A stretch of DNA of 64,000 bases from Robiginitalea myxolifaciens (GTDB lineage: Bacteria > Bacteroidota > Bacteroidia > Flavobacteriales > Flavobacteriaceae), in assembly GCF_900115205.1 (NCBI RefSeq), contig NZ_FOYQ01000002.1, positions 248,001-312,000 on the forward strand, written 5' to 3'. Each line of letters begins with the position of its first letter. Position 1 is the stretch's first letter. The notes under the pieces were generated by a model, which did not search any database, was not told where the DNA came from, and was given only the letters and a program-made list of their open reading frames with translations. Of the stretch, positions 1 to 64,000 are shown in pieces. A program made the translations under genes and the position numbers.

Positions 1-195
1 GGTAAACTGGTCTTGTATCGAGAGTAAAAGCTCATTCTCACCAAAATCCAGGCAGTTATCGACTGGTTTTCCCAGCCCCAGGTCGCCTCCGGTATTGAGG
101 TTCAGGCTAACATCATCATCTGCATTCCCACAGGAGATCAGCAGGGTTGTGCTGAGTAAAAAGAGGAATAATGAGGCAATACGATTCATTTTCAT
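1..195 (-). CDS. N-terminus of a putative lipoprotein (runs off the window)
   Basis: Reading the minus strand from an ATG at 195-193 gives 65 codons open to the window edge. Residues 1-22 form a lipoprotein signal: a short basic start (MKMNR), a leucine-rich core and a lipobox ending LLISC, with Cys22 as the predicted lipidated residue. Asp and Asn residues follow (GNADDD), typical of Bacteroidota surface or periplasmic lipoproteins. The visible mature part is acidic and matches no family I recognise. It diverges from the molybdenum cofactor operon starting at about 294. The carboxy end lies outside the window, so no function can be given. Confidence 0.75.
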   Translation of the reverse strand, partial: MKMNRIASLFLFLLSTTLLISCGNADDDVSLNLNTGGDLGLGKPVDNCLDFGENELLLSIQDQFT

Positions 196-293
196 GGTTT
201 AGAAAGATTTCAAGGAAAACGGAGTTTTGACAATCCTAGTATGTATGGGGAACATTAGTATTAATTGGCTATTTTTAATGAAAATTGCGCCAG

Positions 294-539
294 ATGAAAG
301 TTTTGCTCTTTGGGGTTACCCGGGACATCGTTGGATTGGCTGCCCTGGAACTGGAATCCTCAGCCTCAAATGCCCCGGGCACGGTAGGGGAATTGAAGGG
401 TTATTTAAAGCGGGAATTCCCCGATCTTAAAGGTTTGAGTTCCCTGGCCATAGCGGTTAATCAGCACTATGCCGAAGATGCAATAACCATTGGTCCTGAG
501 GACGAGATTGCCGTTATTCCTCCTGTAAGCGGGGGATAA
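294..539 (+). CDS. moaD: MoaD, small subunit of molybdopterin synthase
   Basis: MoaD is the ubiquitin-fold sulfur carrier of molybdopterin synthase. Its C-terminal thiocarboxylate gives the two sulfurs of the molybdopterin dithiolene. The product has 81 residues and starts MKVLLFGVTRD, the usual first beta strand. It ends in PVSGG, the diglycine tail adenylated by MoeB. A TTG codon at 285 would add three residues (MRQ), but the ATG at 294 fits the family better. It is the first gene of a same-strand cofactor operon; its activating enzyme MoeB is encoded three genes downstream. The large subunit MoaE is not in the window and must lie elsewhere. Confidence 0.88.
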   Translation: MKVLLFGVTRDIVGLAALELESSASNAPGTVGELKGYLKREFPDLKGLSSLAIAVNQHYAEDAITIGPEDEIAVIPPVSGG

Positions 540-572
540 GTAAAACACCGGGTGCGCAGTGAAACGAAGCGA

Positions 573-1556
573 ATGCTTATAGACAATCATAACAGGGTCA
601 TTAACTATGTGCGGTTGGCGGTAACCGATCGCTGCAACCTCCGTTGCAACTACTGCATGCCTGAGCGCGGGATTAAATTTGCCCAGCGCAACGATTTATT
701 GACTACCAAAGAGCTGCAACGGTTAAGCGATGTACTCATTGATCTGGGAGTAGATAAAATTAGGCTTACCGGCGGAGAGCCCTTTGTACGCTCCGATATC
801 CGTGAACTTTTGGAACATTTGGGTGCTCATGATGCCTTAAAGGAATTATCCGTCACTACCAATGCCACGCTGATTGGGCCCTATTTAAAGCAGCTTAAGG
901 CCATGGGGCTCACTTCGGTGAACATTAGCCTCGACGCCATCAGGCCGGAAACTTTTGCGCGGATCACGCGCCGGGATTCCTTTGCGATTGTGCGCGAAAA
1001 CCTGATGAAATTACTGGAGGAAGACCTGACGGTACGCATCAATTTTGTGGTGTTGGAAGGGCAAAATATCGACGACATTTATCCGATGATGGAATTTCAG
1101 GAAAAGTATCCGGTCCAGGTGCGCTTCCTGGAGGAAATGCCTTTTAATGGAGGAAGTCGGAATTTCAAGAAATTGCATTGGAACCACAAGCAGATATTGG
1201 AACACATTAGATTGCGGTATCCTGAATTTGAAAAGCAGCCAGCGCCGCTGACCTCCACCTCTGTCAATTATAAAATTGAGGGCCATGCAGGAGGATTTGG
1301 GGTAATCCCTTCATTTAGTCGCACCTTTTGCGGCAGTTGCAACCGACTTCGGGTTACGGCAACCGGGGATTTAGTGACCTGCCTTTACGGGAAACCCGTT
1401 GCAAACGTACGGGAGCTGATTCGTCGGGAAAGCGATACGGACCAGCTGGCTGGATTAATACGGCAGGCTGTGGGGAGCAGGGCTAAAGACGGATTTGAAG
1501 CACAGGAGCGATTTGGACCGGTTTTCGGAAGTTCAATGACCAGTATAGGAGGATAA
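573..1556 (+). CDS. moaA: MoaA, GTP 3',8-cyclase (radical SAM)
   Basis: MoaA performs the first step of molybdopterin synthesis, converting GTP to 3',8-cyclo-GTP; with MoaC this gives cyclic pyranopterin monophosphate. The 327-residue product has the radical-SAM motif as Cys21, Cys25 and Cys28 (DRCNLRCNYCMP). A second cluster motif near the C-terminus is Cys253, Cys256 and Cys270 (CxxCx13C), which holds the substrate-binding 4Fe-4S cluster. It ends in the conserved Gly-Gly tail (SIGG) needed for activity. The ATG at 573 was chosen over an in-frame GTG at 552 because the family begins MLxDxxxR. The gap to moaD is short and mobA follows after 5 bases. No moaC is visible in the window. Confidence 0.95.
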   Translation: MLIDNHNRVINYVRLAVTDRCNLRCNYCMPERGIKFAQRNDLLTTKELQRLSDVLIDLGVDKIRLTGGEPFVRSDIRELLEHLGAHDALKELSVTTNATLIGPYLKQLKAMGLTSVNISLDAIRPETFARITRRDSFAIVRENLMKLLEEDLTVRINFVVLEGQNIDDIYPMMEFQEKYPVQVRFLEEMPFNGGSRNFKKLHWNHKQILEHIRLRYPEFEKQPAPLTSTSVNYKIEGHAGGFGVIPSFSRTFCGSCNRLRVTATGDLVTCLYGKPVANVRELIRRESDTDQLAGLIRQAVGSRAKDGFEAQERFGPVFGSSMTSIGG

Positions 1557-1561
1557 CGAAG

Positions 1562-2158
1562 ATGGAGCCTAAAGGAAAATTATACGGCCTGGTACTGGCC
1601 GGGGGGAAAAGTACCCGAATGGGGGAGGACAAAGGAATCCTTGAATACCACGGAATGCCCCAGCGTGAATATACGGTAGCTCTCCTCAAATCCTGCGGAA
1701 TAAAAACTTTTTTAAGCGTTCGGAACGATCAGCAAGACGACATTCCAACTGGGATGGACACTATTCTGGACAGGGATGAGTTCCGGGGACCATTCAATGG
1801 TTTGTTGTCGGCGCATCGGGCCTATCCGGAAGTTGCCTGGTTAGTGGTAGCCTGTGATATGCCCTTGCTTCTGGCCAAAGATATTGAGCTATTAATACAG
1901 GAACGGGACCCTGAAAGAATGGCGACTGCTTTTGCTACTGTAAAATCGGGCTTGCCGGAGCCACTTGCAGCCATTTGGGAACCTGCGGGACTCGCAGCCG
2001 CTATGACCTATCTTGAAACGGCAACGAGTAGTTGCGCCCGTAAATTCCTGATCAATCACGATACAAAACTGGTGCACCCCAAAGACGATCTGGTTCTTGC
2101 GAATGCCAATGACCCGGAGACTTTCAGGGAATTACAGGAATATATTGCCACCCGATGA
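1562..2158 (+). CDS. mobA: MobA, molybdenum cofactor guanylyltransferase
   Basis: MobA transfers GMP from GTP to Mo-molybdopterin, making the guanine dinucleotide form used by DMSO-reductase-family enzymes. The 198-residue product starts with the nucleotidyltransferase signature LAGGKSTRMG followed by DKG (about residues 12-25). DRDEFRGPFNG and VACDMPLL, the metal- and product-site motifs of MobA, come later. The start ATG lies 5 bases after the moaA stop, and its end overlaps moeB by 4 bases, indicating translational coupling. The YdeP-like molybdoenzyme at 27479-29788 is a plausible user of the MGD cofactor (inference). Confidence 0.9.
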   Translation: MEPKGKLYGLVLAGGKSTRMGEDKGILEYHGMPQREYTVALLKSCGIKTFLSVRNDQQDDIPTGMDTILDRDEFRGPFNGLLSAHRAYPEVAWLVVACDMPLLLAKDIELLIQERDPERMATAFATVKSGLPEPLAAIWEPAGLAAAMTYLETATSSCARKFLINHDTKLVHPKDDLVLANANDPETFRELQEYIATR

Positions 2159-3273
2159 ATACGGAGCGATACGACAGACAGATCAAGCTTAAAGGCTTCG
2201 GTCCCCATGGACAGGAGTTTCTGGCCCAATCCCGGGTGCTCCTGGTCGGAGCAGGAGGGTTGGGTGTCCCCGCTGCCCTCTACCTGAATGCCATGGGCGT
2301 AGGTCGGCTGGGACTGATCGACGGGGATCAGGTAGAACTGTCGAACCTCCATCGACAACCCATTTATACCGAAGCTGATCTCGGGAAACTCAAGGTAGAC
2401 TGTCTTTCCCGGTTTTTAAAACAACAGAATCCAAAGTCTTCGATTACGGTACTGGATACCTTCCTCCATGCTAGAAATGCCCTGGAAATCCTCGCTTCTT
2501 ATGATCTGATTATAGATGCTACTGACAATCTGGAAACGCGCTATCTCCTTGACGACGCCTGTCTGATGTTGGACAAACCCTGGATCTACGGCGCACTGCA
2601 TGGTTTTGAAGGTCAGGTAAGTGTTTTTAATTACCAAGGCGGACCTACTTATCGTTGCCTGTTCCCTAAAATGCCAGAGCAAGGAGAAATACCCGATTGC
2701 AATACCCTGGGCACCTTGGGTATCTTACCGGCAATTATTGGCAGTTTTCAGGCCCTGGAAGCGGTAAAGGTATTGTGTGATCTTGAGGGGGTACTCTCTG
2801 GCAAACTAATGATATTCGAAGGGCTTGAACAGCAAAGCCGTACCATTGCTTTTAAGCGCAATCCCAACAGGGCAATACCTAAAGAAATAGTAGCTGAAAA
2901 CTATAACGCGAACCTTTGTGATTCGGGCTCGGAAGCTGTTTCATACGAATCCTATCTGAGGGAAAGAAATTCGAACCAAACTGCATTGATCGACGTTCGG
3001 GAAATTTCCGAATTCGAGAACGGGTCGCTTCCTGAGGCCAGGATCGTTCCTCTGAGTAACCTTAAAGGAACGCTGGATCAGCACAATAGTGACGGCAAAG
3101 CCGTGCAGGAATTATTCGGAAAAGATACAAGCCGTGCAACCCGGATATTTTTGATTTGTAAATCAGGACCCCGGAGCCGTGTGGCCTGTTCCCTGTTAAG
3201 CCAGTACTTTCCTGAGTACGAATTCGCCTGGATAGAAGGTGGAATGCGCAGCATTAAAACCACTTCCCGGTGA
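2155..3273 (+). CDS. moeB: MoeB/ThiF-type adenylyltransferase with C-terminal rhodanese domain
   Basis: This E1-like enzyme adenylates the C-terminus of MoaD so that sulfur can be loaded onto it. In the 372 residues the Rossmann nucleotide loop is VGAGGLG (about 31-37), followed by DGDQVELSNLHRQ and ATDNLETR. A cysteine at about 182 (PDCNTLG) sits where the family has its conserved crossover-loop cysteine. After a linker comes a rhodanese domain (about 275-372) with active-site loop CKSGPRS (Cys335), which could carry the persulfide, as in MOCS3-type fusions. The two CxxC zinc pairs of E. coli MoeB are absent: only YRC (Cys168) remains, and the later pair is replaced by NPNR. Its ends overlap mobA and moeA by 4 bases each. 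Confidence 0.92.
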   Translation: MNTERYDRQIKLKGFGPHGQEFLAQSRVLLVGAGGLGVPAALYLNAMGVGRLGLIDGDQVELSNLHRQPIYTEADLGKLKVDCLSRFLKQQNPKSSITVLDTFLHARNALEILASYDLIIDATDNLETRYLLDDACLMLDKPWIYGALHGFEGQVSVFNYQGGPTYRCLFPKMPEQGEIPDCNTLGTLGILPAIIGSFQALEAVKVLCDLEGVLSGKLMIFEGLEQQSRTIAFKRNPNRAIPKEIVAENYNANLCDSGSEAVSYESYLRERNSNQTALIDVREISEFENGSLPEARIVPLSNLKGTLDQHNSDGKAVQELFGKDTSRATRIFLICKSGPRSRVACSLLSQYFPEYEFAWIEGGMRSIKTTSR

Positions 3274-4466
3274 TATCCTATCATCAAGCGCTGGAATCAG
3301 TTTTGGCCCGTAAAGCGGATTTTGGGGTGGAACAAGTTTCCCTGGAGCTGGCCAATGGCAGAGTCCTGGCCGAAGATGTTCTCGCGGATCGCGATCAACC
3401 GCCTTACAACCGCGCCACTATGGATGGGATTGCCCTGGCCTATCATACCTACGAAAAGGGGGTCCGGGAATTTCCAAGTGAAGGTATGGCCCGCGCCGGA
3501 ATTACGCAGTTAAAGTTACAGGATCCCAGTAACTGCATTGAAATTGCAACGGGAGCCATACTGCCAGAAGGTGCAGATACTATTGTACGGTATGAGGACC
3601 TGGAGGAAATACCGGAGGGTTTCAGGATATTAGCCGGTTGTACGCCTAACAAGAACATTCACCGCAAAGGAAGCGACGCCTCTGAAGGTGCCGTATTGCT
3701 GAAAAAGGGGCACTCGATCGATCCATCGGCGGTAGCGGTTTTAGCTTCCGTTGGTAAGGCAACCCTGGCCGTTCGGGGATTGCCGGGTATCACCATCCTC
3801 TCAACCGGCGATGAATTGGTCCCGGTCGAGACCATCCCGGAAACCCACCAGGTGCGCAGATCCAATGTCCACGCATTGCGCTCTGCAGTTTTGGCAGCGG
3901 GTATTCGCCCTGATTTGGAACATTTGCCCGACGATGCCGCCATCATCGAAAATCGCCTTGAAGCGTTACTTCAAACCCAGGATGTGTTGCTGTTGAGTGG
4001 CGGGGTGAGCAAGGGGAAATTTGACCATTTACCAGGGGTGCTCGAGAAATTGGGGGTGGTGAAGGATTTTCACCGTGTGGCCCAAAGGCCAGGTAAGCCC
4101 TTTTGGTTTGGAATGGATGCAGCTCGTGGGTGCCACGTGTTTTCTTTTCCGGGTAATCCGGTTTCTACCTTTTTGAATTATCATCTGTATTTTCTTCCCT
4201 GGCTTCGGCAAACTACAGGGGCGCCTGAACCCCGGATTACGGCAATATTGGAGGAACCCATTGAAAATAAGTCCGATCTCACGCATTTTATCCCGTTGCG
4301 ACTCTCACCTGAGCAGGGTCATTTAAATGCTGTACGCATATCCATGAATGGTTCGGGAGATTATCTAAGCCTAACCAAAGCCAATGCATTTGGTCGTGTA
4401 AACCCTGGGGAAGTACTGGTAAAAGGTGCGCTTGTTCCGTGTATTTGTTTTAATTTACAATTGTGA
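3270..4466 (+). CDS. moeA: MoeA, molybdopterin molybdotransferase
   Basis: MoeA inserts molybdate into adenylylated molybdopterin. The 398-residue product carries the family landmarks: RDQPPYNRATMDG near residue 50, LSTGDELV at the start of the MoaB/Mog-like domain, LLSGGVSKGKFD, and FSFPGNPVS. A C-terminal MoeA domain IV follows. Translation must begin at GTG 3270, which overlaps the moeB TGA as GTGA. Its own end overlaps the GTG start of the XdhC-like gene in the same way. This chain of 4-base overlaps means the pathway proteins are made together. No separate mog/moaB adenylyltransferase is visible in the window. Confidence 0.93.
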   Translation: MISYHQALESVLARKADFGVEQVSLELANGRVLAEDVLADRDQPPYNRATMDGIALAYHTYEKGVREFPSEGMARAGITQLKLQDPSNCIEIATGAILPEGADTIVRYEDLEEIPEGFRILAGCTPNKNIHRKGSDASEGAVLLKKGHSIDPSAVAVLASVGKATLAVRGLPGITILSTGDELVPVETIPETHQVRRSNVHALRSAVLAAGIRPDLEHLPDDAAIIENRLEALLQTQDVLLLSGGVSKGKFDHLPGVLEKLGVVKDFHRVAQRPGKPFWFGMDAARGCHVFSFPGNPVSTFLNYHLYFLPWLRQTTGAPEPRITAILEEPIENKSDLTHFIPLRLSPEQGHLNAVRISMNGSGDYLSLTKANAFGRVNPGEVLVKGALVPCICFNLQL

Positions 4467-5479
4467 CCCACGAGCTCAAAGAAATATTCCATGCCTATCA
4501 ACAAATAAAGCACGCAGGAATCTCCGTGCTGGCTACCGTTGTGCACCTGGAAGGGTCTGGATATCGGCGCCCAGGGGTTCGCATGCTTTGCCTCCCCGAT
4601 GGTTCCGCTGTAGGAGCCGTAAGTGGCGGATGTGTGGAACGCGATATTACGGGTCAGGCCCAGGAGGTTATGCGAACGGGAAAAGCCCGTATGATGACAT
4701 ACGATGGGCGGTACCGCCTGGGATGCGAGGGGATGTTGTACATTTTACTGGAGCCTTTTAACCCTTCGCAGGAAGCGATAACTTATTTCAAGAATCAGAC
4801 GGAGTCACGACAGCCTTTGGCGCTGGAATCGGACTATCGCCTGGAGGAAAGGGAGGCCCCGGAATTGGGCAGCTATTTCACGGTTGGGAAGCAGCGTTTG
4901 CCCTTAAGCCCGGCTAACCTGGCGGTTTCAGAAATGTGCTTTGCACAGCAGCTTTCCCCTACACATCGCTTGTTGGTCTTTGGTGGTGAACACGATAGCG
5001 TAAAGCTAACAGCTATGGCGGCAACCCTGGGTTGGGAGGTACATATTGTGGTAGCGGCCGATGAAGCCAAGCGGTTGGAAGATTTTCCGGGAGCATCGGA
5101 TTTTAGCTCAGTCATCCCGGAGCAACTGGGAGATCTGGGGATCGATTCTCAAACGGCAATCCTCCTGATGACCCACAGTTTTAGTAAGGATTTGAAATAC
5201 CTGTTGCAGCTAAGTGCAACTTCCCCCGCTTATTTGGGTATCCTTGGCCCTGCCCATCGCAGGGAACGACTCCTGGGCGAACTTATTGAGCGCCAACCAG
5301 ATTTAGACGACGCGTTTCTAGAATTAATTCACGGACCGGCAGGCCTGGATCTTGGAGCGGAAACTCCCCAGGAAATAGCGCTTTCCATCCTCTCAGAGAT
5401 ATTGAAAGCATTTCGCCAGGCTACGGCACTTCCACTTAATGAAAAGGAGAGCCGTATCCATACCCGTGAGGAGTCATAA
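4463..5479 (+). CDS. XdhC/CoxI family molybdoenzyme maturation protein
   Basis: XdhC-family proteins bind molybdenum cofactor and help sulfurate and insert it into xanthine-dehydrogenase-type enzymes. The 338-residue product has the N-terminal XdhC/CoxI domain with GSGYRRPG and the signature GAVSGGCVERD (about 50-65). A C-terminal Rossmann domain opens with LLVFGGEHDS. It starts at GTG 4463, overlapping the moeA stop by 4 bases. No xanthine dehydrogenase or aldehyde oxidase subunit lies in the window, so its client enzyme is encoded elsewhere or was not seen. Family assignment is firm; the client is unknown. Confidence 0.88.
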   Translation: MTHELKEIFHAYQQIKHAGISVLATVVHLEGSGYRRPGVRMLCLPDGSAVGAVSGGCVERDITGQAQEVMRTGKARMMTYDGRYRLGCEGMLYILLEPFNPSQEAITYFKNQTESRQPLALESDYRLEEREAPELGSYFTVGKQRLPLSPANLAVSEMCFAQQLSPTHRLLVFGGEHDSVKLTAMAATLGWEVHIVVAADEAKRLEDFPGASDFSSVIPEQLGDLGIDSQTAILLMTHSFSKDLKYLLQLSATSPAYLGILGPAHRRERLLGELIERQPDLDDAFLELIHGPAGLDLGAETPQEIALSILSEILKAFRQATALPLNEKESRIHTREES

Positions 5480-5488
5480 GCCATTCCT

Positions 5489-6124
5489 ATGCCTGACGAA
5501 ATCGCCACCCTTGTCCTCGCTGCAGGTGCGTCCCGTCGAATGGGCAGTCCGAAAGCCTTGCTTCCCTGGGGGCAACGAACGGTGTTGGAACACCTACTGG
5601 AGGAAATCCATGCGCAGGCCAATGCTGAGTATGCAGCCGATTCCCTGATAATTGTAACCGGCGCCCATCACGATCAAATAAAAAGCGCCATTCCCAGCTG
5701 GTCTGATATGCTTGAGTATAATGCAAGCTGGGATCAGGGTATGGGTAATTCCCTGGCTTTTGGTATTCAGCGTACGCAGGAAAAATTCCCCAATGCCATA
5801 GCCGTGATGATTCTCCTTGTAGATCAGCCCCTGATCGACCGGAAATATATCCGTACTTTAAAGGAGTATTCTAAGGAATACCCCAAAAAGATTATTGCCA
5901 GCCGCTACGCTGAGGGATTTGGAGCACCTGCAATAATACCTGCAATCCTGTGGGATTATATGCTGTTGGAAAGCCCGAAGCAAGGAGCAAAATCCTGGAT
6001 GCGAAAGCAGGCAGCTATCCTCTCTCCGGAGCTACACCCGGATCTTCGGGATATCGATACGCCAGCGGCTTATCAAAGACTGCATAGCGAATGGAAACAA
6101 AATCAACCCAATACAACTGGCTAA
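5489..6124 (+). CDS. MocA-like molybdenum cofactor cytidylyltransferase family protein
   Basis: A 211-residue nucleotidyltransferase of the MobA/MocA superfamily. The N-terminal signature is LVLAAGASRRMGSPKALLPW (about 8-27). The AGASRRMG.PK form, rather than AGG.S.RMG, is typical of MocA-like enzymes, which make the cytosine dinucleotide cofactor used by xanthine-dehydrogenase-family proteins. LLVDQPL matches the metal-site motif. It follows the XdhC-like gene by 9 bases, the usual pairing of MocA with XdhC. It ends the cofactor operon or runs into the amidohydrolase gene 11 bases later. CTP versus GTP specificity cannot be told from sequence alone. Confidence 0.82.
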   Translation: MPDEIATLVLAAGASRRMGSPKALLPWGQRTVLEHLLEEIHAQANAEYAADSLIIVTGAHHDQIKSAIPSWSDMLEYNASWDQGMGNSLAFGIQRTQEKFPNAIAVMILLVDQPLIDRKYIRTLKEYSKEYPKKIIASRYAEGFGAPAIIPAILWDYMLLESPKQGAKSWMRKQAAILSPELHPDLRDIDTPAAYQRLHSEWKQNQPNTTG

Positions 6125-6135
6125 TAAAGAATTAC

Positions 6136-7224
6136 ATGAGAAATAGATACTACCTGATCCCTGTTTTCCTGATTACCTGCCTGATGTCCCAGGCCCAAAC
6201 AATGGATTTGGAAGCGTATAATCCTGAATCTACCCTGGTGGTTCCGGAAAATCCGGTCTCCCGGGCAAAATTTCCCTTCATAGATATTCATTCCCACCAT
6301 TTTCGCATGCCTGAAATGGATCTGTCTACCCTGGTCAGGCCAATGGATGAAATGAATATGGCCGTGATGGTAAATCTAAGCGGGCGTTCGGGAGATAATC
6401 TCAAACAGGCTATGGAAAATGTCAAGGCCAATTACCCGAATCGCTTTGTGGTTTTTGCCAATGTCGATTTCAGTGGGGTAGGGGAACCCGGCTGGGGAGA
6501 GCAGGCTGCTGCACAATTGGCTGCAGATGTTGAAAACGGTGCTTCTGGTTTAAAAATATATAAAAGCCTTGGCCTGAGGAATGTAGATGTGAATGGGAAC
6601 CGAATTGCCGTCGATGACCCTCGTCTGGATCCGATTTGGGCCATGTGTGCGACACTAAATATTCCTGTACTGATCCATTCCGCTGATCCCAAGTCTTTCT
6701 GGGATCCAATGGATGCCAATAATGAACGTTGGCTGGAGCTTAAACTCCGACCCCGCCGTAAGCGCTCGGACACTGATCCCGCGCCCTGGCAGCAAATTAT
6801 CGATGAGCAGCATCGTATGTTCAAGAAGCATCCCAATACCCGATTTATCAATGCCCATATGGGATGGTACGCGAATGACCTGGATAAACTGGCCACCTTT
6901 TTAGACGATATGCCCAATATGTATGTGGGCATTGGGGCCATTATCGCAGAACTCGGGCGGCAACCCAAGCAGGCACGGGCTTTCTTTATCCGTTATCAGG
7001 ACCGGATTCTCTTTGGAAAGGATGCCTGGAATCCGGACGAGTACCCGACTTACTTCCGGGTGCTGGAAACAGCAGACGAGTATTTCCCGTATTACAAGAA
7101 GTACCACGCCTTCTGGGCCATGTATGGCCTGGATTTACCCGACGAGGTACTTCGAAAGGTTTACTATGCCAATGCCCTGAAATTACTACCTAACGTAGAT
7201 CGATCGCTCTTCCCAACGGACTAG
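6136..7224 (+). CDS. Secreted amidohydrolase-family (TIM-barrel) metal-dependent hydrolase
   Basis: The ATG at 6136 gives 362 residues starting with a signal peptide (MRNRYYLIPVFLITCLMSQA, cleaved near Ala20). A longer frame from 6091 would overlap the previous gene and bury the signal, so I reject it. The mature protein fits the amidohydrolase_2 family: DIHSHHF with the metal-binding HxH (His52, His54), VLIHSADP, FINAHMGW and the late LFGKDAW aspartate. Such proteins hydrolyse or decarboxylate small cyclic or carboxylated substrates; the substrate here cannot be predicted. The tight spacing after the mocA-like gene suggests cotranscription with the molybdenum operon, but its role there is unclear. 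Confidence 0.82.
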   Translation: MRNRYYLIPVFLITCLMSQAQTMDLEAYNPESTLVVPENPVSRAKFPFIDIHSHHFRMPEMDLSTLVRPMDEMNMAVMVNLSGRSGDNLKQAMENVKANYPNRFVVFANVDFSGVGEPGWGEQAAAQLAADVENGASGLKIYKSLGLRNVDVNGNRIAVDDPRLDPIWAMCATLNIPVLIHSADPKSFWDPMDANNERWLELKLRPRRKRSDTDPAPWQQIIDEQHRMFKKHPNTRFINAHMGWYANDLDKLATFLDDMPNMYVGIGAIIAELGRQPKQARAFFIRYQDRILFGKDAWNPDEYPTYFRVLETADEYFPYYKKYHAFWAMYGLDLPDEVLRKVYYANALKLLPNVDRSLFPTD

Positions 7225-7323
7225 ATTTTAGTAGCGAAGGGTGTCATTCATCGGATATTTACCTGTACGAGAAATATTCCTGCATTCGGTTCGTTCTTAG
7301 GGGAGTAATCGAAAAATTTTACA

Positions 7324-8118
7324 ATGAAAAAGTTCGAATTGTTCCGGGCCATTATGTTCGGAATCCTCGCAAGTATCCTTCTTTTAGGGTGTAGTTCAGA
7401 TGCCGACGAGCAGGAAATTGCCGAAGAGGCCAAACTTACCGATACAGAATTACAAGCAGTCTTTGAAACTGAAGAGTGGACGGGAGTTGCTGATAGTGCG
7501 CTTTCCGAATTGTACCAGGCTGGAAACAGTGCTTCCGGTAAAACCGCAGCAAATGAGTGCTATTCCGCTGAATACACTGAAAACGGATTCACCGCAACCT
7601 TTGCGAACTGTGTACTTAATGGTACCGAAAACGTAAATGGTACTTTGGTGGTTGTTTATGGAGTATCCGAAGAAACTGCCGAATATACAGCTACGTACGA
7701 TGGTTTCTTTGTAGGCGAGGTGGAATTGAACGGTACGCGAAGCTACGTACTTAGTCAGGGAATGAATGAGAATAGTATTTCACTGACCGTGGTTAGCGAT
7801 ATGAGCGTGACCATGCCCGATGGAAGCATGCTGAGTGAAAGCGGTACGCGAACAGTAGAATTCGCTTTCGGAGAGAACTTTTCCGATTCTACTGTTAGCT
7901 TAAGCGGCGACTGGACGCTTATTAAGGATGGTAACACCTACAGCGTGGCCATTGAAAGCCCGCTGACAGGTAATTTTTCCTGTGAGTATTTGGTTAGTGG
8001 TCTGATGGAAATCAGCAAAAATGGTCTTGCCGTGATGGTAGACCTGGGAGATGGGAGTTGCGATAATACGGCAACACTTACCTATCCCAATGGAGCCCAG
8101 GAAACCCTGGAATTCTAA
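7324..8118 (+). CDS. Putative lipoprotein of unknown function
   Basis: The 264-residue product begins with a lipoprotein signal ending LLLGC (Cys at about 23), followed by SSDADEQE, an acidic stretch like those on exported Bacteroidota lipoproteins. The rest is rich in Thr, Ser, Glu and Gly with alternating polar and hydrophobic residues, suggesting beta structure. There are five well-spaced cysteines after the lipobox (for example NECYS, FANC, FSCEY, GSCDN), which could form disulfides. I do not recognise the family. It has its own upstream gap of about 100 bases and is followed by a strong bidirectional terminator. Confidence 0.75.
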   Translation: MKKFELFRAIMFGILASILLLGCSSDADEQEIAEEAKLTDTELQAVFETEEWTGVADSALSELYQAGNSASGKTAANECYSAEYTENGFTATFANCVLNGTENVNGTLVVVYGVSEETAEYTATYDGFFVGEVELNGTRSYVLSQGMNENSISLTVVSDMSVTMPDGSMLSESGTRTVEFAFGENFSDSTVSLSGDWTLIKDGNTYSVAIESPLTGNFSCEYLVSGLMEISKNGLAVMVDLGDGSCDNTATLTYPNGAQETLEF

Positions 8119-8144
8119 ACCACAATATAGGTTGATTTAAAAAG

Positions 8145-8176
8145 AAAGGCCCCGCTAGTGCGGGGCCTTTTTGTTT
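8145..8176. terminator. Strong hairpin terminator, probably bidirectional
   Basis: A perfect 11-bp stem (AAAGGCCCCGC at 8145-8155 with its complement at 8160-8170) closes a 4-base TAGT loop. It is followed on the plus strand by TTGTTT. Reading the minus strand, the stem is followed by CTTTTTAAA, so it can also stop transcription coming from the two microprotein genes at 8209-8492. It lies between these convergent units, 26 bases after the lipoprotein stop. Confidence 0.88.
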
Positions 8177-8208
8177 CCTTGCGCGTGATGAGGGCGAAGG
8201 GAATTACG

Positions 8209-8322
8209 TTAGTAAACGTAGTTCCGACTCTCGGTCCAACGGACGCGCTTGCTATCCCTGAAGGAGGAAAAAGTAGCAAATCGACGGGCCTCGGTAGGAG
8301 ACAGGTTTTTAAAAGGTTTCAT
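8209..8322 (-). CDS. Predicted 37-aa arginine-rich microprotein, paralog A
   Basis: A minus-strand frame from ATG at 8322-8320 to TAA at 8211-8209 encodes 37 residues. Its core (SPTEARRF, then SKRVRW, then RNYV) is repeated in the next frame at 8382-8492. The two proteins share about 24 of 36 aligned residues, while many shared residues use different codons (AGC AAG CGC GTC against AGT AAA CGA GTA). That is the pattern expected of selection on protein sequence. The product is very basic with a central Trp and no signal peptide or membrane segment. The stop sits 38 bases from the bidirectional terminator. The leader contains a simple TGATGATT-type repeat at about 8337-8361. Function unknown; no family recognised. 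Confidence 0.6.
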   Translation of the reverse strand: MKPFKNLSPTEARRFATFSSFRDSKRVRWTESRNYVY

Positions 8323-8381
8323 GACAGTTCGTTTAAATGATTGATGATGATTGATGATTGACAGGGTTTGTGGCCCCGGGT

Positions 8382-8492
8382 TTAGTGAACGTAGTTGCGG
8401 GCTTCCGACCAACGTACTCGTTTACTTCCTTTGAAATTTGAGAAATAACTAAATCTTCTCGCTTCTGTGGGTGATCCAATACTTGTTTTCAT
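8382..8492 (-). CDS. Predicted 36-aa arginine-rich microprotein, paralog B
   Basis: A minus-strand frame from ATG at 8492-8490 to TAA at 8384-8382 encodes 36 residues. It carries the same blocks as paralog A: SPTEARRF, FS.F, SKRVRW, then W.EARNYVH at the end. It is the upstream copy of the tandem pair; 59 bases separate its stop from the ATG of paralog A. It is too short for ordinary gene callers. An AT-rich 400-base region upstream probably holds its promoter. A nucleic-acid-binding or ribosome-associated role would fit the basic composition, but that is only a guess. Confidence 0.6.
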   Translation of the reverse strand: MKTSIGSPTEARRFSYFSNFKGSKRVRWSEARNYVH

Positions 8493-8892
8493 GATGTTTT
8501 ATTTTTTGATGATGATTGTTTTTTGTCTACGCTGATTCCGCCTGACCATCCCCATCCCAGGGCGAAGCCCCGGTCCAGGTAATAATATTTATTTTGTTTA
8601 AAGGTCATCGTATATCAATTTTGACTACACCAATAAGACGACCACAAAAATAAAATGTTACAGTACTATGCATAAAAAGGTACTGTTTTAAACAATTATT
8701 AAGAAAGAAAAATCGTCCCAAAATAATATAAACCATTGTTTATCAGATATATAAACGAAAGGTGTGAAAAAATCAGTTTTGGTAATATTTAACATATTTT
8801 CCGAAGTGTTGGTGATTATCTCGCATAAAATTTCATGAGAATTCTGCGCAAAATGGGTGAGCTTTTCCATTCATTCGTATATTTCTGCTGCC
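8493..8892. other. AT-rich intergenic region between microprotein pair and SDR gene
   Basis: About 400 bases without a convincing gene. From about 8580 onward it is strongly AT-rich. It must contain the promoters of the minus-strand microproteins and of the plus-strand SDR at 8893; TATATTTC at about 8879-8886, a few bases before the SDR ATG, resembles the Bacteroidota TAnnTTTG element. A short GGGC-GAA-GCCC hairpin is present near 8560-8570. I saw no RNA gene or repeat family. Confidence 0.5.
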
Positions 8893-9648
8893 ATGGAATT
8901 AAAAGGAGAGCACATATTTTTGACGGGAGCCTCTAAAGGAATAGGAGCTGGTATAGCCCATTCGTTGCTCGAAGCGGGAGCAACTTTAAGCCTGCACTAT
9001 AATAGTGGGGTAGGAGATCTCGCAAAAGCCATTTCGGAACATCCGGGAGCGGCCCACCAACTCGTTCAGGCCAATTTTGAAGATATCGGGGTTATTCAGG
9101 AGCTTTTCGGTCAGGTTATCGGTTTCCAATCCCCATTAAACACCCTAATTCTGAACGCAGGTGTTTTTATTCCCCATGAGCCGGGGATGGCCCCTGAGAC
9201 CTGGTGGGAAATTTGGCAAAAAACCATGCGGATTAATTTGGATGCCTGTGGTCTGCTCACCAAACTGGCTTTGGACCATTTTATGGAAAACGGTGGGGGA
9301 CGTATAATATATATAGGTAGCCGTGCTGCTTTCCGCGGGGAGACTTCCGCTTATCTGGCTTATGCCGCCTCAAAGGGAGGAGTAACTTCCCTGGCCCGGA
9401 GCGTGGCGCGATCATTTGGCAAGTATGGGGTGAAATCCTTTGTGGTAGCCCCTGGATTTACCAGAACTCCTATGGCAGAGCCATTTATCAAACAGGCAGG
9501 TGAGGAGAAGATTCTGGAGGAATTAGCATTGAATGAATTAACAGAGCCCAAAGACATTGCACCCCTTATCCGGTTCATTTGTAGCGGACAAATGGATCAT
9601 GCTACAGGTACAACAATTGACGTCAATGCAGGCAGCTATATGCACTAA
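8893..9648 (+). CDS. Short-chain dehydrogenase/reductase (SDR)
   Basis: The ATG at 8893 gives 251 residues starting MELKGEHIFLTGASKGIG, the classical SDR cofactor loop TGxxxGxG. Also present are NAG (residues near 88), a catalytic Ser in IGSRAA, and Tyr and Lys in the YAASK motif (Y-x3-K). An in-frame GTG at 8857 would add 12 residues before the first strand and is unlikely. The end (GTTIDVNAGSYMH) matches FabG-like SDRs. The lack of a conserved Arg/Asp pattern I can judge leaves NAD versus NADP use open. It stands alone, so no pathway is indicated. Confidence 0.85.
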   Translation: MELKGEHIFLTGASKGIGAGIAHSLLEAGATLSLHYNSGVGDLAKAISEHPGAAHQLVQANFEDIGVIQELFGQVIGFQSPLNTLILNAGVFIPHEPGMAPETWWEIWQKTMRINLDACGLLTKLALDHFMENGGGRIIYIGSRAAFRGETSAYLAYAASKGGVTSLARSVARSFGKYGVKSFVVAPGFTRTPMAEPFIKQAGEEKILEELALNELTEPKDIAPLIRFICSGQMDHATGTTIDVNAGSYMH

Positions 9649-9796
9649 AGATTACCCTTTGGCTAAACTTTTGTTAATTATAATAATAAGGTCTGCTATT
9701 TGTACTAATTTGAGCGATCATTTAACAAGCTGAACAAACTGGTATTCTTTGCGTGAAGCGTAAAATTTAACTGGTAACTTAAATAAAGACCCCTAA

Positions 9797-10021
9797 ATGG
9801 AATTATTACTGCAACGGGCCGAAGAGTTCGAAAACAGAAAATGGTCCAGAATTTCAACAAGTGATCGGGTACAGGCCTCCCGAGATTTAAAAGCCCTGAT
9901 CCTGGACATCAATGAAATATACAAACAGGATCGCGATCAGAAGTTAATGGACGTAATGAAGCGCCTGACTGAGATCAAACGTAAAATCGAAAAACGACTC
10001 AAAGGTCGTCTGGAGGTTTAA
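9797..10021 (+). CDS. Small conserved helical protein of unknown function
   Basis: A 74-residue product, highly charged and predicted helical throughout (MELLLQRAEEFENRKW, then KRLTEIKRKIEKRLKGR). It has no signal or membrane segment. It starts at an ATG after a 148-base AT-rich gap and is followed by its own terminator at 10044-10069, which supports expression as a single gene. I think I have seen similar short proteins in flavobacteria but cannot name a family. A coiled-coil or nucleic-acid-associated role is possible from the basic C-terminus; this is inference. Confidence 0.7.
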   Translation: MELLLQRAEEFENRKWSRISTSDRVQASRDLKALILDINEIYKQDRDQKLMDVMKRLTEIKRKIEKRLKGRLEV

Positions 10022-10043
10022 TCCTCTGATACGTCAAAGAAAG

Positions 10044-10069
10044 AACCGTCCATTTTGGGCGGTTTTTTT
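10044..10069. terminator. Rho-independent terminator
   Basis: An 8-bp stem (AACCGTCC at 10044-10051 with GGGCGGTT at 10057-10064, one G-T pair) is closed by five bases and followed by TTTTT. It lies 23 bases after the 74-aa gene. On the minus strand the stem is preceded by an A-rich run and lies just past the stop of the small frame at 10072-10182, so it may also serve that one. Confidence 0.85.
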
Positions 10070-10071
10070 GT

Positions 10072-10182
10072 TTACGACAAACTCTTACGCGATTGCAATC
10101 GGTAATTCCTGGAGAATTCCCACCCCCCTTGGTTGCTGTACTGCAAACTTCTCAGGTTGTATTTCATGTCTAGTGAACTCAT
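10072..10182 (-). CDS. Possible 36-aa microprotein C
   Basis: A minus-strand frame runs from ATG at 10182-10180 to TAA at 10074-10072 and encodes 36 residues. There is an internal ATG at 10167 (MKYNLRSLQYS) that could be the real start. Its middle (GGWEFSRNYRLQ) resembles the C-terminal block of microproteins A and B (RWTESRNY and RWSEARNY): all share a Trp followed three residues later by RNY. The stop is directly in front of a terminator that also works on this strand. With one weakly matching block and short length, this is a candidate only. Confidence 0.35.
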   Translation of the reverse strand: MSSLDMKYNLRSLQYSNQGGWEFSRNYRLQSRKSLS

Positions 10183-10277
10183 GGCTCTCGTTTATTAAAT
10201 AGACTTCCTATTTCGGGAATTGTTACATCTCCAGCACTTAGATTCTTTTTTGTACATTACCCTAAAGTCCTAATAAC

Positions 10278-10973
10278 ATGGTTTTTAGAGGTATTTTATT
10301 CGTGCTTTTCCTGAGTTTCCTCTCACTTCAATCGGAAGTTAACGCACAGGTCAGCGAACAGGGGTTTCAGGTAAGTATTGGCCGTTCTTTCATTGGGCCT
10401 GCCAAACAAATGTCCAATCATTTAGAGGACAATGGGTACAATGCCAGCTCTGCAGGATTCATCTTTGGTCCGGTGAACTATCCAGAGGAAACATCGGGCG
10501 GTACGGTCGTTACCCTGGCGTATCGGTGGGGAAATAACCCCCAAAATGGTTGGAAGGTCGAGGCTTTCTATGGGAATCTCGGGGAATCCACCGGTCAAAA
10601 TGCCAGTGGGGATTTTATCGACGTAGGATTTCGAAGCATTGGCTTTGGAGCCAGTCGCATCTGGAACCGAGGCGCAGTTGAATTTAGCCTGGGGCCAAGA
10701 ATCCTGGTAAATTCCGCTTTTGATATTGACGATTTAAACGAATCCAATAATACGCTCAATACAGCATTTGCCTTTGGAGTGGAAGGGGGTATGGATATCA
10801 GAATCTGGAAATCGGCCCGTACTTATGGGCTTCTTGGCGTCACCGGGCTGCTTACACATGGTACGGAAATGGGTCCCTTTCCAGAACAGTACAGTGACCC
10901 GGAGGAATTGGAAGCCACAACCTTGAATTACAGCCATGGAACCTTCCGTTTTATTTTAGGAGTCACTTTTTAA
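10278..10973 (+). CDS. Putative outer-membrane beta-barrel protein
   Basis: A 231-residue product with a signal peptide (cleavage near NAQ, residue 24), followed by alternating amphipathic strands separated by glycine and asparagine turns (VVTLAYRWGNN, WKVEAFYGNLG, SIGFGASRIW, FRFILGVTF). The terminal Phe of FRFILGVTF matches the beta-signal recognised by the BAM complex. No porin or OmpA-like family is specifically recognisable. It stands between the 74-aa gene and a transporter, on the same strand, with a long upstream gap. Function unknown. Confidence 0.65.
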   Translation: MVFRGILFVLFLSFLSLQSEVNAQVSEQGFQVSIGRSFIGPAKQMSNHLEDNGYNASSAGFIFGPVNYPEETSGGTVVTLAYRWGNNPQNGWKVEAFYGNLGESTGQNASGDFIDVGFRSIGFGASRIWNRGAVEFSLGPRILVNSAFDIDDLNESNNTLNTAFAFGVEGGMDIRIWKSARTYGLLGVTGLLTHGTEMGPFPEQYSDPEELEATTLNYSHGTFRFILGVTF

Positions 10974-11016
10974 GACGGAGTCCGATTTCCCCGTAACTTA
11001 GCAGGGAATCTAAGGC

Positions 11017-11976
11017 ATGGAAAAAAAGACCTCCCTTCCGCTCATTATTGCGGCATTCTTCGCCATCTATGTGATCTGGGGGTCTACCTATCTCCTGAAT
11101 AAAGTTGCGGTAGGGGAGTTACCCCCCTTTATGCTGGCTGCTGTTCGCTTTGTCAGCGCCGGACTCCTGGTATTTGGAATCGCAGCATTACTTGGAAAAC
11201 CTTTACGAATCAGCAGGAAACAATTCCTGAACGCCACCTTTGCCGGCTTCCTGTTTCTGAGTCTCGGGAATGGCATGGTAGTCTGGGCGCTGAAATACGT
11301 CGACAGTAACTTTGCGGCACTTATTATCTCTGCACAACCCTTGCTCGTCATGTTTATGATGTGGATGCTGCAAGGACAACGCCTGCGGCCTATGTCGCTG
11401 GTAGGTGTCTTTTTGGGAGCCCTGGGAATCTACTTACTGGTGAGTCAGGCAACCCTGGTGCGTCATCCACTGGCCTGGGTGGGAATCCTGATGATTGTTT
11501 CTGCCATGATTGCCTGGGCCTATGGAAGTTTGTTCGTAGGAAAGGCCGATATGCCGTCCAACTTCTTTGTAAACACCGCTTATCAAATGCTTATAGGGGG
11601 AATATTCCTGGGATTGATGAGTATTGGGGCAGGGGAGGCCTGGGTAGCTCCTTCCACCTGGTCATTGCCCACTATTTGGTCCATGGCACTTCTCGTGATT
11701 TTCGGGAGTATTGTGGCCTTCACTTCTTTTAATTTCCTCCTGAAGAATGTATCTCCCGAAAAGGTGGCCACGAACACCTATGTAAACCCTATTGTGGCCA
11801 TGTTCCTGGGTTGGTATTTCCTGGAGGAACCCATAACCGGCCAGTCTATGGTGGCCGCGCTGATCCTGCTTACGGGTGTTTATTTTATCAACACCGGCCG
11901 CAAGAAGATTGGATTGCGGCGTTTCCAGGGTAAAGAAAATGGAGTACGCAAAGAAGCTGCTTCAGAAAGGGAGTAA
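11017..11976 (+). CDS. EamA/DMT-superfamily transporter
   Basis: The 319-residue product is an inner-membrane protein with about ten hydrophobic segments and two EamA repeats. Each repeat starts with the family pattern: IYVIWGSTYLLNKVA at residues 17-31, and AWAYGSLFVGK at the start of the second half. Such carriers export amino acids or metabolites (YedA/RhaT-like group). A basic tail (GRKKIGLRRFQGK) follows the last helix and faces the cytoplasm by the positive-inside rule. The gene is convergent with the DUF5916 gene, with 12 bases between stops. The substrate cannot be inferred. Confidence 0.85.
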   Translation: MEKKTSLPLIIAAFFAIYVIWGSTYLLNKVAVGELPPFMLAAVRFVSAGLLVFGIAALLGKPLRISRKQFLNATFAGFLFLSLGNGMVVWALKYVDSNFAALIISAQPLLVMFMMWMLQGQRLRPMSLVGVFLGALGIYLLVSQATLVRHPLAWVGILMIVSAMIAWAYGSLFVGKADMPSNFFVNTAYQMLIGGIFLGLMSIGAGEAWVAPSTWSLPTIWSMALLVIFGSIVAFTSFNFLLKNVSPEKVATNTYVNPIVAMFLGWYFLEEPITGQSMVAALILLTGVYFINTGRKKIGLRRFQGKENGVRKEAASERE

Positions 11977-11988
11977 GCCCCTAGAATA

Positions 11989-14208
11989 CTATTTAATCAG
12001 GTCAAACCGGTGGGTGTACTTGATCGTGAATACCTGGTTATCCAGCCCGTCGATCATATCGTCGTCCTGAACCAGGTTCCACACCACAAACAGGCCGGTA
12101 TTGGCGTTTTGCAGCCAGCCAAAGCGGGCATTGACCGACGTAATATTCGATACGTTGTTTCGCTGCACCAGGGTTTGAAGGAAGATTCGCGGGGTAAACG
12201 AATAAGCAAATCGCAAACCACCCACTACTGCCGTTTCAATCCCAGCTCCCAGATCCAGGTAATTGTGACTAAAGGTGAGGGAGGAATTAAACCGATCCCC
12301 CAGACGCAAGTTGGCAGTACCACTGTTGGATATACGATTTCCATCGAAGTACCCGCCGATAAAGGTTCGCGAACTTAAGGAGAAGGCATTGTTAGGATTG
12401 GTGATCAAAACAAGTTGCAATTCTTCATTGTTGTAATAACCCACAGGCACTTCCAAGCCCGCTATATCGAAGGGCGCCAAGACATTCTCAGCGGTGAAGT
12501 TGATTCCGGTGTGTATCTCAAAGCCACTGCGCCAACCCCAGTGGTTATCGATATGCCAGAAACTCGTAATCAGATCTCCGTCGAAATTCCAATATCCCCT
12601 GTAGGAAGTATGCGGCCGTATTTCCAGGAAGTTCCCCGCATTCTCGAAACGCTTGGCCTTGAATATCAAAAGCTCCGGTTTCCTAAAAGCATCGCGCTGC
12701 AGGAAGCCTACTTCCGGGTTAAATCCTTCGCCTACCTGTGTATACCCGGCCGCCAGGTTCCATCCATTCCAATCGTAATTCCCCCGAATCTTAAAGGCTA
12801 TATCGTCGGATTCGATGCCGGGAGTAGTACTCTTGGCGATAAACCCGGTAACTTCTGCCTTATTGCCAATGCCCCACTTGCCATCGAGGGCAAAAACGCG
12901 GTTGTAATCATCGTCCAGGCCCCCTAAACCTGCTCGGCTAACAAACATTCCCCCAAGGGCAGAACGGCTGCCCTCAAAATTGTGATTTACCCGGGCTACG
13001 GAATAATTGTTTTCCACAATCCCCTGATCATCGATCTCGTCGGTAAATATGCTGAGCAATCCAACATTGGTTTGTCCGATCTTCCCCGACATACGTGCCC
13101 CACCGATGATGGGAACTATATTTCCACTGCCCGCCAGACCAATCCGGCGGCTGAAGAATAAATCCACTTCCCCCGGGGTACCCACCGTAAACTGCCCTGC
13201 ATTCTCCAGGAAAAAGGCCCGTTTCTCAGGGAAAAAAAGGTTAAACCGGTCCAGGTTTATCTGCTGGTCGTCTACTTCTACCTGGGCAAAATCCGTATTA
13301 TAGGTTAAGTCCAGTGTAAGGCTGGGAGTGATGCTGTATTTCACATCCAGTCCGGCCTCAAAGCGGGTATCGTTGTCGGCGGGATCAACCGAGCGATCGT
13401 TAACGACCTGTCCCAATACATAAGGAATGAGTTTCAGGTTCCCGGGATTCCGCAGGTTAAGTCCGGTGAGTTTTCCGGCCAGCGACAGACGCTTCATGTC
13501 AAAACCCAACGGGAGTCGGGTCCAAAAGGCCGTTTCGGTATTCTTGCTGATGTTACGCCTGAAGTTGAGTCCCCAGGTTTTATCTTCCCCAGGCGCAAAC
13601 CGCAGAGAACTCAGGGGAATAGCAAATTCGGCACTCCAGCCGTAATCCCCGATCTCGGAGCGCACCGACCAGGTGGCATCCCAATTCAGGTTGGTTCCTC
13701 CTATTACCCCGCCCTGTTGACGGTTGGCGCTAAAACTACCCTTACCTTCATTGTCTATCTGTGCATCGTATTCCATACCCTGGCCATTGGTCCCAAAGAG
13801 GAATCCATTTTGCTGGTCGTTATAGGTGTCAACAATGAAAAGGAAACTATCCTCGTCGTTCAGGTCAGCATCGCGACGGGAGTCAGAAACAACAATTTTA
13901 TCGGGCTCTGAATCGTAACATACCACGCCTACATAAAGCGTCCGTTGCGTATAGGCAATCCGGATTGCGGTCCGCTCAGATACCGGTTGCCCCAGGTTGG
14001 GTCGCAATTGCACCAAATCTTCAATGGCCGGGATGCTTTTCCATGCAGGGTCGTTGAGCACATCCCCATCGACTACCGGGCTTTCCTCAATAGCCGTTGC
14101 CATATACTCCGGGCGAACCACCGAGTCTATCCCGGTAGTTTGGCTGAGTAAAAAATGATGTACAAATAGGAATAGTAGGAGGAGGGAGGGTCTCAGCAGG
14201 GTTTTCAT
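11989..14208 (-). CDS. DUF5916 protein with N-terminal CBM9-like domain
   Basis: The 739-residue exported protein has a signal peptide (ending HHFLLSQ). A CBM9-like sugar-binding fold follows at about 35-220 (PVVDGDVLNDPAW, FLFIVDTYND, WSAEFAIPLSSLRF). The rest is a long DUF5916 region of beta strands (GLNFRRNISKN, LNLDRFNLFFPEKRAFFLEN) that probably forms an outer-membrane barrel. The combination is common in Bacteroidota and is thought to handle glycans or hydrolase products at the cell surface, but no activity has been assigned as far as I know. It is a single gene, convergent with the transporter. The C-terminus (TIKYTHRFDLIK) is strand-like. Confidence 0.85.
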   Translation of the reverse strand: MKTLLRPSLLLLFLFVHHFLLSQTTGIDSVVRPEYMATAIEESPVVDGDVLNDPAWKSIPAIEDLVQLRPNLGQPVSERTAIRIAYTQRTLYVGVVCYDSEPDKIVVSDSRRDADLNDEDSFLFIVDTYNDQQNGFLFGTNGQGMEYDAQIDNEGKGSFSANRQQGGVIGGTNLNWDATWSVRSEIGDYGWSAEFAIPLSSLRFAPGEDKTWGLNFRRNISKNTETAFWTRLPLGFDMKRLSLAGKLTGLNLRNPGNLKLIPYVLGQVVNDRSVDPADNDTRFEAGLDVKYSITPSLTLDLTYNTDFAQVEVDDQQINLDRFNLFFPEKRAFFLENAGQFTVGTPGEVDLFFSRRIGLAGSGNIVPIIGGARMSGKIGQTNVGLLSIFTDEIDDQGIVENNYSVARVNHNFEGSRSALGGMFVSRAGLGGLDDDYNRVFALDGKWGIGNKAEVTGFIAKSTTPGIESDDIAFKIRGNYDWNGWNLAAGYTQVGEGFNPEVGFLQRDAFRKPELLIFKAKRFENAGNFLEIRPHTSYRGYWNFDGDLITSFWHIDNHWGWRSGFEIHTGINFTAENVLAPFDIAGLEVPVGYYNNEELQLVLITNPNNAFSLSSRTFIGGYFDGNRISNSGTANLRLGDRFNSSLTFSHNYLDLGAGIETAVVGGLRFAYSFTPRIFLQTLVQRNNVSNITSVNARFGWLQNANTGLFVVWNLVQDDDMIDGLDNQVFTIKYTHRFDLIK

Positions 14209-14272
14209 CTACCGGCGGTGCGTTTGGTTGGTACCGATAAATATAGTGTTTTTGGGAGGACAGCTTTACTCC

Positions 14273-15142
14273 TTAAGGGGTAGTATTTATAATCTCAAAA
14301 AAAGCAGCAGCATCCTTGAGGTTGCCTAAACCAAGTATGAAACAGGCTTCGGACATATCTGAAAAATCAAGGCCTCCTTTGAAAATATCGTTGTTGCGAT
14401 AGCGCTGGTTCTCCCCGTTGTACCGATTGGCTTCCGCTAGGGCAAGTTCCCAAATGTCCCGAAGATCGGGATCTTGTAGCTCTGCTTCCAAATCAAACAC
14501 CGCTTTGGTAACGAATCCCGGACTACCATTACCAACAGCGTTCCCATCCGGAATCTTGATATAATCGCAGTTTGCCTTTACGAATGTTAAATCCTTAGGG
14601 GTGGTCGACTGCTCGTTCCATTTACTGTGCTGCACCACGTGAAATTGCTTTTCGAGTTGCGTGCTGTATCCGTTTTTCATGAGTTTCGCCAGGACATCGG
14701 CGCTAAAATCTGATTGCCCCGCTTCTGCAATCCATACAGCACCGCCAGCATCTAATATTCCTGCGGCCCTTTCAGTAACAGTTGCCACAGCCCCATCCCA
14801 ATCGGTATGAGCATCCGTCCAATTCCCGGGAAAAATCGCATCGAATAAGGTATTGGGTGGCACGTAGGCCCCGTTTTGCATGCCGTAGCTACCGCCTACC
14901 ACGTGGAATTCGATATCGGAATAATCCTGGTGGCGCATCAAAGAGGCCAGGGCTGCAGCGCTATGCAGGTCGTCTACATCGGTTTTGCAATCGTATTGCG
15001 CCAGCAGCAGGTCCTTATCCCGGTTGAAAGCCACATCCTGGCCTGCCAAAGGACTGCAGCCGAGCAAGATCAGGATGAGCGAAGCGATACAGAAACGTGC
15101 AAATAAAGCACCCTGAGCCAAAAAAGTTGAAGATTGTGTCAT
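14273..15142 (-). CDS. Nucleoside-hydrolase-like lipoprotein
   Basis: The start at 15142 (MTQSSTF) gives 289 residues with a signal ending ILILLGCSPLAGQ; Cys is the likely lipid anchor, although cleavage after LAG is possible. The first mature strand, LLLAQYDCKTDVDDLHSAAA, resembles the DxDxxxDD calcium and ribose site of inosine-uridine-type nucleoside hydrolases, with Asp-Val-Asp-Asp aligned to the second half of that motif. Later parts (VWIAEAGQSDF, GSPGFVTKAVFDLE) fit poorly with catalytic nucleoside hydrolases, so I call it only a superfamily relative (DUF1593-like group). It is a single minus-strand gene divergent from 15257. Confidence 0.55.
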   Translation of the reverse strand: MTQSSTFLAQGALFARFCIASLILILLGCSPLAGQDVAFNRDKDLLLAQYDCKTDVDDLHSAAALASLMRHQDYSDIEFHVVGGSYGMQNGAYVPPNTLFDAIFPGNWTDAHTDWDGAVATVTERAAGILDAGGAVWIAEAGQSDFSADVLAKLMKNGYSTQLEKQFHVVQHSKWNEQSTTPKDLTFVKANCDYIKIPDGNAVGNGSPGFVTKAVFDLEAELQDPDLRDIWELALAEANRYNGENQRYRNNDIFKGGLDFSDMSEACFILGLGNLKDAAAFFEIINTTP

Positions 15143-15194
15143 AAATCTAAAGTACAAAAGCCTTGCTAAAGTCATGCCATTTATACAATGCCTG

Positions 15195-15202
15195 TATCTT
15201 TG
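15195..15202 (+). promoter_or_regulatory. Putative Bacteroidota promoter -7 element (TATCTTTG)
   Basis: TATCTTTG matches the Bacteroidota consensus TAnnTTTG. It lies about 55 bases before the start of the 15257 gene. The nearest upstream TTG (15163-15165) is about 29 bases away, longer than the usual spacing, so the -33 half is doubtful. Confidence 0.35.
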
Positions 15203-15256
15203 CCGAAGAAAAAGAACCTTTTAATGATCCGATACGGCATTTGATCCGTACATAGG

Positions 15257-17179
15257 GTGGGTTCTAAATTAGATAAGGGCATCAATTTTCTTTTTCAACA
15301 ATACCAATTCAATAAGCTTACCCGTCTGCTGTGCATTACTATGCTCCTGTTATGCGGTCCAACTCTGACTGCACAGGAAGCCGAAATGTATTCCGGGGAA
15401 TTCCGTGTAGGGAAGTACTCCGGTCAGGCCAACTTTGGTTACGAGATCCGGGAGGGAGACACCTTGCTTCAGGGACCTTTTGTCTTTCAGCGCTCCAATT
15501 TGGGCGCCTTACTGGAATCCGGTGATTACACCTTTGTTTTCAGGGGCAATTTTGCAGACGATTATCCTTCGGGAGCCTGGGAATTTCAGTTCGGGGAGTT
15601 CAGTACCGACAGCCAAACCGAGGTCGTCGATTTTCAATATAAGGTCAATGTAAGCGGGAAGCAGCACGAAGCCCTGGGGATCATGTCCGAAGGGAAGCCT
15701 GATGGTCTCTGGACGCATACCGTCAATGAAGTGCGCAATTCCAAGTTGGAAGACGTCCTTTTTCGCAGCAGTATACGCTTTGATAAGGGAATTCCTCAGA
15801 AAACCTTTCAGATTGCCTTCAATGGCAATACCCTGGCTGGTCGCTTACTCAGAAACGGGTTGGCCCATGATCAATGGACCCTGTATTCAGATGAGGCTGC
15901 CGGAGGAGCTACTGAGCATTGGTTTTTCAATGAAGGCGTCTTAGAACGCCTCGAATTCCAAAGCGGGGAAGCATGGCAAACCATTGACTTTAGCGATAAT
16001 CCAGGAGGAAACTACCGCGAGGCTGCCCTGGATCAAAACTTTTTCCAATCCCTGGAATGGCAGCTGCCCGAAGGTGCATCGTTGCAGGTTCCGGATATGC
16101 TTCAGGAGAACCAAAATCGATATGCCCGAATTAATGAGGTCTTAAGTGGGCTGGGTAAATCCGATTTTAAACCCGGGTTTCGGGTAAGCATCCCGGTTCG
16201 GGATATTCCAGTAGAAAATCTGGAGCTCTGGCAATCCTTTGACAGTATTCAGCGTAAGCTACTCACCAAGACCAACGAAATCCTCGAGAATCCGCAACTA
16301 CAGTTGGCGCGAAGATCGGATGAGGAAGCGGCCACCTATTATACCCAGGTCGATACCATCAGGAAAACCTTTGCTTTACCATTTGCTAAAATGGCGCGCT
16401 GGGTGCGTTCCGGAGCACTGGGGCAAGCCAGTTTGGAGGAATTGAGCGTGCGTTTGTGGTCTACGGTTTATACCGATGATAAGGGAATCATAGATTACAG
16501 TGATTTTTCCGCTGAAAAGTATGTCGAACTCGCAACGATGATGCTCAACGGCCTGGAGGAAATCGAAGACCAAATTGCCACCCGTCTGGTTCGCCAGCGA
16601 GAAGCTCAGGAATTGCGGGAACTCGAAAAGGAAATGGTTCGCCTCATGGGCGTGTTGCAACTTCAGGTCGATTCCATTCCTCCTGGCTCTCCGGAAGCCG
16701 TGGATTTGGCAATCCGCGCCCTGGGAAGCTTTGGCGAGGAGGAAATCACCAATTATTCCTCCAAAATTGAAGATGAGGATAAAACAGCCAGTGCGCAAAA
16801 ATTGGTTACCTGCCTGAAGGACCTGAATCGCTTAGCTGAAGCGGTTGCACAACAGCCCGAACGCCAGGCGGAGATCCGCGAGGCCTATACCGATCAAATC
16901 TGGAATCCTTTTACGGCCACCATTATGGATGAAACCGTAAAAAGGCGCTTGCTGAATGCCTATACCGATGTGCTGGTCAATCACATCCTGGAGGCGGCCC
17001 GGGGCGAAAATCCTTGTGAAAAGGCGGCTTACTGGGCCCAGGTTTTGGATGCTTCCTACGAAAGGATGCTCGAATTGCGCAAAGAAGATACTTCCAAACT
17101 GGAGCGAAAGCTAAAACGGGAAAAGAACCCGCAAACGGTGATTGACATGTTTGCCCTAAACCTCGACGTCGATGAATAG
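15257..17179 (+). CDS. Exported protein with degenerate MORN-like repeats and long helical C-terminal half
   Basis: The frame from GTG 15257 gives 640 residues. The hydrophobic segment LTRLLCITMLLLCGPTLTAQ is a signal peptide; the true start could be up to about 20 codons downstream. The mature N-terminal half (about 45-250) has repeated Gly-x-W or Gly-x-F turns (DYPSGAWEFQFGEF, KPDGLWTHTVNEV, RNGLAHDQWTLY) like degenerate MORN repeats. The C-terminal half (about 290-640) is charged and predicted helical. The last 8 bases overlap the DUF2490 gene, and a true MORN protein is encoded next, so the three probably act together at the envelope. Family not recognised. Confidence 0.65.
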   Translation: MGSKLDKGINFLFQQYQFNKLTRLLCITMLLLCGPTLTAQEAEMYSGEFRVGKYSGQANFGYEIREGDTLLQGPFVFQRSNLGALLESGDYTFVFRGNFADDYPSGAWEFQFGEFSTDSQTEVVDFQYKVNVSGKQHEALGIMSEGKPDGLWTHTVNEVRNSKLEDVLFRSSIRFDKGIPQKTFQIAFNGNTLAGRLLRNGLAHDQWTLYSDEAAGGATEHWFFNEGVLERLEFQSGEAWQTIDFSDNPGGNYREAALDQNFFQSLEWQLPEGASLQVPDMLQENQNRYARINEVLSGLGKSDFKPGFRVSIPVRDIPVENLELWQSFDSIQRKLLTKTNEILENPQLQLARRSDEEAATYYTQVDTIRKTFALPFAKMARWVRSGALGQASLEELSVRLWSTVYTDDKGIIDYSDFSAEKYVELATMMLNGLEEIEDQIATRLVRQREAQELRELEKEMVRLMGVLQLQVDSIPPGSPEAVDLAIRALGSFGEEEITNYSSKIEDEDKTASAQKLVTCLKDLNRLAEAVAQQPERQAEIREAYTDQIWNPFTATIMDETVKRRLLNAYTDVLVNHILEAARGENPCEKAAYWAQVLDASYERMLELRKEDTSKLERKLKREKNPQTVIDMFALNLDVDE

Positions 17180-18008
17180 GGTTAACCTGCGCAATCCCAT
17201 GGCGCTATTCCTGTTACTGGTACTTCTCCTGGCAGGGGGAATCCATAATTCCAGCGCCCAGGGGGAAGTCCTCCCGGAGGAAACGGAATACAAGGATCCC
17301 TTTACCAAGTTGTGGATCAACACCTATGGGAATATCCGGATCTCCAAACGGTTTATCTGGATTGCCGAGACCCATTTTCGCTTTGATGAAACCGAGGAAA
17401 CCCCTTTTGTAGGGCAGATCGGGCAAATCTATAACCGCCATGCCCTGAGTTACATCTATTCCAAGTATTTCAATGTGAGCCTGGGTGGGGTGTTACGGGT
17501 CAACTTCAATACCGATCCGGATTCCGACGGGCGCAATGTGGTCCCGGAATACCGCATTTGGCACCAGTACCAGTTTGCACAACCCTTGTCCTCAATAATG
17601 GTGTATCACCGGATTCGGATTGAGCACCGCTGGTCCCAGGGCTTCGCGGACGATGCCGAATATATCTACCGAAATCGCTGGCGGTATATGTTGCGGATTA
17701 AAGTCCCCCTGAACAGTACTAAGTTCGAACCGGGTACCTGGTATATTAGCCCGGAATCCGAGCTTATTATGCAGAGTGGAAAGGAAGTTGTGGGCAGTGC
17801 ATTGGAAGACTTGCGCCTCACAACAACCTTGGGTTATGTCCTGACCCCGCGCCTGACTATTGCCGGCGGTTTGATGTACTCTCAGGGACAAACCCTGGAG
17901 AACGCCGGGATATTTAAGCAGGGATTTACCTTCCGCGCCCACTTATACTACTCCCCGGACTTCAGAAAAGTGCGTAATAAGCTTCCTGCTATCCACCTGG
18001 AAGACTGA
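17172..18008 (+). CDS. DUF2490 family outer-membrane protein
   Basis: The 278-residue product has a signal peptide (cleavage near SSAQ). The DUF2490 pattern follows: LWINTYGNIRISKRF, then alternating strands with Trp, Arg and Tyr girdles (YRIWHQYQFAQ, IRIEHRWSQGF, YRNRWRYMLRI). The size and strand pattern indicate an outer-membrane beta-barrel of about 10-12 strands. It begins inside the end of the upstream MORN-like gene (8-base overlap), so the two are translationally coupled. DUF2490 has no established function that I know of. Confidence 0.8.
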   Translation: MNRVNLRNPMALFLLLVLLLAGGIHNSSAQGEVLPEETEYKDPFTKLWINTYGNIRISKRFIWIAETHFRFDETEETPFVGQIGQIYNRHALSYIYSKYFNVSLGGVLRVNFNTDPDSDGRNVVPEYRIWHQYQFAQPLSSIMVYHRIRIEHRWSQGFADDAEYIYRNRWRYMLRIKVPLNSTKFEPGTWYISPESELIMQSGKEVVGSALEDLRLTTTLGYVLTPRLTIAGGLMYSQGQTLENAGIFKQGFTFRAHLYYSPDFRKVRNKLPAIHLED

Positions 18009-18130
18009 TGTTTACTGCGATTTCGCAACAACTACACCTCGGGTTTTCGACGTTTCATGTACAAATTCCGGAAAACTTTACATTTTTTCACCTCCTCGTG
18101 AACTAAAAGGCATGATGCTGCGTATATACA

Positions 18131-19003
18131 ATGCCTATGAAACCAAAACAACTTACGCTAATTAGCAGCTGTGTTGCCGTGATTGCCCTGATAGTACTGG
18201 GTGTCAAGCAACATAACCTCAATAAACTCGCTTCCCAACTCGAGGAAAGCCGTTCTGCACAGTGGGATGCCGACCGCGAACTCCAGACGCTCAAAGCCTC
18301 CGTTCATATCGATTCCCTCTTGGCTGCCGGCCAGTTCGATCAAGCTTTTTCTGCACATCAGGAAATTTCCGGACAAGGCGCGGAAGGGGAGTTTGCCGAT
18401 AATACCACCCGGGGGATCCAATTGCGTATGGCGGTAATTGCCGACCTCTTGCGTCAACGCGATCAGCTTCAGCAAATGGTTGCCCAGCAAGCCGATACTG
18501 TTCCAGCGGAGATCTGGACGCCTGCAACTACTTCAGTGGCCAGCGTACGCCAGCTCGATTCGCTGCAGTTTGCCCTGGAGAAAGCCGAATTGGAATTGTC
18601 TGCCCTGCGTCGCCGGGTAAAATCCAATACACCTTCTGAATACCTGACCTTCAAGAATAACAAGGGAAAATTGGTGTATTACCTGGGCGAAGTAAAGAAT
18701 GGCAAGGCCAATGGTCGCGGTGTAGGACTCCTGGAAACCGGGAGCCGCTATGAAGGGGAGTGGAAGGACAACCGTCGCCACGGCGAAGGTGCTTTTTATT
18801 GGCCCGATGGCGAATACTACATCGGATCTTATGAATTCGGACGTCGCAGCGGGCAGGGAACCTATTACTGGCCCAATGGCGATAAGTACGTAGGGCACTG
18901 GAAAAACGACCGTCGCAGCGGAGAAGGCGCTTTCTATGGAGAGGGCGAAGAAATCGTTGCCCAGGGAACCTGGAAGGAAGACAAGCTGGTTGAGGAGCGG
19001 TAG
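18131..19003 (+). CDS. Membrane-anchored MORN-repeat protein
   Basis: The 290-residue product has an N-terminal transmembrane segment (about 9-25, ISSCVAVIALIVLGV). A helical, partly coiled-coil region rich in Gln, Glu and Leu spans about 28-200. At the C-terminus are about four MORN repeats of 22-23 residues (YLGEVKNGKANGRG, YEGEWKDNRRHGEG, YIGSYEFGRRSGQG, YVGHWKNDRRSGEG), each followed by a WPDG or WPNG turn. MORN repeats bind lipids or act as protein scaffolds. The gene is 122 bases downstream of the DUF2490 gene on the same strand. A role in envelope organisation is plausible but not shown. Confidence 0.85.
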   Translation: MPMKPKQLTLISSCVAVIALIVLGVKQHNLNKLASQLEESRSAQWDADRELQTLKASVHIDSLLAAGQFDQAFSAHQEISGQGAEGEFADNTTRGIQLRMAVIADLLRQRDQLQQMVAQQADTVPAEIWTPATTSVASVRQLDSLQFALEKAELELSALRRRVKSNTPSEYLTFKNNKGKLVYYLGEVKNGKANGRGVGLLETGSRYEGEWKDNRRHGEGAFYWPDGEYYIGSYEFGRRSGQGTYYWPNGDKYVGHWKNDRRSGEGAFYGEGEEIVAQGTWKEDKLVEER

Positions 19004-19141
19004 AACCTATCTCCAGACCTTTAATCCCCCTTACAAAACTTAATTTCCAAAACTCTTGTCCGGATTTTTTCCGGCGCTGTTGCCACTCGGAATGCACTCT
19101 GCAATTCCGTATCTTTAGGCGTCAAAAAATAGACGCCTTTT

Positions 19142-20365
19142 ATGTTTTACTCCCAACCCTTTCGAAATTTTCCAAAGCCACAGGTTTTTGCTTTCGCAAT
19201 CCTTACTTTTTGCCTCACCGCTTTTTCCTCCTGCAAGGATAAAGAAGCCGAAGAGGCCCCTGAGGTATTGGTTCAATACGACGAAGCTCCCAGTGATCTT
19301 CCTATAGATCGCCTGAATCTTCCACCTGGATTTACCATTGAGGTATACGCCGATAGCGTGGAAGGTGCACGCTCTATGGCCATGGGGGAGGACGGTACCC
19401 TGTTCGTGAGCACGCGCTCCAAGAAAAAGGTTTATGCCGTGCAGGACCGGGATAAAGACTATAAGGCCGACCGGATCATTATTCTGGATTCTACACTTGA
19501 AGTCCCCAACGGTGTTGCCTTCAGGAATGGCTCCCTCTATGTAGCCCAGGTAAATCGGCTGTTGCGCTATGACAATATCGAGGCTAACCTGGATAGCATT
19601 CCCGAGCCCGTTGTGGTTTACGACGATTATCCAACTGAATTTCACCACGGGTGGAAGTACATTGCCTTTGGCCCGGACGACAAACTCTACGTTCCGGTAG
19701 GGGCTCCCTGCAATATTTGTGATTCTACGGTTTCGGACATGCGTTACGCGACCATTACCCGAATGGATCCCGACGGAAGCAATCGCGAAATTGTAGCCCA
19801 TGGCGTGCGCAATACCGTAGGCTTCACCTGGCATCCCGAAACCGGTGACCTGTGGTTTACCGACAATGGCCGCGACATGATGGGCGACGACATTCCGCCT
19901 TGTGAACTCAATAGAGTAGGGGAAGTAGGGCAACACTTTGGCTATCCCTTCTACCATGGCGGAACCATTCCCGATCCTGAATTTGGCGACAAGCGGCCTA
20001 TGGAAGATTTCGTACATCCCGTTCAGAACCTCGGTGCACACGTAGCTCCCTTAGGCGTAAAATTCGCTACAGGAGGAATGTTCCCGGAAAGCTTCAATAA
20101 TGTGGCCTTGCTGGCAGAGCACGGTTCCTGGAACCGCTCCAAAAAAGCGGGTTACCGAATTTCTATGGTGCCCCTGGATGGAAATGTGTCTACCGGGTAT
20201 TCCACCTTTATCGATGGTTGGCTCAACGATGAGACCCAGGAACAATTCGGCCGCCCCGTAGACTTACACTTCCTGGAAGATGGCTCCATGCTCATCTCCG
20301 ACGATTATGGGAATGCGATTTACCGGGTTACTTACAAAGGAGCGGAAACCGTAGCGAAGAATTAA
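19142..20365 (+). CDS. PQQ-type sugar/sorbosone dehydrogenase-like lipoprotein
   Basis: The 407-residue product is a lipoprotein (signal ending AFSSC, Cys near 31) with a six-bladed beta-propeller of the soluble glucose/sorbosone dehydrogenase type. Motifs are LPPGFTIEVYAD at the first blade, HHGWKYIAFGPDDKLYV, VAHGVRNTVGFTWHPETGDLWFTDNGRD, ELNRVGEVGQHFGYP and HGSWNRSKKAGYRI. This matches proteins annotated as L-sorbosone dehydrogenase. PQQ use is inferred from the family; no PQQ-synthesis genes are in the window. Its stop overlaps the stop of the convergent DUF779 gene within TTAA at 20362-20365. Confidence 0.82.
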   Translation: MFYSQPFRNFPKPQVFAFAILTFCLTAFSSCKDKEAEEAPEVLVQYDEAPSDLPIDRLNLPPGFTIEVYADSVEGARSMAMGEDGTLFVSTRSKKKVYAVQDRDKDYKADRIIILDSTLEVPNGVAFRNGSLYVAQVNRLLRYDNIEANLDSIPEPVVVYDDYPTEFHHGWKYIAFGPDDKLYVPVGAPCNICDSTVSDMRYATITRMDPDGSNREIVAHGVRNTVGFTWHPETGDLWFTDNGRDMMGDDIPPCELNRVGEVGQHFGYPFYHGGTIPDPEFGDKRPMEDFVHPVQNLGAHVAPLGVKFATGGMFPESFNNVALLAEHGSWNRSKKAGYRISMVPLDGNVSTGYSTFIDGWLNDETQEQFGRPVDLHFLEDGSMLISDDYGNAIYRVTYKGAETVAKN

Positions 20366-20721
20366 TCGAGCCCCAGCGTTTCCAGTTCCTGTTCGGAAAA
20401 CACACGGGATTTAATCACGAATCGAATGCCTAGGGGAATCTCCAGTGAAAAGCTGGAACCCCGTCCTTTGGTGACATCTACCGTTAGCTGGGTGTGTTTC
20501 CAGTACTCATACTGGTCTTTGGACATATAGAAATCACATCCGGCGATGTTACCCAGGAGGTGGTCTGTTTCATTTAATAAGAGCTCTCCTTCGGGCAAAC
20601 ACATGGGGGAAGAACCATCACAACATCCCCCACTTTGATGAAACATGAGCGGGCCATGTCTTTCCCTTAGGGAATCGATAACCCGCTCTGCTGCTTCAGT
20701 TACTAAAACACGCTTGATCAT
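20362..20721 (-). CDS. DUF779 protein, aldehyde dehydrogenase partner
   Basis: A 119-residue DUF779 protein with the family Cys cluster HQSGGCCDGSSPMC (about 28-41) and FYMSKDQYEYWKHTQL. DUF779 genes habitually sit next to aldehyde dehydrogenases of the AdhB/ExaC type; the molecular role is not established. The start ATG at 20721 (MIKRVLVTEAAERVI) sits 1 base past the aldehyde dehydrogenase stop. An earlier in-frame ATG at 20742 would overlap the upstream gene by about 20 bases and is less likely. The cysteines suggest metal binding (inference). Confidence 0.85.
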   Translation of the reverse strand: MIKRVLVTEAAERVIDSLRERHGPLMFHQSGGCCDGSSPMCLPEGELLLNETDHLLGNIAGCDFYMSKDQYEYWKHTQLTVDVTKGRGSSFSLEIPLGIRFVIKSRVFSEQELETLGLD

Positions 20722-20722
20722 T

Positions 20723-22246
20723 TTAAAAGAACCCAAGGGCATTTTTATCGTGGGAGATCAACATGTTTTTAGTTTGCCGATAGTGGTTAAGCATCATTTT
20801 ATGGGTTTCCCGACCAATACCTGATTTTTTGTATCCGCCAAATGGGGCATGGGCTGGATAGAGGTGGTAACAGTTTACCCAGACGCGTCCGGCCTGTACC
20901 TGTCGGGAAATCTGATAGGCCTGGTGCGTATCCCGGGTCCACACTCCGGCACCTAATCCGTAAAGGGTGTCATTGGCGATTTCCAGGGCCTCAGCCTCAT
21001 CTTTAAAGGTGGTAACACAAGCCACAGGACCAAAGATTTCCTCCTGGAAAACCCGCATTTTGTTGTTTCCTTTTAACAGGGTAGGTTGAATGTAATAGCC
21101 TCCCTCGAGTCCTTCATTGTAGGCGGCATTTCCTCCTGTGAGCACCTCACAACCTTCGTCTTTTCCAATATCGATGTAGTTGAGGATTTTCTCGTACTGA
21201 TCGTTGGAAGCCTGAGCCCCCATCATGGTAGTGGGATCCAGCGGGTGTCCGAGTTTAATGGCATTTACCCGTTCGATTACCCGCTCAATAAAATGATCGT
21301 AAATACTTTCCTGAATCAGGATTCGTGAAGGACAGGTGCAAACCTCGCCCTGGTTAAGGGCGAACATGGCTGCACCTTCCAAGCACTTATCAAAGAATGC
21401 ATCATCGGCGTCCATGATGCTTTCAAAGAAAATATTAGGACTCTTTCCGCCTAATTCAAGGGTAACCGGTATGATATTTTTGGAGGCATACTGCATGATC
21501 AGTTGGCCCGTAGTAGTCTCCCCGGTAAAAGCAATTTTATTGATCCTCGGACTGGAGGCTAAGGGTTTTCCGGCCTCGATACCAAAACCGTTCACCACGT
21601 TAAGGACTCCATCCGGAAGTATTCCTTCGATAAGTTCCATAAGAATCAGGATTCCCACTGGGGTTTGCTCAGCAGGCTTTAGGACCACACAATTCCCGGC
21701 CGCAAGGGCAGGAGCCACCTTCCAGGCCGCCATCAGTAGGGGGAAATTCCAGGGGATGATTTGTCCTACAACCCCGAGAGGCTCTTTGATGTTCATGGAA
21801 ATGGTACTGGAATCCAATTCGCTAACCGTTCCTTCCTCAGCACGGATTACCCCGGCAAAATACCGGAAGTGATCTACTGCTAAGGGCAGGTCGGCCGCCA
21901 TGGTTTCCCGAAGGGCTTTCCCGTTATCCCAGGTTTCCGCCCGAGCTAAAACCTCCAGGTTCTGCTCCATAACGTCGGCGATTTTCAGCAAAAGATTACT
22001 GCGCTCCGTGGCGGAACTATTGTTCCAAGCTGGGGCTGCCTTCCAGGCGGCATCGATAGCCAGGTCGATGTCCTCGGCAGAGGATCTGGCAATTTTGGTA
22101 AAGCTACTGCCATCTACAGGCGAAATATTGTCAAAATATTCCCTCTTAACCGGAGCCGTCCACCGGCCTCCAATAAAGTTTTCGTACTGGTTTTTGAAGC
22201 TCGGCTTCTGTATAGCCGTTTTCTCCGAAGTGCTTGCGTTACTCAT
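20723..22246 (-). CDS. NAD(P)-dependent aldehyde dehydrogenase
   Basis: A 507-residue aldehyde dehydrogenase oxidising aldehydes to acids. Cofactor and catalytic motifs are complete: [29 protein letters not shown], the general base in [11 protein letters not shown] (Glu264) and nucleophile in GEVCTCPSR (Cys303). The C-terminal [13 protein letters not shown] is present. The sequence style resembles the ExaC/AldB acetaldehyde/chloroacetaldehyde group. It is cotranscribed with DUF779 and divergent from an AraC regulator at 22440, which likely controls it in response to an alcohol or aldehyde. The exact substrate is unknown. Confidence 0.93.
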
Positions 22247-22317
22247 GTCTGTCTATTTATCAGTTGTTGCTATAATTATTTGAAAGACAAGGTACTGGCT
22301 AAAGCTATTTTCCCTTT

Positions 22318-22345
22318 GAACAATCCGATCAACCCTGTGAACAAT
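22318..22345. promoter_or_regulatory. Putative AraC-family operator: two GAACAAT direct repeats
   Basis: GAACAAT occurs at 22318-22324 and again at 22339-22345, 21 bases apart, i.e. two helical turns on the same face. This is the usual spacing of AraC-family half-sites. The pair lies in the 193-base gap between the divergent aldehyde dehydrogenase and AraC genes. A related inverted AGAATTCACA lies at about 22391-22400. Sequence pattern only; the chance of random occurrence in AT-rich DNA is not negligible. Confidence 0.35.
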
Positions 22346-22439
22346 TCTATCATTTTTTAAATAATCATTAGAAATAGTGTATCTTTTATTCAGAATTCAC
22401 AATAATTGTTTAAAAATGTTGCCGAATATTTAAACGCAA

Positions 22440-23348
22440 ATGCAATTACCTGAATCCTTTTACCGTTCCCGAAAGCTCGTAGACCTGGTCGAAAACCAAA
22501 CGTCTTATGAGCTGGAAGACTCTGCGCTGCACATCTTTGAAACCCATCTTCGGGCCAACCGGGTGCAGTTGCAATTTGGGTCGTTTGTATTGGCCAGCAT
22601 GTTCCACGGAAAGAAAATCATGCACCTGCGGCAGAAGCCCGGCTTCGATTTTTTACCCGGGGAATCATTGATCCTGCCTGCCGATGAATTAATGCGTATC
22701 GATTTCCCGGAAGCCCGGGAAGATAATCCCACCCGTTGCCTGGCTATGGAGATAGGGGATGAGCGCCTGAATTACACGGTTCAGTTGATGAACGAAAAGA
22801 TGACCCGGACCGACGGGCAGGAGTGGAACTTATTGGATTACAATTTCCACTTTACCAACGACAATTCCATTTATCAGATTCTCCAACGATTGGTATACCT
22901 GTATACCGAGAATCATCCGTCCAAGGACCTCTTCGTGTCCAATATGCTGCAGGAACTGGTGGTGCGTATCCTGCAGGCGAATGCCAGGAAAACATATACT
23001 GATAACGCTGCAGCCCTGGCTGGTGGAAAGCGACTGGCGTATATCGTTCAATTTATCCGCGATAACCTCCACAATCCATTAACGATTCGCGAACTCAGCA
23101 ATAAGGCCTGTATGAGCGAAAGCCATTTCTACAAGGTCTTTAAACAGGAAATGGGCATTTCACCAACAGACTTTATCAATCAACAGCGCATTGAGAAAGC
23201 CACACATTTGCTCGAAGATCCCGCTATTGATTTAACCGAAGTTTTCCTCGCCAGTGGTTTTACTAATCGCTCTTATTTTAACCGCCTGTTTAAACGGCAG
23301 AAGGGGATAAGCCCTACCGTATACCGCAACCGCTTTATTCAAGGTTAG
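22440..23348 (+). CDS. AraC-family transcriptional regulator
   Basis: The 302-residue product has an N-terminal sensory half of the AraC_N type (about 1-190, including FVLASMFHGKKIMHLR and LPGESLILPADELMRIDFP). A C-terminal double helix-turn-helix spans about 200-300 (LTIRELSNKACMSESHFYKVF and DLTEVFLASGFTNRSYFNRLFK), ending with the family signature GISPTVYRNRF. It is divergently transcribed from the aldehyde dehydrogenase/DUF779 pair and is the obvious candidate for its regulator. The ligand is unknown. A TATCTTTT element about 60 bases before the ATG may be its promoter. Confidence 0.9.
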   Translation: MQLPESFYRSRKLVDLVENQTSYELEDSALHIFETHLRANRVQLQFGSFVLASMFHGKKIMHLRQKPGFDFLPGESLILPADELMRIDFPEAREDNPTRCLAMEIGDERLNYTVQLMNEKMTRTDGQEWNLLDYNFHFTNDNSIYQILQRLVYLYTENHPSKDLFVSNMLQELVVRILQANARKTYTDNAAALAGGKRLAYIVQFIRDNLHNPLTIRELSNKACMSESHFYKVFKQEMGISPTDFINQQRIEKATHLLEDPAIDLTEVFLASGFTNRSYFNRLFKRQKGISPTVYRNRFIQG

Positions 23349-23391
23349 CAGCCGCTACATACAATTCGCCTGAATTTTACGTTTTGAATTC

Positions 23392-24300
23392 ATGGCAAGA
23401 TGGTTCGTACTTTTCTTTATACTCTTAGTTGCGTGTAGTACGGATAACGAAAATCCTCAGGAGAGGGTTCCCGAAGAGCCAGAGACCTTGCTTGATGCCA
23501 TTGTGAGCGCTTCGGTCGCTTTTTCGTATTCCGGACAGGAAGTTCAGGACTTTGTACTGGCACCGGGCCAGGCCTATGTTAGCGGATATTTTTACTTCGA
23601 AGAAGACCTGGCCGAAGATGTGATCTTTGGACTGGATATCGAGTTTTTGGAAGGGGTAGAGAACCCCTTGCGTTTTGAAGGTGCAGATTGGATGGCGCTA
23701 GCCGGATTTACGCGTAGCGGATTACTCTGGTTTCCGGTAGGATTACCCGAAAATTTAGAAGGCATGCCCACACCCACGGAAAACTGGGTGGTTGAGGATC
23801 TTGGGATAACCCTGCAACCCGGCACCTGGTATAAGATGACGATCACCTGCGATTTTGAGGCCCTGGAATTCATTTCGGTGCGTTTGGAAGGAGGAGGAAT
23901 CGATACTACGGTTGATATTTCTGGGAATCAATTGGAATATCCCAATTACGCGCCCTTTGATAAGGCCAACCTAACGGCCTATACCTTCGCACTTCGCGGG
24001 CAGGAATTTGCCCCAACCAACCCCGAGGGTTTTAACGTGTACTTCGATGATGTTGAAATGGGCGTCCAGACCAGCGCCACGGACTTTACCGTAGTTTTCA
24101 CAGACGGCTTCGAGAGCCAATCCGACGTTCGTGAAATTCCAATCACTGACGTTCCCATTCCGCTCGAAACCATTCCCGAGCACACCTGGTATCTGGAAAA
24201 CGACGACGCCAAACTATCGATTTCCGACCACTACGCCCGCACCGGCAATTACTCCTTGGAGTGCTCTGCGGATTTGAGAGTTAATGATTCTGGGAACTAG
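23392..24300 (+). CDS. Putative lipoprotein of unknown function
   Basis: A 302-residue product with lipobox LLVAC (Cys15) followed by STDNENPQE. The mature sequence is acidic and aromatic-rich with beta-strand character. GTWYKMTITCDFEALEFISVRLEG and the C-terminal YARTGNYSLECSADL resemble jelly-roll carbohydrate-binding modules, but I cannot assign a family. The gene starts 43 bases after the AraC gene on the same strand, so readthrough is possible. It is followed by a long inverted repeat at 24326-24372. Confidence 0.65.
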   Translation: MARWFVLFFILLVACSTDNENPQERVPEEPETLLDAIVSASVAFSYSGQEVQDFVLAPGQAYVSGYFYFEEDLAEDVIFGLDIEFLEGVENPLRFEGADWMALAGFTRSGLLWFPVGLPENLEGMPTPTENWVVEDLGITLQPGTWYKMTITCDFEALEFISVRLEGGGIDTTVDISGNQLEYPNYAPFDKANLTAYTFALRGQEFAPTNPEGFNVYFDDVEMGVQTSATDFTVVFTDGFESQSDVREIPITDVPIPLETIPEHTWYLENDDAKLSISDHYARTGNYSLECSADLRVNDSGN

Positions 24301-24325
24301 GATCTGGTTAAAATTTCTTCTGACA

Positions 24326-24372
24326 TAAAATCGGTGACGTTCTGTAACAATCATGTCACAGAACTGATTTTA
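24326..24372. repeat. 47-nt imperfect inverted repeat; possible terminator or RNA structure
   Basis: Outer arms TAAAATC (24326-24332) and GATTTTA (24366-24372) flank an asymmetric bulge and inner arms of 11 bp (24339-24349 with 24354-24364, one mismatch) around an ATCA loop. It lies 26 bases after a lipoprotein stop but lacks a T-run. A second small palindrome (ACATAAT-TTAT-ATTATGT) is at 24415-24432. It may terminate the lipoprotein transcript or be a dispersed repeat unit; one copy is seen in this window. Confidence 0.45.
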
Positions 24373-24495
24373 GATCAAATAGCGTAGCTATACAGAAATT
24401 CTTATATGGTTGAAACATAATTTATATTATGTCAAATAGAGTATTTCAAGAATAGTGGCATATTACTTCTCTTGCTTTCTGAAATAGATAATCTA

Positions 24496-25089
24496 CTACC
24501 CCTCTTCCGGTAAAGTCTCCGAAATAATTCCGCTGTAGCGAATAACATCGCGCTGTGGGCTGAATAAGGAAATTAGCGCGGATCTGTTTCCTTTAAAGGT
24601 AAGCTGTATCCTGAAGCGCTCGAATCCATCTTTGGCAAAGAATTCAATGTGTTTGCCTTTACGATCGGTCCAGGATTTAAAATCTTCATAATCTGTATCC
24701 AATAGAATGCCGTTGTCAATGGCGTTGTAATTGGTAACGACATCCCGAACTCCGAAATACGGTAAATGAACCTTAACAGAATCGCCGCTTACAGCAATGT
24801 AGTGTCCATCTCCGTCTACATTGATCTGTGTTGGAGAATTGCCCCTCACCTGCGTAAATCCCAAATTGGCGGTACTTAAATATGCCGAAGAACCCAGAGG
24901 ATATACAAAGGTAATATCCACATTAAAGTTTTTCTCAGGAATCGTAGCCAATTCGGCCATCATTTCCTGGGATGCCGTTTGTTTGGAACTAGCACAGCTA
25001 CTTGTAGTGGTTCCCAGTACCAGAATAATACCGCTTACCCAGAGGCTGTAACAGCAAAGAAAGATGAAATTTTTGCGGCTTTGGTTCAT
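24496..25089 (-). CDS. DUF4251 family lipoprotein
   Basis: A 197-residue product with a lipoprotein signal ending TTTSSC (Cys near 32). The DUF4251 pattern follows: NFNVDITFVYPLGSSAYLSTANLGF, then INVDGDGHYIAVSGDSVKVHLPYFG and later RFRIQLTFKGNRSALISLFSPQRD. DUF4251 proteins are Bacteroidota-specific and presumably periplasmic; no function is known to me. It is the last gene on the minus strand after the S41 peptidase gene, with 89 bases between them. Confidence 0.8.
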   Translation of the reverse strand: MNQSRKNFIFLCCYSLWVSGIILVLGTTTSSCASSKQTASQEMMAELATIPEKNFNVDITFVYPLGSSAYLSTANLGFTQVRGNSPTQINVDGDGHYIAVSGDSVKVHLPYFGVRDVVTNYNAIDNGILLDTDYEDFKSWTDRKGKHIEFFAKDGFERFRIQLTFKGNRSALISLFSPQRDVIRYSGIISETLPEEG

Positions 25090-25178
25090 TATAGAGTGTT
25101 ATGTTCTCTACTAGAAAATTAACCGCATTATCTCCTGGATATTGCCAAAAATCTCACAATTCACATGCTTTTAGCATT

Positions 25179-26846
25179 TTATTGTGAATCCAAAAGAGCT
25201 TGTGCTTTGGCCTTAAGATCGCTGCTTGCCTCGGATTCCAGGAGTTTTTTTAACCAGGTTGCCGCTTCCTCTCCTTTCTCCTGTTTCATCAGGATTCCAG
25301 CCTTGGTAAGCCATAGTTCCGGGGCTTCAGGATACATTTCCAGGGTCATGTCAATCACAAATCCCGCTTCCATAACCTGACCCCCAGCGAGCAACTGATT
25401 TCCTGCAGTATCAAAGGCCGTCATAAAGTCATAGTACGCATAATTGGGATCCCGAACCATTCGCGCTGCTTCCGAACGCACTTCGGCCATCTTTCCCTCC
25501 ATAAAGAGTCCGGTCAGATACTCCATTGGATTTGCGATATAGGTAGTGTCCTTGAATTTCAAAGCTGCTTCCAGGGCTGGGTCGTTATTGGTTCTGTAAT
25601 CTTCAAAGGTTTGGACGGCTTCTATTTGGGGATAAAGCGCGTCGTCGTTCTCCCACTGGGGTTTGTCCTGCCACCATGCAAACGACAAATATGCCTTCAT
25701 TCCGGAATTAGATAATTCAACAGGTCGGGTATCTCCGTAAAAGTTGATGTTCTCCCCTGTCCCCTCGCCTACGAAAATTGCGTTGGTATAATTGTCCATT
25801 TCATTGACCAGGTTCTGACAGGCCGAAAAGGTACGCCTGCCAATAATGACCATGAGTTTGCCAGGCTGATTGATCTTTTCGCTTTTGATAAGCCCGGTTA
25901 TAATAGGCTTGTTCTTGTAATTATTCCCACCTCCGTTCAAGCGCACATCTATGATCAGCTTCTCCACGTCGTTATTCTCAATAAAATCAAAGAGTTCGGC
26001 GTAGAACTGTGGGATATTCTGCGAAGGATCGTCCTGGATCTGACTGTGACGGACGTATACGACCTTTTCTTCTTCCAGGTATTCGTAGAAGTAGATTTTC
26101 TCCAGGTTTTTCAGGTACAAGGGTGTTTGCGTGGTGTCACGGGCATCGACCCAGTCGGTTCCAGGTTGTACCATTCCGTATTGACGTGGAAATCTTTGGG
26201 CCTTTACAGCCTCCAGGCTTACATCAAAGGTCTTTCCCTCCTGCTCTACCGTAAGGTCAATCGACATCTTGAGTTCCGGGATTACTCCCTGGGCATGAAG
26301 GAATTCCGGAAAGGTCATGTAGTGGATCCCGTATCCTTTTGCAAATTGCTCATTTTCAGCAGGTATAACGGGTAACATTTGTTGTTTTACTTTCATTATA
26401 GGTACGCCCTCTACAGCTACCACCCGAGCTCCTGCAAGGGAGGCATTATCCTGGTGAACCCCCTGAATAAAAATGCCATCTTCATATTCATAGAGGATAA
26501 TAGGTAATTGATGATAAGGTACTTTCTGCTCCCAATAGGCCAATTGGGTGTGACCATACTTTATGGAGGCTACGATTCGGGCTAATCCCACCATAATTTC
26601 ATGGGGTTGCATGCTTGGGATCTTATCATGCAATTCAGACACAGCTGCATCAAATTCCTCCGGACTAATTTTTTTCAGGAGGAAGGGAAAGTTGGTATGG
26701 ATTGTTTTCTGAAGGGAGGCCAGATCCTCCTGCCAGGCTTCGGCGCTGAGTTCTAATGCGGGGTGCTCCTCTTCTGTCTGCGCTTTTAAGGAAACAGGTG
26801 AAAGGCAAAATAGTAAGCAAATACAGGTGAGTACAGCTGTTTTCAT
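25179..26846 (-). CDS. S41-family peptidase with C-terminal helical repeat region
   Basis: A 555-residue exported protein with a signal peptide ending SLKAQ. An N-terminal helical region (about 30-110) is followed by a PDZ-like section (DGIFIQGVHQDNASLAGARVVAVEGVP). The S41 catalytic core has LIIDVRLNGGGNNY and GRRTFSACQNL, where the Ser of TFSA is the predicted nucleophile. VGEGTGENINFYGD follows. The last 120 residues are TPR-like helices (PEAPELWLTKAGILMKQEKG). S41 enzymes are periplasmic serine proteases of the tail-specific or tricorn type; the target is unknown. The gene stands alone on the minus strand. Confidence 0.85.
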   Translation of the reverse strand: MKTAVLTCICLLFCLSPVSLKAQTEEEHPALELSAEAWQEDLASLQKTIHTNFPFLLKKISPEEFDAAVSELHDKIPSMQPHEIMVGLARIVASIKYGHTQLAYWEQKVPYHQLPIILYEYEDGIFIQGVHQDNASLAGARVVAVEGVPIMKVKQQMLPVIPAENEQFAKGYGIHYMTFPEFLHAQGVIPELKMSIDLTVEQEGKTFDVSLEAVKAQRFPRQYGMVQPGTDWVDARDTTQTPLYLKNLEKIYFYEYLEEEKVVYVRHSQIQDDPSQNIPQFYAELFDFIENNDVEKLIIDVRLNGGGNNYKNKPIITGLIKSEKINQPGKLMVIIGRRTFSACQNLVNEMDNYTNAIFVGEGTGENINFYGDTRPVELSNSGMKAYLSFAWWQDKPQWENDDALYPQIEAVQTFEDYRTNNDPALEAALKFKDTTYIANPMEYLTGLFMEGKMAEVRSEAARMVRDPNYAYYDFMTAFDTAGNQLLAGGQVMEAGFVIDMTLEMYPEAPELWLTKAGILMKQEKGEEAATWLKKLLESEASSDLKAKAQALLDSQ

Positions 26847-26936
26847 GGTGGTTGGTTTTTGATGATGATACCTGTTAGTTGTCTCCTATAGGGATTTGTT
26901 ACAGAAATCCCATACAGATTGGTGATGAGCAAGGAA

Positions 26937-27476
26937 TTACTCCTCTTCCAACAGCGTTGGGGCTTCACCGCTGGAATTGATCACCCAACGGTCCCCATAA
27001 ATAGAGCGATAAACGATCCGATAATCGAATTTCTTATTCATGAGTACACCCATAGCTGATTTCATTTTCTGATGGCATTCTGCGTCTTCACAGAGTTGAA
27101 CCAGGAGCCGCGAGGAACCGGCAGCAATGGCCTGCCCCGGACTTAGATTGGCATCCATCACAATATCCACATCCTCCATTTCCGGTACCATGGTAAAGTA
27201 GAAATCTCCGAAATCGATATCATTCCACTTGTCGTTATAAAAAATTTCACGACTCTCTATAATCGCCGGGCCCACTCCGTAATTATGAAGCTCCATCCGG
27301 GTAAAGTGTGCGGAATTGTCATTGATGATTTGGGCTCGTAAATAGGGCATTACATATAATCGGCTTTGCTTTTCTATTATATTCGTTTGCCGGATAAAAA
27401 TGTAGAGCGTCGCCAGACTAATAAAGACAGCTGTAAAGCTTACGATTTTGTCTGAAGTCCAGAATTTTTGTTTCAT
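26937..27476 (-). CDS. Small membrane-anchored protein of unknown function
   Basis: A 179-residue product with one N-terminal transmembrane helix (about 11-28, IVSFTAVFISLATLYIFI) and a soluble domain of mixed strands and helices. It contains two nearby cysteines (LCEDAEC) and ends in acidic residues. No family is recognised, but the layout (one TM, then YVMPYLRAQIINDNSAHFTRMELHNYGVGPA) resembles a widespread type of single-helix membrane protein with a beta-sandwich ectodomain. It is only 2 bases from the end of the upstream YdeP-like gene and so probably shares its transcript. Confidence 0.6.
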   Translation of the reverse strand: MKQKFWTSDKIVSFTAVFISLATLYIFIRQTNIIEKQSRLYVMPYLRAQIINDNSAHFTRMELHNYGVGPAIIESREIFYNDKWNDIDFGDFYFTMVPEMEDVDIVMDANLSPGQAIAAGSSRLLVQLCEDAECHQKMKSAMGVLMNKKFDYRIVYRSIYGDRWVINSSGEAPTLLEEE

Positions 27477-27478
27477 AA

Positions 27479-29788
27479 CTAGGATGTTTTTTCCACCCGA
27501 ATCCGCACTGATTTGCTGATTGGGGTCTGGCTGCGGTCGGCAAACTGGTGGATTGGGATCAAAGGATTGGTCTCCGGAAAGTAGGCTGCCACATCTCCCC
27601 TCGGGATCGCATAGCTAATTACCCTGAAATTGGGTGCCCGTCGAACTTCATCTCCGTAAGTGCTGCTTAAGTGTACTACCTCCTGTTCCGCAATACCGAG
27701 CTCTTGCATGTCCTCAGGATTCATTAGAAGCACACGTCTTTCATTGTAGATGCCCCGGTAGCGATCGTCGAGCCCGTAGATGGTGGTGTTGAATTGATCG
27801 TGGGAACGAATGGTCATCAGGAGGAATTCATCGGGCGCTAAACCGTGATCCGGCAACGTATTGACTGTGAATTTTGCCCGACCCCCGGGGAGTTTACTAA
27901 AGTCGCCTGCTCGGGCATTATTCGGCAGATCATACCCTTTACCTTTTGAGCGTTCCGAGGTATTGGAAAAACCTTTGGCGACCAGATCAATATATTTTCG
28001 AATCAATCCGTAATCCTGTGCGCATTGCAGCCAGGGAACTGAATGCTGCGCCCCAAAGTGCCGGGCGCCCAGTTCTGCGATTAATTCTGGTTCACTTTTA
28101 AGGTTGCCGGCGGCCGGTTTGAGTACGCCCCGTGTACGGCTAACCCGTCCCATGCTATTTTCTGTGGTCAGGTAGTGCCCCTCCCCTTTTCCTTCCTTTT
28201 CGCTTCGCCCCAGCGTAGGCAAGATTAAGGCTGTTTTCCCGGTAACCAGGTGGCTGCGATTAAGTTTGGTACTCACCTGGACGGTAAGCTCGCATTCTTC
28301 CAGGGCAGCAGCCGTAAAATCCGTATCCGAGGCCGCTTTCAGGAAGTTACCCCCGAGAGCCATAAAGATTTTTACCTTCCCGGCGTGCATGGCTTCGATA
28401 GATTCTACGACATCCCAGCCTTTTTTGTCCGGGGAAACAAATCCCAGATGTTTTTCGATGCGCTCATTAAGCGCCGCATCCACAAAATGCTGTATTCCAA
28501 CAGAGCGATCCCCCTGAACATTACTATGTCCGCGTACCGGGCAGGTTCCTGCATTGGGTTTTCCTATGGACCCCTTGGCCAGAAGCAGATTCACGTATTC
28601 CCGAATGGTTTCCACCCCATTCTTGTGTTGGGTAAGCCCCATGGCCCAACAGATAATAATATTCTCGCTTTCCGCAAGCATTTGAATGGCGGCTTCAATT
28701 TCTTTGGAGGAAAGCCCTGTACGGGATAACAAATCCTCGGAATCATAGGAATCAAGATCCGCTTCTAACTCCTGGAATCCCAGTGTTTTGTTTGTGATGA
28801 ACTCCCGGTCAAGAACTCCGGCTCCTCCCCTTTCCCTTTCCAGCAGTCCTTTGAGTAATAGCTTTACAAGGGGAATGTCCTGATTGATCTTTACGGGAAG
28901 ATGTAAATCCGTTAAGGGGGTTCCTCCCCCTATTAATCCGTTAGGCCGCTGTGGGTTTTTAAATCGAATCAACCCGGCTTCTTCCAGGGGGTTGATGCTG
29001 ATGATTTTCCCACCATTTTCCTTGCATTTCTCCAGGGCGGAAAGCATACGCGGGTGATTCGTGCCCGGGTTCTGACCGGCGACAATCACCAGATCGGCCC
29101 CATAGAGGTCGTCCAGGGTTACGCTACCCTTTCCTATACCCAGGGTTTCTGAAAGGGCCACTCCACTTGATTCATGGCACATGTTAGAGCAATCCGGCAG
29201 GTTGTTGGTCCCGAGGGCACGGGCAAAGGTCCCGTAGAGAAAGGCAGCCTCATTGCTGGATCGTCCTGAAGTATAGAAAACTGCTTGATTCGGATCGGTT
29301 AGTGCTACCAGGTGGTCACTGATTAGTGAAAGGGCATCCTCCCAGCTTATCGGTTCGTAGTGAAGCGAATCCGAATGCAGTACCATGGGCTCCACAAGCC
29401 TACCCAATTTGTTGATTTCATAATCGGTTAGATGGGATAGCTCTTCCACAGAATAGCGTGAAAACAACGCAGCATCGGCCTGGGTAAGGGTCGCCTCATC
29501 GGCCAGGGCTTTGGCACCATTCTCACAGAATTCCCCGAGTTTCGATGGACTATCAGGATCGGGCCAGGCACAGCTCGGGCAATCGAAACCCTCTTGTTGA
29601 TTCATTTTGGCAAGAGCCTGGAAGGGCCGGAACAATCCCATTTCCCGAAAGCTGTGTTCCAGGGTTTTTCCAATAGCGGGTAATCCTGCTGCGAAGTCTT
29701 TTGGGGCACTTACCCGTAAATTACCTAATTCCTCCGGGCCTCGTGCCGAAACATTCCTTTTAATGATCTCGCGTTTGGAAAATGGCAT
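27479..29788 (-). CDS. YdeP/FdhA-like molybdopterin oxidoreductase
   Basis: The 769-residue product belongs to the YdeP-type branch of the formate dehydrogenase alpha/DMSO reductase superfamily. The family N-terminal motif is GFDCPSCAWPDP near residue 68. Molybdopterin-site motifs are present: FYTSGRSSNEAAFLYGTFARALGTNN, NMCHESS, GQNPGTNHPR and GTCPVRGHSNVQGDRS. A C-terminal molybdopterin dinucleotide-binding domain contains RSHDQFNTTIYG. No full 4Fe-4S CxxCxxxC motif is visible at the N-terminus. These enzymes are linked to acid resistance or formate-like oxidations in other bacteria, but the reaction is unproven. It probably consumes the MGD cofactor made by the operon at 294-6124. DUF7009 is directly upstream. 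Confidence 0.9.
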   Translation of the reverse strand: MPFSKREIIKRNVSARGPEELGNLRVSAPKDFAAGLPAIGKTLEHSFREMGLFRPFQALAKMNQQEGFDCPSCAWPDPDSPSKLGEFCENGAKALADEATLTQADAALFSRYSVEELSHLTDYEINKLGRLVEPMVLHSDSLHYEPISWEDALSLISDHLVALTDPNQAVFYTSGRSSNEAAFLYGTFARALGTNNLPDCSNMCHESSGVALSETLGIGKGSVTLDDLYGADLVIVAGQNPGTNHPRMLSALEKCKENGGKIISINPLEEAGLIRFKNPQRPNGLIGGGTPLTDLHLPVKINQDIPLVKLLLKGLLERERGGAGVLDREFITNKTLGFQELEADLDSYDSEDLLSRTGLSSKEIEAAIQMLAESENIIICWAMGLTQHKNGVETIREYVNLLLAKGSIGKPNAGTCPVRGHSNVQGDRSVGIQHFVDAALNERIEKHLGFVSPDKKGWDVVESIEAMHAGKVKIFMALGGNFLKAASDTDFTAAALEECELTVQVSTKLNRSHLVTGKTALILPTLGRSEKEGKGEGHYLTTENSMGRVSRTRGVLKPAAGNLKSEPELIAELGARHFGAQHSVPWLQCAQDYGLIRKYIDLVAKGFSNTSERSKGKGYDLPNNARAGDFSKLPGGRAKFTVNTLPDHGLAPDEFLLMTIRSHDQFNTTIYGLDDRYRGIYNERRVLLMNPEDMQELGIAEQEVVHLSSTYGDEVRRAPNFRVISYAIPRGDVAAYFPETNPLIPIHQFADRSQTPISKSVRIRVEKTS

Positions 29789-30154
29789 TTACAGGGATTT
29801 CGGGTTGGGGTATTGGTCTTCTTGCAGGGCGGGATCCCGATCGAGGCAAACAAAGTCTTTTTCGACAAGCAGGTGTAGGGATTCATTATCCTCCAAAGCC
29901 ATAGCGGCCTCAAATCCGACCTGCTGGTTTTCTGCCCAGGATTTTCCCTGGGTTTCCGGAAGTAAGAGGGTAATGCCGCCCGCTGTACGTTTGGCCGTGA
30001 GGTCTGAGATATCCGGGTGAAGTTCAAGGGCGTAATGGAAATTACCACCTGGTATGCGGGTTTCCCCTGCCACCCTTCCTGTACTGGCGAGTTTGCTGAC
30101 TTCAGACTTTCGCAGTCGGAGCCGAATCGAATTCCCTTCTATTCTCAGTTTCAT
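29789..30154 (-). CDS. Small DUF7009-like protein paired with the molybdoenzyme
   Basis: From ATG 30154 the product has 121 residues beginning MKLRIEGNSIRLRLRKSEV. That repeated basic beta-strand opening is, as far as I recall, characteristic of DUF7009-like proteins. An in-frame ATG at 30184 would add ten residues. The stop is immediately adjacent to the start of the YdeP-like gene (29788), so they are one operon. The protein is soluble with no signal and has late acidic segments (AAMALEDNESLHLLVEKDFVCLD). It may be a chaperone or small partner of the molybdoenzyme; this rests only on position. Confidence 0.65.
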   Translation of the reverse strand: MKLRIEGNSIRLRLRKSEVSKLASTGRVAGETRIPGGNFHYALELHPDISDLTAKRTAGGITLLLPETQGKSWAENQQVGFEAAMALEDNESLHLLVEKDFVCLDRDPALQEDQYPNPKSL

Positions 30155-30218
30155 TTCCTTGGAATTATCCCTTTGGATTTTCATTAAATATACAACAATT
30201 GAAGGGGTAAATTGCTCC

Positions 30219-30247
30219 TTGCTTCCTCCCGAATTAACCTATCTTTG
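30219..30247 (+). promoter_or_regulatory. Bacteroidota promoter for the MFS gene
   Basis: TTG at 30219-30221 and TATCTTTG at 30240-30247, 18 bases apart, match the TTG / TAnnTTTG promoter pattern. The ATG of the transporter gene is 16 bases beyond the -7 box, which implies a very short leader. It also decides the start of that gene: the in-frame TTG at 30212 lies upstream of the promoter. Confidence 0.55.
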
Positions 30248-30262
30248 CAGCTTATTTCCAAT

Positions 30263-31465
30263 ATGCAAGAGCGGTCAAATAATATTGAATTCATAGCCCT
30301 GATGGCCGCCCTGATGTCGATCGTGGCCCTGGCCCTGGACGCCTTGCTCCCGGCCCTGGATATTATCGGGCTGGCTATTGGCAACACCGACCCAACCAAC
30401 AATCAATTACTGATTACCCTGTTTTTTCTGGGTATGGGGACTGGACCATTGCTTTTCGGGCCCCTATCCGATAGCCTGGGGAGAAAACCCATTGTCTATG
30501 CAGGATTCGTATTCTTTCTAATCTCCAGTTTTATCTGTGTGGTTGCCGAATCCCTGGAACTGATGATTATCGGAAGGATCCTTCAAGGGATTTCGCTTTC
30601 CGCACCCCGCACCATTAGCATTGCCATGATCCGTGACCGTTTTAGCGGGGATTACATGGCGCGCATTATGTCCTTTGTGACCGTAGTGTTTATCCTGGTT
30701 CCCATAATAGCCCCGGCTTTTGGAAAATTGGTGTTGGATACCCTGGGTTGGGAAGCCATCTTTTATGTCCAGGTAATCTTTAGTCTGATCGTGGGATTTT
30801 GGTTTTGGAAAAGACAACCGGAAACCCTACCGGAACCCCGACGCTCTTCCTTTAAATGGAAGAAGATCTGGTCGGGATTCCTTGAAATTGTGGGCTATCG
30901 GCGTACTATGATTTTTACCTTTATCTGGGGCCTGGTAACCGGATCCTTTCTGGTATACCTCAGTACGTCCCAGCAAATCTTTGAGGTGCAGTATCGCCTG
31001 CCGGATTTGTTCCCGTATTTGTTTGCCGGATTGGCACTTACGGTGGGCGCCTCTACCCTGCTCAATGGGAATCTGGTGCTGCGCTTTGGGATGCGCCGTC
31101 TTATCGGGTGGGCTTTGCTGGTGTATACCTTAAATCCGCTGGTGTACTCCCTGGTATTTTCAGGTGGAAGTAATCCGCATATCGCCTGGCTCATGCTATT
31201 TCTGGGTATTCAGTTTTTCTCGGTAGGCTTCCTTTTTGGGAATCTGCGTTCTATGGCGATGGAGCCCCTGGGTCACATCGCGGGGATCGGCGCAGCAATC
31301 ACCGGGTTTTTAGCAACGGTAATGTCTGTACCTATCAGCGCTTGGATTGGTAAGTACGTGATAAACTCCGCTTTGCCGCTTTTTCTTGGCTTTTTAATTT
31401 GTGGAATGCTGGCGGTTGTTGCCATGGGTTACAGCAATTACAGATACCGGCAGGAAAATGATTAA
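30263..31465 (+). CDS. MFS multidrug transporter, Bcr/CflA-like
   Basis: The ATG at 30263 gives 400 residues with about 12 transmembrane helices. The first helix ends in DALLPALDIIG, the pattern of Bcr/CflA drug:proton antiporters. The loop-2/3 signature GPLSDSLGRKPIVYAGFVFF and RILQGISLSAPRTISIAMIRDRF (motif C region) confirm the major facilitator family. Likely function is proton-driven efflux of small drugs or metabolites across the inner membrane. The gene diverges from the DUF7009/YdeP operon and has its own TATCTTTG promoter. Confidence 0.9.
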   Translation: MQERSNNIEFIALMAALMSIVALALDALLPALDIIGLAIGNTDPTNNQLLITLFFLGMGTGPLLFGPLSDSLGRKPIVYAGFVFFLISSFICVVAESLELMIIGRILQGISLSAPRTISIAMIRDRFSGDYMARIMSFVTVVFILVPIIAPAFGKLVLDTLGWEAIFYVQVIFSLIVGFWFWKRQPETLPEPRRSSFKWKKIWSGFLEIVGYRRTMIFTFIWGLVTGSFLVYLSTSQQIFEVQYRLPDLFPYLFAGLALTVGASTLLNGNLVLRFGMRRLIGWALLVYTLNPLVYSLVFSGGSNPHIAWLMLFLGIQFFSVGFLFGNLRSMAMEPLGHIAGIGAAITGFLATVMSVPISAWIGKYVINSALPLFLGFLICGMLAVVAMGYSNYRYRQEND

Positions 31466-31539
31466 TAATTCGTGACCTAATCCTATTTTTGGTGTCTTAC
31501 CAATAGGGCTTCCCGGCCCAAAATTTCGCTCGCTATGTG

Positions 31540-31547
31540 TATCTTTG
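31540..31547 (+). promoter_or_regulatory. Putative -7 element (TATCTTTG) for terC
   Basis: TATCTTTG lies 16 bases before the ATG at 31564, the same arrangement as at 30240. No good TTG is found at the proper distance upstream, so only the -7 half is supported. Confidence 0.45.
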
Positions 31548-31563
31548 AAAAAATGCTCTCCCT

Positions 31564-32508
31564 ATGTTAATTTGGGTACTCTTCATTGCCCTTGTATGTG
31601 TGTTTCTGGCCCTTGATCTGGGTGTTTTCCATAAGAATGACCACGTAATTAAATCAAAGGAAGCGGCAACATGGACGGCCGTTTGGGTTACTATTGCCCT
31701 GGCGTTCAGCGGAGTGATTTACTGGCTTTTTTCTGACGGATTGGTGGAGAATCCCACCGGACTAACGCCGGGAACCGCAGTGCTCAAATACGTTACCGGT
31801 TATCTTATAGAACTCTCACTGAGTATCGATAATGTCTTTGTGATTGCGGTAATTTTTTCCTCCTTCGCCATTCCTCCAATATATCAGCACAGGGTACTGT
31901 TTTGGGGTATTTTGGGAGCGATTATTTTTAGAGGATTAATGATTCTGTTCGGGGTTACCCTGATCAATCGGTTTGATTGGATCATTTATGTCTTTGGGGT
32001 TTTCCTGCTCTACACCGCATTTAAAATGATCAAGAGTGCCGACCACGATTTTAATCCGCAAAATTCCTTTGTATTTCGCCAGCTCAAAAAGGTGTTTCCA
32101 ATAACTGCTAAACTCAATGGCCACGACTTTTTTGTCAGGCGTATGGGAGTTAAGGCTGCCACTCCCCTTTTCGTAGCTCTGATAGTCATAGAACTGACCG
32201 ATATTATGTTTGCCCTGGACAGTATCCCGGCTATCCTGGCAATTACCGCGGATCCCTTTATCGTTTTCAGTTCCAATATCCTGGCTATTCTGGGATTGCG
32301 GTCCATGTATTTTTTGATCTCGCGCATGCTGGCCAAGTTCCGATATATCAATTACAGCCTGGTAATTATCCTGGCCTTTGTAGGGCTTAAAATGCTCTTC
32401 TCGCATTACGTTCATCTCCCGGAATGGGTCTCCCTCTCAGTGATTGTGATCGCTTTGGGCGCAGGTATTATTGCCTCCCTAATGATTCCGGAAAAATCTA
32501 CTGATTAA
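31564..32508 (+). CDS. TerC/Alx family membrane protein
   Basis: A 314-residue integral membrane protein with about nine hydrophobic segments. TerC landmarks are ALDLGVFHK (first helix), ELSLSIDNVFVIAVIFSSF with the conserved Asp in the membrane, and IELTDIMFALDSIPAILAIT. Family members (Alx, TerC) are implicated in manganese export and in supplying metal to exported enzymes. The specific metal here is not determinable. It is a single gene between the MFS pump and the hibernation factor, each with its own TATCTTT element. Confidence 0.9.
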   Translation: MLIWVLFIALVCVFLALDLGVFHKNDHVIKSKEAATWTAVWVTIALAFSGVIYWLFSDGLVENPTGLTPGTAVLKYVTGYLIELSLSIDNVFVIAVIFSSFAIPPIYQHRVLFWGILGAIIFRGLMILFGVTLINRFDWIIYVFGVFLLYTAFKMIKSADHDFNPQNSFVFRQLKKVFPITAKLNGHDFFVRRMGVKAATPLFVALIVIELTDIMFALDSIPAILAITADPFIVFSSNILAILGLRSMYFLISRMLAKFRYINYSLVIILAFVGLKMLFSHYVHLPEWVSLSVIVIALGAGIIASLMIPEKSTD

Positions 32509-32533
32509 GAGGTCTAGAAAAGCGTTTTTCCTC

Positions 32534-32564
32534 TTGGAAATCCTTTCCCGTCTGGTTATCTTTA
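32534..32564 (+). promoter_or_regulatory. Putative promoter of the hibernation factor gene
   Basis: TTG at 32534-32536, 20 bases, then TATCTTTA at 32557-32564, one base off the TAnnTTTG consensus. The ATG follows 15 bases later at 32580. Confidence 0.45.
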
Positions 32565-32579
32565 AACAAAGAACTTTGC

Positions 32580-32882
32580 ATGGATATCAACTTTGAATAC
32601 GATCATGTTAAAGCGAGTGACCGCCTGGAAATACTGGCGGCAAAACGCCTTCAAAAACTCACTGACAAATACGACTTTGTCGTACGAAGCGATGTTTTCT
32701 TTTCTCATGAGAAGACCAGCGACCCGGAAACCGGGAAGATCTGTAAAATTCGTTTAAGCTTACCCGGACCACGGCTGTTTGCAGAGTCCAGCAAGAAGGA
32801 ATATGAAATGGCTATTGCGGAAGCTGCTGACGAATTGGAGCGCCAGTTGAGAAAGCGAAAGGAAAAGATGAATCGCCGCTAA
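32580..32882 (+). CDS. Ribosome hibernation-promoting factor (HPF/RaiA family, short form)
   Basis: A 100-residue protein of the HPF/YfiA fold. The N-terminal strand MDINFEYDHVKASDRLEILAAKRLQKLTDKYDF, a second strand CKIRLSLPGPRLFAESSKKEYEMAIAEAADELERQLRKRKEKM and the basic C-terminal helix are typical. These proteins bind the 30S decoding site and store ribosomes as inactive 70S or 100S particles in slow growth. It lacks the C-terminal dimerisation domain of long HPF. It is convergent with the hypothetical gene at 32890. Confidence 0.88.
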   Translation: MDINFEYDHVKASDRLEILAAKRLQKLTDKYDFVVRSDVFFSHEKTSDPETGKICKIRLSLPGPRLFAESSKKEYEMAIAEAADELERQLRKRKEKMNRR

Positions 32883-32889
32883 GTGCTTC

Positions 32890-33255
32890 CTAGTAATCCC
32901 AGTCGTCCAGGGGATCTTCGAATTTTAAATCCGCCATTACTTTAGACCATTCCTCCGTAAAGGGGGTGGTATATAATTCTTTACGCAGGCGGCGCTTAAG
33001 CCTTTCCGAAACGGGAAGGGTGTCGATTATGGCCGAGCGAAAGCGTATGAGTTCCTGCCGCTCTTTCTTCCATTGTTTACGCTGTTCTGAAGTGGCTACA
33101 AAATCGGCTTCATAGCGCTCTAAAACCGTCTTGTATTTTACGTAAAGGGAATCCGACTTCAGGGTTTTCCCTGCGGTCTGTCCTACCAGTTCTGAGGGAA
33201 ACAGGGACAACAGGAAAATCAACAAACCCCAAAGAATTGGGCGTAAGGTTTTCAT
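32890..33255 (-). CDS. Small exported protein of unknown function
   Basis: The ATG at 33255 (MKTLRPILWG) gives 121 residues with a signal peptide (cleavage near LVGQ); a longer frame from 33276 would add seven residues before the signal. The mature part is short, basic in the middle (EQRKQWKKERQELIRF) and acidic at the end (FEDPLDDWDY), predicted mostly helical. TACATTTG on the minus strand (plus-strand 33274-33281) is a plausible promoter element. It is separated from the polyketide operon by 76 bases on the same strand. No family recognised. Confidence 0.6.
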   Translation of the reverse strand: MKTLRPILWGLLIFLLSLFPSELVGQTAGKTLKSDSLYVKYKTVLERYEADFVATSEQRKQWKKERQELIRFRSAIIDTLPVSERLKRRLRKELYTTPFTEEWSKVMADLKFEDPLDDWDY

Positions 33256-33331
33256 AATCAATAGTGTTCTTCCCAAATGTACTCAGCACAAGGGAAATAA
33301 AAGAGCCGTGAGGAAGGTTGCTACCGATTAA

Positions 33332-33772
33332 TCAGGCGGTTCGTCGAATTCTTAACAGCAGATTATGGATAAAACTGGCCAGACGATTTCCCAGGGGAAA
33401 ATAAAGCGCAAAGAACAGGGTCATGGCCAGTGCAAAATTGCGGATCCCCAAATTGGAATCGATCAAGTTGCCGGGATAGGCGTAGGAGGTCTCCAGGGCA
33501 TAGCCACCCAACTCCAGGATTCCCATAAATAAAAGACCATAGGCATATTGCTGGAAGAAGGTATAGGGTCTTAACAAAATTGATATGGGTACCATATACA
33601 GCAGGTAAACCGTGATTATCTGCCACCAGTATTCAAAACGGGCTATTTCGAGTACCTGCCCTACTTCGTTCATAATCATACCCATGAGCCCATAAAGCAC
33701 CAAATACACCAACCATAGCGAGACCGGGGTAGCCATTAAAGGGTGAAAGAATTTTGAGAAGGTATTACCCAA
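33332..33772 (-). CDS. Small polytopic membrane protein at the end of the polyketide operon
   Basis: A 146-residue protein with about four hydrophobic helices (VSLWLVYLVLYGLMGMIM, WQIITVYLLYMVPISILL, YAYGLLFMGILELGGYAL, FALAMTLFFALYFPLG) and a basic C-terminal tail (LLLRIRRTA). It begins 12 bases after the ACP gene and is the last gene of the operon. In such a setting it could move, anchor or modify the lipid product, but I recognise no family; this is inference from position. Confidence 0.6.
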   Translation of the reverse strand: MGNTFSKFFHPLMATPVSLWLVYLVLYGLMGMIMNEVGQVLEIARFEYWWQIITVYLLYMVPISILLRPYTFFQQYAYGLLFMGILELGGYALETSYAYPGNLIDSNLGIRNFALAMTLFFALYFPLGNRLASFIHNLLLRIRRTA

Positions 33773-33783
33773 TGAATTGCTGC

Positions 33784-34044
33784 TTATGACTCCTTTGCTT
33801 TGAGCTTGTTGTCGATCAGGTGTAAGGCATCCGTCACCGTTTGCATCTGCTGCATTTCGGTATCCTCAAGGCGAATATCGTATTGGTCTTCGATATCCAG
33901 AACCAAATCTACCAGATGGGAGGAATTAATATTCAATTCACTAATCAGGTTACTATCTGGTTGAAGGGAGTCCAAACTAACGTCTTCCGGAAGGTATGGG
34001 GCTATTAATTCGCGAAGGGTATTGTAATGTGGGTGATCTTTCAT
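33784..34044 (-). CDS. Acyl carrier protein of the polyketide/fatty-acid operon
   Basis: An 86-residue acidic four-helix protein with ACP landmarks. LNINSSHLVDLVLDIEDQY aligns with LGxDSLxxVELVMxxE, making Ser41 the predicted phosphopantetheine site. The usual Asp-Ser-Leu is Asn-Ser-Ser here, an atypical site that may favour a dedicated phosphopantetheinyl transferase or ketosynthase partner. The start overlaps the end of the ketosynthase gene in ATGA (34041-34044), so the two are translationally coupled. It is probably a private carrier distinct from the housekeeping AcpP. Confidence 0.82.
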   Translation of the reverse strand: MKDHPHYNTLRELIAPYLPEDVSLDSLQPDSNLISELNINSSHLVDLVLDIEDQYDIRLEDTEMQQMQTVTDALHLIDNKLKAKES

Positions 34045-35306
34045 TTTCTAAAAATAAGACATGCGTTGACATCCCCGAAACCAAAACTCGCTTTAGCAAT
34101 AACCTTGGGAGTAGCGGCCTCGGTTTTAAGAGGAATGCAGTTCGAATCGATTAATTCCAGGACTTCGGGGTGGGTATCTTCAGCATTGTTATTTCCATAG
34201 ATACATTCCTCCTGGAACTGTAACAGGGCCGCCACGCATTCCATACTCCCGGAGGCAGCCAATCCATGTCCCAAAGCGTCTTTAAAGGAGTTGATTTTGG
34301 GAAAGCTCTTCCCATAAAGTTCCAGGGCGAGGGTCCAGGCCCTGATTTCATCGGGATCCCGGCGTGTAGCGGTTAAATGCCCGTTGATTGCGTCAATTTC
34401 TTCGGGTGAAATTTTGGCTTGAGCAATGGCTTCGCGAATACAGCGAATAATACCTTCGGGGTTTGCTGCGGTCATGCTTCCCCCTTGTCGCTGTCCACCG
34501 CTATTTACGGCTCCACCAATAACTTCCCCGTAGATTCTGGCTCCCCGCTCCAAAGCACTTTCCCGGGACTCCAGCAATACGGCACCGGCACCGCTTCCAG
34601 GCACAAACCCGCTTGCACTTGCAGACAACGGGCGGCTGGAAGCTTCGGGTTTATCCGGGCTGGCTGAGGATAATATGCGCATCCCATCGAACCCGGCCCA
34701 GGCATAGGCCCCGCTATCATTACAACTACCTGCGAGCATACGGTTGGCCTGCCCGGAAGCAATTCGTTCCGCGGCCAGATAAATGGCCTCTGTACCCGTA
34801 GCACAGGCCGAAGAATTGGCGCTGACCTGATTGGCACAACCTAATTTTCCGGATAACCAGGCACTGACGCCACTGGTCATGGTTTGTGGTACCGCCGTAC
34901 TCCCCAAGCGTCTTGTTTTACCCTGATCGATGAGCTGGATTGCTTCCCGGAACTTTTCACTTCCGAGTAAACCCGTGCCAAAAATAATCCCGGTATCCCA
35001 ATCCGGTGCTTCGCCCACAGGCTCAGGCAGCGAAGCATCCTCCCAGGCTTGCATTCCAGCGATTGCCCCATAAATAAGTCCGGAAGCCTTTAGGTTGCGT
35101 TGCTCTAAAGGGGTAAAGTACTTTGAGATGGTTTCCTGACTAACCTGAGGTTGGGCAGCCAACAAGCAACTAAACCCGTAGTCGGCCAATTCAGGATGAA
35201 ACCGTATTCCGCTTTTACCGGCCCGCATGGCGCTGGAAAATTCCTCCAGGCCAATGCCATTCGGAGCGCAAATCCCCATACCTGTTATGACCACCCGCTT
35301 CCTCAT
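34041..35306 (-). CDS. Beta-ketoacyl-ACP synthase (FabF-like ketosynthase)
   Basis: A 421-residue thiolase-fold ketosynthase. The nucleophile is Cys168 in SANSSACATGTEA, the first His is His310 in INGHLTATRRDPDE, and Lys342 and His347 lie in FKDALGHGLAASGSME, giving a complete Cys-His-His set. The first histidine motif reads GHLTAT rather than the common GTSTPL-type loop, marking a divergent clade. It extends acyl chains on the linked ACP by decarboxylative condensation with malonyl-ACP. It overlaps the ACP and the dehydratase genes by 4 bases each. Confidence 0.9.
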   Translation of the reverse strand: MRKRVVITGMGICAPNGIGLEEFSSAMRAGKSGIRFHPELADYGFSCLLAAQPQVSQETISKYFTPLEQRNLKASGLIYGAIAGMQAWEDASLPEPVGEAPDWDTGIIFGTGLLGSEKFREAIQLIDQGKTRRLGSTAVPQTMTSGVSAWLSGKLGCANQVSANSSACATGTEAIYLAAERIASGQANRMLAGSCNDSGAYAWAGFDGMRILSSASPDKPEASSRPLSASASGFVPGSGAGAVLLESRESALERGARIYGEVIGGAVNSGGQRQGGSMTAANPEGIIRCIREAIAQAKISPEEIDAINGHLTATRRDPDEIRAWTLALELYGKSFPKINSFKDALGHGLAASGSMECVAALLQFQEECIYGNNNAEDTHPEVLELIDSNCIPLKTEAATPKVIAKASFGFGDVNACLIFRK

Positions 35307-35755
35307 ATCCCACGCATTCCGGCAAGTGTGCCTTTACAAATCAGTTCCCCCTTTTCATTCTCCATCTTTACTTTAACCTTAAGCTTGCCAAAACGAAAGT
35401 ATTCTTTTTGTGCGCTTACCCGGACCTTTGTTCCGGGATATACAGGGCTAAAGAACTCCATGTCGCTCGCCACCAGGGCAAATGCCTGATTGGTTTCAGT
35501 TTTTTGCGCTTCGTGCGCCATTGTGGAAAGGTAAATCCCAAAACAGGCCAGCCCGATCTGTGCGCAGCATTCAATGAGGATCACACCGGGAGTAACGGGA
35601 TGGTCCTGAAAATGGCTTTCGTAGAAATTCAAACCCTTGTGGAAGTGAAATTCCCCGGAAATTTGCTCACTATCTATGGCCAGGATCTCGTCTGCAAAAA
35701 GAAAACCATCGCCATAAGGGAGTTGTTTAATCAGGTATTCCAGGGATTGCTCCAT
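35303..35755 (-). CDS. FabZ-like 3-hydroxyacyl-ACP dehydratase (hotdog fold)
   Basis: A 150-residue hotdog-fold protein. LPYGDGFLFADEI at 12-24 corresponds to the FabZ opening, and HFQDHPVTPGVILIECCAQ carries the catalytic His52 and Glu62 in the exact His+10 spacing of FabZ. The C-terminal strands (VRVSAQKEYFRFGKLKVKV) complete the fold. It would dehydrate the 3-hydroxyacyl-ACP intermediate of the operon's own chain-extension cycle. It overlaps the ketosynthase gene by 4 bases. Confidence 0.85.
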   Translation of the reverse strand: MEQSLEYLIKQLPYGDGFLFADEILAIDSEQISGEFHFHKGLNFYESHFQDHPVTPGVILIECCAQIGLACFGIYLSTMAHEAQKTETNQAFALVASDMEFFSPVYPGTKVRVSAQKEYFRFGKLKVKVKMENEKGELICKGTLAGMRGI

Positions 35756-35764
35756 AGGCTCGTC

Positions 35765-36535
35765 TTAACTGAGACTTTCTCCCCCGTCAACAGCGATAAC
35801 ATTGCCTGTAATCCACGCTGCTTCAGGTAAACTGAGCAAGTATGTGGCATTGGCTACATCTTCAGGAAGGGTCAGTCGTTTGTTTGGATTCCGTTTTTTG
35901 GCATACTCCATGAGTTTTTCTGCACCCGGGATCATCCTTAGCGATTCAGTATCGGTAACTCCCGCTTGTACGCAGTTGGCCCGAATGCCCCTGGGAGCTA
36001 GCTCTACAGCCATTTGTCGAATCATGGCTTCCAGAGCGGCTTTGGCCACTGCAACCGGTCCATAGCCTGGCATTACCCGCGAACTCCCTTCGCTGGTGAA
36101 GGCAATAATACGGCAATCGGAAGCAAGGCATCCCGCTTCCAGCAAGGCTACCACCCAATCCTGTAAAACAAAGGCCATGGCTTCTGATGTAATCCGCAAG
36201 TCGGCCGAGCTGAGGCTGTCCATTTTACCCAGATTCCCGCGAGCAATGCTGAATACAATAACGCCTATGCCGCTTTCCTTGACGGTATCTGGCAAGCCTT
36301 GGATAAATGACTCACGCGAAGCGGCTTTGAAAGCATCCATTTGATACATTTCCAGTGCAGTTCCATTTGCTTGTAAAGCTGTTGCCTTAGCGGTAATACC
36401 ATCGAGATCTGAGCGTCGGTCCCGGTGGATTGCCAATACCGGGTAGCCTTCCCGGCAAAATTTTTCGACACACCCCCACCCAAGGCCTTTGCTTCCACCT
36501 AGAATTAGCACATGTGGTTTCTTCTGGCCATTCAT
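35765..36535 (-). CDS. FabI/FabL-like enoyl-ACP reductase (SDR)
   Basis: A 256-residue SDR. The cofactor loop is GGSKGLGWG (13-21). The catalytic pair is Tyr158 and Lys165 (YGPVAVAK), a Y-x6-K spacing typical of enoyl-ACP reductases rather than the Y-x3-K of ketoreductases. KAALEAMIRQMAVELAPRGIRANCVQAG is also FabI/FabL-like. It would reduce the enoyl-ACP made by the neighbouring dehydratase. No separate ketoreductase (FabG) is found in the operon, so that step must use the housekeeping enzyme or this protein. It lies 9 bases from the dehydratase gene. Confidence 0.82.
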   Translation of the reverse strand: MNGQKKPHVLILGGSKGLGWGCVEKFCREGYPVLAIHRDRRSDLDGITAKATALQANGTALEMYQMDAFKAASRESFIQGLPDTVKESGIGVIVFSIARGNLGKMDSLSSADLRITSEAMAFVLQDWVVALLEAGCLASDCRIIAFTSEGSSRVMPGYGPVAVAKAALEAMIRQMAVELAPRGIRANCVQAGVTDTESLRMIPGAEKLMEYAKKRNPNKRLTLPEDVANATYLLSLPEAAWITGNVIAVDGGESLS

Positions 36536-36539
36536 ACTG

Positions 36540-37622
36540 TCAGACTTGGTTTTGAATCGTTTCAGGTACTAAATCAATCAAAATGCGCTGCGCCGTAAAG
36601 CCGGGGCCAAAGCTAAGCATCAGGCCAAGGCCAGGTTGGGCGTCCGGATCCCGCAGGAATTCCTCCAATACGTATAGTACGGTTGCGCTACTCATATTGC
36701 CATATTCCTGCAAAACATAAGCTGTTTTATCCAGGTTTGCCGGACCTTCCTTAAATACAGCGTCGGTGGCTTCAATAATCTTACGCCCCCCGGGGTGGAA
36801 TATCAGGTGCTTTAATTCATCCTGGCGCGTTCCTGCCTGCTCTAAAAACGGATTCAGCAAGGCCTCGAAATGGTCCGTAATAGTTTGAGGGACATCTGGG
36901 GAAAGGATCATTTTTAGTCCGTGATTAGTCAGGTCAAAACCCATAAGATCTGTGGCTTTCGGAAAATGGTACATTCCATCCGTAAGGATTTCCGTTCCCC
37001 TGGCCTCCTCTTCAGAAGAAAGCAAGACACAACTGGCCCCATCCCCAAACAAAGCTGCGCTGACGATATTGGCCATAGAACGGTCCGTGTGCTGAAAGGT
37101 AGCAGAAGGACATTCCACCGCTACTACGGCCGCCCTACTTCCCGGGTGAGCCTGTAAAAACCTTCTGGCGTAAATCAATCCAGATATACCCGCGGCACAA
37201 CCCATTTCGGTAACGGGCAGGCGGATAATATCCTGAGGCAACCCAACCCGGTTTACCAAATAGGCGTCCAGGGAAGGGATCATAATTCCGGTACAGCTAA
37301 CCGATATAATGATATCTATACTATTAGGATCCCAGTTCGAGTCGTTCAGGGCCGTGCGCAAGGCGCGTTCCCCAAGTTCTACTGCAGCGCTGGCATATTC
37401 CCTGTTTTTTTCTTCAAAACTAGTTTGGGTAAAAACATCGGCAATGTCCATAATACCGAACCGTCGCCGCACCCCGGCACCCTGAAAGATCTTCTCTGCT
37501 TTGCGCTGCTTTCTGCGATCTTCATCCCTGAGCCACTCCATGAGACTGGGCATAATTTCCTCCGTAGTGCGCGCATACCTGGGCAGGGCTTTCCTGGCCG
37601 AAATAATCCGAACTTTATTCAT
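36540..37622 (-). CDS. Type III polyketide synthase (chalcone/alkylresorcinol-synthase-like)
   Basis: The 360-residue product has the type III PKS Cys-His-Asn triad: Cys142 in EMGCAAGISGL, His276 in LIFHPGGRKII, and Asn309 in YGNMSSATVLYVL. The GFDLTNHGLKMILSPDVP segment is also characteristic of bacterial type III PKSs. The enzyme would extend an acyl starter with malonyl-CoA and cyclise the chain to an alkylpyrone, resorcinol or resorcylic acid. Flanking fatty-acid-type genes suggest that the starter is a long acyl chain delivered from the linked ACP. It sits 4 bases from the enoyl reductase gene and 5 from the methyltransferase gene. Confidence 0.93.
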   Translation of the reverse strand: MNKVRIISARKALPRYARTTEEIMPSLMEWLRDEDRRKQRKAEKIFQGAGVRRRFGIMDIADVFTQTSFEEKNREYASAAVELGERALRTALNDSNWDPNSIDIIISVSCTGIMIPSLDAYLVNRVGLPQDIIRLPVTEMGCAAGISGLIYARRFLQAHPGSRAAVVAVECPSATFQHTDRSMANIVSAALFGDGASCVLLSSEEEARGTEILTDGMYHFPKATDLMGFDLTNHGLKMILSPDVPQTITDHFEALLNPFLEQAGTRQDELKHLIFHPGGRKIIEATDAVFKEGPANLDKTAYVLQEYGNMSSATVLYVLEEFLRDPDAQPGLGLMLSFGPGFTAQRILIDLVPETIQNQV

Positions 37623-37627
37623 AGCAT

Positions 37628-38284
37628 TTATTGTGCTTCAAGCGTCATTACCCAGCGAAATGCCCACTTCCAATGTAAGCTGGATTGGTTGAGTGGTAGC
37701 GATTTAGCAATCTTCAGGAGTTCTTCCCTGCGCCAACCCCTGCGCACCGAAACAGCGCCGTCGTATCGTGCCGTTGAAGTCTTTATAAAAATAGGGCCAA
37801 AAAGTGTAAATAAATAATAGGCAGCACCATGACGATGCAAGTCGTTGATCACAATACCCATCGCTCCTGCCTCCATCCAGGTTTTTAAAATGGATCCCAC
37901 GGCTTCCGTATTAAAATGATGCAAGAACAGGTTGCAGGTAATGAGGCAGTTATCTGGTAATTTCCCCGGTTTTAAGACATCCTGAAGCTCATAGGCAATC
38001 TCAGGATAATCCTTTTCGTGCTCTCGGGCCAGGGCCAGACTTTTTGGATTGTTGTCCCAGCCGATCAGATGAATGCGCCGTTGGTTTTTTCGGCAATAAT
38101 CGGCAACTACCCTCAAAAACGACCCGTCTCCACAGCCCATATCAATTATCGTGGTAATTGAAGGCGTCATCATTTTTTTAAGTGCCTTAAGGCTGCTATT
38201 GTGCCCGCCCAAAAATGTATTTACGCGTTCTAAGTCCCTGTAGGCATTTCGTAGTTCCGTGCAGTCCAATTCCGGATTATCCAT
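37628..38284 (-). CDS. Class I SAM-dependent methyltransferase
   Basis: Starting at ATG 38284 the product has 218 residues. The longer frame from 38401 would overlap the flavoprotein gene by 74 bases, so it is rejected. The SAM-binding motif I is IIDMGCGDGSFLRV, followed by an acidic end of strand 2 (IGWDNNPKSLAL) and the post-motif region (LITCNLFLHHF). The C-terminal half is hydrophobic in part (AAYYLFTLFGPIF). Gene order beside a type III PKS suggests methylation of the phenolic product or of a quinone derived from it. O- versus C-methylation cannot be told. Confidence 0.82.
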   Translation of the reverse strand: MDNPELDCTELRNAYRDLERVNTFLGGHNSSLKALKKMMTPSITTIIDMGCGDGSFLRVVADYCRKNQRRIHLIGWDNNPKSLALAREHEKDYPEIAYELQDVLKPGKLPDNCLITCNLFLHHFNTEAVGSILKTWMEAGAMGIVINDLHRHGAAYYLFTLFGPIFIKTSTARYDGAVSVRRGWRREELLKIAKSLPLNQSSLHWKWAFRWVMTLEAQ

Positions 38285-38327
38285 TAATTCCGGGATATCA
38301 ACGCGATGTTTAAAGGTTAACAACAGG

Positions 38328-39479
38328 TTATTGTTTTGAGATTTGTTCAATGCGATTAACGGGAATAACGCGCCCCTGGGTCTGCGCAATAACTTTTTCA
38401 AGTAGTCCGGGCAGGAGCCGTGTTGTGGAAATCCCCAGACGTAAGCCCTGTGGTTTGGTTACCAAGGACTGTAGTGTTTTTCCCCACCTCAGACGCCGGT
38501 TAAAGGTACGGTGCCAGTTAGACTGGTAAACACGAGATAGTTCGTCAAAATCAAAATCCTGCTTATTGAATTGATCGGCAATGGCCTGCGCGGCCATATA
38601 TCCGGCATGTATGGCCATGGCCATACCATTGCCACAAAGCGGGTGGATGAGTTGAGCCGCATCTCCACAATAAAGAACATTCTTTTGAACTAAATCCTTT
38701 TGTCCGAAAGCGATCTCAGCAATGGACAGTGGCTTCTGAAAGGATGGTTTGGCTCCCTGTAAAAGTAGTTTCAATTTAGGATTCCCGGCTATGGACGCCT
38801 CCAAAGCCGTATCCGGATCTCCATAGATGCGGAATTGGTTTTGGTCCAGCAGCATGCAATAATTCAAAGCACCTGTCTCCGTTAATGAACATCCTCCGTA
38901 TCCCCCCGGAATAGTGTACAGCCCAACGGTGTCCGCTGGAAAATCTACACCCTCATAATGCATCTTCAGGCCCATCCAGGGAGATTTTTTGCGTAAGAAC
39001 TCCCGATTGGTCTGCCGATCCATAAGACTGCGCTTGCCCCAGCAGCCCAGGGCGATACGAGCGCTGATCCTGCCAGCGCCAGTGACTATTTCTATGCCCT
39101 TATCCTCGGGCAAGAGTGCCGTAGCCTTAGTATGTAAAATTTCGACTCCATTTTGCCGGGCTACTTCCATCATACGGAAATCCAGGGCATAGCGGCTTAT
39201 GCCAATACCCTCAAGCGGGAGGTTACAGTGGGCTTCCTTCCCAAAGAGCCCCACCAGATTAAATCTTTTGATTGTTTGAGCATCCTGAAGCGGAACACCT
39301 AGCGCTTTCAGAAGGGGTACTACTTCCCCTGATAGGTATTCGCCACACACCTTGTGCCTTGGGTATTCATGTCGTTCAATAACGAGGGTGGTGATTCCCG
39401 CTTTACCGAGCGCAATAGCCGCTGTTAAGCCAGCAAGCCCACCTCCAATAACTGCAACCTGGTACTCCTGCATTGGCAT
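38328..39479 (-). CDS. FAD-dependent oxidoreductase (geranylgeranyl-reductase/aromatic hydroxylase-like)
   Basis: A 383-residue flavoprotein with the FAD-binding GxGxxG in VIGGGLAGLTAAIA (about 10-23), the RHKVCGEYLSG motif near 40-51 and the second FAD site YCGDAAQLIHPLCGNGMAMA (about 270-290). This layout is shared by PHBH-fold hydroxylases and geranylgeranyl-reductase-like enzymes. Next to a type III PKS, a hydroxylase converting a resorcinol to a hydroxyquinol or quinone is the likeliest role. It is the first gene of the operon; an ATG at 39473 is an alternative start. The previous gene (ompA) is cut off by a terminator. Confidence 0.85.
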   Translation of the reverse strand: MPMQEYQVAVIGGGLAGLTAAIALGKAGITTLVIERHEYPRHKVCGEYLSGEVVPLLKALGVPLQDAQTIKRFNLVGLFGKEAHCNLPLEGIGISRYALDFRMMEVARQNGVEILHTKATALLPEDKGIEIVTGAGRISARIALGCWGKRSLMDRQTNREFLRKKSPWMGLKMHYEGVDFPADTVGLYTIPGGYGGCSLTETGALNYCMLLDQNQFRIYGDPDTALEASIAGNPKLKLLLQGAKPSFQKPLSIAEIAFGQKDLVQKNVLYCGDAAQLIHPLCGNGMAMAIHAGYMAAQAIADQFNKQDFDFDELSRVYQSNWHRTFNRRLRWGKTLQSLVTKPQGLRLGISTTRLLPGLLEKVIAQTQGRVIPVNRIEQISKQ

Positions 39480-39496
39480 AAGTTACGCCTAAGCAC

Positions 39497-39524
39497 AAAA
39501 AAATCCCGGACTTGCCGGGATTTT
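39497..39524 (-). terminator. Rho-independent terminator of ompA, separating it from the polyketide operon
   Basis: A 10-bp stem (AAAATCCCGG and its complement, 39500-39509 with 39515-39524) closes a 5-base loop. On the minus strand it is followed by T residues at 39499-39497, extending the stem's own A/T tail. It lies 23 bases after the ompA stop and 18 bases before the first polyketide gene, so that operon must have its own promoter in or after this gap. Confidence 0.8.
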
Positions 39525-39546
39525 CATTTTTTCAGGTACAGGAAAA

Positions 39547-40239
39547 CTATCCTTTGGTTTGCTCTTTAGCTTCTTCTTTCAAGGCGTCACTTGCAATGAT
39601 ACCTAATTCCACACGACGGTTTTTCGCCTTTCCTTCTGTGGTGCTGTTATCTGCCCTGGGTTGAGCTTCACCATACCATTTTACTGTAAAACGCGAGGCA
39701 TCAACCCCCTGGGAAATCAGATAATCCGCCACCGATTGCGCACGGCGTCGACTCAAATCCATATTGTATTCCTCGCTTCCTGCACTATCGGTATGACCTT
39801 CTACCAGTATAATGGTTTTTGGATACTCTTCAAACACACCTGCAAGGCGGTTAAGCGTCTCGGCTGAAGTCCCCTGGACCTCGTCGCGGTTAGTGTCAAA
39901 ATACACCCCGGCGTCTTCGGTGAAGGTAACATTGATCCCCTCGCCTACTCGGGTAACTTCGGCCCCTGGCACCTCTTCTTCGATACGTTCGGCCTGGCGA
40001 TCCATACGGTCCCCGATATATCCACCGGCAACTCCACCGACAACCCCGCCAATAATAGCGCCGAGTACGGTATTTCCTTTCCCGACATTGTTCCCGATAA
40101 CGCCTCCTATGGCGGCGCCTCCGGCCGTACCGATTACAGCACCTTTCTGCTTGTTATTTGCATTTTGGACCGCGCCACATCCCAGCGCCAAACTTGCTAC
40201 AAGCAGGAGGCTAAGCCCTTTATATATAATTGATTTCAT
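39547..40239 (-). CDS. OmpA-family lipoprotein with glycine zipper (YiaD-like)
   Basis: A 230-residue lipoprotein (lipobox LALGC, Cys21) with an N-terminal glycine-zipper segment (GTAGGAAIGGVIGNNVG and GAIIGGVVGGVAGG). The C-terminal OmpA domain has the peptidoglycan-binding signature VEGHTDSAGSEEYNMDLSRRRAQSVADYL and KNRRVEL. It anchors the outer membrane to peptidoglycan. The gene starts 1 base after the stop of the lipocalin-like gene, so the two are cotranscribed. A strong terminator follows. Confidence 0.9.
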   Translation of the reverse strand: MKSIIYKGLSLLLVASLALGCGAVQNANNKQKGAVIGTAGGAAIGGVIGNNVGKGNTVLGAIIGGVVGGVAGGYIGDRMDRQAERIEEEVPGAEVTRVGEGINVTFTEDAGVYFDTNRDEVQGTSAETLNRLAGVFEEYPKTIILVEGHTDSAGSEEYNMDLSRRRAQSVADYLISQGVDASRFTVKWYGEAQPRADNSTTEGKAKNRRVELGIIASDALKEEAKEQTKG

Positions 40240-40240
40240 T

Positions 40241-40723
40241 TTATTGATTTTTGGTGTAGTGATAGATAATACGGATAGGCTCCCCGTCTACCTGGACATT
40301 GGAGGCCATTTTCATTTCGCTCGCCGACAGAGATTCGATAACCAGGCTATACCCCTGCCCCGTAATATCCTTTAGTTTTTCGTCGATAAATTTGAATTGA
40401 AACCGGGATTTGTAATTGGCTTCAGGACTTTGTATGGACCAGCGGAAGAAGCGATCTCCTCCCTGACAAAGACTACCCTGCTTTATAGTATAGCGTCCGG
40501 TACTGTTGTTGTCGCGGAAAAACCACTGACTGTCTTCAAAGCAAATGGCATTGGCATCTCCGAAGAGGAGGGCATCGAAAGATCCCTGATTATTTTCATA
40601 GGTAATGTCCGTGAGGGTCCATGTACCGCTGAGCAGGTTGCGCTGTGCCCTTACATCCTTGGAAATGGAGCAAGAGGTCAACAGTAGCATTATTCCCGCC
40701 ATAAGCATAATGGCTCGATTCAT
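40241..40723 (-). CDS. Lipocalin-like lipoprotein
   Basis: A 160-residue lipoprotein (lipobox LLTSC, Cys18). The lipocalin start LLSGTWTLTDITYENNQG (Gly-x-Trp motif) is followed by alternating strands and a final IRIIYHYTKNQ. Bacteroidota lipocalin-like proteins of this type may bind a hydrophobic ligand or play a structural role. It immediately precedes ompA (1 base apart). The ligand is unknown. Confidence 0.75.
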   Translation of the reverse strand: MNRAIMLMAGIMLLLTSCSISKDVRAQRNLLSGTWTLTDITYENNQGSFDALLFGDANAICFEDSQWFFRDNNSTGRYTIKQGSLCQGGDRFFRWSIQSPEANYKSRFQFKFIDEKLKDITGQGYSLVIESLSASEMKMASNVQVDGEPIRIIYHYTKNQ

Positions 40724-40846
40724 AAGTGTTGATTTAAGGTTCTATCTATTTACGTATTGGAAACGCAATTAGTTTATAGGTCACCCGATTTTCGATGAAG
40801 AACACGGAACTTGTTGTTCCGTTCGTCTGGAAGGGTTATCGAAGGA

Positions 40847-42823
40847 TTAGTAGGCCAGTAACTCCGTTAATGCCCCACGCAATCGTGCTTTGGGCAGGTA
40901 TCCGGCTTCCAGATTACCCGCGAAGGGCACTGGGGTTTCCAGGGAAGCTACCCGACGGATAGGCGCATCCAGGGATTCGAAACAGTGTTCCGCAATCAGC
41001 GCCGATAGATCCGAGGTTATCCCCCCAAATAGGCTGTCCTCCTGAAGAAGCAGCACTTTACCACAACGGCGTACAGAGTGGAATACCGTATCGATATCTA
41101 AGGGGCAAAGGGTACGCAAATCAATTAAGTCCACATCGGTAAGTTCCAGTTCGTCCAGGGCTTCCATGGCCCAGTGCACTCCTGCTCCGTAAGTGATCAG
41201 ACTAAGGCGATTGCCTTCCCGGATACGGGCGGCCTGACCAAGCGGGATGGTATAATAGGCTTCGGCTACCTGGCCATAAAGGGATCGGTACAATCCTTTG
41301 TGCTCAAAAAACAACACCGGGTTCGGGTCCTCAATTGACGCTGTAAGCAATCCCTTGGCATCGGCGGGAAAGGCTGGGTAAACTACTTTAAGACCAGGGG
41401 TTTTGGTAAACCAGGCCTCATTGGTTTGAGAATGGAAGGGCCCGGCCCCTACTCCGGCGCCACAGGGCATTCGGATAACCACGTCTGCTTGTTGATTCCA
41501 ACGATAGTGGGACTTGGCCAAATAGTTTACGATCGGATTGAACCCGGAGGTAACAAAATCCCCGAATTGCATTTCAACAACCGCTTTCATACTATTGATA
41601 GACAGGCCCATGGCCGCAGAAACCACCGCCGACTCGCAAATGGGCGTGTTGCGCACACGCGCTTTGCCGAAAGCGTCTACAAAACCTTCTGTAACTTTGA
41701 ATACTCCGCCGTATTCCGCGACATCCTGACCCATGATCACCAGGTTTTCATGGCGTTCCATAGCCTGGCGTAGTCCCTGAGAAACAGCGTCTACAAAACG
41801 TATTTCGGCCGCATTACCTGCAGGATGGATTTCCTGTATATCAAAGCTTCGATAAACATCCCCGAGTTCCTGCTCCTCAGAAAACTCAACCGCATCATAA
41901 CTCCCAACAGTATCCAGGGAATCCTGAATACGCTCGGTAAATTCCTTACGGGTTCGCACTTCAAGAATATCACTCAAAACACCGGTTTCCTTGAGGAATT
42001 TTTCATAGTTCTCAACCGGATCGCGCTCTGCCCAGGCCTCCATTAATTCGTCTGGCACGTACTTGGTCCCGCTGGCCTCTTCGTGCCCACGCATGCGGAA
42101 GGTTTTGAACTCCAGGAGAACAGGACGTGGCTTTTCCCGCATTGAGGCTGCCAATTCGCTCACCTTTTGATATACCTCAAGGATATTGTTTCCGTCAATA
42201 ATATGAGCCTCCATACCATAGCCAGCTCCACGATCGGCCAGGTTTTCACAGTTATATTGTTCTGAGGTTGGCGTTGAGAGTCCATACCCATTGTTCTCAA
42301 TGCAGAACAATACCGGCAACTGCCAGACTGAGGCAATATTCAGGGCTTCGTGGAAATCCCCCTCGCTCGTACCTCCTTCTCCGGTAAAAACAGCCGTAAC
42401 TTTTTTTCGCTTTTGGAGCAGATCCGCTAATGCAATACCATCGGCAACACCCAATTGGGGTCCCAGGTGCGAGATCATACCCACAATGCGATAATCCTGT
42501 GTTCCAAAGTGAAAGCTTCGATCACGGCCTTTGGTAAACCCTTCGGCCTTGCCCTGCCATTGCGCGAAAAGCCGGGTAAGTGGAATATCACGGCCTGTGA
42601 ATACCCCGAGATTCCGGTGCATCGGAAGAATGTATTCATCCGGCTCCAAACTTGCGGTAACCCCTGCGGCTATGGCTTCCTGCCCAATACCACTAAACCA
42701 CTTGGAAACCTTGCCCTGACGAAGCAGGATCAGCATTTTTTCCTCGATCATCCTGGGAAGCAACATGCGCTGGTAGAGCGACAACAAAGTATCTTTTGGG
42801 AATTCGTAAGGGGTATAATCCAT
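40847..42823 (-). CDS. Fused 2-oxoisovalerate (branched-chain) dehydrogenase E1 alpha/beta
   Basis: The 658-residue product joins an E1 alpha domain (about 1-300) to an E1 beta domain (about 335-658). The alpha half has QEAIAAGV, the TPP motif beginning FTGEGGTSEGDFHEALN and ending CIENNGYG (GEG instead of the textbook GDG), and the phosphorylation-loop-like RMRGHEEASGTKY. The beta half has GQDVAEYGGVFKVTEG, TPICE and DLIDLRTLCPLD. It is the thiamine-dependent first component of the branched-chain or related 2-oxoacid dehydrogenase complex, providing branched acyl-CoA starters for the iso-fatty acids of flavobacteria. E2 and E3 are not in the window. Confidence 0.9.
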   Translation of the reverse strand: MDYTPYEFPKDTLLSLYQRMLLPRMIEEKMLILLRQGKVSKWFSGIGQEAIAAGVTASLEPDEYILPMHRNLGVFTGRDIPLTRLFAQWQGKAEGFTKGRDRSFHFGTQDYRIVGMISHLGPQLGVADGIALADLLQKRKKVTAVFTGEGGTSEGDFHEALNIASVWQLPVLFCIENNGYGLSTPTSEQYNCENLADRGAGYGMEAHIIDGNNILEVYQKVSELAASMREKPRPVLLEFKTFRMRGHEEASGTKYVPDELMEAWAERDPVENYEKFLKETGVLSDILEVRTRKEFTERIQDSLDTVGSYDAVEFSEEQELGDVYRSFDIQEIHPAGNAAEIRFVDAVSQGLRQAMERHENLVIMGQDVAEYGGVFKVTEGFVDAFGKARVRNTPICESAVVSAAMGLSINSMKAVVEMQFGDFVTSGFNPIVNYLAKSHYRWNQQADVVIRMPCGAGVGAGPFHSQTNEAWFTKTPGLKVVYPAFPADAKGLLTASIEDPNPVLFFEHKGLYRSLYGQVAEAYYTIPLGQAARIREGNRLSLITYGAGVHWAMEALDELELTDVDLIDLRTLCPLDIDTVFHSVRRCGKVLLLQEDSLFGGITSDLSALIAEHCFESLDAPIRRVASLETPVPFAGNLEAGYLPKARLRGALTELLAY

Positions 42824-42901
42824 TGTTTTTGGTCTAATGGGCCAGGCTGTATTCGCGTATTCAAATCTAAGGAATCGGCTAGAAGCAGGCTATTATTTTC
42901 T

Positions 42902-42909
42902 TACTTTTG
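42902..42909 (+). promoter_or_regulatory. Putative -7 element (TACTTTTG)
   Basis: TACTTTTG fits TAnnTTTG and lies 20 bases before the ATG at 42930. No clear TTG is seen at the expected distance. It supports the later start of the 2OG oxygenase gene over an upstream in-frame codon at 42837. Confidence 0.4.
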
Positions 42910-42929
42910 AGGGAGTAAGTTTTCCACCT

Positions 42930-43880
42930 ATGAATAAGATACCCAGCGTAGATTTAAAGCTATTCACTTCCGGCAATCCTGAGGACAAAGCCCGCTTTGT
43001 CAGGGAAATTGGCGAAGCCTTCGAGAATATCGGATTTGTTGCTCTTAGCGGGCATTTCCTCTCTGATGAATTGGTCGAACGTCTTTACGACTCGGTCAAG
43101 CGCTTTTTTGCCTTACCGGAGGAGGTTAAAAAGAAATATGAGATTCCCGGAATCGCAGGACAGCGGGGATATACTTCTTTCGGGAAGGAACATGCAAAAG
43201 GCCGCACCGCCGGAGATCTCAAGGAATTCTGGCATTTTGGGCAGTATGTGGAGGACGATCCGGAATTAGCGGCTACCTATCCTGAGAATGTAACCGTAAC
43301 CGAGGTCCCGGAATTTAACGAGGCGGGAAGGGAAACCTACCAAATGCTTGAAAAGACAGCACAATACGTACTTCGGGCCCTGGCCTTACGCCTGTCTCTC
43401 GAGGAGCATTATTTCGATAACTACATACACAACGGCAATTCCATATTACGGCCAATCCACTACCCTCCTATTGAATCTGAACCCAAGGATGCAGTGCGCG
43501 CTGCGGCCCACGGGGACATCAATCTGATCACCTTATTAATGGGTGCACACGGAAAGGGCCTCCAAGTCCAAAACCACGAAGGTGCCTGGATCGATGCTAT
43601 TGCCCGTCCGGATCAATTGATGATCAATGTCGGGGACATGTTATCACGCCTTTCTAACAATCGCCTGAAATCGACGATACACCGCGTTGTAAACCCTCCG
43701 AGGGAACTTTGGGGCACTTCCCGGTATTCCATCCCCTTTTTCATGCATCCCATCAGCGAGATGCCACTGAATTGCCTGGAACACTGCATAGATGAAGATA
43801 ATCCCAGGTTATTCGAGGATATCACTGCCGGAGCCTACCTACAGGAGCGTCTGGTGGAATTAGGACTTACCAAAAAGTAA
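42930..43880 (+). CDS. 2-oxoglutarate/Fe(II)-dependent dioxygenase, isopenicillin N synthase-like
   Basis: Starting at ATG 42930 the product has 316 residues (MNKIPSVDLKLF). The N-terminal DIOX_N region has ENIGFVALSGHFL and FFALPEEVKKKY. The catalytic jelly roll supplies the iron triad: His and Asp in AAHGDINLITLL, and His in LKSTIHRVVNP, with the 2-oxoglutarate Arg in SRYSIPFF. Family members hydroxylate or desaturate small molecules; the substrate is unknown. It is followed after 12 bases by the SUI1 gene and diverges from the 2-oxoacid dehydrogenase gene. Confidence 0.88.
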   Translation: MNKIPSVDLKLFTSGNPEDKARFVREIGEAFENIGFVALSGHFLSDELVERLYDSVKRFFALPEEVKKKYEIPGIAGQRGYTSFGKEHAKGRTAGDLKEFWHFGQYVEDDPELAATYPENVTVTEVPEFNEAGRETYQMLEKTAQYVLRALALRLSLEEHYFDNYIHNGNSILRPIHYPPIESEPKDAVRAAAHGDINLITLLMGAHGKGLQVQNHEGAWIDAIARPDQLMINVGDMLSRLSNNRLKSTIHRVVNPPRELWGTSRYSIPFFMHPISEMPLNCLEHCIDEDNPRLFEDITAGAYLQERLVELGLTKK

Positions 43881-43892
43881 CCCTGCACCACT

Positions 43893-44225
43893 ATGGATCT
43901 ATCCGATCAGCTAAAGAACTTGTTTCCCGATCATGTCCCAGAAGCGTCTTCAGAAGAGACCGAGGACAAAGGGCCGGATTTCTGGATGCAGGAGGATCCC
44001 ATCCAATGCAAATTTGAGAAACGCAACGGCCGTATAGTAACGGTTTTGGCTGGGTATACTGGCGCTACTTCCGATTTTAAGAAACTCAGCCGGGAGTTGA
44101 AGAAGGAATTAGGGGTTGGAGGCTCCTTTAAAAACGAAGAAATCATTATTCAGGGTGATTATCGTGACCGGATTATGGAATGGCTTCAAAAACAGGGCTT
44201 TCGGGTGAAACGAGTTGGAGGTTAG
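43893..44225 (+). CDS. SUI1/YciH-family translation initiation factor-like protein
   Basis: A 110-residue protein with an acidic, probably flexible N-terminus and a C-terminal SUI1 domain (about 35-110). Its hallmark sequence is RNGRIVTVLAGYTG, then LSRELKKELGVGGSFKNEEIIIQGDYRDRI. It is homologous to eIF1/YciH, which influences start-codon fidelity. The role in Bacteroidota is not well characterised. It follows the 2OG oxygenase gene by 12 bases and probably shares its transcript. Confidence 0.88.
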   Translation: MDLSDQLKNLFPDHVPEASSEETEDKGPDFWMQEDPIQCKFEKRNGRIVTVLAGYTGATSDFKKLSRELKKELGVGGSFKNEEIIIQGDYRDRIMEWLQKQGFRVKRVGG

Positions 44226-44306
44226 TGCGAGTTCTCGTGTTAATTTTTTTTGTTTTAATCGACGAAATGTTATTTTTAAAGGTCAAACCCCTAACGTCTT
44301 CATCCG

Positions 44307-45239
44307 ATGAGTTCCCAATTACACATTACTAACGGGGATGCTTTTACCCAAAGGTTAGAACAGCTTAAGTTTAAAGGGGACGTTATCACGTGGCGTGAGA
44401 TGCTGTGTGAGGGGAAGACGGAGACCAATGTGGGGAGTGAAACGTTTTGGAAAACGCGTTTTGAATTCCTCCACAAAAACTACAAGGTTTCCAAATCCTG
44501 GTTCATCGAAAAAACATTAAAGGAATATCGCTCACTCTGTAATCACAAGCAGCAGGAGGAGATCATTCTTTGGTTTGAGTACGACCTGTTTTGCCAGATA
44601 AATATGTTGGCGGTCATTAGTTGGCTCAAAACCCACCGCCGTCATGCCCGTATTACACTGGTATGCAGTGGATACCAGCGCGATTCAGACGTATTGTTGG
44701 GACTGGGAGAATTAGAAAATGATGAGATTCGGGAATTGTTCGAAAGCCGGCTGGAATTGTCCCAGGACGATATCGAGTACGCCGATTACGTGTGGCAATT
44801 GTATTGCAGTGATAATCCGATTCGTCTGGAAAACCTAACCGATTACGAAAATTATCAATTCGAATATCTGAAGCCAGCTATTGAAGCGCATTTACGGCGG
44901 TTTCCCTCTATCCGCAATGGCCTGAACGAAATGGAACATCGTATTCTGGCTATCGCAGAAAGAGATAAGCCCGCGTCGAAGAAAGCGCTTATTGGCCAGG
45001 TCCTTAGGAATCAGGGCTGGTATGGTTACGGGGATTCCCAGTATCAGCGTATGCTTACGAACCTTAGACCGTTATTTCAATCCTATAAACCGGCAAGACT
45101 TACGCAAAAAGGGAAGCAAGTGCTGGAGAATAGAACAAGCTTCTATTCCGAGCTGCGAAATCCCGAATCCTACCTGGGGGGCGCCCTGAAATATAATTTC
45201 CTCTACAATACCGAGGCCAATCGCATCTTAAAGTTATAG
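44307..45239 (+). CDS. DUF1835 domain protein
   Basis: A 310-residue cytoplasmic protein with the DUF1835 opening LHITNGDAFTQRLEQLKFKGDVITWREMLCEG (about 5-36). ILWFEYDLFCQINMLAVISWL follows, matching the conserved D/E.DLFCQ core. A winged-helix-like C-terminal region (EMEHRILAIAERDKPASKKALIGQVLR) may bind nucleic acid. DUF1835 has no assigned function that I know of. The nucleoside phosphorylase gene begins 1 base after its stop, suggesting coexpression. Confidence 0.8.
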   Translation: MSSQLHITNGDAFTQRLEQLKFKGDVITWREMLCEGKTETNVGSETFWKTRFEFLHKNYKVSKSWFIEKTLKEYRSLCNHKQQEEIILWFEYDLFCQINMLAVISWLKTHRRHARITLVCSGYQRDSDVLLGLGELENDEIRELFESRLELSQDDIEYADYVWQLYCSDNPIRLENLTDYENYQFEYLKPAIEAHLRRFPSIRNGLNEMEHRILAIAERDKPASKKALIGQVLRNQGWYGYGDSQYQRMLTNLRPLFQSYKPARLTQKGKQVLENRTSFYSELRNPESYLGGALKYNFLYNTEANRILKL

Positions 45240-45240
45240 T

Positions 45241-46128
45241 ATGCCGCTCGGGCCTTCCGAACTCATTCTCCGTTCCGATCAATCCATCTATCATCTCGCG
45301 TTGCACCCTGGAGATCTGGCTGACACCGTTTTTCTTGTGGGAGATCCGGCGCGTGTTCCCTTAGTATCCAGACACTTTGATACGGTTGAATTAACGAAGA
45401 CCAATCGGGAATTCGTAACCCATACTGGAACCCTGACCGGGAAGCGAATCAGTGTACTCTCGACAGGTATGGGAGCAGGTAATATTGATATTGCCCTCAA
45501 TGAGATCGACGCGCTATTTAATATTGATTTTGAAACCCGGGAAATCCAGAAGGAGCTGCGCTCTATCAGGCTCATTCGCTTGGGGACTTCTGGGGGAATA
45601 CAAAGAGATTTGCCTTTAGACAGTATTGTCCGGACCGACTGGGCTATAGGTTTCGACGGGCTGCTTAACTTCTATGATCAATCAGCGGCTGCCAGGACCA
45701 ACATGATCTCAAGTACCTCGGTAATAAACGCTTTTAACGCCCATGTTGAGCAAGCAAAATGGATGCCTGAATGCTATGCCTTTGCTGGAGACTCAGGACT
45801 AATGAAGCAGTACGATGACCCCGATATAGCCTCCGGGATTACGACCACCCAACCCGGATTTTATGCGCCGCAACAACGTATGCTTCGCCTGAATCCCAGG
45901 AATCCAAACCTGATGCACGCTTTGGAAACTTTTCGCTTTGGTGAAAGTCAAATCCTGAATATGGAGATGGAAACCGCCTGCATCTATGGGATGGCGCATT
46001 TGCTCGGACACCAACCCTTGTCTATTAGCGCCATCCTGGCTAATCGGATAACCGGGGCGTTTTCAAAGAATCCGGAACAAACGATTAATCGGCTTATTGA
46101 GACCGCTCTTTCAAAATTTGCAACCTAA
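45241..46128 (+). CDS. Nucleoside phosphorylase (uridine-phosphorylase-like)
   Basis: The 295-residue product belongs to the PNP/UDP phosphorylase family. The N-terminal VFLVGDPARVPLVSRHFD contains the phosphate-binding loop. VLSTGMGAGNIDIALNEIDAL and IRLGTSGGIQRDLPLDSIV form the ribose/phosphate site, and ILNMEMETACIYGMAHLLG carries the Met-Glu pair that binds ribose. It splits ribonucleosides with phosphate; base preference is open (closest in style to uridine phosphorylases). It is in tight linkage with the DUF1835 gene and a substrate-binding-like protein gene. Confidence 0.85.
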   Translation: MPLGPSELILRSDQSIYHLALHPGDLADTVFLVGDPARVPLVSRHFDTVELTKTNREFVTHTGTLTGKRISVLSTGMGAGNIDIALNEIDALFNIDFETREIQKELRSIRLIRLGTSGGIQRDLPLDSIVRTDWAIGFDGLLNFYDQSAAARTNMISSTSVINAFNAHVEQAKWMPECYAFAGDSGLMKQYDDPDIASGITTTQPGFYAPQQRMLRLNPRNPNLMHALETFRFGESQILNMEMETACIYGMAHLLGHQPLSISAILANRITGAFSKNPEQTINRLIETALSKFAT

Positions 46129-46132
46129 TACT

Positions 46133-46978
46133 GTGGATCAAATACGCGTAATCGGAGTTCCCGAACATTTTAATTACCCCTGGCAGCTGGCCCTGGACGA
46201 TGGTGCTTTTGCCAAACAGGGGATCGACCTTCAATGGACCGATATCCCGGAAGGCAGTGGTAGAATGAGTAAAATGCTCGCCGATGGGGAAGCCGACCTG
46301 GCGATTATCCTCACGGATGGCCTGCTCAAAGCAGTAGCCGACGGCCTGGACGCAAAAATTGTCCAGTTATACGTGGCCTCCCCCCTGCTCTGGGGAATTC
46401 ATGTTGGGTCTGATAGTCCATATAAAAGCCTTGAAGATCTCCGGGGAACGAAGGCGGCGATTAGCCGTTTTGGAAGCGGTAGCCACTTGATGGCGTACGT
46501 AAATGCTTCTCAGCAAGATTGGTCTGAAGCAGATCTACAGTTCGAAGTGGTAAATACCTTAGACGGTGCGGTGTCGGCACTTACTGATGCTACCGCGGAT
46601 TACTTCCTTTGGGAACGCTTTACCACCCAACCCCTGGTAGATCAGCAGATTTTCAGACGCATTGGGGTGTGCCCCACACCCTGGCCCTGTTTTGTAATCG
46701 CCGGACGAAGCGAATTTTTGGACGGGAATCGTCCTTTGGTCCAGTCTGTTCTGCGGATAATCAATACCTATACGGAAGAATTTTTGGAGATCCCGAGTAT
46801 TGACCGAACCCTTTCCAATACCTATGGGCAAGAATTGGAAGCCATCCGCGAATGGATGAAGCTCACATCCTGGAGCCAGCAGCAAATTTCTACAGCAGCA
46901 CTGCAGCAAGCCATCGCAATCCTCGACCAGCTTAATTTGTTGAAGAAACGCCTGAGTCCGGAGGATTTGCTGGCATAA
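46133..46978 (+). CDS. Periplasmic-binding-protein-fold protein without a signal peptide
   Basis: The GTG at 46133, 4 bases after the phosphorylase stop, gives 281 residues starting MDQIRVIGVPEHFNYPWQLA. The fold is that of NMT1/SsuA-type solute-binding proteins: GVPEHFNYPWQLALDDGAFAKQGIDLQW, then MLADGEADLAIILTDGL and SLEDLRGTKAAISRFGSGSHLMAYV. No signal peptide or lipobox is present, so it is probably cytoplasmic and not a classical ABC transporter component; no permease or ATPase genes are nearby. It may be an intracellular ligand-binding or enzyme-like protein related to pyrimidine-type substrates. This is inference. Confidence 0.7.
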   Translation: MDQIRVIGVPEHFNYPWQLALDDGAFAKQGIDLQWTDIPEGSGRMSKMLADGEADLAIILTDGLLKAVADGLDAKIVQLYVASPLLWGIHVGSDSPYKSLEDLRGTKAAISRFGSGSHLMAYVNASQQDWSEADLQFEVVNTLDGAVSALTDATADYFLWERFTTQPLVDQQIFRRIGVCPTPWPCFVIAGRSEFLDGNRPLVQSVLRIINTYTEEFLEIPSIDRTLSNTYGQELEAIREWMKLTSWSQQQISTAALQQAIAILDQLNLLKKRLSPEDLLA

Positions 46979-46985
46979 ACATAAA

Positions 46986-47651
46986 CTACCAGTCTATTGG
47001 GGCTTGCCCTTTGGATAGGAGGATTTCATTAGACTTACTAAAGTGCTTGTTTCCAAACCAATAACCTCGATTTGCACTTAAGGGGGAAGGATGGCCTGAG
47101 TGCAGCAAATGATGCCGACTGGCATCAATAAGGGAAGCCTTTTTTCTCGCAAACCCTCCCCATAACAAAAAGATAATCCCGTCCTGTGATGCCGATATCT
47201 TTTTAATCACCGCATCCGTAAAGCGCTCCCATCCCTTGCCCTGATGACTTCCTGCATTTCCCGCACGAACGGTAAGGGTGGCATTCAACAGCAAGACACC
47301 CTGTTGGGCCCAACGCTCCAGGTTACCACTTTTAGGATAGTCAGCGCCCACATCGGTTTGCAATTCCTTAAATATATTGATCAGGGAAGGTGGATGGGCT
47401 ATTCCGTCCTGCACGGAAAAGCATAATCCATGGGCTTGGCCGGGTCCGTGATAGGGGTCCTGACCAATAATTACCGCTTTCAGATTCTCCGGCTGGGTAT
47501 GGGCAAAAGCCGCAAAGATGTCCTTCCCCCTGGGGTAACATTGGTGATTCCGGTATTCATTTCGCACGAAATCGGCGAGTTCTGCAAAGTAAGGCGCATC
47601 GAATTCCTCCTGTAGTAAGGGTTTCCAGGATTCAGAAATGGTAACATCCAT
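46986..47651 (-). CDS. ung: Uracil-DNA glycosylase
   Basis: Starting at ATG 47651 the product has 221 residues (MDVTISESWKPLL); a longer frame from 47729 would add a poorly conserved leader and run past the promoter of the divergent mutS2 gene. All family-1 UDG motifs are present: the water-activating loop GQDPYHGPGQAHGLCFSV, LLNATLTVRAGNAGSH, LLWGGFARKK and the DNA-intercalation loop HSGHPSPLS. It removes uracil from DNA arising from cytosine deamination or dUTP incorporation. It is divergent from mutS2, so two DNA-maintenance genes share this intergenic region. Confidence 0.95.
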   Translation of the reverse strand: MDVTISESWKPLLQEEFDAPYFAELADFVRNEYRNHQCYPRGKDIFAAFAHTQPENLKAVIIGQDPYHGPGQAHGLCFSVQDGIAHPPSLINIFKELQTDVGADYPKSGNLERWAQQGVLLLNATLTVRAGNAGSHQGKGWERFTDAVIKKISASQDGIIFLLWGGFARKKASLIDASRHHLLHSGHPSPLSANRGYWFGNKHFSKSNEILLSKGQAPIDW

Positions 47652-47682
47652 GGTCGGGTCAGAATAAAATCTAAAATAAGCA

Positions 47683-47714
47683 TTGAAGCCAAACCTTGGT
47701 AATGCGTAACTTTG
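47683..47714 (+). promoter_or_regulatory. Promoter of mutS2
   Basis: TTG at 47683-47685, 21 bases, then TAACTTTG at 47707-47714, an exact TAnnTTTG. A start site about seven bases later would fall at or near the ATG at 47720, so the transcript may be leaderless. Confidence 0.5.
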
Positions 47715-47719
47715 CGGCC

Positions 47720-49903
47720 ATGGCTTCACGATTCAGGCAGGTGAGTAAGAAAACCCTTGAGGATCTCGAATTCTCAAGGATACTGGACATTGTATCTGGT
47801 TATTGCCGTACACTGCCTGGAAAAGAACTGGCAAAGGGACTGAGTCCCTATCGAAGTGAAAAAGCCTTACGGGCGGCCCTCGATCAGACGGCGGAGTATT
47901 TAAGCTCCTTTGAAAATGAGAATCGAATTCCAGCCCACCAGTTCGATCCTATAGATGATGCGTTGGAATTATTACCTATTTCCAATAGTATTCTCGAGGT
48001 CGATGCTTTTCGCCGACTGCAGTCATTGACCGCAACGGTTCGAACGCATCAGCGCTTTTTTGAGAAATTTCAGGAATACTACCCCCAGTTGCTACAGCTG
48101 CTTTCCCGGGTAACGCACCAACAGGATATCGAAGATCAGATCAGTGCGATTATCGATAAACACGGGGAAATTCGCAACGATGCATCAGATACCCTGGCTA
48201 CCTTGCGCAAACAACTGGCCCGGGCGCGATCTGAGCTGCAGAAAAGTTTTAATTCGGCCTTAAGTCGCTATCTGCAAGCAGATTTTCTGGATGATATCCG
48301 GGAATCCCTAGTGGAAAACCGAAGGGTACTTGCCGTCAAGGCCATGCATAGGCGTAAGGTCAAGGGCAATGTCCTTGGCACCTCCAAAACAGGTAGCATC
48401 GTATATATCGAACCCGAGACTACCATGCGCCTCTTACAGGAAGTCCAGCATTTGGAATTGGAAGAAACTGAGGAGATTCGCAGGATTCTGCGGCAATTGG
48501 GGGAAACGTTACGACCGTATACGGAAGAGCTGGCTGCCTATCAGGAAGTGATGACCGAAGTAGACGTCTGCGCGGCCAAAGCTGGGTATGCGCGCGTGAT
48601 CAACGGAATCCTTCCGGAGATCAATGAAAACAAAAGGCTATTCCTCAGAGACGCTTACCATCCCCTACTCCTGGAAAGCAATCGCAAAAGCGGGAAAAAG
48701 ACCTGGCCGCAAACCGTAGAATTGCACGCCGAGAATCGGATCATTGTGATTTCCGGACCCAATGCCGGTGGGAAGAGCATTACCTTAAAAACTATAGGTC
48801 TTTTACAACTCATGCTGCAGGCGGGAATCTTAATCCCCGTCCATGAGCGTTCCAGTTGCTGTTTATTTGGTCAGGTCCTCACCGATATTGGGGATAATCA
48901 ATCTATAGAAAATCACCTGAGCACCTATTCCTATCGCCTCAAAAACATGAATCGCTTCCTGCGCAAATGCGATGCCGAGACCTTGTTTCTGATCGATGAG
49001 TTCGGAACCGGGAGTGATCCTGAATTGGGCGGTGCGCTTGCCGAAACCTTCCTGGAGAATTTTTATGAGCAAGAAGCCTATGGAGTAATCACCACCCACT
49101 ATGCCAACCTAAAGGCGCTGGCCGATGAATTACCGCATGCCACCAATGCAAACATGTTATTTGATTCCCGTACCCTGGAACCTACCTTTCAGCTGGAATT
49201 GGGCCAACCCGGGAGCTCCTTTACTTTTGAGGTTGCCCAGAAAAATGGCATCCCTTACAGTCTGATCAATAAGGCCAAGAAAAAGGTTAGCCGTGGGAAA
49301 GTGCGCTTTGACGCCAGTATTGCCAAACTACAGAAGGAACGCACGAACCTTGGGCGTACGGAAGACCGCTTACAGGAGGAAGAAACGAAGGCCAAGGCCG
49401 AAGCGGAACGCCTGGAAGTACTCAATGAAAAAATCCAGGCCAAACTCAGCAGCTACCAGGAACTCTACGACTATAACCAGCGAATGATTCACCTGGGAAC
49501 CAAAGTCGACAAAGCAGCCGAATCCTATTTCCAAAGCAAGAAGAAACGCCCGTTGATCTCAGAGCTCCTGCGTATTGTGGAGACCGAGAATAGTAAACGC
49601 AAGAAGCAATCCGCAAAAACGCAGCAGGCCGAACGCAAGAAAAAGGAACAGGCCAGCAAAGCTGCTGAACAGGAAGTTGCCAAAATCCGACGGAAGAAAA
49701 AGGTCGAAAAAACACGGGAAGCCAAAAAGGAAAAACCGAAACCCCGTCCCATCTTAAAGGTGGGCGATCGTGTACGCCTGCAGGATAGCAAAAGCGTTGG
49801 TAGCATTGACAAAATCGAAAAAGGACGCGCCCTTGTCAATTATGGCATCTTCACCACCGAGGCGAGCCTGGACCAATTGGAATTGGTAGAGGCCGGGAAA
49901 TAG
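47720..49903 (+). CDS. mutS2: MutS2-family ATPase lacking the Smr domain
   Basis: The ATG at 47720 (MASRFRQVSKKTLEDLEF) gives 727 residues; upstream ATG/TTG codons lie in the promoter. The N-terminal helical core domain and clamp are followed by the ATPase: Walker A GPNAGGKSITLKTIG, Walker B TLFLIDEFGTGSDPELGGALAE, and the downstream VITTHYANLKALAD. A long Lys/Arg/Glu-rich coiled coil (about 520-680) follows. The last 50 residues form a KOW-like beta patch (KVGDRVRLQDSKSVGSIDKIE). The C-terminal Smr nuclease domain with the DLRG/DVRG motif found in Bacillus MutS2 is absent. The Bacteroidota function is probably in recombination control or stalled-ribosome rescue, but unproven. Confidence 0.9.
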   Translation: MASRFRQVSKKTLEDLEFSRILDIVSGYCRTLPGKELAKGLSPYRSEKALRAALDQTAEYLSSFENENRIPAHQFDPIDDALELLPISNSILEVDAFRRLQSLTATVRTHQRFFEKFQEYYPQLLQLLSRVTHQQDIEDQISAIIDKHGEIRNDASDTLATLRKQLARARSELQKSFNSALSRYLQADFLDDIRESLVENRRVLAVKAMHRRKVKGNVLGTSKTGSIVYIEPETTMRLLQEVQHLELEETEEIRRILRQLGETLRPYTEELAAYQEVMTEVDVCAAKAGYARVINGILPEINENKRLFLRDAYHPLLLESNRKSGKKTWPQTVELHAENRIIVISGPNAGGKSITLKTIGLLQLMLQAGILIPVHERSSCCLFGQVLTDIGDNQSIENHLSTYSYRLKNMNRFLRKCDAETLFLIDEFGTGSDPELGGALAETFLENFYEQEAYGVITTHYANLKALADELPHATNANMLFDSRTLEPTFQLELGQPGSSFTFEVAQKNGIPYSLINKAKKKVSRGKVRFDASIAKLQKERTNLGRTEDRLQEEETKAKAEAERLEVLNEKIQAKLSSYQELYDYNQRMIHLGTKVDKAAESYFQSKKKRPLISELLRIVETENSKRKKQSAKTQQAERKKKEQASKAAEQEVAKIRRKKKVEKTREAKKEKPKPRPILKVGDRVRLQDSKSVGSIDKIEKGRALVNYGIFTTEASLDQLELVEAGK

Positions 49904-49939
49904 CCACCCCCGGTAATAGTCCCAACGCTCCCTCCTGAC

Positions 49940-51856
49940 TCAATTTCTGGCTCGTGCCATCATCCCTTTTAATTTTTCGAGTGCCTTCTCATTGCGTTCG
50001 GTGTATTTCTGGATATTCTCAGGCGTTGGATTGGCCAGGACTTCCTCCAGAAAAGGGATTTGCGCGAAAGAGAAATTAGGGGTTGCCTGGTCTTCCGCCT
50101 GCATAATGGCTTGCATTTGCTTTAGTTTATCCGCGGTATTTCCCTTATCCAAACCGTATTGCTGCATCATTTGCTGGGAAGGTGTCCGTGAAGCCGCAGA
50201 AGTATTATCCCCGCTCACAGAAATTGCGTTTATATCGAAGTATTCCGGTTCAAAATTTGGATCCAATGTGGACATATGGTCCTGCATGCGATTCAACAGC
50301 AATTGCATTTTGCTCAGTTCAAGGGCAAGCTCATTGGTGTTGAGACCCACTGCTGTATTGATATAGGATACCATTTCTGGACCGTTATACTCCTCCCAGG
50401 CAACCCCGATTATTCGTTTGTAATCATTAAGGCGTAGCGCCCCGGCTGGAACCGCTATGGCCAGCCCATCCCCATTGCCCGATGGCAGGATGAAGTCTCC
50501 CTTATTAACTGTCCCCAATACCTTTACGGGAACCTGGCCAATAAAGGCAACTTGCTTAAACAGGTGTTCCTGTCCGCTGCTGGGCATTGCTCCGGAAACG
50601 ATCGGATTTCTGGAAATTACCATGAACCTGTCTGCTTCCGTGAAGCGTGTGGAAATCTCACCGGCACGCACGCCTACAACTTCGCCAAAGGTGAGACTCT
50701 CTTTAGGATCTGCTTTTCGGAGCCATTCTGCGTAGTCTGCCCCGCCGGATTCAAATGCTACCCCTACGTTAGTATCGTGATAATCGATGTACAATGAAAG
50801 CTGAACACCCTGAACGATAAGTGAAAGAAAAGACCAGGCAGCGTCGTCACAATCCCCTAAAACAGCTAGCCCTCCGATACATGCCCCTAAATTCCACCCG
50901 AACGTGGCTGAAGCCTCCAGTAAATCGATGTACTCAATCAGCAGATTAAACCCGTAATCATTATTTAGATAAATATCGAAGGCATCGGGCGCTGGCGCTG
51001 GTGGCGCTGTATCGTCGTCTTCCTGTTCTTTGGCCTCGTCTACATCTGGCTCATTGGAAAACAAAACCTCCAGAATAAAATTCTGACTGACATCGGTTAA
51101 GGCCTGAAAACCTTCAATCCTCCCGACGGGAGTACCATTTCCATCCCAAAAGGATACAAAATTGGTTGTGCGCTCAGGATTTCTATCATTGAGCTCAATG
51201 GCCATTCCGTGATCGCTGCCTGTAATTCGCAACGGATAGGCATCAATATCGGATTGATTGCTTGTGGCCATTGGGGCCTCTATGGTCACACGGCCATTGA
51301 AATTGGATTCCTCAAAGGCCGTAAAGGTTTGTACCCGGGTGTCTTGTTGAACGATAAGATCCCCGGACAAAAGGGCCTGACTCTCATTATTTACATAAAA
51401 ATCGTTGTTCAGATTGGTTACCCCGTCTGCAATCAGATTTCTATGTCGGACATAGGGCACATACGTCAGGGGTTGGCTGCTGAATGGAATGAAATTCTGA
51501 CCTCCCTGTATATCGATATCCACCTGCAGTGTTTTTGGACCATCCCAGTTGATTAATTCAAAAACAACAATGCTCTCAGCCGTTTGTTCTCCCTGCCCTA
51601 TGGTGAGGCTAATGGTGCCATAGGCATCTGTTCGTGTAGGCTGGATTTCCTGAAATGTAATATCCCCTGTAGCCTCTAAAATGCTAAAGCGGACCGTAAT
51701 GTCCCGCTCCGGGACACTGTTTGCAGGAACATCAACTCCCGGAATCTCGCCAGGATTATTATCTACCAGCACGGCCTGGTATGTTATCCCCTCGACCTGA
51801 CCCTGCAGGGCAAAGCCGAAGAGTAGCAGTAGCGTAAATAGTATTTTATGTTTCAT
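49940..51856 (-). CDS. Exported tail-fibre-like protein with peptidase_G2/chaperone-type domain
   Basis: Starting at ATG 51856 (MKHKILF) the product has 638 residues with a signal peptide ending ALQGQ. An N-terminal beta domain follows (ITYQAVLVDNNPGEIP, then VRFSILEATGDITFQEIQPTRTDAYGTISLTIG). A fibre-like middle with LNNDFYVNNESQALLSGDL is next. The region SGGADYAEWLRKADPKESLTFGEVVGVRAG through ISRNPIVSG resembles the intramolecular-chaperone domain of phage tail fibres (peptidase_G2 type). The C-terminal part has Gln/Met-rich coils (KMQLLLNRMQDHMSTL). It is probably a surface adhesin. It is the last gene of an operon with a beta-barrel and a T9SS protein. Confidence 0.65.
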   Translation of the reverse strand: MKHKILFTLLLLFGFALQGQVEGITYQAVLVDNNPGEIPGVDVPANSVPERDITVRFSILEATGDITFQEIQPTRTDAYGTISLTIGQGEQTAESIVVFELINWDGPKTLQVDIDIQGGQNFIPFSSQPLTYVPYVRHRNLIADGVTNLNNDFYVNNESQALLSGDLIVQQDTRVQTFTAFEESNFNGRVTIEAPMATSNQSDIDAYPLRITGSDHGMAIELNDRNPERTTNFVSFWDGNGTPVGRIEGFQALTDVSQNFILEVLFSNEPDVDEAKEQEDDDTAPPAPAPDAFDIYLNNDYGFNLLIEYIDLLEASATFGWNLGACIGGLAVLGDCDDAAWSFLSLIVQGVQLSLYIDYHDTNVGVAFESGGADYAEWLRKADPKESLTFGEVVGVRAGEISTRFTEADRFMVISRNPIVSGAMPSSGQEHLFKQVAFIGQVPVKVLGTVNKGDFILPSGNGDGLAIAVPAGALRLNDYKRIIGVAWEEYNGPEMVSYINTAVGLNTNELALELSKMQLLLNRMQDHMSTLDPNFEPEYFDINAISVSGDNTSAASRTPSQQMMQQYGLDKGNTADKLKQMQAIMQAEDQATPNFSFAQIPFLEEVLANPTPENIQKYTERNEKALEKLKGMMARARN

Positions 51857-51857
51857 A

Positions 51858-52514
51858 TCAATAGCGATTAAAAGCACAATTGCAGCCGGGTAGTAAAATG
51901 GAAATCCCCAGCCCTATCTGATGTACATTGATGTTTAGTTGTTCGTTGTCCTGCGGGGTGGAATTTGTGAGTGAGAAACTGCGCCCGTAGGTATATGTGA
52001 GGTTTAATGCTGCCTTATTCGAAATGGGATAGCGCAATCCTATACCAATTCTCGGCACCAAAAGCATATTTTCAAATTCGTCTTCGCCTGAGAGATTGAA
52101 CACCTGATTATTCAAGGTCTGTGTCCCGCGAAGCAGGTATTCCAATGAAATACTGGATCGTAAATAAAATCGGAATGCCCGTTGCTGGAAGAATTCATAA
52201 CTGAGTCCCGCATCCATTCCAACGTAGGTTACATCCCATTCAAAGTAGTTGTCGAGCAGCGGATCACTACCGATTGCTCCATAATTTCGAATACTTCCTC
52301 CCAGCTGAATTCCTAAGCCATCTTTTTTCAGCAGGAAAGTGTGTCCTGCAGACAAATATTGGGTTGCTTTCGAATTGAGGTTCTCTAGCGTACCCCCTGA
52401 TGAATTGGAATAGGCAAAGGAGGATATGGCCTGCCCAATTTCTGCATACAATTCCTGTGCGGAAGCCCCGTACATGCAGAACACAAAACAAAGCGTAAGG
52501 ATTAGCCGTCTCAC
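51858..52514 (-). CDS. Outer-membrane beta-barrel protein
   Basis: A 218-residue product with a signal peptide (cleavage near GASAQ) followed by barrel-like strands (ATQYLSAGHTFLLKK, WDVTYVGMDAGLSYEFF, RFYLRSSISLEYLLRG, IGIGLRYPISNKAALNLTYTYGRSF, IGLGISILLPG). Its start overlaps the T9SS protein gene by 4 bases and its stop is 1 base from the adhesin-like gene. The arrangement hints at a secretion or display pair: a small barrel with a fibre protein. Family not recognised. Confidence 0.7.
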   Translation of the reverse strand: MRRLILTLCFVFCMYGASAQELYAEIGQAISSFAYSNSSGGTLENLNSKATQYLSAGHTFLLKKDGLGIQLGGSIRNYGAIGSDPLLDNYFEWDVTYVGMDAGLSYEFFQQRAFRFYLRSSISLEYLLRGTQTLNNQVFNLSGEDEFENMLLVPRIGIGLRYPISNKAALNLTYTYGRSFSLTNSTPQDNEQLNINVHQIGLGISILLPGCNCAFNRY

Positions 52515-52996
52515 AATTTTATCAATTGTCGGGTTACAGCTTTGCGATCTGAAATGAGCTTTATAAAATATGTGCCCTGAGAGAGATTTAGCAAAGGAAT
52601 ACTTAGCTGGGCATCTGTTTCATACTCGCGGTCGTAGATCAAGCGCCCAGACATGTCGAATAATTGCATCTGTACCGGAGTCTCAAGGCCTTGTTCCATT
52701 CGGGCCACCACCCCATTTACAAAAGGGTTAGGCCAAATAACAGCCTCCAGACCATTTGGGTCACCACCCAGTAGTATCACCGGCAAGGACTGGATATAGC
52801 CCTGGCGCAGCTGTGATTGACCATTGGAAAACGTAGCAATGACACTACCTTGTCCGACGCTTTGAAGCAGGAAGTAGTTTACCCCTCCTACAGCGATTGT
52901 GGTACTGTAGCCTGCACTGGCTAGGGTAAATCGTTTGGCTTCCTGACCTAAGGTCGTCAGAGGTATCAGAAAAAGTAGGAATCTAAGCGTTTTCAC
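52511..52996 (-). CDS. T9SS type A sorting-domain protein
   Basis: A 161-residue exported protein: signal peptide (MKTLRFLLFLIPLTTLGQ), a short beta region and a Por secretion C-terminal domain (about 85-161). The domain carries the hallmark IWPNPF start, then QMQLFDMSGRLIYDREYE, LNLSQGTYFIKLISD and the final KAVTRQLIKL. Such domains direct cargo through the type IX secretion system to the surface. The mature N-terminal part is too short to be an enzyme. It is the first gene of the three-gene operon and overlaps the beta-barrel gene by 4 bases. Confidence 0.85.
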   Translation of the reverse strand: MKTLRFLLFLIPLTTLGQEAKRFTLASAGYSTTIAVGGVNYFLLQSVGQGSVIATFSNGQSQLRQGYIQSLPVILLGGDPNGLEAVIWPNPFVNGVVARMEQGLETPVQMQLFDMSGRLIYDREYETDAQLSIPLLNLSQGTYFIKLISDRKAVTRQLIKL

Positions 52997-53013
52997 AGTT
53001 GTTGCTTTAGAAC

Positions 53014-53060
53014 AACCGGCATCAAGTTGTTGAATCTACAACTACCTGAACGGCCGGTTG
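53014..53060. repeat. Inverted repeat with nested hairpin between two minus-strand genes
   Basis: Outer arms CAACCGGC (53014-53021) and GCCGGTTG (53053-53060), 8 bp, enclose a smaller hairpin with AGTTGT and ACAACT. It lies in the 95-base gap downstream of the lipoprotein at 53092 and upstream of the T9SS operon. It may stop or attenuate transcription between them; there is no clear U-tract. Confidence 0.4.
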
Positions 53061-53091
53061 CCTGTAATTCAAAGAATTAACTAAACAAGAA

Positions 53092-53646
53092 TTAAAGCTT
53101 GGAAACTCGATAGGTGAGTTCGACCACCTGATCGCCATCACCATTCGAAAAGGTCAGTTGGAATTCTTGAGCGCCCGAAATAGAGGACAGGGAAATAGTA
53201 GTGGATTCTTCGCCCATGTCCTCTACAAAGTCACCCCCATCAAATTCTAACAGATCTCCTGCTACCACGATGGAGGCACTATTTACGTTGTCTGGCCCCA
53301 CAGTAAAGGTCACTGTTCCAATGATCTGAGAATCGTTCTCAGTTACGGAGATGTTATTTGCCTGGTCTGCGGACCACATTTCTCGTGAATCAGACGTTGT
53401 CCCGATATTAAGAGAGGCATCGATCTCCCCATAAATTTCCAACGCGTCGTTCCCTTCGCCTGAAATATCCGTGGCACGGATTTTAACCAATTCAACTCGG
53501 TACTGTGCATCAGGGTCTGGAGTCGGTACCTCTTCGTCCTCGTCCTTACTACAAGAAGCAGTTACAATCAGAAGAACTAATAAGAACATTCTGGCTAAAA
53601 GGTAATTGGAATCTTTACGGTTTTTGAAGTAAGCAATTGTTTTCAT
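53092..53646 (-). CDS. Putative lipoprotein facing the TPR/HTH regulators
   Basis: A 184-residue product with a lipoprotein signal ending IVTASC (Cys near 32), then a linker rich in Asp, Glu and Pro. The mature domain is a beta sandwich with Asp/Glu-rich loops (RATDISGEGNDALEIYGEIDASL, DSQIIGTVTFTVGPDNV) that could bind calcium in the manner of C2-like domains (inference). ATG 53589 is an alternative start. It is divergently transcribed from the paired TPR/HTH genes, sharing the 307-base region with the ATGGACA repeats. Family not recognised. Confidence 0.65.
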   Translation of the reverse strand: MKTIAYFKNRKDSNYLLARMFLLVLLIVTASCSKDEDEEVPTPDPDAQYRVELVKIRATDISGEGNDALEIYGEIDASLNIGTTSDSREMWSADQANNISVTENDSQIIGTVTFTVGPDNVNSASIVVAGDLLEFDGGDFVEDMGEESTTISLSSISGAQEFQLTFSNGDGDQVVELTYRVSKL

Positions 53647-53712
53647 AATTGAAATAGTTTTATTGATTCAACTCCTCAAAACTATTTGCAACTACAGCCC
53701 GCACCTAATTTC

Positions 53713-53867
53713 GTCCATGGACAAAGTATGGACAGTCATTTTATTTTTTGTAAAAACAAACCATGGACAGACTAAGTACGAACTAATAATTAATTCCCTT
53801 TATTACATTGATATACAACATTTTAAATAAATACTATCAAAGACAGATTGGATGTATGACATGGACA
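53713..53867. promoter_or_regulatory. Cluster of four ATGGACA repeats in a divergent intergenic region
   Basis: ATGGACA (followed by A or G) occurs at 53717-53723, 53728-53734, 53763-53769 and 53861-53867. The first is part of a perfect 10-bp palindrome GTCCATGGAC at 53713-53722. All four lie in the 307-base AT-rich region (53647-53953) between a lipoprotein gene and the TPR/HTH pair. That density of a 7-mer in one orientation is far above chance and suggests a regulator binding array. The remaining sequence holds no gene. Confidence 0.5.
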
Positions 53868-53953
53868 AATTCAGTGATCCATGAATTTTTCAATTCCAGC
53901 AGCTCCTTCCTTTTAGCCTCTCGTTTTAGTACCTTTTTTCCAGATTAAACCAA

Positions 53954-55849
53954 ATGATACTGGTTATGCGCTCATTCATATTATTCTTTTTTCTCTGTTT
54001 CAGCGTTGTTGTCTCTGGACAATATGGAAGTTCCCCGGAACAGATCGACAGTTTGGAACAACTACTGAAAAGTCTTCCCAGAGATTCATCGCAGACCCCT
54101 GTTCTGGTTAACTTATGGAGGGCGCATATTAATAATGATGTGGAGAAATCATTAGACTATTCCAAAAGGTTAATCAACCTGGGAAAATCTCTGAATAACC
54201 CTGCCATTTTGCATACGGGGTACCAACGTACCGGTATAGCATTTTCCTACTTCGATCAACTAGATTCCTCGAATTGGTATTATGGAAAGGCCCTGGCACT
54301 TAGTTATGAACATGAAGAATACGCTCCAGCTGCGGCTATGGAAATCAATATAGCCATGAACCATCGCCTGTTGAGCCAATTCGATAGTGCTTATAGCTAT
54401 AATGAGCGTGCTCAGGCCAATTTCGAAAGAGTTCAGGATTCTGCTGGTGTTGCCAGTTGTTTGGAACTATTAGGGAATATGGAATATGATCGCGCAAACT
54501 ACCGGATTGCGCTCGAAAGTCATTTAAAAGCAAACAAATTGTATCAGGAGTATGGTAGGCCTTCCGATGTAAATATCTCTGAACTCAATATTTCAAGGGC
54601 TTATCTGAAAATTAATGATACTGTAAATGCAATCAAGTATGTAGCGAATGCTATCGAAGCATTTAAAGAATCGAATAATCAGCATTTTCTCAGTCAGGCC
54701 CTAAACAATTACGCTTATATGCTACTCAATAAAGCAGCAAGAAAAAATGACGCCTTGGAAGCCCTACAACTAAGCCTGTCCATTTCGGAGGAGCTTAATG
54801 CGCCTTCATTTAAAAAAAATGCGCTCTTTGGCTTGGGTAAGTATTATGAAAAGTATGGCTCCACCGATCAAAGTACAACTTATTATCAGCAGGCTATTGC
54901 GCTATCCGACAGTCTCGGAAATGTATTGTCTAGTGCAATTTACCTGCAATCACTGGCCCAACTTCAATTTAAAGCTGGACGTTACTCAGCAGCCTTAAGT
55001 AATAACGAAATAGCCCTACGTAAAGCCAAACAGACCGATGCCCTCGAAGTACAGCGCGATGCTTACCGACTTATGAGCAAGCTATATCAGGGTCAGGAGC
55101 GGCTAACAGAATCTCTGGATGCCCTTGAAGAATTCACAGTCCTAAATGATTCGATCTATAATTCAGAAAATGCCCAAAGAATGGCCGAATTAAACACCTT
55201 GCATGAGACAGAACGCAAGGAGGCTAAACTGGTCTTGCAGGCCAAAGAAATTGAAACACTAACGCTGCGGTCGAAAGCGGATAGCCTTTCAAAAAGCCTC
55301 TACGCGGGTGGCATGGTTTCATTTGTAGCTATTTCAGGCCTCTTGTTTTTTGGCTTCCGCCAGCGGATAAAGAAGAATCGCATTGCCCGCGAAAAACAAG
55401 AAGAGATCTACAAAAGAGAGATCGAACACAAAAAAAAGGAACTGGCTAGCCAGACTTTACATCTGGTACAGAAGAATACCTTCCTGGAGGAATTACAGGA
55501 AAACCTGCAGACGCTCAGGCAAAGTCCGGAAAAGTTTAAAATGGAATTCCGACGAATTGCGATGCTTTTAAAAAAAGAAAAAGCCAGTGATCGGGATTGG
55601 GAAACCTTCAAAACCTACTTTTCAGAAGTCCACAACGATTTTGACCAAAAGCTAAAGACTTTCTCGGATAGTATCAGCGAAAAAGAAATTCGTCTGGCCG
55701 CTTTTTTGAGGATGAATCTGACCACCAAGGAAATAGCAGCCACCATGAATGTTCTCCCGGAGAGTGTTCTAAAATCCAAGTATCGCCTTAAAAAGAAATT
55801 AGGATTGGACAAAGAGACTGAATTAAACGAGTTTTTAGCCTCCTTATGA
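53954..55849 (+). CDS. Periplasmic-TPR, single-TM, cytoplasmic-HTH regulator, paralog 1
   Basis: The 631-residue product has a signal peptide or N-terminal anchor (ending VVVSGQ). About eight TPR-like helical repeats extend to about residue 430. A transmembrane helix lies near 447-468 (YAGGMVSFVAISGLLFFGF). A basic coiled coil (RIAREKQEEIYKREIEHKKKELASQ) follows. The C-terminal LuxR/sigma4-like HTH is near 575-620 (EKEIRLAAFLRMNLTTKEIAATMNVLPESVLKSKYRLKKKLG). Thus sensing would occur outside the membrane and DNA binding inside. The second gene overlaps its stop by 4 bases (ATGA). ATG 53966 is an alternative start. Confidence 0.85.
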   Translation: MILVMRSFILFFFLCFSVVVSGQYGSSPEQIDSLEQLLKSLPRDSSQTPVLVNLWRAHINNDVEKSLDYSKRLINLGKSLNNPAILHTGYQRTGIAFSYFDQLDSSNWYYGKALALSYEHEEYAPAAAMEINIAMNHRLLSQFDSAYSYNERAQANFERVQDSAGVASCLELLGNMEYDRANYRIALESHLKANKLYQEYGRPSDVNISELNISRAYLKINDTVNAIKYVANAIEAFKESNNQHFLSQALNNYAYMLLNKAARKNDALEALQLSLSISEELNAPSFKKNALFGLGKYYEKYGSTDQSTTYYQQAIALSDSLGNVLSSAIYLQSLAQLQFKAGRYSAALSNNEIALRKAKQTDALEVQRDAYRLMSKLYQGQERLTESLDALEEFTVLNDSIYNSENAQRMAELNTLHETERKEAKLVLQAKEIETLTLRSKADSLSKSLYAGGMVSFVAISGLLFFGFRQRIKKNRIAREKQEEIYKREIEHKKKELASQTLHLVQKNTFLEELQENLQTLRQSPEKFKMEFRRIAMLLKKEKASDRDWETFKTYFSEVHNDFDQKLKTFSDSISEKEIRLAAFLRMNLTTKEIAATMNVLPESVLKSKYRLKKKLGLDKETELNEFLASL

Positions 55850-57573
55850 AACGAACAACTATGAATACGAAGCACTATATCTGGGTTTTATGCCTGTTTT
55901 CTTTGCAACTCTCCGCACAGAAGGCAGATACCGTCCGCGCTAATTTCCTGTATAAAAGCTTTAAAAGCGCCATGCGGAATAACCCCGAGCAGGCAGCCTT
56001 GTTCAAAGATTCGCTGGAACAAGAGGCTAAACTAAGCGGGGATGCTTCCCTGATCGCCCAGGCATATAGCGCAGAAGGCTTAGCGCAGTACTATAAATCG
56101 GATTATTATAAAGCCCGGGAGGCATTACAGAATTCCATTGCCTTATACGACAGTTTGGGTATGGAAATGGAACTTAGCCGGGTGTTGAATACGCAGGGAG
56201 TAGTCTTAAAATATCTCGGCGAATACGAAGAGGCTACCAATACGCATCTTAAATCGCTGGAAATAAAAAGAGCACTGGGGATGCCCGTAGGTGACATCGT
56301 TGCATCCTTGGGGAATTTGGGAGTCATTCAAATGGAAATGAGGAACCTGGATCGGTCTACCCAATATTATGAAGAGGTTTTGGAATTAAGCATTGAACAT
56401 GGCTTAGAACGCTCGGAATATATTGCAAGAGGAAATTTGGCTGGGAATTATGGGGATATGGGTGAATATGAAAAGGCCGAATCCGAATATCTCAAGGTAA
56501 TCGATTACTATAATTCAAAAGAAGACCATCGCAATGAAGCCCGGGGAATCAATTCCCTAGGGGCCTTATATTTTCAAATGGACAATATTGGAAAAGCTAA
56601 AGCCAATTACTTGAGGGCTAATGAAATCAATAAACGTCATAATCTTAAAATGTTTGAGGCCCTCACCACCAGAAATTTGGGAAAAGTGGCCATGAAGGAG
56701 GAAAATTATGACGCCGCTTTGACTTATTTTCAAACAGCGCAAGCGCTATCCGTAGAAACAGGCACCCTCGCCAGAAATGTTGGCGATTATATCAACATCG
56801 CCAATGCGCTTGCCGCTCTGGGACGGTTTGAAGAGGCTTACGAATATCGAAGAGTCCACTTTGAAAAACACGATTCGATTTTTAATAAAGAAAGAGCAGA
56901 ACAAATCAGTGCCTTAGAAATTCGCTATGAGTCAGAAAGAAACGCAGCTGATTTGGCTTTACAAAAAGAAGAAATAAAGACGCTAAATGCCCAAAAGAAG
57001 GCCGAGTCCCTAAAAAAAACCATCTATGCCGGAGGGATGTTCTCCTTTTTGGCGGTTGCCGGAGGATTATTTTTCGGTTTCAGGCAACGTATTAAAAGGA
57101 ATCGCATAGCGCGGGAAAAGCAAGAGGAGATCTATCAAAATGAGATTGAACATAAGAAGAAGGAACTAGCCAGCCAGACCTTACACCTGGTTCAGAAGAA
57201 TACCTTCCTTGAGGAACTCCAGGAGAACTTACAAGCCCTGAGACAAAGCCCGGAAAAGTTCAAAATGGAATTCCGGCGCATCGCGATGCTTCTCAAGAAG
57301 GAAAAAGCCAGCGATCGCGATTGGGAAACCTTCAAAACCTATTTTTCAGAAGTTCACAATGATTTTGACCAAAAGCTAAAAACCCTGGCGGATAAAATCA
57401 CAGAAAAGGAAATACGTCTGGCTGCCTTCTTAAGAATGAATTTGACTACCAAGGAAATTGCCGCAACCATGAACGTACTTCCGGATAGCATTCTAAAGTC
57501 AAAGTACCGACTGAAAAAGAAACTTGGTCTGGAGCAGGAAACAGATTTAGTCGAATTTCTAAATTCCCTGTAA
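55846..57573 (+). CDS. Periplasmic-TPR, single-TM, cytoplasmic-HTH regulator, paralog 2
   Basis: The 575-residue product has the same layout as paralog 1: signal or anchor (ending LSAQ), TPR repeats to about 380, TM near 391-412 and C-terminal HTH. The last 167 residues differ from paralog 1 at about 15 positions by my count. The TPR halves are diverged and of different length (paralog 1 is 56 residues longer). Many of the identical residues use different codons, so the conservation reflects selection rather than very recent copying. It overlaps paralog 1 by 4 bases and is likely translated from the same mRNA. The two may form homo- or heterodimers through shared C-termini. Confidence 0.85.
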   Translation: MKRTTMNTKHYIWVLCLFSLQLSAQKADTVRANFLYKSFKSAMRNNPEQAALFKDSLEQEAKLSGDASLIAQAYSAEGLAQYYKSDYYKAREALQNSIALYDSLGMEMELSRVLNTQGVVLKYLGEYEEATNTHLKSLEIKRALGMPVGDIVASLGNLGVIQMEMRNLDRSTQYYEEVLELSIEHGLERSEYIARGNLAGNYGDMGEYEKAESEYLKVIDYYNSKEDHRNEARGINSLGALYFQMDNIGKAKANYLRANEINKRHNLKMFEALTTRNLGKVAMKEENYDAALTYFQTAQALSVETGTLARNVGDYINIANALAALGRFEEAYEYRRVHFEKHDSIFNKERAEQISALEIRYESERNAADLALQKEEIKTLNAQKKAESLKKTIYAGGMFSFLAVAGGLFFGFRQRIKRNRIAREKQEEIYQNEIEHKKKELASQTLHLVQKNTFLEELQENLQALRQSPEKFKMEFRRIAMLLKKEKASDRDWETFKTYFSEVHNDFDQKLKTLADKITEKEIRLAAFLRMNLTTKEIAATMNVLPDSILKSKYRLKKKLGLEQETDLVEFLNSL

Positions 57574-57640
57574 CCTAGACTTACTTTTCTCCAAACTCCG
57601 GACTTAGTTCTGAGAACGGGATTGTTTCTATGTTCCGCCC

Positions 57641-57648
57641 TATCTTTG
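57641..57648 (+). promoter_or_regulatory. Putative -7 element (TATCTTTG)
   Basis: TATCTTTG followed by CA, 4 bases before the ATG at 57653. A TTG at 57622-57624 is 16 bases upstream, shorter than typical. The transcript would be nearly leaderless. Confidence 0.4.
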
Positions 57649-57652
57649 CATC

Positions 57653-58075
57653 ATGGAAATTCTACCTGGAAAAAAAGTGGTGCTGTTCGACGGGGTATGC
57701 AACCTCTGCAACACCTGGGTACAGCGTATTTTAAAGCGAGAAAAGGGGGATGTTTTCCTGCTGGCCTCCTTACAAAGTCAGGAAGCCGAATCACTTATGA
57801 GAGCTAGGGGAATTGATACAGAAAAAGTAGATTCCATTATCCTTATCGACCCGGGGGTAGCGTATTATCTGAAGTCCGATGCCGCCCTTGAAATTGCCAG
57901 GCACTTAAAGGGATATCGTTGGTTGCCGCCGCTGCTCGGCTGGATTCCGCGTTCGATACGCGATGTGGTGTACGACTTTATCGCCCGGAATCGCTACAAG
58001 TGGTATGGTAAAAGGGAATCCTGCATGCTCCCCAGTCCTGAAACCGCAAATAAGTTTCTGGATGCTTCCAGGTAA
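57653..58075 (+). CDS. DCC-family thiol-disulfide oxidoreductase (DUF393)
   Basis: A 140-residue DUF393 protein named for its DxxCxxC motif: VVLFDGVCNLCNTWVQ (about 9-24). The second signature is DFIARNRYKWYGKRESC near the C-terminus. The fold is thioredoxin-like and the CxxC pair suggests redox activity; substrates are unknown. It is a single gene after the regulator pair and before the S41 lipoprotein gene, on the same strand, with its own TATCTTTG element. Confidence 0.9.
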   Translation: MEILPGKKVVLFDGVCNLCNTWVQRILKREKGDVFLLASLQSQEAESLMRARGIDTEKVDSIILIDPGVAYYLKSDAALEIARHLKGYRWLPPLLGWIPRSIRDVVYDFIARNRYKWYGKRESCMLPSPETANKFLDASR

Positions 58076-58125
58076 ATAGGTAAACTGCCCGATCATTTTC
58101 TTCATGAATAGGTATCACTTTCTTA

Positions 58126-58133
58126 TACTTTTG
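58126..58133 (+). promoter_or_regulatory. Putative -7 element (TACTTTTG)
   Basis: TACTTTTG, an exact TAnnTTTG, lies 40 bases before the chosen ATG at 58174 and directly upstream of an in-frame GTG at 58135. No TTG at the correct spacing was found. Confidence 0.4.
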
Positions 58134-58173
58134 AGTGAAGGAAAATTCTTATTTTAAAAGAAAAATAGCAGCT

Positions 58174-59166
58174 ATGAATAAATGTCTTCAGCTAATACTT
58201 GTACTGTTCCTATGCTTTTCTTGTAGCGAAGAAGAACCAGGTAATGAAACTGAGAATCTGACTATTTCGGCAGAAGCGCGCAACTATTTGAATGAAGTCC
58301 TGGAAGTTATGGAAGAAAACGCTTTGTATCGTAATACTATAAATTGGACTGATTTTAGAAACGAAGTTTTTGAAGTTGCAGGAGCAGCTCAGACGATTGA
58401 TCAGGTCTATAGTTCAGGTTCAATGTTAAGAGCCTTAGAACTGTTAGGAGACAATCACAGTTTCATAGAGCGTGGAAATGGGGCGTTTATTTCGGCATCA
58501 ACAGCAGACTGTCCTTTTCCAAATGATCCGATAGGATTAGATCGTATTCCTGATAATATAGGCTATATTTTTGTTCGGGGGTTTACTGGTTCATCAGAGA
58601 GTACTGAGGCAATGGAGTTTGCAGAAAATCTCCATAATATTATCCGCGAAAAAGACTCACCAGACTTAATCGGCTGGATTGTTGACTTGCGACCCAATAC
58701 GGGAGGAAATATGTTTCCAATGCTCGCAGGGATTGGCCCTATTTTGGGAGAAGGTATCGCGGGTTATTTTGTAGGCCCTGAGGGAGAAGAACGCTCTTGG
58801 AGCTATGAAGCTGGAATTTCATTTACTGGTAATATCCCCGTGCTTTCTTTAGAAGAACCTTATACTCTCTTCAACGAAAACCCAAAAGTAGCTGTTTTAT
58901 ATAGCGTTGCTACAGCCAGTTCAGGAGAGGCCATTGCTATTTCCTTTATCAACAGGCCGGATACCTCCTCCTTCGGGACCCCGACATGTGGGTTGAGCAC
59001 TGGAAACGGAACCTTTCAATTAAGTGACAACTCCCGTTTGGCTTTAACACAAGTATTCCTAGCTGACAGACTAAAAAATGCGTTCGGAGAAAAAATTCAA
59101 CCTGACTTTCCCGCTACCGATGAGGAAATTATAGATTTAGCAGTAGCGTTCCTCCAAAATAATTGA
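58174..59166 (+). CDS. S41-family peptidase-like lipoprotein
   Basis: Starting at ATG 58174 the product has 330 residues with lipobox LCFSC (Cys near 16), then SEEEPGNETEN. The S41 core follows: GYIFVRGFTGSSES, WIVDLRPNTGGNMFPMLAGIGP and AVLYSVATASSGEAIAISF, where the second Ser of ASSGEA is the predicted nucleophile. PTCGLSTGNGTF and the Ser/Asp-rich end complete it. It lacks an obvious PDZ domain. A start at GTG 58135 would put 13 extra residues before the signal. It is a surface or periplasmic protease of unknown target. Codon use is more AT-rich than in neighbouring genes. Confidence 0.82.
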   Translation: MNKCLQLILVLFLCFSCSEEEPGNETENLTISAEARNYLNEVLEVMEENALYRNTINWTDFRNEVFEVAGAAQTIDQVYSSGSMLRALELLGDNHSFIERGNGAFISASTADCPFPNDPIGLDRIPDNIGYIFVRGFTGSSESTEAMEFAENLHNIIREKDSPDLIGWIVDLRPNTGGNMFPMLAGIGPILGEGIAGYFVGPEGEERSWSYEAGISFTGNIPVLSLEEPYTLFNENPKVAVLYSVATASSGEAIAISFINRPDTSSFGTPTCGLSTGNGTFQLSDNSRLALTQVFLADRLKNAFGEKIQPDFPATDEEIIDLAVAFLQNN

Positions 59167-59182
59167 TCACAGACCTGTAAGC

Positions 59183-60355
59183 CTACTTCAGATTATTCAG
59201 GATAAAATCCAGGGTGGTATTGGTATTGCTTTTCTTGTCGAAGCTCAGGCAACGGTGCGGGCCTGGGGTAACCAGTCCAATCTGCTGAAGATACCCAATC
59301 TGCTTCTCGTAGTCCTGACTAACCTTCCCGATAAGCAAGCGGTCCATAGGTTCTTCCTTCAGATAGCGTTGGTAGATCCGCCGGAGTCCGCTTAGGTACA
59401 AGCGGTCCTTGGTAAATCCACCTCCCCGGTGTGCACGTAATGTAATGGTAAAAGCAGCATCGCGATTGAGCTTGTACTGGTTGTGAATCAGGTCAAAGGT
59501 ATCCGCGAAACTGTATCCTTTGCTCAGGCTATCGGAAGCCAGTACCCTGTAGGCCAACTCCTTTAAGCGTTTCAGGGTAAGCGCTCCGCCCATATACTCG
59601 CTAAACACAGCCAATCCTTCCTGAGTCTCCACGTTTTTGGGCAGCCCATTGGAGAATATCTTTAAAGGCTGGGTAAGCCCATTATAAGTAGTGAGTAAGT
59701 GAATGCCTATTTCGTGATGGGCCAGAGTCAGCAACTGGTTGTCGCTGAATTTAGCATTCCGCTTAATCAGTAAGCTCCGGCTGCTATTACTCACCATGGC
59801 CTCGGCCGACATATGTGTCGAGAATCGAATATTCAGGGGGAAGTCATAGTCCTTAGCAAACTTTTCGAAATACGCCACGGCATAATCAGGGCTGTGGCGT
59901 TTTTCCATAGCCAGGGAATCCGGCTCATCGTCGAAGTGCAGGATAAAGCGCGCATTTTCGACATCGCGTTCCCTGGGTGTCCCATATACCCTTAGGGAAT
60001 TGTAATAAAATCGTTTTTGGCTGCCAATAGTCTCAATACACTGGACCATATTTCCGTAGAAATAAATGACATCCTTATAGAGTTCCCGGATTACATCGTC
60101 CTCAATACGATCCAGGCGGTGGGAGAAAAACAACCGGTGTAATTTATACGGGTCGAACTTTAGTTTGGGATACTTAAAATGTGGTTCTTCCGTATACTTT
60201 GAAGCGAAGAAACGCTGCTTCTCCTTTTCAGTATTCAGTGGGTTGATATACTGCAACAGTTCAATGCGATGCACGAGACGATCCAAATGGGCATCGATTT
60301 CCAGAACCTTGGAATATTTGGATTGAAGATCGGGATGAAGGCTTGCCTCAGTCAT
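59183..60355 (-). CDS. DUF1704 (QEGLA-motif) metallopeptidase-like protein
   Basis: A 390-residue protein of the DUF1704 family, often called flavohemoglobin-expression-modulating QEGLA protein. The zinc-binding HExxxH is His214-Glu215 and His219 (AHHEIGIH), and the eponymous QEGLA is at 245-249 (ETQEGLAVFSEY). Eukaryotic members are tyrosine carboxypeptidases that trim tubulin (MATCAP), so a carboxypeptidase activity is plausible here (inference). No signal peptide is present. It is the last of three same-strand genes, with an amidohydrolase-like and an ATP-grasp gene upstream, spaced by 25 and 24 bases. Confidence 0.85.
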   Translation of the reverse strand: MTEASLHPDLQSKYSKVLEIDAHLDRLVHRIELLQYINPLNTEKEKQRFFASKYTEEPHFKYPKLKFDPYKLHRLFFSHRLDRIEDDVIRELYKDVIYFYGNMVQCIETIGSQKRFYYNSLRVYGTPRERDVENARFILHFDDEPDSLAMEKRHSPDYAVAYFEKFAKDYDFPLNIRFSTHMSAEAMVSNSSRSLLIKRNAKFSDNQLLTLAHHEIGIHLLTTYNGLTQPLKIFSNGLPKNVETQEGLAVFSEYMGGALTLKRLKELAYRVLASDSLSKGYSFADTFDLIHNQYKLNRDAAFTITLRAHRGGGFTKDRLYLSGLRRIYQRYLKEEPMDRLLIGKVSQDYEKQIGYLQQIGLVTPGPHRCLSFDKKSNTNTTLDFILNNLK

Positions 60356-60380
60356 AATATAATGCTGCAGGGATGGGTTC

Positions 60381-61208
60381 CTAATTGAAACGCTGTTGAA
60401 ATTCCTGAAGCTGCAAAGGTATTAATTCCCGGAACGCGCTGCGCACTGCCCGGACAACTTCGGGATAAATAATCCCGGTTAGTTCGTCGCAATACACCTT
60501 AGAGATTTCTGTTGCAAGGACAAGGGTCTGCTCGAAGTGCTCTGTGATGTAGCCCAGGAAATAGCCCCTGCCGTGAAAGACATCGTTGATCAGGGATGTC
60601 TGGGCGATACCATTGGGAAGGCTTATGCCTCCTAAACGCGCACTCCAGGATTCGGCCAGCGCCCCAAATCGTTCCTGGTCTATTCGGGAGGTTCCCAAAT
60701 TCCAGGTAGGTACTTCCCGATCCCAGCGTTTCCAGTTGTAGCTATGCATATCAATAACCAGAACCATTCCGTGTATTTCCTCCAGCTTGGTAACCAGGGC
60801 ATGAACAACTTCGTAGAAGCGTTTGTGTTTGTTCAGGCTTATCGCTCTTTCGGATTCAGAAAGCGGTTTATGCCAGAGTTGTTTTCCCCAGGCATCCTCA
60901 AAAATACAGGTGTCCGGGCCCCTGTTGAGGTCATACTCAAAACGACTATCGAGTCCTGAGATAACAATCGGATGGTCCAGTACCATTTCACGGGTGCACG
61001 GATCTTCTTCGTACCAACGTTCGTAGGCGGTATGGGTACAATTGGCCCATAAAGACTTTCGAAACTGATTCCCGTCGTGTACCGCGCCACACATATATGG
61101 GGCGTAGTGTTCAATTTTCAGTTGGAAGGAATAATCATCGGACACGGCTTCAAAGGGGATGCCGCCCTGAATCATCCGAATCATATCTTCTGGAGTACAG
61201 CGAATCAT
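60381..61208 (-). CDS. N-formylglutamate amidohydrolase family protein
   Basis: A 275-residue member of the N-formylglutamate amidohydrolase superfamily. The motifs are IVISGLDSRFEYDLNRGPDTCIFEDAWG, the metal-binding VLVIDMHSYNWKRW (Asp and His) and a later GRGYFLGYITEHF. The family hydrolyses an amide on a glutamate-like acid; histidine-degradation genes are absent nearby, so a substrate other than N-formylglutamate is likely. It sits between the QEGLA peptidase and the ATP-grasp ligase genes on the same strand. It could undo or process the ligase product. Confidence 0.82.
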   Translation of the reverse strand: MIRCTPEDMIRMIQGGIPFEAVSDDYSFQLKIEHYAPYMCGAVHDGNQFRKSLWANCTHTAYERWYEEDPCTREMVLDHPIVISGLDSRFEYDLNRGPDTCIFEDAWGKQLWHKPLSESERAISLNKHKRFYEVVHALVTKLEEIHGMVLVIDMHSYNWKRWDREVPTWNLGTSRIDQERFGALAESWSARLGGISLPNGIAQTSLINDVFHGRGYFLGYITEHFEQTLVLATEISKVYCDELTGIIYPEVVRAVRSAFRELIPLQLQEFQQRFN

Positions 61209-61232
61209 GAAATAGCCTAATTATAGATGATA

Positions 61233-62264
61233 TTAAGCCTCTTCCACCTCCTTGCGCAGGCGCGATAATCTGTCGAACGCCTGCAAGCGGTCCATTACCT
61301 TACTCTCGATAAAATCGATAACCTTTTGTTGGATCTTGGTCTTGTAGACTTTATTCATGTAAGTTATTCCTCCGGGAGACATGACATTGACCTCTACAAG
61401 TTTACCCCCGATAACATCGATACCCACAAAGTAGAGTCCGTCGTTGACCAGCTTCGGGCCTATTTGCTTGCAGAGCGCCTTTTCGGCTTTGGTCATGGTA
61501 TGCTTGGCTACCGTTCCTCCGGCCGAAACGTTGGAGCGGTGATCACCTGAACCGGGGATACGTCGCATGGCCCCTATGGGCTCCCCATTGAGTAAAAGGA
61601 TTCGGACATCGCCCTGTTCGGCTCCTTCGATAAAATCCTGAAGGATCACATAATTCGAAGTACCGTCGCTATTGGTGATGTAAAAGTCGAGCAGGGAATT
61701 GATATTGGACATCGCCGACTTTTCAATGAGGATTACTCCACTACCCCCAAAACCATTGAGGGGCTTGAGAATCATCTTGTCCGATTTGGACTCATTGATC
61801 TGCTTGATCAGATACTTTTTATTCTTGGATACGTGGGTATTGGGAATAATATTGCTGTGGGTATCTCCGAACGCAGCCGTGTAGAGTTTGTTATTTGCTT
61901 CGCGCATCCCTTGCAGGGAATTCACGATAAACACATCGTCTTTTACAGAATCCAGGAAATTGAGCATCAACGGATCCAGCGGTGGGTTGGCTCGCATAAA
62001 GATGACATCAAATCCGGCAAGCGGCAACATTTCCTCCCGGGTTTCCGCTTTCTTGTAAAAAGATTTCAGGCTGGCCGGAACCTTTTCCATTTTGTTGACT
62101 ACGGTACAAAACGCACTGGTAACGCTGTTGCGAATGGTCAGATTCGCAGGGCTGCAGAGCGCAACGCCATGCTTTCGGCGTACGCATTCATGAATCAGTG
62201 CCAGGCTGGTATCGTTGTCCGGGTCGATTTCTTCCCAGGGATACATTAAAAAACAGATATTCAT
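61233..62264 (-). CDS. Glutathione-synthetase-like ATP-grasp ligase
   Basis: A 343-residue ATP-grasp enzyme close in style to prokaryotic glutathione synthetase (GshB). ATP-binding motifs are MILKPLNGFGGSGVILIEK (about 166-184), QDFIEGAEQGDVRILLLNGEPIGAMRRIPGSGDHRSNVSAGG (about 215-257) and GLYFVGIDVIGGKLVEVNVMSPGG (about 280-303). It joins a carboxylate to an amine or thiol peptide. No gshA-like gene is nearby. Linkage to an amidohydrolase and a carboxypeptidase-like gene suggests a peptide or amino-acid tag made and removed by the three. The start ATG is 5 bases from the end of the symporter gene. Confidence 0.85.
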   Translation of the reverse strand: MNICFLMYPWEEIDPDNDTSLALIHECVRRKHGVALCSPANLTIRNSVTSAFCTVVNKMEKVPASLKSFYKKAETREEMLPLAGFDVIFMRANPPLDPLMLNFLDSVKDDVFIVNSLQGMREANNKLYTAAFGDTHSNIIPNTHVSKNKKYLIKQINESKSDKMILKPLNGFGGSGVILIEKSAMSNINSLLDFYITNSDGTSNYVILQDFIEGAEQGDVRILLLNGEPIGAMRRIPGSGDHRSNVSAGGTVAKHTMTKAEKALCKQIGPKLVNDGLYFVGIDVIGGKLVEVNVMSPGGITYMNKVYKTKIQQKVIDFIESKVMDRLQAFDRLSRLRKEVEEA

Positions 62265-62269
62265 GCTAT

Positions 62270-63595
62270 CTAAATTACTTCGTCCAAATGATCGTCCCAG
62301 TTTTTAACCCTGGGTTTTCCCAATTTCCCTACAGATTTAGCTACCAGCATAGAAACCGTAGCATCCCCGGTAACATTGACCACCGTACGGCACATGTCCA
62401 AAGGCCTGTCTACCGCAAAGATCAGTGCCAGCCCTATGGCCAGCTTATCAGCCGGAAAGTTGATCGATTCCAAAACGATGACCAGCATTACCATTCCCGC
62501 ACCGGGAACCGCTGCGGAACCAATGGAAGCCAGTAATGCTGTGAGTATGATTGTTAGTTGTCCTCCCAGCGAAAGATCAAAGCCAAGCGCCTGGGCGATA
62601 AATACCGCAGCCACACCCTGATACAAACTGGTACCGTCCATATTAATGGTAGCACCTACCGGGAGTACAAAGCTCGAAACTTCCTTATCTACCCCGATAT
62701 GCTCTTCTACGCGCTCCATGGTAACGGGAAGTGTTGCCGCACTGGAGCTGGTGGAAAAGGCCAGCAATTGTGCCGGGGAAATCTTTCTGAGGAACTTGAT
62801 CGGATTATATCGGGTAAAAGAAGAAACCACAATGCTGTAAAAGACAATCATGAGCAGCAAGCCGAGTACTACCACTCCTGAATATTTCAATAGGGCTAAC
62901 AATAAATCCGGGTCACCTGAAGACACCACCACATTCGCCAATAAGGCAAAAACGGCAAAGGGAGCGGTAAGCATGATGAGGTCTACCATTTTCAGCACCA
63001 CATCGTTCAGGGAATCAAAGAATTTTTTCAGGGGTTTTGCAGCTTCCTCCCCGATCAGTAGCAGGCTAATACCAAAGAGCATAGTAAATACAATTACCTG
63101 CAACATCAGGCCATTGTCACTAACGGCGCGAAATGCGTTATCGGGAACCATATCGACCAGAAATTGTAAAGGGCCACTATCTTTTTGGCGACTCGCCTCT
63201 TCCAATTTGGATGTTACCCCGGAATCCGAGGCATAGGTTTCTGTGAGCTTGGCAATGGTATCTTCAGATATGCCGTCGCCAGGTTTGAGAATGTTTACCA
63301 AAATCAAGCCGAGGCTAATGGCCACAACCGTCGTTACGATGTAAATGCCTATGGTACGCAACCCAATGTTCCGAAACTTGCTGATATCTTTTAAATCGGA
63401 AATTCCCTTGATGAGCGAAGCGAGGATAAGGGGAATGGCAATAAGTTTGAGCAACTTTACGAAGATGGTGCCGAATGGATTGATCCAATCCTGTACAAAA
63501 CCTGCGCCCCAGTCGGGGTAGGTCATAACAAATCCGAAAACGATCCCCAGGAGCATCCCGATCAGAATTTGCCAGTGTAATTCGAGTTTTTTCAT
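62270..63595 (-). CDS. Dicarboxylate/amino acid:cation symporter (DAACS family)
   Basis: A 441-residue inner-membrane transporter of the glutamate/aspartate-sodium/proton symporter family. Landmarks are the serine-rich reentrant loop SSSAATLPVTMERVEEH, the transport motif GATINMDGTSLYQGV, and GSAAVPGAGMVMLVIVLESI, with about eight helices and two reentrant loops. It takes up glutamate, aspartate or C4-dicarboxylates. It lies 5 bases upstream of the ATP-grasp gene on the same strand and may supply its amino-acid substrate (inference). Confidence 0.93.
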   Translation of the reverse strand: MKKLELHWQILIGMLLGIVFGFVMTYPDWGAGFVQDWINPFGTIFVKLLKLIAIPLILASLIKGISDLKDISKFRNIGLRTIGIYIVTTVVAISLGLILVNILKPGDGISEDTIAKLTETYASDSGVTSKLEEASRQKDSGPLQFLVDMVPDNAFRAVSDNGLMLQVIVFTMLFGISLLLIGEEAAKPLKKFFDSLNDVVLKMVDLIMLTAPFAVFALLANVVVSSGDPDLLLALLKYSGVVVLGLLLMIVFYSIVVSSFTRYNPIKFLRKISPAQLLAFSTSSSAATLPVTMERVEEHIGVDKEVSSFVLPVGATINMDGTSLYQGVAAVFIAQALGFDLSLGGQLTIILTALLASIGSAAVPGAGMVMLVIVLESINFPADKLAIGLALIFAVDRPLDMCRTVVNVTGDATVSMLVAKSVGKLGKPRVKNWDDHLDEVI

Positions 63596-63651
63596 GTGGC
63601 TGATTTGATTTGGAAGATACTATTTTGGGCAGACTTGCCCCAATTCACGGC

Positions 63652-64000
63652 TTACTTTCTCGCCAGTCGGTTGAGTAATTGGGCATCGGCAATAACCAGG
63701 GCGGCCATGGCCTCAACGATCGCGACAGCTCGAGGAACTACGCAGGGATCATGCCTCCCTTTACCCTGAACCGTTACTTCCTTACCTTCCTTGTCAATGG
63801 TGTCGTAAGATTGGATCAAGGTGGCTACAGGTTTGAACGCAACGTTGAAATAAATATCCATTCCATTGCTAATACCCCCTTGCACCCCACCGCTGAAATT
63901 GGTTTTTGTACTTCCATCGGAATTGAAAGCATCATTGTGGGCACTTCCTTTCATGGTTACCCCTTCGAATCCGCTCCCGTATTCAAACCCCTTTACCGCG
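63652..64000 (-). CDS. aroC: Chorismate synthase, C-terminal part (truncated by the window edge)
   Basis: Minus-strand frame open to the window edge; the last 116 residues are visible. Family motifs are [41 protein letters not shown] and [20 protein letters not shown]. Chorismate synthase is the FMN-dependent last step of the shikimate pathway. The N-terminal two thirds of the protein lie outside the window; the downstream end is complete, with stop at 63652. Confidence 0.93.

Follow-up and report, generated by a model that had tools for sequence, protein, structure and literature searches.

Tandem microprotein genes of Flavobacteriaceae behind a conserved ECF-type promoter

Are two very short open reading frames on the minus strand of Robiginitalea myxolifaciens DNA real genes, and if so, what could their products be for? 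The original prediction, made from a stretch of 64,000 nucleotides (hereafter the window), proposed that the frames at 8382-8492 and 8209-8322 encode paralogous microproteins that share about 24 of 36 residues. Both frames are present at these positions and run from ATG to TAA. The features of the pair are as follows.

8382..8492, minus strand: microprotein copy 1, 36 aa, ATG start, TAA stop, MKTSIGSPTEARRFSYFSNFKGSKRVRWSEARNYVH
8209..8322, minus strand: microprotein copy 2, 37 aa, ATG start, TAA stop, MKPFKNLSPTEARRFATFSSFRDSKRVRWTESRNYVY
8323..8381, minus strand: spacer of 59 nt, which holds the second translation start region

Alignment of the two copies gives 24 identical residues of 36, and 15 of these 24 use different codons, as had been noticed. 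Synonymous sites are saturated between the copies, with a dN of 0.29. Both proteins are indeed very basic (pI 11.0, charge about +5.5) and are hydrophilic, with a GRAVY of about -1.0. Microproteins of this type have a conserved C-terminal W-x3-R-x-Y tail. The AlphaFold2 model is poor (pLDDT 66.6, pTM 0.24, two short helices), leaving nucleic acid binding without fold support. Genes so short fall below the usual annotation cut-offs.

Coding status and family of the microproteins

The genome has four copies of the gene, the window pair and two more on contig C3 (142193-142303 and 243143-243241). These other two, seen in loci L005 (4194-4307) and L006 (4132-4245), are single orphan copies where the promoter described below is absent; the L006 copy begins 35 nt after an ORF on the same strand and may be read from that ORF. 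Clear copies are found in nine of ten genomes of the genus (best E < 1e-9), in most cases two or three of them in tandem. The tenth genome, which is 74% complete, gives a best match of only E 0.47. Some copies are broken, and one copy in G002 is interrupted by an internal TAA. Robiginitalea belongs to the Flavobacteriaceae, and an even sample of this family contains homologs at E <= 0.01 in 49 of 397 genomes and 30 of 237 genera, often as multiple copies about 150 nt apart. The relatives recovered by pattern search include Robiginitalea, Maribacter, Eudoraea, Saonia and Ulvibacterium. In the order sample, the window-type profile matches 6 of 296 genomes, five of them in the same family, and the sixth match is a fragment of 20 residues.

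We extracted 116 distinct members from these loci and used 114 for the statistics, leaving out two weak scorers. One distinct copy (found in L049, L085, L089 and L091) and a fragment in L077 were also left out, as they have no start. All 114 members begin with ATG, a codon that the script prefers, and 89 of them are exactly 37 aa long. Among the 89 members of 37 aa, 1116 of 3916 pairs could be used for dN/dS, the remainder being saturated or too similar. The median dN/dS of these 1116 pairs is 0.28, and 92% of them lie below 1. The wrong-frame controls, on more pairs, give medians of 1.5 and 1.0, so that the purifying selection on protein that had been suspected is supported in the correct frame only. 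The pooled pN/pS of the 1116 pairs is 0.51, and third codon positions are the most variable. The homologs, the synonymous bias and the conserved start and stop that the original prediction named as support were all found. The start regions of the 114 members have A at positions -13, -12, -6 and -3 in 89, 93, 61 and 65% of cases, respectively; the same positions are discussed for translation initiation in F. johnsoniae in the available part of PMC6847099.

The expectation that no named family would fit was also borne out, since window-type proteins match no Pfam, NCBIfam or PHROGs family. The peptide strings that we tested are absent from the open-licence PubMed Central papers searched. A phage or plasmid origin was considered and rejected, because phage and plasmid matches are at chance level only (E at least 3); viral contigs held no match to the one exact degenerate pattern used. 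Chance open frames are likewise rejected for the family as a whole in view of the homologs and the dN/dS. As judged from sequence, then, this is a previously unnamed family of often tandem microprotein genes in many Flavobacteriaceae.

The operon and its promoter

The reading of the locus as a pair is right in that both microproteins are coding, but it is incomplete. The locus is predicted to form an operon of three ORFs behind a promoter of its own, and two further features complete the predicted unit.

8489..8608, minus strand: small ORF 1, the first in the operon, 39 aa, containing GWGWSGG, of GFGW type; start codon uncertain
8148..8167, no strand assigned: intrinsic terminator hairpin, GGCCCCGC-4 nt-GCGGGGCC, paired in the computed fold

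The TGA of small ORF 1 (8489-8491) overlaps the ATG of copy 1 (8490-8492). With a motif filter we collected 17 distinct GFGW-type ORFs, the one in the window included, which lie between the promoter and the array in related loci and are mostly about 40 aa long. These GFGW-type proteins match no family in Pfam, NCBIfam or PHROGs. The strong bidirectional terminator that had been claimed downstream of the pair is found as the GC-rich hairpin at 8148-8167, flanked on either side by A/T runs, and it is common to the array and a convergent lipoprotein-like gene at 7324-8118. By eye, a terminator-like hairpin closes most array groups, and most have a gap of a few hundred nt ahead of the first ORF, which measures 365 nt in the window. 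The spacers between ORFs are poorly conserved except for the start region. In L132, inter-copy spacers of 134 nt hold stretches that by eye resemble additional promoters.

Genes of lipoprotein-like, methyltransferase-like and peptidase-like types (named by inspection) recur beside the arrays within lineages. Because these neighbours differ between lineages while the promoter is constant, we read them as probable bystanders. Elsewhere in the window, a run of plus-strand ORFs at 3270-6124 resembles molybdenum-cofactor and XdhC-type maturation genes, by eye only.

Upstream of the three ORFs, the whole conserved block spans 8637-8704 and has the following parts.

8685..8704, minus strand: upstream A/T element with the consensus TGTTAAAaATTgctTAAaAt; each position has about 0.4-1.9 bits across the 34 aligned arrays
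8679..8684, minus strand: left half-site AGTACC of the dyad AGTACC-N11-AGTACT
8637..8667, minus strand: promoter core AGTAC-TGTAAC-N16-CGTC, made up of the right half-site, the -35 box and the -10 box
8657-8662, minus strand: ECF-type -35 box TGTAAC, within the promoter core
8637-8640, minus strand: ECF-type -10 box CGTC, within the promoter core

The right half of the dyad runs into TGTAAC-N16-CGTC. The window agrees only partly with the consensus of the upstream A/T element, and a left half-site with at most two mismatches to AGTACT is found at this spacing in 33 of the 34 aligned window-type arrays. The core, AGTACTGTAAC-N16-CGTC, has a single exact match in the genome, which is also the sole match in the window. 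When two mismatches are allowed, three further genome sites appear, against four for the reversed control. Of the 44 array groups, 35 have the core when one mismatch is tolerated (34 with N16 and one with N17), and the nine without it include both other copies of this genome. At the same threshold, the core is present in 46 of 54 microprotein-bearing genomes, with 68 matches against 17 for the reversed control; that most of the 68 lie just 5' of arrays was judged by eye from coordinates. The exact core is found in 157 of 397 genomes of the family (one control match) and in 109 of 237 sampled genera. In the phylum sample it occurs in 6 of 252 genomes, all of them in the family, again with one control match, and in none of 225 sampled Bacteroidota outside the family. 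A strict housekeeping promoter, TTTG-N17-21-TAnnTTTG, is not matched in full within 500 nt before any of the 44 array groups. Regulation of the array by an ECF-type promoter is well supported as a prediction.

Other small proteins behind the same promoter

Many genomes without the window type have one to four ORFs like MRTLNNNQLTGTLNGTKSNQWNTKRRYR behind the promoter (the 28-aa MRTLNNNQL...WNxKRRYR type), and these proteins share a similar W-x3-R-x-Y tail. For a count, 80 loci were hand-picked among the matches listed for the exact promoter; the ORF filter was loose and its hits were then sorted. The 106 rows gave 105 distinct sites, as L286 duplicates one L194 site, and L264 was dropped because its sequence after the site is too short. 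Among the matches listed, a W-x3-[RKNH]-type small ORF lies within 700 nt at 98 of 105 sites. Among the controls, such an ORF turned up in 19 of 2000 shuffled sequences, on 26 of 1000 opposite strands and in 148 of 2000 random windows, and the random windows include some real arrays. Again among the matches listed, the 28-aa type is present at 87 of the 105 sites, with at least two copies at 51 of the 87 and a longer ORF as well at 33; five sites have window-type or bridging ORFs and six have longer ORFs only. The 43-aa ORF of L279 was moved by eye out of the window-type group.

The longer ORF follows the 28-aa ORFs at about one third of the sites, and it is typically 43-44 aa with a WKGTKRYAH-like end. 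In L173, L175, L176, L188, L193 and others, such a protein is the last ORF of the array, and an ExbD-like gene (by inspection only) begins downstream in several loci with a last ORF of 43-44 aa. An NCBIfam search gave no family for the 28-aa and 44-aa types.

The seven misses among the matches listed are L194 (two sites), L280, L216, L213, L222 and L259, of which L213, L222 and L259 look like chance promoter sites. At both L194 sites and in L280, the dyad promoter precedes an apparently secreted, acidic protein of 188 aa with repeats like EIEEEVELGFDTSKYLPKNFNALKG. It has no Pfam family and could be one more product under the same regulator. In L216, four 29-aa ORFs stand in tandem behind the exact promoter. 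They lack the conserved Trp (MRTSSETKNRKQFMNSEATSLGYFKRRIA), and three of them are identical, with the fourth nearly so; judged by these sequences, this is a lineage in which the tail was lost or replaced.

Comparison of the 28-aa and 44-aa profiles places their C-termini in register (E 7.9e-5, probability 61%). An hhalign comparison of the window and 28-aa families likewise has the Trp and the tail in register and is weak when taken alone (probability 12.8%, E 0.0022). Common descent of the window and 28-aa types is favoured by two bridge forms, L258 (24 aa, MRTTIFNNSKRVRWSAHRNYAIKS) and L237 (33 aa). The window microproteins are probably a branch of a wider superfamily that includes the 28-aa proteins; both have the same promoter and small basic ORFs that are often tandem. 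The 28-aa profile matches 5 of 252 phylum-sample genomes, all in the family and two weakly, and 9 of 296 order-sample genomes, where a single match, a weak one, falls outside the family.

With its terminal W-[KR]-G-T-K-R-Y, the 44-aa sister family loosely resembles bTHX, a small protein of the 30S ribosomal subunit. Profile searches of solved structures (families A2, A3 and A4) yielded no ribosomal chain but only unrelated ones, at E of at least 0.11.

A candidate ECF sigma factor and the possible role of the array

Which sigma factor might read this promoter? The boxes TGTAAC-N16-CGTC have 13 matches in the genome against 6 for the reversed control, so about half of the 13 may be due to chance. 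One match precedes an ECF sigma gene. Of the rest, some stand ahead of what inspection suggests are an M16-like protease, a small secreted protein and a MacB-like permease; several resemble chance sites. In L199 of this genome (C2:872293-872318), ECF-type boxes lie directly before a 114-aa, apparently secreted protein with no Pfam family. The sigma factor matches NCBIfam NF058625.1, the GFO_1088/PG0214 family, with 235.9 bits (cut-off 130), and its gene is followed by that of a 138-aa protein and then of a DUF4252 protein. This order matches that of PG_0214-0216 in P. gingivalis. According to the available part of PMC10101095, expression of these genes rises roughly 8- to 11-fold in one mutant exposed to hydrogen peroxide, and PG_0215 is called a putative anti-sigma factor; PG0214 is also covered in the accessible text of PMC9862357.

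Relatives of the sigma factor are present in all 24 chosen genomes, in 23 of them at E <= 1.4e-64. The remaining one, in G175 (E 4.9e-38), has the sigma promoter without an exact array promoter. In 23 of the 24 genomes, the best sigma match is preceded by TGTAAC-N16-CGTC at a distance of about 62-87 nt; in the other, L323, CGTG replaces CGTC. The boxes are absent before the two weaker sigma paralogs inspected. The sigma operon and the array have the same -35 and -10 boxes and the same 16-nt spacer, and the -10 box of the sigma promoters is often followed by a similar, TGTAA-like sequence. The sigma promoters differ in having no AGTAC before TGTAAC, and the operon differs in encoding proteins of ordinary size. 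Sigma and array are not always found together, given G175 and genus g128, for which many species were sampled and no exact promoter was found among the genomes listed. The array promoter could also be read by other ECF sigma factors with the same boxes. The SM6 promoters of F. psychrophilum have a CGT -10 box as well, and their regulon includes an ECF sigma/anti-sigma operon; a microprotein array is not among the features in the portion of text compared (PMC9723704).

We hypothesize that the locus is a self-contained microprotein operon in the regulon of an ECF sigma factor, and we give this reading a probability of about 0.6. It is suggested by the purifying selection, the tandem amplification, the dedicated promoter, the terminator, the restriction to the family in the sampled genomes and the boxes before the sigma gene. 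The window microproteins are probably genuine gene products, made in a stress response of which little is known, since they belong to a family present in many Flavobacteriaceae and stand behind one highly conserved stress-type promoter.

A possible sequence of events is as follows. Envelope or oxidative stress would free the PG0214/GFO_1088-family sigma factor from its co-encoded partner, and the freed sigma factor would transcribe its own operon and the array. A second regulator at the AGTAC dyad beside the -35 box may help or gate the array. Translation from Bacteroidota-type starts (with A at -13, -12, -6 and -3) would yield a large pool of basic peptides of 36-39 aa, with the tandem copies setting the dosage. 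The peptides would remain in the cytoplasm, bind RNA, the ribosome or DNA via the W-x3-R-x-Y tail, and in this way adjust gene expression during stress. That the target is RNA or the ribosome is a guess from the charge, the hydrophilic make-up and the conserved tail.

Alternatively, the microproteins could be small anti-sigmas that end the response by binding to RNA polymerase or to the ECF sigma factor. Such a feedback inhibitor would share its promoter boxes with the sigma gene, as is the case here, and would be made only while the sigma factor is active, and a dose set by the number of copies would fit a titrator. However, the 138-aa protein of the sigma operon already sits at the putative anti-sigma position (cf. 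PG_0215), and we regard feedback inhibition as unlikely.

Slightly less probable again is that the short, terminated, ECF-driven transcript acts as a small RNA, either with a dual function or purely as RNA, the ORFs being minor. The isolated, conserved promoter and the short terminated unit would fit such a regulator. In E. coli, RybB and MicA are sigma-E small RNAs that act as RNAs, and these, like the array, are short terminated units with very conserved ECF promoters. The SM6 promoters of F. psychrophilum include that of a putative regulatory RNA, Rfp11, described in the available part of PMC9723704 as conserved in other species and with a strong predicted structure. Here, in contrast to RybB and MicA, selection tracks the reading frame, with a median dN/dS of 0.28 and the greatest variability at third codon positions, and the spacers between ORFs are poorly conserved beyond the start region. 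The fold of the window transcript is just slightly more stable than those of shuffled sequences (z -1.66, with 7 of 100 shuffles as stable), and the window has no Rfam match at the gathering threshold. Across 12 loci and the window stretch, Rfam gave sub-threshold matches only (to the terminator region, to a microRNA family and one far below the cut-off).

It is very improbable that the peptides are leaderless bacteriocins, released to kill neighbours. Enterocin L50A/B and aureocin A70 are leaderless bacteriocins, and the window peptides resemble them in being tandem paralogs that are cationic, lack an obvious leader and have a conserved Trp. The window peptides differ in being hydrophilic, and a linked ABC transporter or immunity-like cluster was not identified in the 11 representatives inspected from 43 neighbourhoods. 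An EamA-type permease family is present in 9 of the 43 and does not adjoin the window array. The boxes common to the array and a sigma gene also speak against bacteriocins. The same GRAVY of about -1.0 led us to reject a type I toxin, as the peptides are not hydrophobic and membrane-spanning. Chance frames or a decayed mobile element, which the broken copies (such as that in G002) and the two orphan copies elsewhere in the genome might suggest, have a negligible probability against the homologs, the selection and the promoter conservation.

The operon reading provides a concrete and testable output for a Bacteroidota ECF sigma factor about whose regulon little is known, and the 31-bp promoter core together with the array is a clean marker for existing transcriptomes. 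A broader and clearly speculative extension, which we consider less likely to be right than wrong, is that many Flavobacteriaceae keep one or two loci solely for a burst of near-identical basic peptides of 24-44 aa. These would act in trans on RNA or the ribosome when an ECF sigma factor and a dyad-binding regulator are activated, and would represent a new class of stress effector. If true, such peptides would be the protein equivalent of the sigma-E small RNAs. Should the peptides act on translation, the Flavobacteriaceae would have a protein stress effector where other bacteria employ small RNAs.
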